The notes below the pieces were generated by a model, which saw nothing but the letters and a program-made list of their open reading frames with translations, had not been told where the DNA came from and ran no database searches. A stretch of DNA of 10,126 nt from Strigomonas culicis (taxonomy: Eukaryota > Euglenozoa > Kinetoplastea > Trypanosomatida > Trypanosomatidae). The translations under genes were made by a program, and so were the position numbers. Of the stretch, positions 1-10,126 are shown piece by piece (position 1 is the stretch's first letter; each line of letters begins with the position of its first letter). The stretch lies in contig AUXH01000669.1 in NCBI GenBank assembly GCA_000482145.1, positions 1 through 10,126 of the forward strand. Direction: 5' to 3'.

Positions 1-3
1 TTA

Positions 4-5
<2 letters not shown>

Positions 6-47
<42 letters not shown>
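6..47. repeat. (TA)n microsatellite
   Basis: About 21 TA units lie in the 3' flank of gene C, about 70 nt after its stop codon. The rest of 1-114 is AT-rich with no other feature seen. Confidence 0.9.
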
Positions 48-50
<3 letters not shown>

Positions 51-114
51 ATACAATAGTGATCTATCTAGAAACGTCAAAAAAAAAAATGAATAGCCAT
101 CTAGGTGCGCGTCG

Positions 115-2745
115 TTAGCTCCGCCACGGCCGCTGTGGTGTCTGCTGCCCTGCGCTGCCGCCATCCCTGCGCTCACTGACCTCTACGCCGGGTCCGGCCG
201 CCGCGTCCACCCGCGGCGCGGAGCTGCCACCACCACCGTTGGTGGCGGCGTAGCCCGTGCCGCGCGTCGGCGTCGCGCGCGTGTTGCTAAAGACGTGGTG
301 GTCGCCGCCCCGCCCGCGCGACTTGGCGGTGCACACCTGTCCGCTGAGCCGCTTCACCGCCTCGCTCGCGTCGCGCACGATGCGGCCGAACTCGTCGTCC
401 TTCGCGGCGGCGGACTTGCTGTCCTGCAGATAGACGTCGAGCCGCGCGGCCATCTTGTCGCGCTCCTGCCGCACGAGCTCCGTCTCCTCGCGCGCCTTCA
501 GCATCTCGCGGCGCGCGTCGTCAGCGGCCTGGCGCAGCTGCGGCAGCTCCCGCAGCCGCGCCTGCAGCTCGGTGAGCTGCTGCTGCAGCCGGCTGCCCGC
601 GTCCTGGTGGCTCTGCAGCGCGCGCAGCTGCTCCGCGAGCCGCCGCGCCTCCTCCTGCACCTGCTGGTACCGCTCGTGGAGCTGCAGGTTCGCCTGCATC
701 AGCTGGTCGCGGTCCTGCTGCTGGTGCGCCGCGCTCTGGCGCGCGGCCTCGGCCGCCGCGCACCGCGCGCGCAGCACCTGCACCTCCTCCAGCAGCGCCG
801 CGCGGCCGCGCTCGGCGCCCTTCCAGTCGCGCTGCAGCTGGTCGCAGCGTTGTTGGCTCCGCTGCTGTTCCTCCGCGAGCCGCGCGGCGCCCTCGTCGCG
901 CTCGCGCGCCAGCCGCTCGACCGCCGCCTGCAGCTCCTTCGCGTAGCTGCCGCCCTCGCCCTGCGCCGCGCGCGCCTCCTCCAGCTCCGCCGACGCCGCG
1001 CGCAGCTGGCCGACCACCTCCGCGAGGTGCTGCCGCTGCCGCTCGCCGTCCTCGCGCTGCTGCTCCAGGTGGCTCTCGAGCGCGCGGCGCGCGGCCTCGA
1101 GCGTCTGCACCTTCGCGGCCGCCTCGTCGCGGCCCCGCACCGCCGACCGCGACTCCGCGCGCGCTTCCTCCAGCGCCGCGCGCAGCCCGCCCACCTCCGC
1201 CTCCAGCAGCGCCCGCACGCGCTCCAGCTCCGCGAGGTGCTGTTGCTGCTGCTCCGCCAGCTCTGCCGCGCTGCGCTGCTGATACGTGTCGTAGCGCTCC
1301 TCGCTGTCGGCCAGCGCCTGCTGCAGCCGCTCCACCGCCTCGCGGCTCTCCGCCAGCTGCTGCATCGCGACGCCGCAGCGCTCGCCGCTCACGGCGACGT
1401 CCGCCTGCAGCCGCCGCACGCGCTGGTCGTACTCGGCCGCGATGGTGTCGTTCGTCTGGCGAATGTCTGCGATGGCGTCGTCCGCGCGGCGCCGCTCCGC
1501 CTGCAGCGCGGCCTGCAGGTCCTCCACCTGCCGCGTCGCGTCGCCGAGGGCGGCGTCCGCCTCCTGGAGCGCGGCCGTCTTGGCGGCGCCCGCCGCGCGC
1601 TCGGCCTCGAGCCGCCGGCGCAGCTCGTCCAGCTCCTCGGCGGCCTCGTCGCCCTGCTGCAGCAGGGCCTGCATGCTCGCCTCGTGCTCGCGCGTGAGGG
1701 CGGTCAGTGCGCCGGCCACCTGCTGCGCCTGCTCCAGCCGCTCCGTCGTGGCGCGCAGCTGCTGCGCCACGTGCTCGTGTGTGTCGCGCGGGACGGTGCC
1801 GCCGTGGCAGCGCTGCAGCGCCAGTTCGCTGCACACGAGGTCGTGCTCGCCCTGCAGCTGCGACAGCCGCTGCCACAGCTCCTTGTTCTCCGCCATCAGC
1901 GCCCGCATGAAGTCGCCCGCCTCCTGGTCGAGCCCGTCCTTGAACTGCGAGAGCTGCTCGTGCAGCACGCCGAGGGCGCCCTCCGCGCGCAGCACACGTG
2001 CCTCCAGGTCCGTCGCCGCGGCTAGCACGCCGCTGCGCGCGACGAAGAAGGCGGTTTCGCCCTCCTCCCCGCGCGAGCGCAGCGCATCGAGCGCGGTCAG
2101 CACGCGGTCGACGAGCGCCTGCTGGCTGCCGTGGAGCTCGCTCTCCAGCCGGCGCACCTCCACCGTCGGCAGGTACTGGCTGCGGTCGCCCAGCAGCCGC
2201 TGCACCTCGCGCTGGTCGAGGCCGCGGCTGGCCGCGAGTTCCTCCACGCGCCGCTGCAGCTTCTCTGCCTGCCAGTGGGCGTCGCGCAGCTCCAGCTTCA
2301 GGCCCTCGCGGTCCTCGCGCGTGCCCTTCGCGCGCTGGCGTTCCTGGACGAGCTGCTCCTCGAGCCGCCTCACGTCGCCCTCCGTGCTCGTCAGCCGCTC
2401 GACCGCCGCGCTGTAGCGGTGCGACAGCGAGCTGTGCTCCAGGCGCTGTTCGTTCAGCGCCGCGGTCGCCTCGCCGAGCCGCCGGCTCGTGTCGTACAGC
2501 TCGTCCTTCATCGCGCGCAGCTCGCGCTGCGCCTGCTGCGCCTGCTGCTGCACCAGGCTGCGCTGTAGGTCTACGCTCGCGGGGAGGGCGGCCGCCGCCG
2601 CCTGCGAAGGCGACGCGCCGGAGCGGCGGCGCGTGCCACCGACGGACGCCGACGCGCGCGAGGCCGCGGCCACGAGGTCTGCCGACAGGTCCTCCAGCGG
2701 CAGCAGGATCTGGCCGCCGTGGGCGCTGTCGGGGGACAGCTCCAT
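115..2745 (-). CDS. Large coiled-coil protein, function unknown (gene C, 876 aa)
   Basis: Residues 1-57 are low-complexity (Ala/Ser-rich, with an RRR at 39-41). From about residue 58 to 805 the protein is almost entirely heptad-like and rich in Gln, Glu, Arg, Ala and Leu. Proline-containing breaks near residues 186-195 and 313-322 split it into segments of about 58-190, 196-312 and 324-805. The last ~71 residues are Gly/Ser/Thr/Arg-rich and probably disordered. No signal peptide, membrane span, kinase, motor or zinc motif is visible. Such proteins in trypanosomatids are often cytoskeletal (basal body, flagellum, flagellum attachment zone), but that is family-level inference and I do not recognise this one. 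The ATG at 2745 is chosen because it is the first AUG after a strong pyrimidine-tract/AG acceptor 48 nt upstream. The gene ends in TAA. Long open frames on the other strand are by-products of its GC-rich codon use. Confidence 0.9.
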   Translation of the reverse strand: MELSPDSAHGGQILLPLEDLSADLVAAASRASASVGGTRRRSGASPSQAAAAALPASVDLQRSLVQQQAQQAQRELRAMKDELYDTSRRLGEATAALNEQRLEHSSLSHRYSAAVERLTSTEGDVRRLEEQLVQERQRAKGTREDREGLKLELRDAHWQAEKLQRRVEELAASRGLDQREVQRLLGDRSQYLPTVEVRRLESELHGSQQALVDRVLTALDALRSRGEEGETAFFVARSGVLAAATDLEARVLRAEGALGVLHEQLSQFKDGLDQEAGDFMRALMAENKELWQRLSQLQGEHDLVCSELALQRCHGGTVPRDTHEHVAQQLRATTERLEQAQQVAGALTALTREHEASMQALLQQGDEAAEELDELRRRLEAERAAGAAKTAALQEADAALGDATRQVEDLQAALQAERRRADDAIADIRQTNDTIAAEYDQRVRRLQADVAVSGERCGVAMQQLAESREAVERLQQALADSEERYDTYQQRSAAELAEQQQQHLAELERVRALLEAEVGGLRAALEEARAESRSAVRGRDEAAAKVQTLEAARRALESHLEQQREDGERQRQHLAEVVGQLRAASAELEEARAAQGEGGSYAKELQAAVERLARERDEGAARLAEEQQRSQQRCDQLQRDWKGAERGRAALLEEVQVLRARCAAAEAARQSAAHQQQDRDQLMQANLQLHERYQQVQEEARRLAEQLRALQSHQDAGSRLQQQLTELQARLRELPQLRQAADDARREMLKAREETELVRQERDKMAARLDVYLQDSKSAAAKDDEFGRIVRDASEAVKRLSGQVCTAKSRGRGGDHHVFSNTRATPTRGTGYAATNGGGGSSAPRVDAAAGPGVEVSERRDGGSAGQQTPQRPWRS

Positions 2746-2793
2746 CTCACTATGAAACTATGGATGTTGTGCGGTACACACAAACGCGATCTA
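2746..2793 (-). other. Predicted short 5' UTR of gene C
   Basis: This 48-nt leader runs from the predicted trans-splice acceptor to the gene C start and contains no AUG. The next AUG upstream on this strand is at 2846, before the acceptor, where it would open only a 9-codon frame. The short leader contrasts with the long ones inferred for genes A and B. Confidence 0.6.
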
Positions 2794-2816
2794 CTAAAAA
2801 AAAAGGGGGAAAAGAG
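2794..2816 (-). promoter_or_regulatory. Predicted spliced-leader acceptor for gene C
   Basis: Read on the minus strand, an uninterrupted pyrimidine tract (2814 down to 2797) runs into TAG, with the AG at 2795-2794. This is the standard kinetoplastid trans-splicing signal. It is the first AG after the tract and lies 48 nt before the ATG. A second TAG follows immediately (AG at 2792-2791) and could be used alternatively. Confidence 0.7.
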
Positions 2817-3190
2817 CTACACAAAGCAGTTTATGTGTATGCGCATATAAAAAAGGAAAGAGGGAAAGAATGAGGAGACATAGTTGTGGAAAGGCAGAAC
2901 GCCCACACACACACATACACACTATTGCAGTCTTCGAAGGAAAGGCATTTGGCACATTCCTCTCCAGTTCTTACTTAGATATTTCTTTCTTTCTTTCCTT
3001 TTTTGATATAGAAGTCGTCATTTTTGATGTGTATAGTTTTTTCTTTTCTTTTACAGTGAAAAAAAAAGTTCAAATAAAATGAAGTAGTATTCATGTGATT
3101 CAACGAAACATTTTCAAAAAAGGGAAAAAAGAAAAAAGAACAAAATGACACAATTCTGTGCATTAGTGAAAGAGTAAATAATAATTACAA

Positions 3191-3212
3191 AATAATAATA
3201 AATAAATAAAAA
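3191..3212 (-). promoter_or_regulatory. AU-rich element in the gene B 3' flank
   Basis: On the transcript strand this reads as overlapping AUUUA pentamers in a UUAUUUAUUUAUU context followed by UAUUAUU. It lies about 740 nt after the gene B stop. Motifs of this kind are bound by CCCH proteins in several eukaryotes, including trypanosome ZC3H11 (UAUU repeats). Function here is inference, and it must lie upstream of the true poly(A) site to matter. Confidence 0.35.
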
Positions 3213-3892
3213 ATTATAAATCAATTCAAAAAAAGATCGTTGCTAGTGTACAAGTGTATATATAGTATTTTTAAAAAATGGAAAAAAAATGAAAGAATAA
3301 ACGGAAAGATTGTGGATATTATTAAAGGTAATTGATTCCTGTTGAATTGCTCAATGCCTACACATAAATACTGTCCTCTAAATTGTCGATTTGTTTTTTT
3401 TTTTTGCTTTCCTTTTATTTAATTCTTTTGTTTAGTGTTACTTTTTTTCTCTCTTTATTATTAACAACATCGTTCCATAACATATTGCACCGCACAGAAA
3501 AAAGAAGGAAAATCTATTGAAATCACTTCTGACATGATAGAATACAGCAAAACAAGCGTCATTTACAAAAAGGACACGATGACAGAGAAATAAACAAATA
3601 AAGAATTTAAATGAAGCTCAAACTACCAACAATTGAAACAGAAAAAAAAAAGATATCCCGAAATGAGTGGGAAACAAAGTACTATCTTTATCATGGTTAT
3701 ATTTACGTCATCATGTATTAGTACTGTGAATAATCGGAAAGTCCGTTCAATAACTGCGAAGCAATGAAAGGAATGGAAAAGAGAGAAACATACACAAACA
3801 CGCACTTTCTTGAAAATAAAAAAAAAGAAACTAAAAAGAAACACATGAAAAAAGGTAGAAACCAATAAAAGAAAAGTGAAGAAAAAACAAAA

Positions 3893-3931
3893 CTATCACC
3901 GAAAAGAAAAGAAAAAAAAAGAAAAAAAAGA
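3893..3931 (-). promoter_or_regulatory. Pyrimidine tract and TAG immediately after the gene B stop codon
   Basis: About 20 nt after the TGA, the transcript has a ~30-nt pyrimidine run (3930-3901) followed by CGGTGATAG, with the AG at 3894-3893. It has the form of a trans-splice acceptor, but its position would place the linked polyadenylation site inside gene B. It may instead bind a pyrimidine-tract RNA-binding protein, or mark a minor acceptor. Confidence 0.4.
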
Positions 3932-3950
3932 CAAGCCTGTTCTCTTCCCT

Positions 3951-5630
3951 TCACCGACCTTTCGATGAGGGCTTGAGCTCCGCCGCTGCGACTGCGCTGG
4001 CGGCCACGGGGGGCAGGTCGGCGAGCGCCGCGATTGCGGGCACGGCGCGCAGCGCCACCGCCTCGGTGCTGCCTTTTGGCAGAAAGAGCAGCGTCCCAAT
4101 CGACTGCGCGTCGTCCAGCAGCGCGCTCGTCTCCGCGGTGAGGGTGAGCGTCAGCGCGTGCCTCTTCGTCGCGCGGCCGTCCGCGGCCTTCGCCGCCGCC
4201 GGCGCGCGCGCGGTGTGGCGGCGGAAGTCGACGGACAGGCTGTCGTCGACGGGCACGCGGTGCACGTGCGGACAGTGCGGCCCGCGGCGGCACAGCCCGG
4301 CGCGCTCGTAGTCCTCACACAGCGCGAGCGGCCCGGCGCCGCGCCGCTCGGCGCCCTCCGTCACGAGCACGCGCTGCGACGGCAGCGCCACCGGCGTGGC
4401 GGGCGGCTCGCCCTTTGCGGTCGGCTGCACCACCTCCAGCGTCTCGCCGGGCGGCAGCCGCGCGTACGTGCACAGCCCCTCCTCGCGCCACGTGTAATGG
4501 ACGTGGATCGGCTGGCCGACCAGGTGCTTCGGGTCGCAGTCCACGTGCACGAACTTGCACTGCGCGCCCACCGTGCAGCTCGCGGGCGTGAAGGCCTCGT
4601 AGTTGCGGCACAGCACGAGCCGCGTGATGTTCATCCGCGACGGCGGCAGGTGCACCACCGCCGCCGTCGGCACCTCGTAGATGAAGTGGAAGTCGGGGTC
4701 GAACACCTCGGTGACGGCGCCCTCCACCGGCGTGCGCGGCTCCGTGTCGGGCGACTTCGATGCGGCCTTCGACGTCTTGCTGGAGAGGCTGAGCGCGGCC
4801 TTCGCGACGGGGAGGTCGGCCGGCAGCGCGCCGCGCCTGGGCGCCGAGGCGGACTTGGCGGCGGTCAGGGGCCAGTGCGTGGCCGGCCGGCGCTGCGGCG
4901 GCTCCGCGTGGGGGAGCGCAGCGGCCATCTCTGGCGCCTGCATGGGGCTGGGGTTGAAGAGCAGCTGCGGCGGCGGCACCGCGCCCTCCATGATGCCGAC
5001 GCCGTAGCCGCGCGGGACGCCGCCGCCGGCGGTGGTGTAGTGTGGCACGGCGCACGCGCGCGCGCCGGGGTAGTCCTGGAAGAAGAAGGGCACCGCCGGC
5101 GGGGCCGGCGCGCCGGGGGCGGCGAGGGACCAGTTGCGGAGCATGTGGGCGACGTCCTCGTAGCCGGTCGCGACGCCGACCGCGCCACGCTCCCTCCCGC
5201 CCGGCGTGCGGTTGCCGCTCGGTGCCGCAACGTGGTTCACGTTGTTGTTGTTGCTGCTGTTGTTGCTCGGGTTCTGGATGTGCGTCGGCAGGCCGGAGTT
5301 CGCGGACAGCGCGAGGTACGCGGCGGGGTCCGACAGCACGTAGGCGAAGTCGGCGGTGCCGGGCGGCGGCGCCGCAAAGTAGGCGGGCTGCGCGGGCACC
5401 ACCCCCTGAAGCAGGTGCGAGATATCTTCGTACACAGGCGAGTACGTGCGGGCCTCCTCGATCGTGCTGCTGGTGTCGCTGAGCTGGTGGAGCCCGGTGG
5501 GGCCGGATGCGGCGCCGCCGGCCGCGATCCCCTGGCTGCTGCCGAGGGGCCCGGTCGACATGCTCTTCATGCTGGTCGTGCCGTAGCTGTTCGGGAGATT
5601 CGACAGACTGCTGATGGGGTCGAAGTGCAT
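3951..5630 (-). CDS. Two-finger CCCH zinc-finger RNA-binding protein, ZC3H20/21/22-like (gene B, 559 aa)
   Basis: This is probably a cytoplasmic mRNA-binding regulator. Finger 1 is C341-x10-C352-x5-C358-x3-H362 and finger 2 is C438-x8-C447-x5-C453-x3-H457. Residues 305-403 (finger 1 and flanks) match gene A at 96 of 99 positions. Finger 2 is a diverged homologue sharing CRRGP and CPHxH. The ~304-residue N-terminus, absent from gene A, is Pro/Ala/Gly-rich and carries YEDISHLL (67-74), YEDVAHML (157-164), an Asn/Ser run (122-132) and a Tyr/Phe patch near 181-210. The C-terminal ~70 residues are Ala/Leu-rich. There is no HxPY motif. The start is the ATG at 5630, with no other minus-strand AUG for about 920 nt upstream. 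The stop is TGA. Tandem CCCH paralogues are known in T. brucei (ZC3H20, 21, 22). Lack of the MKT1 motif fits ZC3H21 or ZC3H22 better than ZC3H20, but I cannot assign one. Confidence 0.93.
   Translation of the reverse strand: MHFDPISSLSNLPNSYGTTSMKSMSTGPLGSSQGIAAGGAASGPTGLHQLSDTSSTIEEARTYSPVYEDISHLLQGVVPAQPAYFAAPPPGTADFAYVLSDPAAYLALSANSGLPTHIQNPSNNSSNNNNVNHVAAPSGNRTPGGRERGAVGVATGYEDVAHMLRNWSLAAPGAPAPPAVPFFFQDYPGARACAVPHYTTAGGGVPRGYGVGIMEGAVPPPQLLFNPSPMQAPEMAAALPHAEPPQRRPATHWPLTAAKSASAPRRGALPADLPVAKAALSLSSKTSKAASKSPDTEPRTPVEGAVTEVFDPDFHFIYEVPTAAVVHLPPSRMNITRLVLCRNYEAFTPASCTVGAQCKFVHVDCDPKHLVGQPIHVHYTWREEGLCTYARLPPGETLEVVQPTAKGEPPATPVALPSQRVLVTEGAERRGAGPLALCEDYERAGLCRRGPHCPHVHRVPVDDSLSVDFRRHTARAPAAAKAADGRATKRHALTLTLTAETSALLDDAQSIGTLLFLPKGSTEAVALRAVPAIAALADLPPVAASAVAAAELKPSSKGR
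4422..4718 (-). repeat. 297-bp direct repeat, copy in gene B
   Basis: This matches 8674-8970 in the same orientation at 293 of 297 positions with no gap. It encodes residues 305-403 of gene B (finger 1 and flanks). Differences from the other copy give M333/L43, H378/N88 and T380/M90. Similarity stops sharply at both ends at nucleotide level. Confidence 0.95.
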
Positions 5631-5644
5631 AGGCGTTGTTCAGG

Positions 5645-5716
5645 TATATATATATATATATATATATAGATAGATAGATATGTATATATGCGTGTGTGTG
5701 TGTGTGTGTGTGTGTG
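5645..5716. repeat. Compound (TA)12 / (GATA)3 / (GT)12 microsatellite before gene B
   Basis: The plus strand shows TA units at 5645-5668, GATA units at 5669-5681 and GT units at 5692-5716. It sits immediately upstream of the gene B start, ending 15 nt from the ATG, so it is probably in the mRNA leader, where the UA run can fold on itself. Confidence 0.85.
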
Positions 5717-5817
5717 ATAAGAGGTACAATGAAAGGGTTTTGCAGTGTACAGCTGATGATTTGCTCAACTTTTGATTTAGTGGGTATCGGCTGCCTCTTT
5801 TAAATCTCTGTTTCGTC

Positions 5818-5845
5818 CTTTATTTAGAAGATTAAGAAAAAAAAA
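5818..5845 (-). promoter_or_regulatory. Alternative proximal spliced-leader acceptor for gene B
   Basis: On the minus strand a 12-nt pyrimidine tract (5845-5834) is followed by TAATCTTCTAAATAAAG, with the first AG at 5819-5818. It would give a leader of 187 nt without upstream AUGs. The tract is shorter and further from the AG than the one at 6341-6378. Confidence 0.35.
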
Positions 5846-6061
5846 CTTGCGTTTTGCGTTTGTTTGCACTTCCTTTTTTTTTTTTGATGAAGAAAAACAA
5901 TGTAAGTGTTTCTTTATTATAGGTGTATATATACTATTCTTTTTATCTTCTTGTTTGCTTGGCTATTTATGTTTTTTTATGCTTTTTTTTGATACGTGTA
6001 TGTGAATTCGTGCTTTTTGGTTAATTGTTTTTTATTTGTTTGTTTGTTTTTTATTATCTGC

Positions 6062-6098
<37 letters not shown>
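6062..6098. repeat. (GT)n(TA)n microsatellite
   Basis: About nine GT units (6062-6079) pass directly into about ten TA units (6079-6098). It lies within the inferred long leader of gene B. A (TTTG)n run sits just before it at about 6035-6049. Confidence 0.85.
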
Positions 6099-6308
6099 GT
6101 ACGTCTAATAATTCTTACTATTTGTTTTTCTCTGTTTGTTAAATATACAAACTACAGTCTACCTCGTTTATTTGTTTGTTTTTTCGGTTGTTGTACAAAG
6201 AATAGAAGACGCGAAGTATATATGCACAGGGAAAGCTATACGTATATATAGAGATATGTTGATACTCGCTTAAAAGCTATATTAAAGTAAACACTTAAAA
6301 GAAAACTA

Positions 6309-6378
6309 CTGAAAAAAAAAAAATTCAGAGCAAAAATACTGAAAAAAAAAAGAGGAAAAAAAAGAGAGAAAAAAAAAG
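6309..6378 (-). promoter_or_regulatory. Predicted distal spliced-leader acceptors for gene B (tandem)
   Basis: The plus strand is pure purine from 6341 to 6378, so the transcript has a 38-nt pyrimidine tract ending directly in CAG (AG at 6340-6339). A second tract (6323-6311) ends in another CAG (AG at 6310-6309). Both have the ideal tract-CAG form. From here to the gene B start there is no AUG, so a leader of about 680-708 nt would be translatable. They are preferred over the proximal site near 5818 because of tract length, but usage is not proven. Confidence 0.5.
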
Positions 6379-6865
6379 TGTAAACAAATATATAAATATG
6401 TAAGCGAACTTCTGTTATCTTTCAAGATACGGGAAAAAAAAATGGGAACAGGCAAGAAGAGGCAGAGGGAGAGGGAGCGCAGGTGAAAGTGACACACAGA
6501 AGTGAAAAGCACCAGTAGAACGTATAGAGCACACTGAAGCAGAAGAACAACATGGATATGAAAAGAGTATCTGGTGTTCTTTTTTTTCTTTGCATTCATA
6601 ATTCATATAAATAAATACTTTTCTGTCGTATATATTAGTTGTATCAATTTGAAGGGATACTAGCGAAACATGAAAAAAAAAAAAAAAGAGATGAAACAGT
6701 GCAAATAAGATGTATATGAACAGTAGAAAGGAAAGGAATCAATATGTATACATATATGTATATGTATAGTTGAGAGAACAAAAAAGATGAAGAAGAGTAG
6801 TACAAAAATATGTATGTCCTCCTCTAACAAAAGCAATAAATTGTTATGTTCATTAAAAAAAAAAT

Positions 6866-6928
6866 TACATATGTATATGCATACATATATACATATAAAC
6901 ATATATATATATATACATATATACACAC
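6866..6928. repeat. Degenerate TA/CATA microsatellite
   Basis: An alternating purine-pyrimidine stretch of TA, CATA and CA units in the gene A 3' flank. A shorter similar stretch lies at about 6746-6768. Confidence 0.7.
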
Positions 6929-7518
6929 GTTTTTCGAGAAAAAAAAGAAAACAAATAAAAACAATTAAAGTAAGAAGAAAACCAGCAAATGCAAACACAA
7001 CACTATAAAAAATTTATTATGATAAGAGGAAAAATGCAAAACGAAGTATATGTATCGTTGCAGAATAAACGCAAAAAAAAAACACCAAAAAACCAAAGCG
7101 AAAACAACACAAAAAGAAAAAAAGAGAAAGGGGAGAGGAATTGTATAGTTGTATATACATGTGACCTTTGTCGGTTCTCTTTTAAAGAGAAAGAACTGAC
7201 AACGATCAAGAAAAAAAAAAGAATGAACGGGTCTGTTATGCAAGGAAAGGTGGAAAGGGAAAAGAACAGGGAACAAACTATTGCTCACTGCTACTTTCAT
7301 TTTTTCAAGTGGAATAACTGTTTTCCTTATATAATATATCAAAAAATGTAGTAAAAAAACTGGAGGATTAAAAACGCTTTTAAATTGCTTCATTTTAGAA
7401 AAGAATATTCTGGTTATTGGTGCGTGGGTTTTTTTTTTTTTGCTTTGTTTCTTTTTTTATTTTATTTTTTGCTATTTTTTTTTTGATGTTGACTTTTTGG
7501 TGTTGGTGTTGTTTGTTC

Positions 7519-7566
7519 GTGCGTGTTTGTGTATGTGCGTGTTTGTGCATGTGCGCGTCTGTGAAC
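7519..7566. repeat. Imperfect 16-bp tandem repeat, three units, in the gene A 3' UTR
   Basis: Units are 7519-7534, 7535-7550 and 7551-7566. The first two differ at one base and the third is more diverged. On the transcript the shared core is CACGCAC or CGCGCAC with ACA-rich spacers. It starts 18 nt after the gene A stop. Confidence 0.6.
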
Positions 7567-7584
7567 GTGGTTATTTGCTGCCAT

Positions 7585-9012
7585 TTAGATGGAGACGCGG
7601 CTGCTGGTGAAAATGCTCATGTCGTACGGATTGTGGCGGTAGGTCGCGTTGCTGCTCTTCCGAGAACAGAAGGACGCCACGCTACGGAGGCTGCAGTCGG
7701 CGCCGCGCTCCCCGTAAGCGGAGTGGCTCGGCGAGCCTGAGCCCTGAAGCGTACCGGAGGCCCCTGACGGCGCATGCGGGCTGTAGCAGATGCTGTCCGC
7801 GTTGAGGCTGCCCGCGTCCACCGCATCCTCCTCGCCGCTCTCGTTGTTGTGCCCGAAGGCATCGTCGCGGCACCGCGCGACCTCCTCGAAGGGGGGGAGC
7901 ACGCCCGCAAGGTCGGGGCGGTGACCCGCTGACTGGCGGCCCACCGCGTACGGGTCGTGGCTGCGGCGCCCGACGCCCAGCAACGCGTGCGCGTGGCTGC
8001 GGCGCGGCGAGCCCACCAGGCTGCGCGAGGCGGCGATGGGCGCCACGACGATGGGGTGCGAATTGAGCGGCGTCAGGCCCTCCTCCTCCGAGCTGTTCGC
8101 GCTGAAGCTGGGCTGCAGCGACAGGCGGTGCTGGCAGCCGTAGCGCGCCGGGCCCGCGGGTGGAGCGCCGCGCGACGCATCCCGCGCGCGGCGCTCCACC
8201 CGCGGCGACAGGACGGTGGGCCGCGAGAAGCACGCCACATGCGGGAAGGTCGCGCCGTCCTCCAGCGTGTGGATGAACGGCGTCAGCGCGGCGTTCGGCG
8301 GCGACACCGTCGTCGACGCGGCGCCCTCCTCGATGGCCTGCTGCGCGTGGCTCTCGTGCGTGTAGCTGGCGGGTAGCCCCGCCGGCAGCGGCCGCGCCGG
8401 CGCGCGCAGATAGTCGCGCTTCGCGGCGGGGTTGACGGTGAGAATGTGGAGGTGGGGGCACCGCGGCCCGCGGCGGCACGTGCGGCGGTAGTTGAACTCG
8501 ACGCACTCCCAGAGGGAGTGGCCCGCGGCCGCGGCGCCGCCGCCGTGCTGCAGCGCCTGCGCGAGCGCGGCGGTACCGGTCGTGCACAGCACCAGCTCCG
8601 ACGGCACCTGGCGGATCGGCTGGTTGTGGCGGTTGACGAGCGTGCCGCGGCGCGGCGCCTGGCCGGACAGGTGCGGCTGCACCACCTCCAGCGTCTCGCC
8701 GGGCGGCAGCCGCGCGTACGTGCACAGCCCCTCCTCGCGCCACATGTAGTTGACGTGGATCGGCTGGCCGACCAGGTGCTTCGGGTCGCAGTCCACGTGC
8801 ACGAACTTGCACTGCGCGCCCACCGTGCAGCTCGCGGGCGTGAAGGCCTCGTAGTTGCGGCACAGCACGAGCCGCGTGATGTTCAGCCGCGACGGCGGCA
8901 GGTGCACCACCGCCGCCGTCGGCACCTCGTAGATGAAGTGGAAGTCGGGGTCGAACACCTCGGTGACGGCCTCAGCCGCTGTAGCAGCTACGTTATTCTG
9001 TTCGAGGGACAT
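7585..9012 (-). CDS. Two-finger CCCH zinc-finger protein with MKT1-type HxPY motifs, ZC3H20-like (gene A, 475 aa)
   Basis: This is a likely mRNA-binding post-transcriptional regulator. Finger 1 is C51-x10-C62-x5-C68-x3-H72 and finger 2 is C170-x8-C179-x5-C185-x3-H189. Residues 15-113 are nearly identical to residues 305-403 of gene B, only 14 residues after the start. The rest (about 200-475) is Ser/Pro/Gly-rich and probably disordered, with HDPY at 352-355 and YRHNPY at 458-463, close to the C-terminus. In T. brucei, H(D/E/N/Q)PY motifs recruit MKT1, which with PBP1 stabilises bound mRNAs, and ZC3H20 is one such partner. So mRNA stabilisation is the likely role (inference). The start is the ATG at 9012. 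An in-frame extension to 9030 would need TTG as initiator, which is not expected in a eukaryote. The stop is TAA. A perfect 21-bp inverted repeat lies in the region encoding residues ~270-287. Confidence 0.93.
   Translation of the reverse strand: MSLEQNNVAATAAEAVTEVFDPDFHFIYEVPTAAVVHLPPSRLNITRLVLCRNYEAFTPASCTVGAQCKFVHVDCDPKHLVGQPIHVNYMWREEGLCTYARLPPGETLEVVQPHLSGQAPRRGTLVNRHNQPIRQVPSELVLCTTGTAALAQALQHGGGAAAAGHSLWECVEFNYRRTCRRGPRCPHLHILTVNPAAKRDYLRAPARPLPAGLPASYTHESHAQQAIEEGAASTTVSPPNAALTPFIHTLEDGATFPHVACFSRPTVLSPRVERRARDASRGAPPAGPARYGCQHRLSLQPSFSANSSEEEGLTPLNSHPIVVAPIAASRSLVGSPRRSHAHALLGVGRRSHDPYAVGRQSAGHRPDLAGVLPPFEEVARCRDDAFGHNNESGEEDAVDAGSLNADSICYSPHAPSGASGTLQGSGSPSHSAYGERGADCSLRSVASFCSRKSSNATYRHNPYDMSIFTSSRVSI
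8154..8205. repeat. Perfect 21-bp inverted repeat (hairpin) inside gene A
   Basis: Arms 8154-8174 and 8185-8205 are exact reverse complements, 19 of 21 pairs are G-C, and the loop is 10 nt. It lies in the coding region for residues ~270-287 of gene A, in the disordered C-terminal half. The mRNA would form a very stable stem-loop. Confidence 0.9.
8674..8970 (-). repeat. 297-bp direct repeat, copy in gene A
   Basis: This is the second copy of the block at 4422-4718. It encodes residues 15-113 of gene A, so the repeat begins only 42 nt after the start codon. Its flanks do not align with those of the gene B copy except for short matches around finger 2. Confidence 0.95.
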
Positions 9013-9072
9013 GAAAGAATACGAGAGCAAGAGGAATTATATCAGTATAAAATAAAAAATATTGTCTGTATA

Positions 9073-9114
9073 CTTTAAAAATAACAAGACCAAAAAAAAA
9101 GAAAAAAAGAAGAG
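9073..9114 (-). promoter_or_regulatory. Alternative proximal spliced-leader acceptor for gene A
   Basis: A 23-nt pyrimidine tract (9114-9092 on the minus strand) is followed 17 nt later by the first AG (9074-9073), giving a 60-nt AUG-free leader. This is a good acceptor too, so gene A may be trans-spliced at two sites. Confidence 0.5.
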
Positions 9115-9145
9115 TGGTTCTTTTTTTCAAGAGAAGTATGTCTAC

Positions 9146-9169
9146 GTGTGTGTGTGTGTGTGTGTGTGT
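9146..9169. repeat. (GT)12 microsatellite in the inferred leader of gene A
   Basis: Twelve GT units on the plus strand (CA on the transcript), followed by TA-rich sequence to about 9190. It parallels the CA/TA runs before gene B. Confidence 0.85.
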
Positions 9170-9426
9170 ATACACTTATATGTATATATACCGAGAGACA
9201 GCTATTACTACACGTAAAAGGTAAGACTTACAATAAGTTTAAAAAAATGATAATAATAAAAGCAAAAAAAAAACGAATTATTGTAATAGAAAGAACAATA
9301 ACAAATAATAACTGTTTTTTTTTTAAGCAAAAACAAACTGGTGGAAAAAATGATGATAAAATCAAGAGAATAAAAACTAAAAACAAGAAAAATAAGACGT
9401 GAAACCGAAATACTATTTTACGTTTT

Positions 9427-9477
9427 CTAAGAAAAAAAGAGAAGTAGAGAGAGGGGGAGAGGGGTGAGAGAGAGAAT
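9427..9477 (-). promoter_or_regulatory. Predicted distal spliced-leader acceptor for gene A
   Basis: The transcript strand has a pyrimidine tract of nearly 50 nt (9477-9429), interrupted only at 9465 and 9445, that runs straight into TTAG (AG at 9428-9427). No AUG occurs between it and the gene A start, and the first upstream AUG (9494) lies just on the other side of it. That makes it an attractive mRNA 5' end, with a leader of about 414 nt. Confidence 0.5.
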
Positions 9478-10126
9478 AATGGAAACAGATGCATTCTTTT
9501 TTTAATGAAACAAGAAAGAAGTGAATTTAGGTGGTGTGGACACAGCTGGGGATGAAGCGCAGAACACGCACTGCACAAGACTTGGAGTATTTTGGTTTCT
9601 TCTGTTTGTTTGTTTGTTTGTTTCGGTAGTTGTTTATACAAGCATGTATATAGAGAGAGCATTTTTAAATACAACGGCTACGGCGGGTGTTTTCCTCTAC
9701 TGCTGATGACGTGTTTTTTAAAGGTTTTTTTTTTGATGTTATTACGTTATCGAATAAAAGGTAAAAATAAAGAAAAAGTGATAATAAACAAAAAAAAGTC
9801 AACTGACGTTTATAGTGTTTCTTTCTCTTTTTTATATTTTGAAGGAGGAAAGAAACGACAAGAAAAAAAAAGCTTATTAGGTAATACTGGAGGAACTATA
9901 TAATTACTTTTTTTTTATATATATACACAATTATTTTTTGTTGATCCTACATACAACAAATAGGAATGACGTCGAATTAATACTTGAAATTGTATATTTT
10001 CTTGTTCTTTTTGTTGTTGTTCTTTTTTTTTATGATTATTTGTGTTGTTGTTCTTCTTTTTCCCATTTTTTTTTAATATACAGTAGAGTATACTGCAATG
10101 GATCTCGCTTATGGGTTTCTTTTGAG
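9478..10126 (-). other. Probable 3' UTR / intergenic DNA of an upstream gene outside the window
   Basis: AT-rich, with no credible coding region. It contains a (GTTT)5 run at 9604-9623 and a small patch of more balanced composition at about 9524-9590. No start, stop or conserved domain of the neighbouring gene is visible, so its strand is assumed from the polycistronic arrangement. Confidence 0.4.
9604..9623. repeat. (GTTT)5 tetranucleotide repeat
   Basis: Five exact GTTT units on the plus strand (AAAC on the minus strand). Similar shorter runs occur near 6035-6049 and 6168-6182. Confidence 0.8.

What the first reader, a model, noticed from the sequence alone, without database searches (positions are those of the whole stretch)
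4422..8970. Near-identical 297-bp zinc-finger module in tandem paralogues with no silent-only differences
Blocks 4422-4718 and 8674-8970 differ at four bases only. All four lie in the three codons that change an amino acid (M/L, H/N, T/M), and the other 96 codons are identical to the base. Finger 2 and everything else in the two proteins is strongly diverged or unrelated. Protein-level selection alone would let silent sites drift, so this points to recent gene conversion or partial duplication of just this module, followed by amino-acid change that could retune RNA specificity. Selection on the nucleotide sequence itself is the alternative.
Basis: partly seen in the sequence, partly recalled or inferred. 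Interest (0 to 1): 0.75.

Follow-up and report, generated by a model that had tools for sequence, protein, structure and literature searches.

The report
Two genes repeatedly sharing one finger
Two neighbouring genes for RNA-binding proteins in a trypanosome relative have recently copied one 90-amino-acid zinc-finger module between them while the rest of each protein stays different, and the same happened separately in a related species, which may keep two differently equipped regulators aimed at the same RNAs.

Summary
Confirmed and extended. The 297-bp blocks (4422-4718, 8674-8970) differ at 4 bases in 3 codons; no third copy was found in this 17.7-Mb assembly. Independent codon choice would give 21-34 mismatches among the 96 shared codons; none is seen. 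Homologues show a kinetoplastid CCCH tandem family (my labels A, B, C). Flank motifs make window gene A type A (with T. cruzi 'ZC3H35') and gene B type B: GT-LLFLP in 20 of 20 A, an RH[N/D]PY-like tail in 11 of 12 B. Both types occur in Trypanosoma, yet the finger-1 modules group by species in the window (by-gene tree rejected, AU p=2e-9) and in Leptomonas pyrrhocoris (90/90 identical, p=4e-4), and by gene in five Trypanosoma pairs. This is best read as recurrent, domain-limited gene conversion. Retuning of RNA specificity lacks support: 3 nonsynonymous plus 1 synonymous change, dN about dS. Proposal (inferred): one shared RNA-reading finger on two proteins with different tails, one bearing a motif reported to bind the activator MKT1.

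The parts
3951..5630 (-). Gene A, 559 aa, two CCCH fingers; type A (subfamily holding ABB37_06223 and T. cruzi 'ZC3H35')
   Evidence: ORF; Pfam zf-CCCH; homologues; A-type flank motifs
7585..9012 (-). Gene B, 475 aa from the ATG at 9012, two CCCH fingers; type B (ABB37_06222). Same strand, upstream of gene A
   Evidence: ORF (listed from a TTG at 9030); ATG reading; homologues; B-type tail motif
4422..4718 (-). Homogenised finger-1 module, copy in gene A
8674..8970 (-). Homogenised finger-1 module, copy in gene B
4545..4610 (-). Finger 1 of gene A, C-x10-C-x5-C-x3-H
   Evidence: motif; coordinates from codon count
8797..8862 (-). Finger 1 of gene B, identical residues
   Evidence: motif; coordinates from codon count
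4260..4319 (-). Finger 2 of gene A, C-x8-C-x5-C-x3-H, diverged, not homogenised
8446..8505 (-). Finger 2 of gene B, C-x8-C-x5-C-x3-H, diverged, not homogenised
4492..4499 (-). Differing bases in the gene A T and H codons (M and N in gene B, 8744-8751); the third differing codon (M/L) has its change at 4634/8886
   Evidence: N in 43 of 44 trypanosomatid proteins at the H/N column
7624..7638 (-). RHNPY motif, ending 12 residues before the end of gene B; HNPY is a reported MKT1-binding motif
   Evidence: paper passages
4077..4097 (-). GTLLFLP motif of gene A; the pattern is present in 20 of 20 A, 0 of 12 B and 0 of 13 C proteins examined
5418..5432 (-). YEDIS motif of gene A (YEDVS in 10 of the 19 other A proteins: Leishmania, Leptomonas, Porcisia and the JGI and ENA ones; not in Trypanosoma or Angomonas)

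Best explanation
The two genes are old tandem paralogues of a kinetoplastid CCCH family. Their finger-1 module (about 90-99 codons) is repeatedly overwritten by interlocus gene conversion, probably mostly from A to B. The tract starts at the start of the module and ends between the last part of the module and the linker. Finger 2 and the rest are too diverged to recombine, so the process maintains itself: conversion keeps the module identical, and identity permits conversion. Shown: recent homogenisation in the window; separate homogenisation in L. pyrrhocoris; two more probable cases in unnamed species; no such grouping in Trypanosoma. Inferred: homologous recombination as the agent; the A-to-B direction; and the consequence, that both proteins read the same RNA element with finger 1 but carry different finger-2 and effector parts. 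B has an HNPY motif of the type that binds the activator MKT1. A belongs with ZC3H35, listed as a repressor in a T. brucei tethering screen.
For: No silent-only codons against 21-34 expected. Module A/B identity within species: window 87/90, L. pyrrhocoris 90/90, JGI pair 90/90, ENA pair 86/90; between species for the same gene the window shares only 61/90 (A) and 63/90 (B) with L. pyrrhocoris. Module tree support (SH-aLRT/UFBoot): winA+winB 96/99, L. pyrrhocoris A+B 96.5/100, JGI A+B 84.1/99. Informative sites in the module, species pattern to gene pattern: window-L. pyrrhocoris 26:0, window-JGI 27:0, window-ENA 25:0, L. pyrrhocoris-JGI 10:0, L. pyrrhocoris-ENA 10:0, JGI-ENA 2:0; finger 2 in the last three is 0:9, 0:7, 0:6. 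AU tests: by-gene module tree rejected. Negative control: in 10 of 10 Trypanosoma quartets gene pattern exceeds species pattern in the module, and the by-species tree is rejected (dlnL 196, p=0.0045). Type of both window genes from motifs in the flanks. Direction: Leptomonas-group B modules group with Leishmania and Leptomonas A modules, not with Trypanosoma B, and the JGI B copy carries A-type linker too (111-residue identical run).
Against: Nucleotide sequence was available only for the window; all other species were compared as proteins. ENA A and B do not form a clade in the weakly resolved module tree. For the window's linker plus finger 2, by-gene and by-species trees are equally good, and quartets pairing any of the four sets with T. 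cruzi show no gene pattern in finger 2 (species:gene 3:0, 0:1, 0:0, 1:0) or linker (3:0, 2:0, 5:0, 1:0); in the finger-2 tree Leptomonas B lies nearer C than Trypanosoma B. So deep A/B orthology rests on flank motifs and architecture. L. pyrrhocoris B lacks the RHxPY tail. No reads were seen, so a polishing error is not excluded. The shared-RNA and antagonist claims are untested.
Confidence: 0.87

Rival explanations
1. Purifying selection on the protein (or on the nucleotide sequence) alone keeps both modules the same, without conversion.
For: The module is conserved across kinetoplastids and codon usage is extremely biased (GC3 0.99), which lowers the number of silent differences expected.
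Against: 24 module residues are shared by winA and winB and absent from all six Leptomonas-group copies compared, and 7 are private to both L. pyrrhocoris copies in the same comparison. Constraint does not make two genes change alike in each species. Codon bias still predicts 21-34 mismatches. RNA folding of the block is ordinary, z -0.51.
Confidence: 0.03
2. Recent partial duplication: gene B gained the module from gene A as a new insertion in this lineage.
For: The window block has sharp edges, and the sequence next to it is dissimilar on both sides. Window finger 2 alone does not place gene B with other B genes.
Against: B-labelled genes of Trypanosoma and Phytomonas already carry a homologous module near the N terminus before a second finger, and window B has the B-type tail. 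Replacement in place is conversion. The same pattern recurs in L. pyrrhocoris.
Confidence: 0.06
3. Assembly or polishing artefact: one copy's sequence was written over the other.
For: The contig is only 10.1 kb in a 670-contig assembly; repeats longer than short reads are a known source of such errors.
Against: The copies differ at four bases. Gene A has A-type motifs on both sides of the module and gene B the B-type tail, so the flanks were not swapped. A separate assembly (L. pyrrhocoris, 756-kb contig) shows the same with its own residues.
Confidence: 0.04

Closest known systems
Concerted evolution of tandem arrays in trypanosomatids (beta-tubulin and adenylate cyclase arrays, review PMC4413820, passages seen)
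   Same: Tandem copies cluster by species through gene conversion.
   Different: By those passages, functionally differentiated copies retain orthology and undifferentiated ones cluster by species. Here two differentiated paralogues keep their own flanks but share one 90-residue module that clusters by species.
Tandem CCCH genes of T. brucei, T. cruzi and L. major (Kramer et al. 2010, PMC2873481, passages seen)
   Same: Reports 11 loci with tandemly repeated CCCH genes in T. brucei and/or L. major and discusses duplication before or after the species split.
   Different: 'gene conversion' and 'concerted' do not occur in its main text; identities there are for whole proteins. Which of its loci corresponds to this one was not established.
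T. brucei ZC3H35-ZC3H38 (Tb927.10.12740-12800), tethering screen (PMC4055773, passages seen)
   Same: Gene A falls in the subfamily in which a T. cruzi depositor names P0043 'Zinc finger CCCH domain-containing protein 35'; close gene numbers suggest a tandem locus.
   Different: ZC3H36-38 sequences were not retrieved, so whether they correspond to B or C is unknown. In four Trypanosoma species A and B modules are only 60-71% identical.
UBP1/UBP2 RNA-binding protein pair of trypanosomes (near-identical RRM with different flanks is recalled from memory; PMC3070815 passages, describe the pair but not that)
   Same: Two regulators of mRNA level with one type of RNA-binding domain.
   Different: RRM rather than CCCH; not compared here.
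ZC3H39/ZC3H40 of T. brucei (PMC6648352, passages seen)
   Same: Adjacent related genes for zinc-finger proteins that act on mRNA.
   Different: HC6H/U-box proteins; first considered and rejected as the family of this pair.

Membership tests
Kinetoplastid CCCH zinc-finger proteins | C-x(n)-C-x(n)-C-x3-H motif(s) | tested here: met
   Gene A: PF00642 above cutoff (26.8 vs 20.5 bits). Gene B: 17.8 bits, below cutoff. Both have C-x10-C-x5-C-x3-H and C-x8-C-x5-C-x3-H.
Type A subfamily (ABB37_06223 / T. cruzi 'ZC3H35') | GT-LLFLP motif after finger 2 | tested here: met
   winA and 19 of 19 other A proteins; 0 of 12 B, 0 of 13 C.
Type B subfamily (ABB37_06222) | N-terminal module and C-terminal RH[N/D]PY-like motif | tested here: met
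   winB has the module from residue 15 and RHNPY near the end; 10 of 11 other B proteins match the looser pattern, 9 strictly H[N/D]PY (Phytomonas has NDPY, L. pyrrhocoris none).
Type B subfamily (ABB37_06222) | Linker and finger 2 group with other B genes in a tree | tested here: inconclusive
   Window alone: by gene p=0.47, by species p=0.39; winB is a long branch in the finger-2 tree.
Interlocus gene conversion / concerted evolution | Module groups by species, flanks by gene | tested here: met
   at protein level for module and for L. pyrrhocoris flanks; the window's flanks are assigned by motifs only.
Interlocus gene conversion / concerted evolution | Low silent divergence in the tract, high outside | tested here: met
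   Window only: 0 silent-only codons of 96 in the module, 4 of 15 shared-residue codons mismatching in finger 2.
MKT1-recruiting RNA-binding proteins | Physical binding to MKT1 through HNPY | not testable with these tools
   Motif present in gene B; requirement for MKT1 interaction reported for ZC3H11 (PMC4055773 passage).
ZC3H39/40 HC6H proteins | HC6H U-box-like domain | tested here: not met
   Both window genes carry CCCH fingers and no U-box match was listed by Pfam at E 1; ZC3H39/40 are described as HC6H.

The most novel reading that the evidence does not exclude
Gene conversion serves as target-lock between antagonists. A repressor-type protein (A, the ZC3H35 side) and an MKT1-recruiting activator-type protein (B) keep competing for the same mRNAs because their RNA-reading finger is repeatedly recopied, while finger 2 and the effector tails diverge; lineages that lose the lock (Trypanosoma) split their targets, and Leishmania may have lost B altogether.
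Probability: 0.25. Interest if true: 0.82.

Novelty: new variant of a known kind. Interest (0 to 1): 0.62.

Why it matters
Conversion between tandem genes is best known for homogenising undifferentiated copies; here it holds one RNA-recognition module constant between two differentiated regulators, in at least two lineages separately. Trypanosomatids control genes mainly after transcription, so it gives a testable case of how two regulators are kept on, or released from, a common set of RNAs. It also warns that orthology calls based on the finger domain alone would mislabel these genes.

Tried and rejected
ZC3H39/40 was the first identification considered (adjacent zinc-finger genes) and was dropped because those are HC6H proteins. 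The first homologue search, with full-length gene B, found one protein; only the 7994 candidates sharing most words were scored. Region-restricted searches found 16 and 86, together 86 distinct. DNA of relatives was sought in viral and genome collections without success, so no DNA trees could be made. A C-type gene was sought in the own genome: only the two window genes and one distant CCCH gene on C70 (40 bits) were found. AlphaFold gave a mediocre model (mean pLDDT 74, pTM 0.52) and no fold match at E 0.001 (17 at E up to 10), so the three changed residues were not placed on a structure. The nearest solved-structure sequence match was weak (E 0.044). Selection on RNA structure: z -0.51, sense strand of the gene B copy only. 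Prokaryote-style promoter scan of 9013-10126 (5 found, 4.9 expected) and tRNA scan (0) gave nothing. Literature on conversion in this family: searches listed no paper whose title or abstract opening describes it; of those papers only PMC4413820 and PMC3070815 were opened, for passages. PMC6597758, the single hit, was not opened.

Of 88 proteins (86 homologues plus 2 from the window), 54 were chosen by hand for trees; the 34 left out include near-duplicates, metagenome proteins without a name and distant bodonid-type members. 45 of 88 were used for the motif counts, bodonid proteins being left out. The A, B and C labels are mine.
Full report
The blocks 4422-4718 and 8674-8970 are 297 nt long, in frame on the minus strand, and differ at four bases that fall in three codons. 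Ninety-six codons are identical to the base. Next to the block similarity drops at once on both sides (40% and 20% identity in the first two 15-nt bins upstream; 13-40% in five bins downstream), and finger 2 is 38% identical in amino acids. Codon usage is extreme (GC3 0.99 in the module, 0.91-0.95 elsewhere), which I treated as the main null: drawing codons independently from the usage of the rest of both genes and the neighbouring gene predicts 34 mismatching codons, and from the module's own usage 21, where none is seen (probabilities 10^-20 and 10^-11.6). A search of the assembly with the module found these two places and no third (2 candidates, 2 scored).

The H/N codon is CAT against AAC, and its third-position change is synonymous on either mutational path. 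The four differences are thus three nonsynonymous and one synonymous, with dN about dS about 0.0135, and 0 or 1 synonymous changes of 4 is expected 74% of the time under neutrality. The absence of silent-only codons therefore says the copies are recent, not that selection acted. All three altered residues lie outside the Cys/His ligands. Gene B keeps the family residue at two of them, so gene A is the changed copy there: N is found in 43 of 44 trypanosomatid proteins and H only in window gene A; L in 42 of 44, the others being M (window gene A) and F. The third site (T/M) varies in the family.

What the genes are. Region-restricted protein searches found 16 and 86 homologues (the first full-length search found 1). 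The listed hits that carry organism names are kinetoplastids. L. pyrrhocoris has three with consecutive tags on contigs of the same length: ABB37_06221, 06222 and 06223, which I call C, B and A. Window gene A matches type A and window gene B type B by features outside the module: GT-LLFLP occurs in 20 of 20 A proteins, 0 of 12 B and 0 of 13 C; an RH[N/D]PY-like tail occurs in 11 of 12 B (not L. pyrrhocoris B), 0 of 20 A and 0 of 13 C. By the same motifs Trypanosoma species have both A and B, so the two types appear older than the Trypanosoma/Leishmania split. Identification with ZC3H35 rests on a depositor's name for a T. cruzi A protein.

The module does not follow the genes. Within species the A and B modules are 87/90 (window), 90/90 (L. 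pyrrhocoris), 90/90 (JGI pair) and 86/90 (ENA pair) identical. Between species the same gene is only 61/90 (A) or 63/90 (B) identical for window against L. pyrrhocoris. In four Trypanosoma species A and B modules are 60-71% identical. In the module tree winA+winB has support 96/99, L. pyrrhocoris A+B 96.5/100 and JGI A+B 84.1/99 (SH-aLRT/UFBoot), while ENA A and B do not form a clade. Site patterns in the module are 26:0, 27:0, 25:0, 10:0, 10:0 and 2:0 for species over gene grouping in the six quartets; finger 2 shows 0:9, 0:7 and 0:6 in the three quartets without the window, and 1:1, 2:1, 2:1 in the three with it, where it is uninformative. Twenty-four residues are private to both window copies, seven to both L. 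pyrrhocoris copies and one each to the JGI and ENA pairs, among the eight copies compared.

Results that do not help. Quartets of each of the four sets with T. cruzi show species pattern in the module (17:0, 13:0, 11:0, 12:0) but also no gene pattern to speak of in finger 2 (3:0, 0:1, 0:0, 1:0) or linker (3:0, 2:0, 5:0, 1:0). The finger-2 tree is poorly resolved: Leptomonas-group B finger 2 lies nearer C and bodonid sequences than Trypanosoma B, and winB is a long branch. Deep orthology of A and of B therefore rests on the flank motifs and the position of the module, not on finger 2.

Topology tests. With four pairs (21 of the 54 aligned sequences), grouping the module by gene costs 140.5 lnL units (AU p=1.1e-24) while by species is accepted (p=0.31), and grouping linker plus finger 2 by species costs 179 (p=4.1e-5) while by gene is accepted (p=0.13). 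Because the JGI and ENA pairings are inferred partly from their matching modules, I repeated the tests with only the two pairs known to share a genome. Window alone: by-gene module tree rejected, p=2.0e-9. L. pyrrhocoris alone: rejected, p=4.3e-4; its linker plus finger 2 rejects by-species, p=0.0012, and accepts by-gene, p=0.14. Window linker plus finger 2: undecided (0.47 by gene, 0.39 by species). Both together: module by gene p=2.4e-7, linker plus finger 2 by species p=0.006. Negative control, five Trypanosoma pairs (not all shown to be from one strain): module by species rejected, dlnL 196, p=0.0045; in 10 of 10 Trypanosoma quartets gene pattern exceeds species pattern in the module.

Mechanism. 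Recurrent interlocus gene conversion explains the pattern best. In the aligned stretch the identity starts at the same place, the start of the module, in all four pairs (more than a few residues upstream was compared only in the window). The right edge varies: identical runs end at module residue 90 in L. pyrrhocoris, in the linker of the JGI pair, and before the end of the module in the ENA pair. Leptomonas-group B modules group with Leishmania and Leptomonas A modules and not with Trypanosoma B, and the JGI B protein has A-type linker, which suggests an A-to-B direction; for the window itself direction is not resolved. Recombination as the agent is inferred. Why the module alone is affected may need no selection: finger 2 DNA in the window has 53 differences in 120 nt, too diverged for efficient recombination (established knowledge, not tested).

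Function. Both proteins would read RNA with the same finger 1 and differ in finger 2 and in effector parts. HNPY is reported as required for ZC3H11 to interact with MKT1 (PMC4055773 passage) and is described as an MKT1-PBP1 binding motif in PMC8312218 (passage). In the T. brucei tethering screen ZC3H35 is listed among repressors and ZC3H36, 37 and 38 among activators (passages). Two other papers mention ZC3H35 only briefly: RNAi against it did not raise ZC3H11 (PMC4803223) and its mRNA rises in skin-stage T. brucei (PMC10667367). I did not retrieve ZC3H36-38 and cannot say whether they are B. The proposal that A and B are antagonists kept on the same RNAs is therefore a hypothesis.

Limits. 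Nucleotide data exist here for one species only. No reads were seen. The structure model was too weak to use. Searches of the held literature listed no title or abstract opening on conversion in this family, and the main text of the 2010 CCCH survey does not contain 'gene conversion' or 'concerted'; the library covers open-licence papers only.

Noticed in passing
P0014 and P0031 (ENA B and C proteins): The ENA B and C finger 2 share GECC where most relatives have GERC (T. grayi A also has it), and B/C finger 2 identity is 90-95% in three Leptomonas-group sets: B may also exchange finger 2 with C, making B a mosaic. The sequence is highly conserved, so this is weak.
   Followed up: partly
P0013 (JGI B protein), linker: The JGI B protein carries an A-type linker as well as the A-type module, then returns to B sequence: a longer tract pointing A to B.
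   Followed up: yes
Leishmania homologues P0011, P0040: L. martiniquensis C and A carry consecutive tags LSCM1_06776 and LSCM1_06777 and no Leishmania B was among the hits: Leishmania may have lost the middle gene B. L. seymouri B was not among the hits either, so absence from the lists is weak evidence.
   Followed up: partly
window 9013-10126 and G000:C70:26302-26649 (L005): The contig ends 1.1 kb upstream of gene B, where L. pyrrhocoris tag order would place C; no clear C gene was found in the assembly, only a distant 479-aa CCCH gene on C70.
   Followed up: partly
P0001 (L. pyrrhocoris B): It lacks the RHxPY-like tail found in the other 11 B proteins examined and is shorter than the JGI B protein; it may be truncated or misannotated.
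   Followed up: no
window 115-2745, minus strand: An 876-aa protein without a confident Pfam match that reads like a coiled coil (weak HAUS1 match, E 0.011), next gene after A on the same strand.
   Followed up: no
window intergenic stretches, e.g. 2750-3950 and 5640-7580: Very A+T-rich intergenic DNA with TA, TG and poly-A runs (read, not measured) between genes with GC3 of 0.91-0.95: an extreme contrast between coding and non-coding composition.
   Followed up: no
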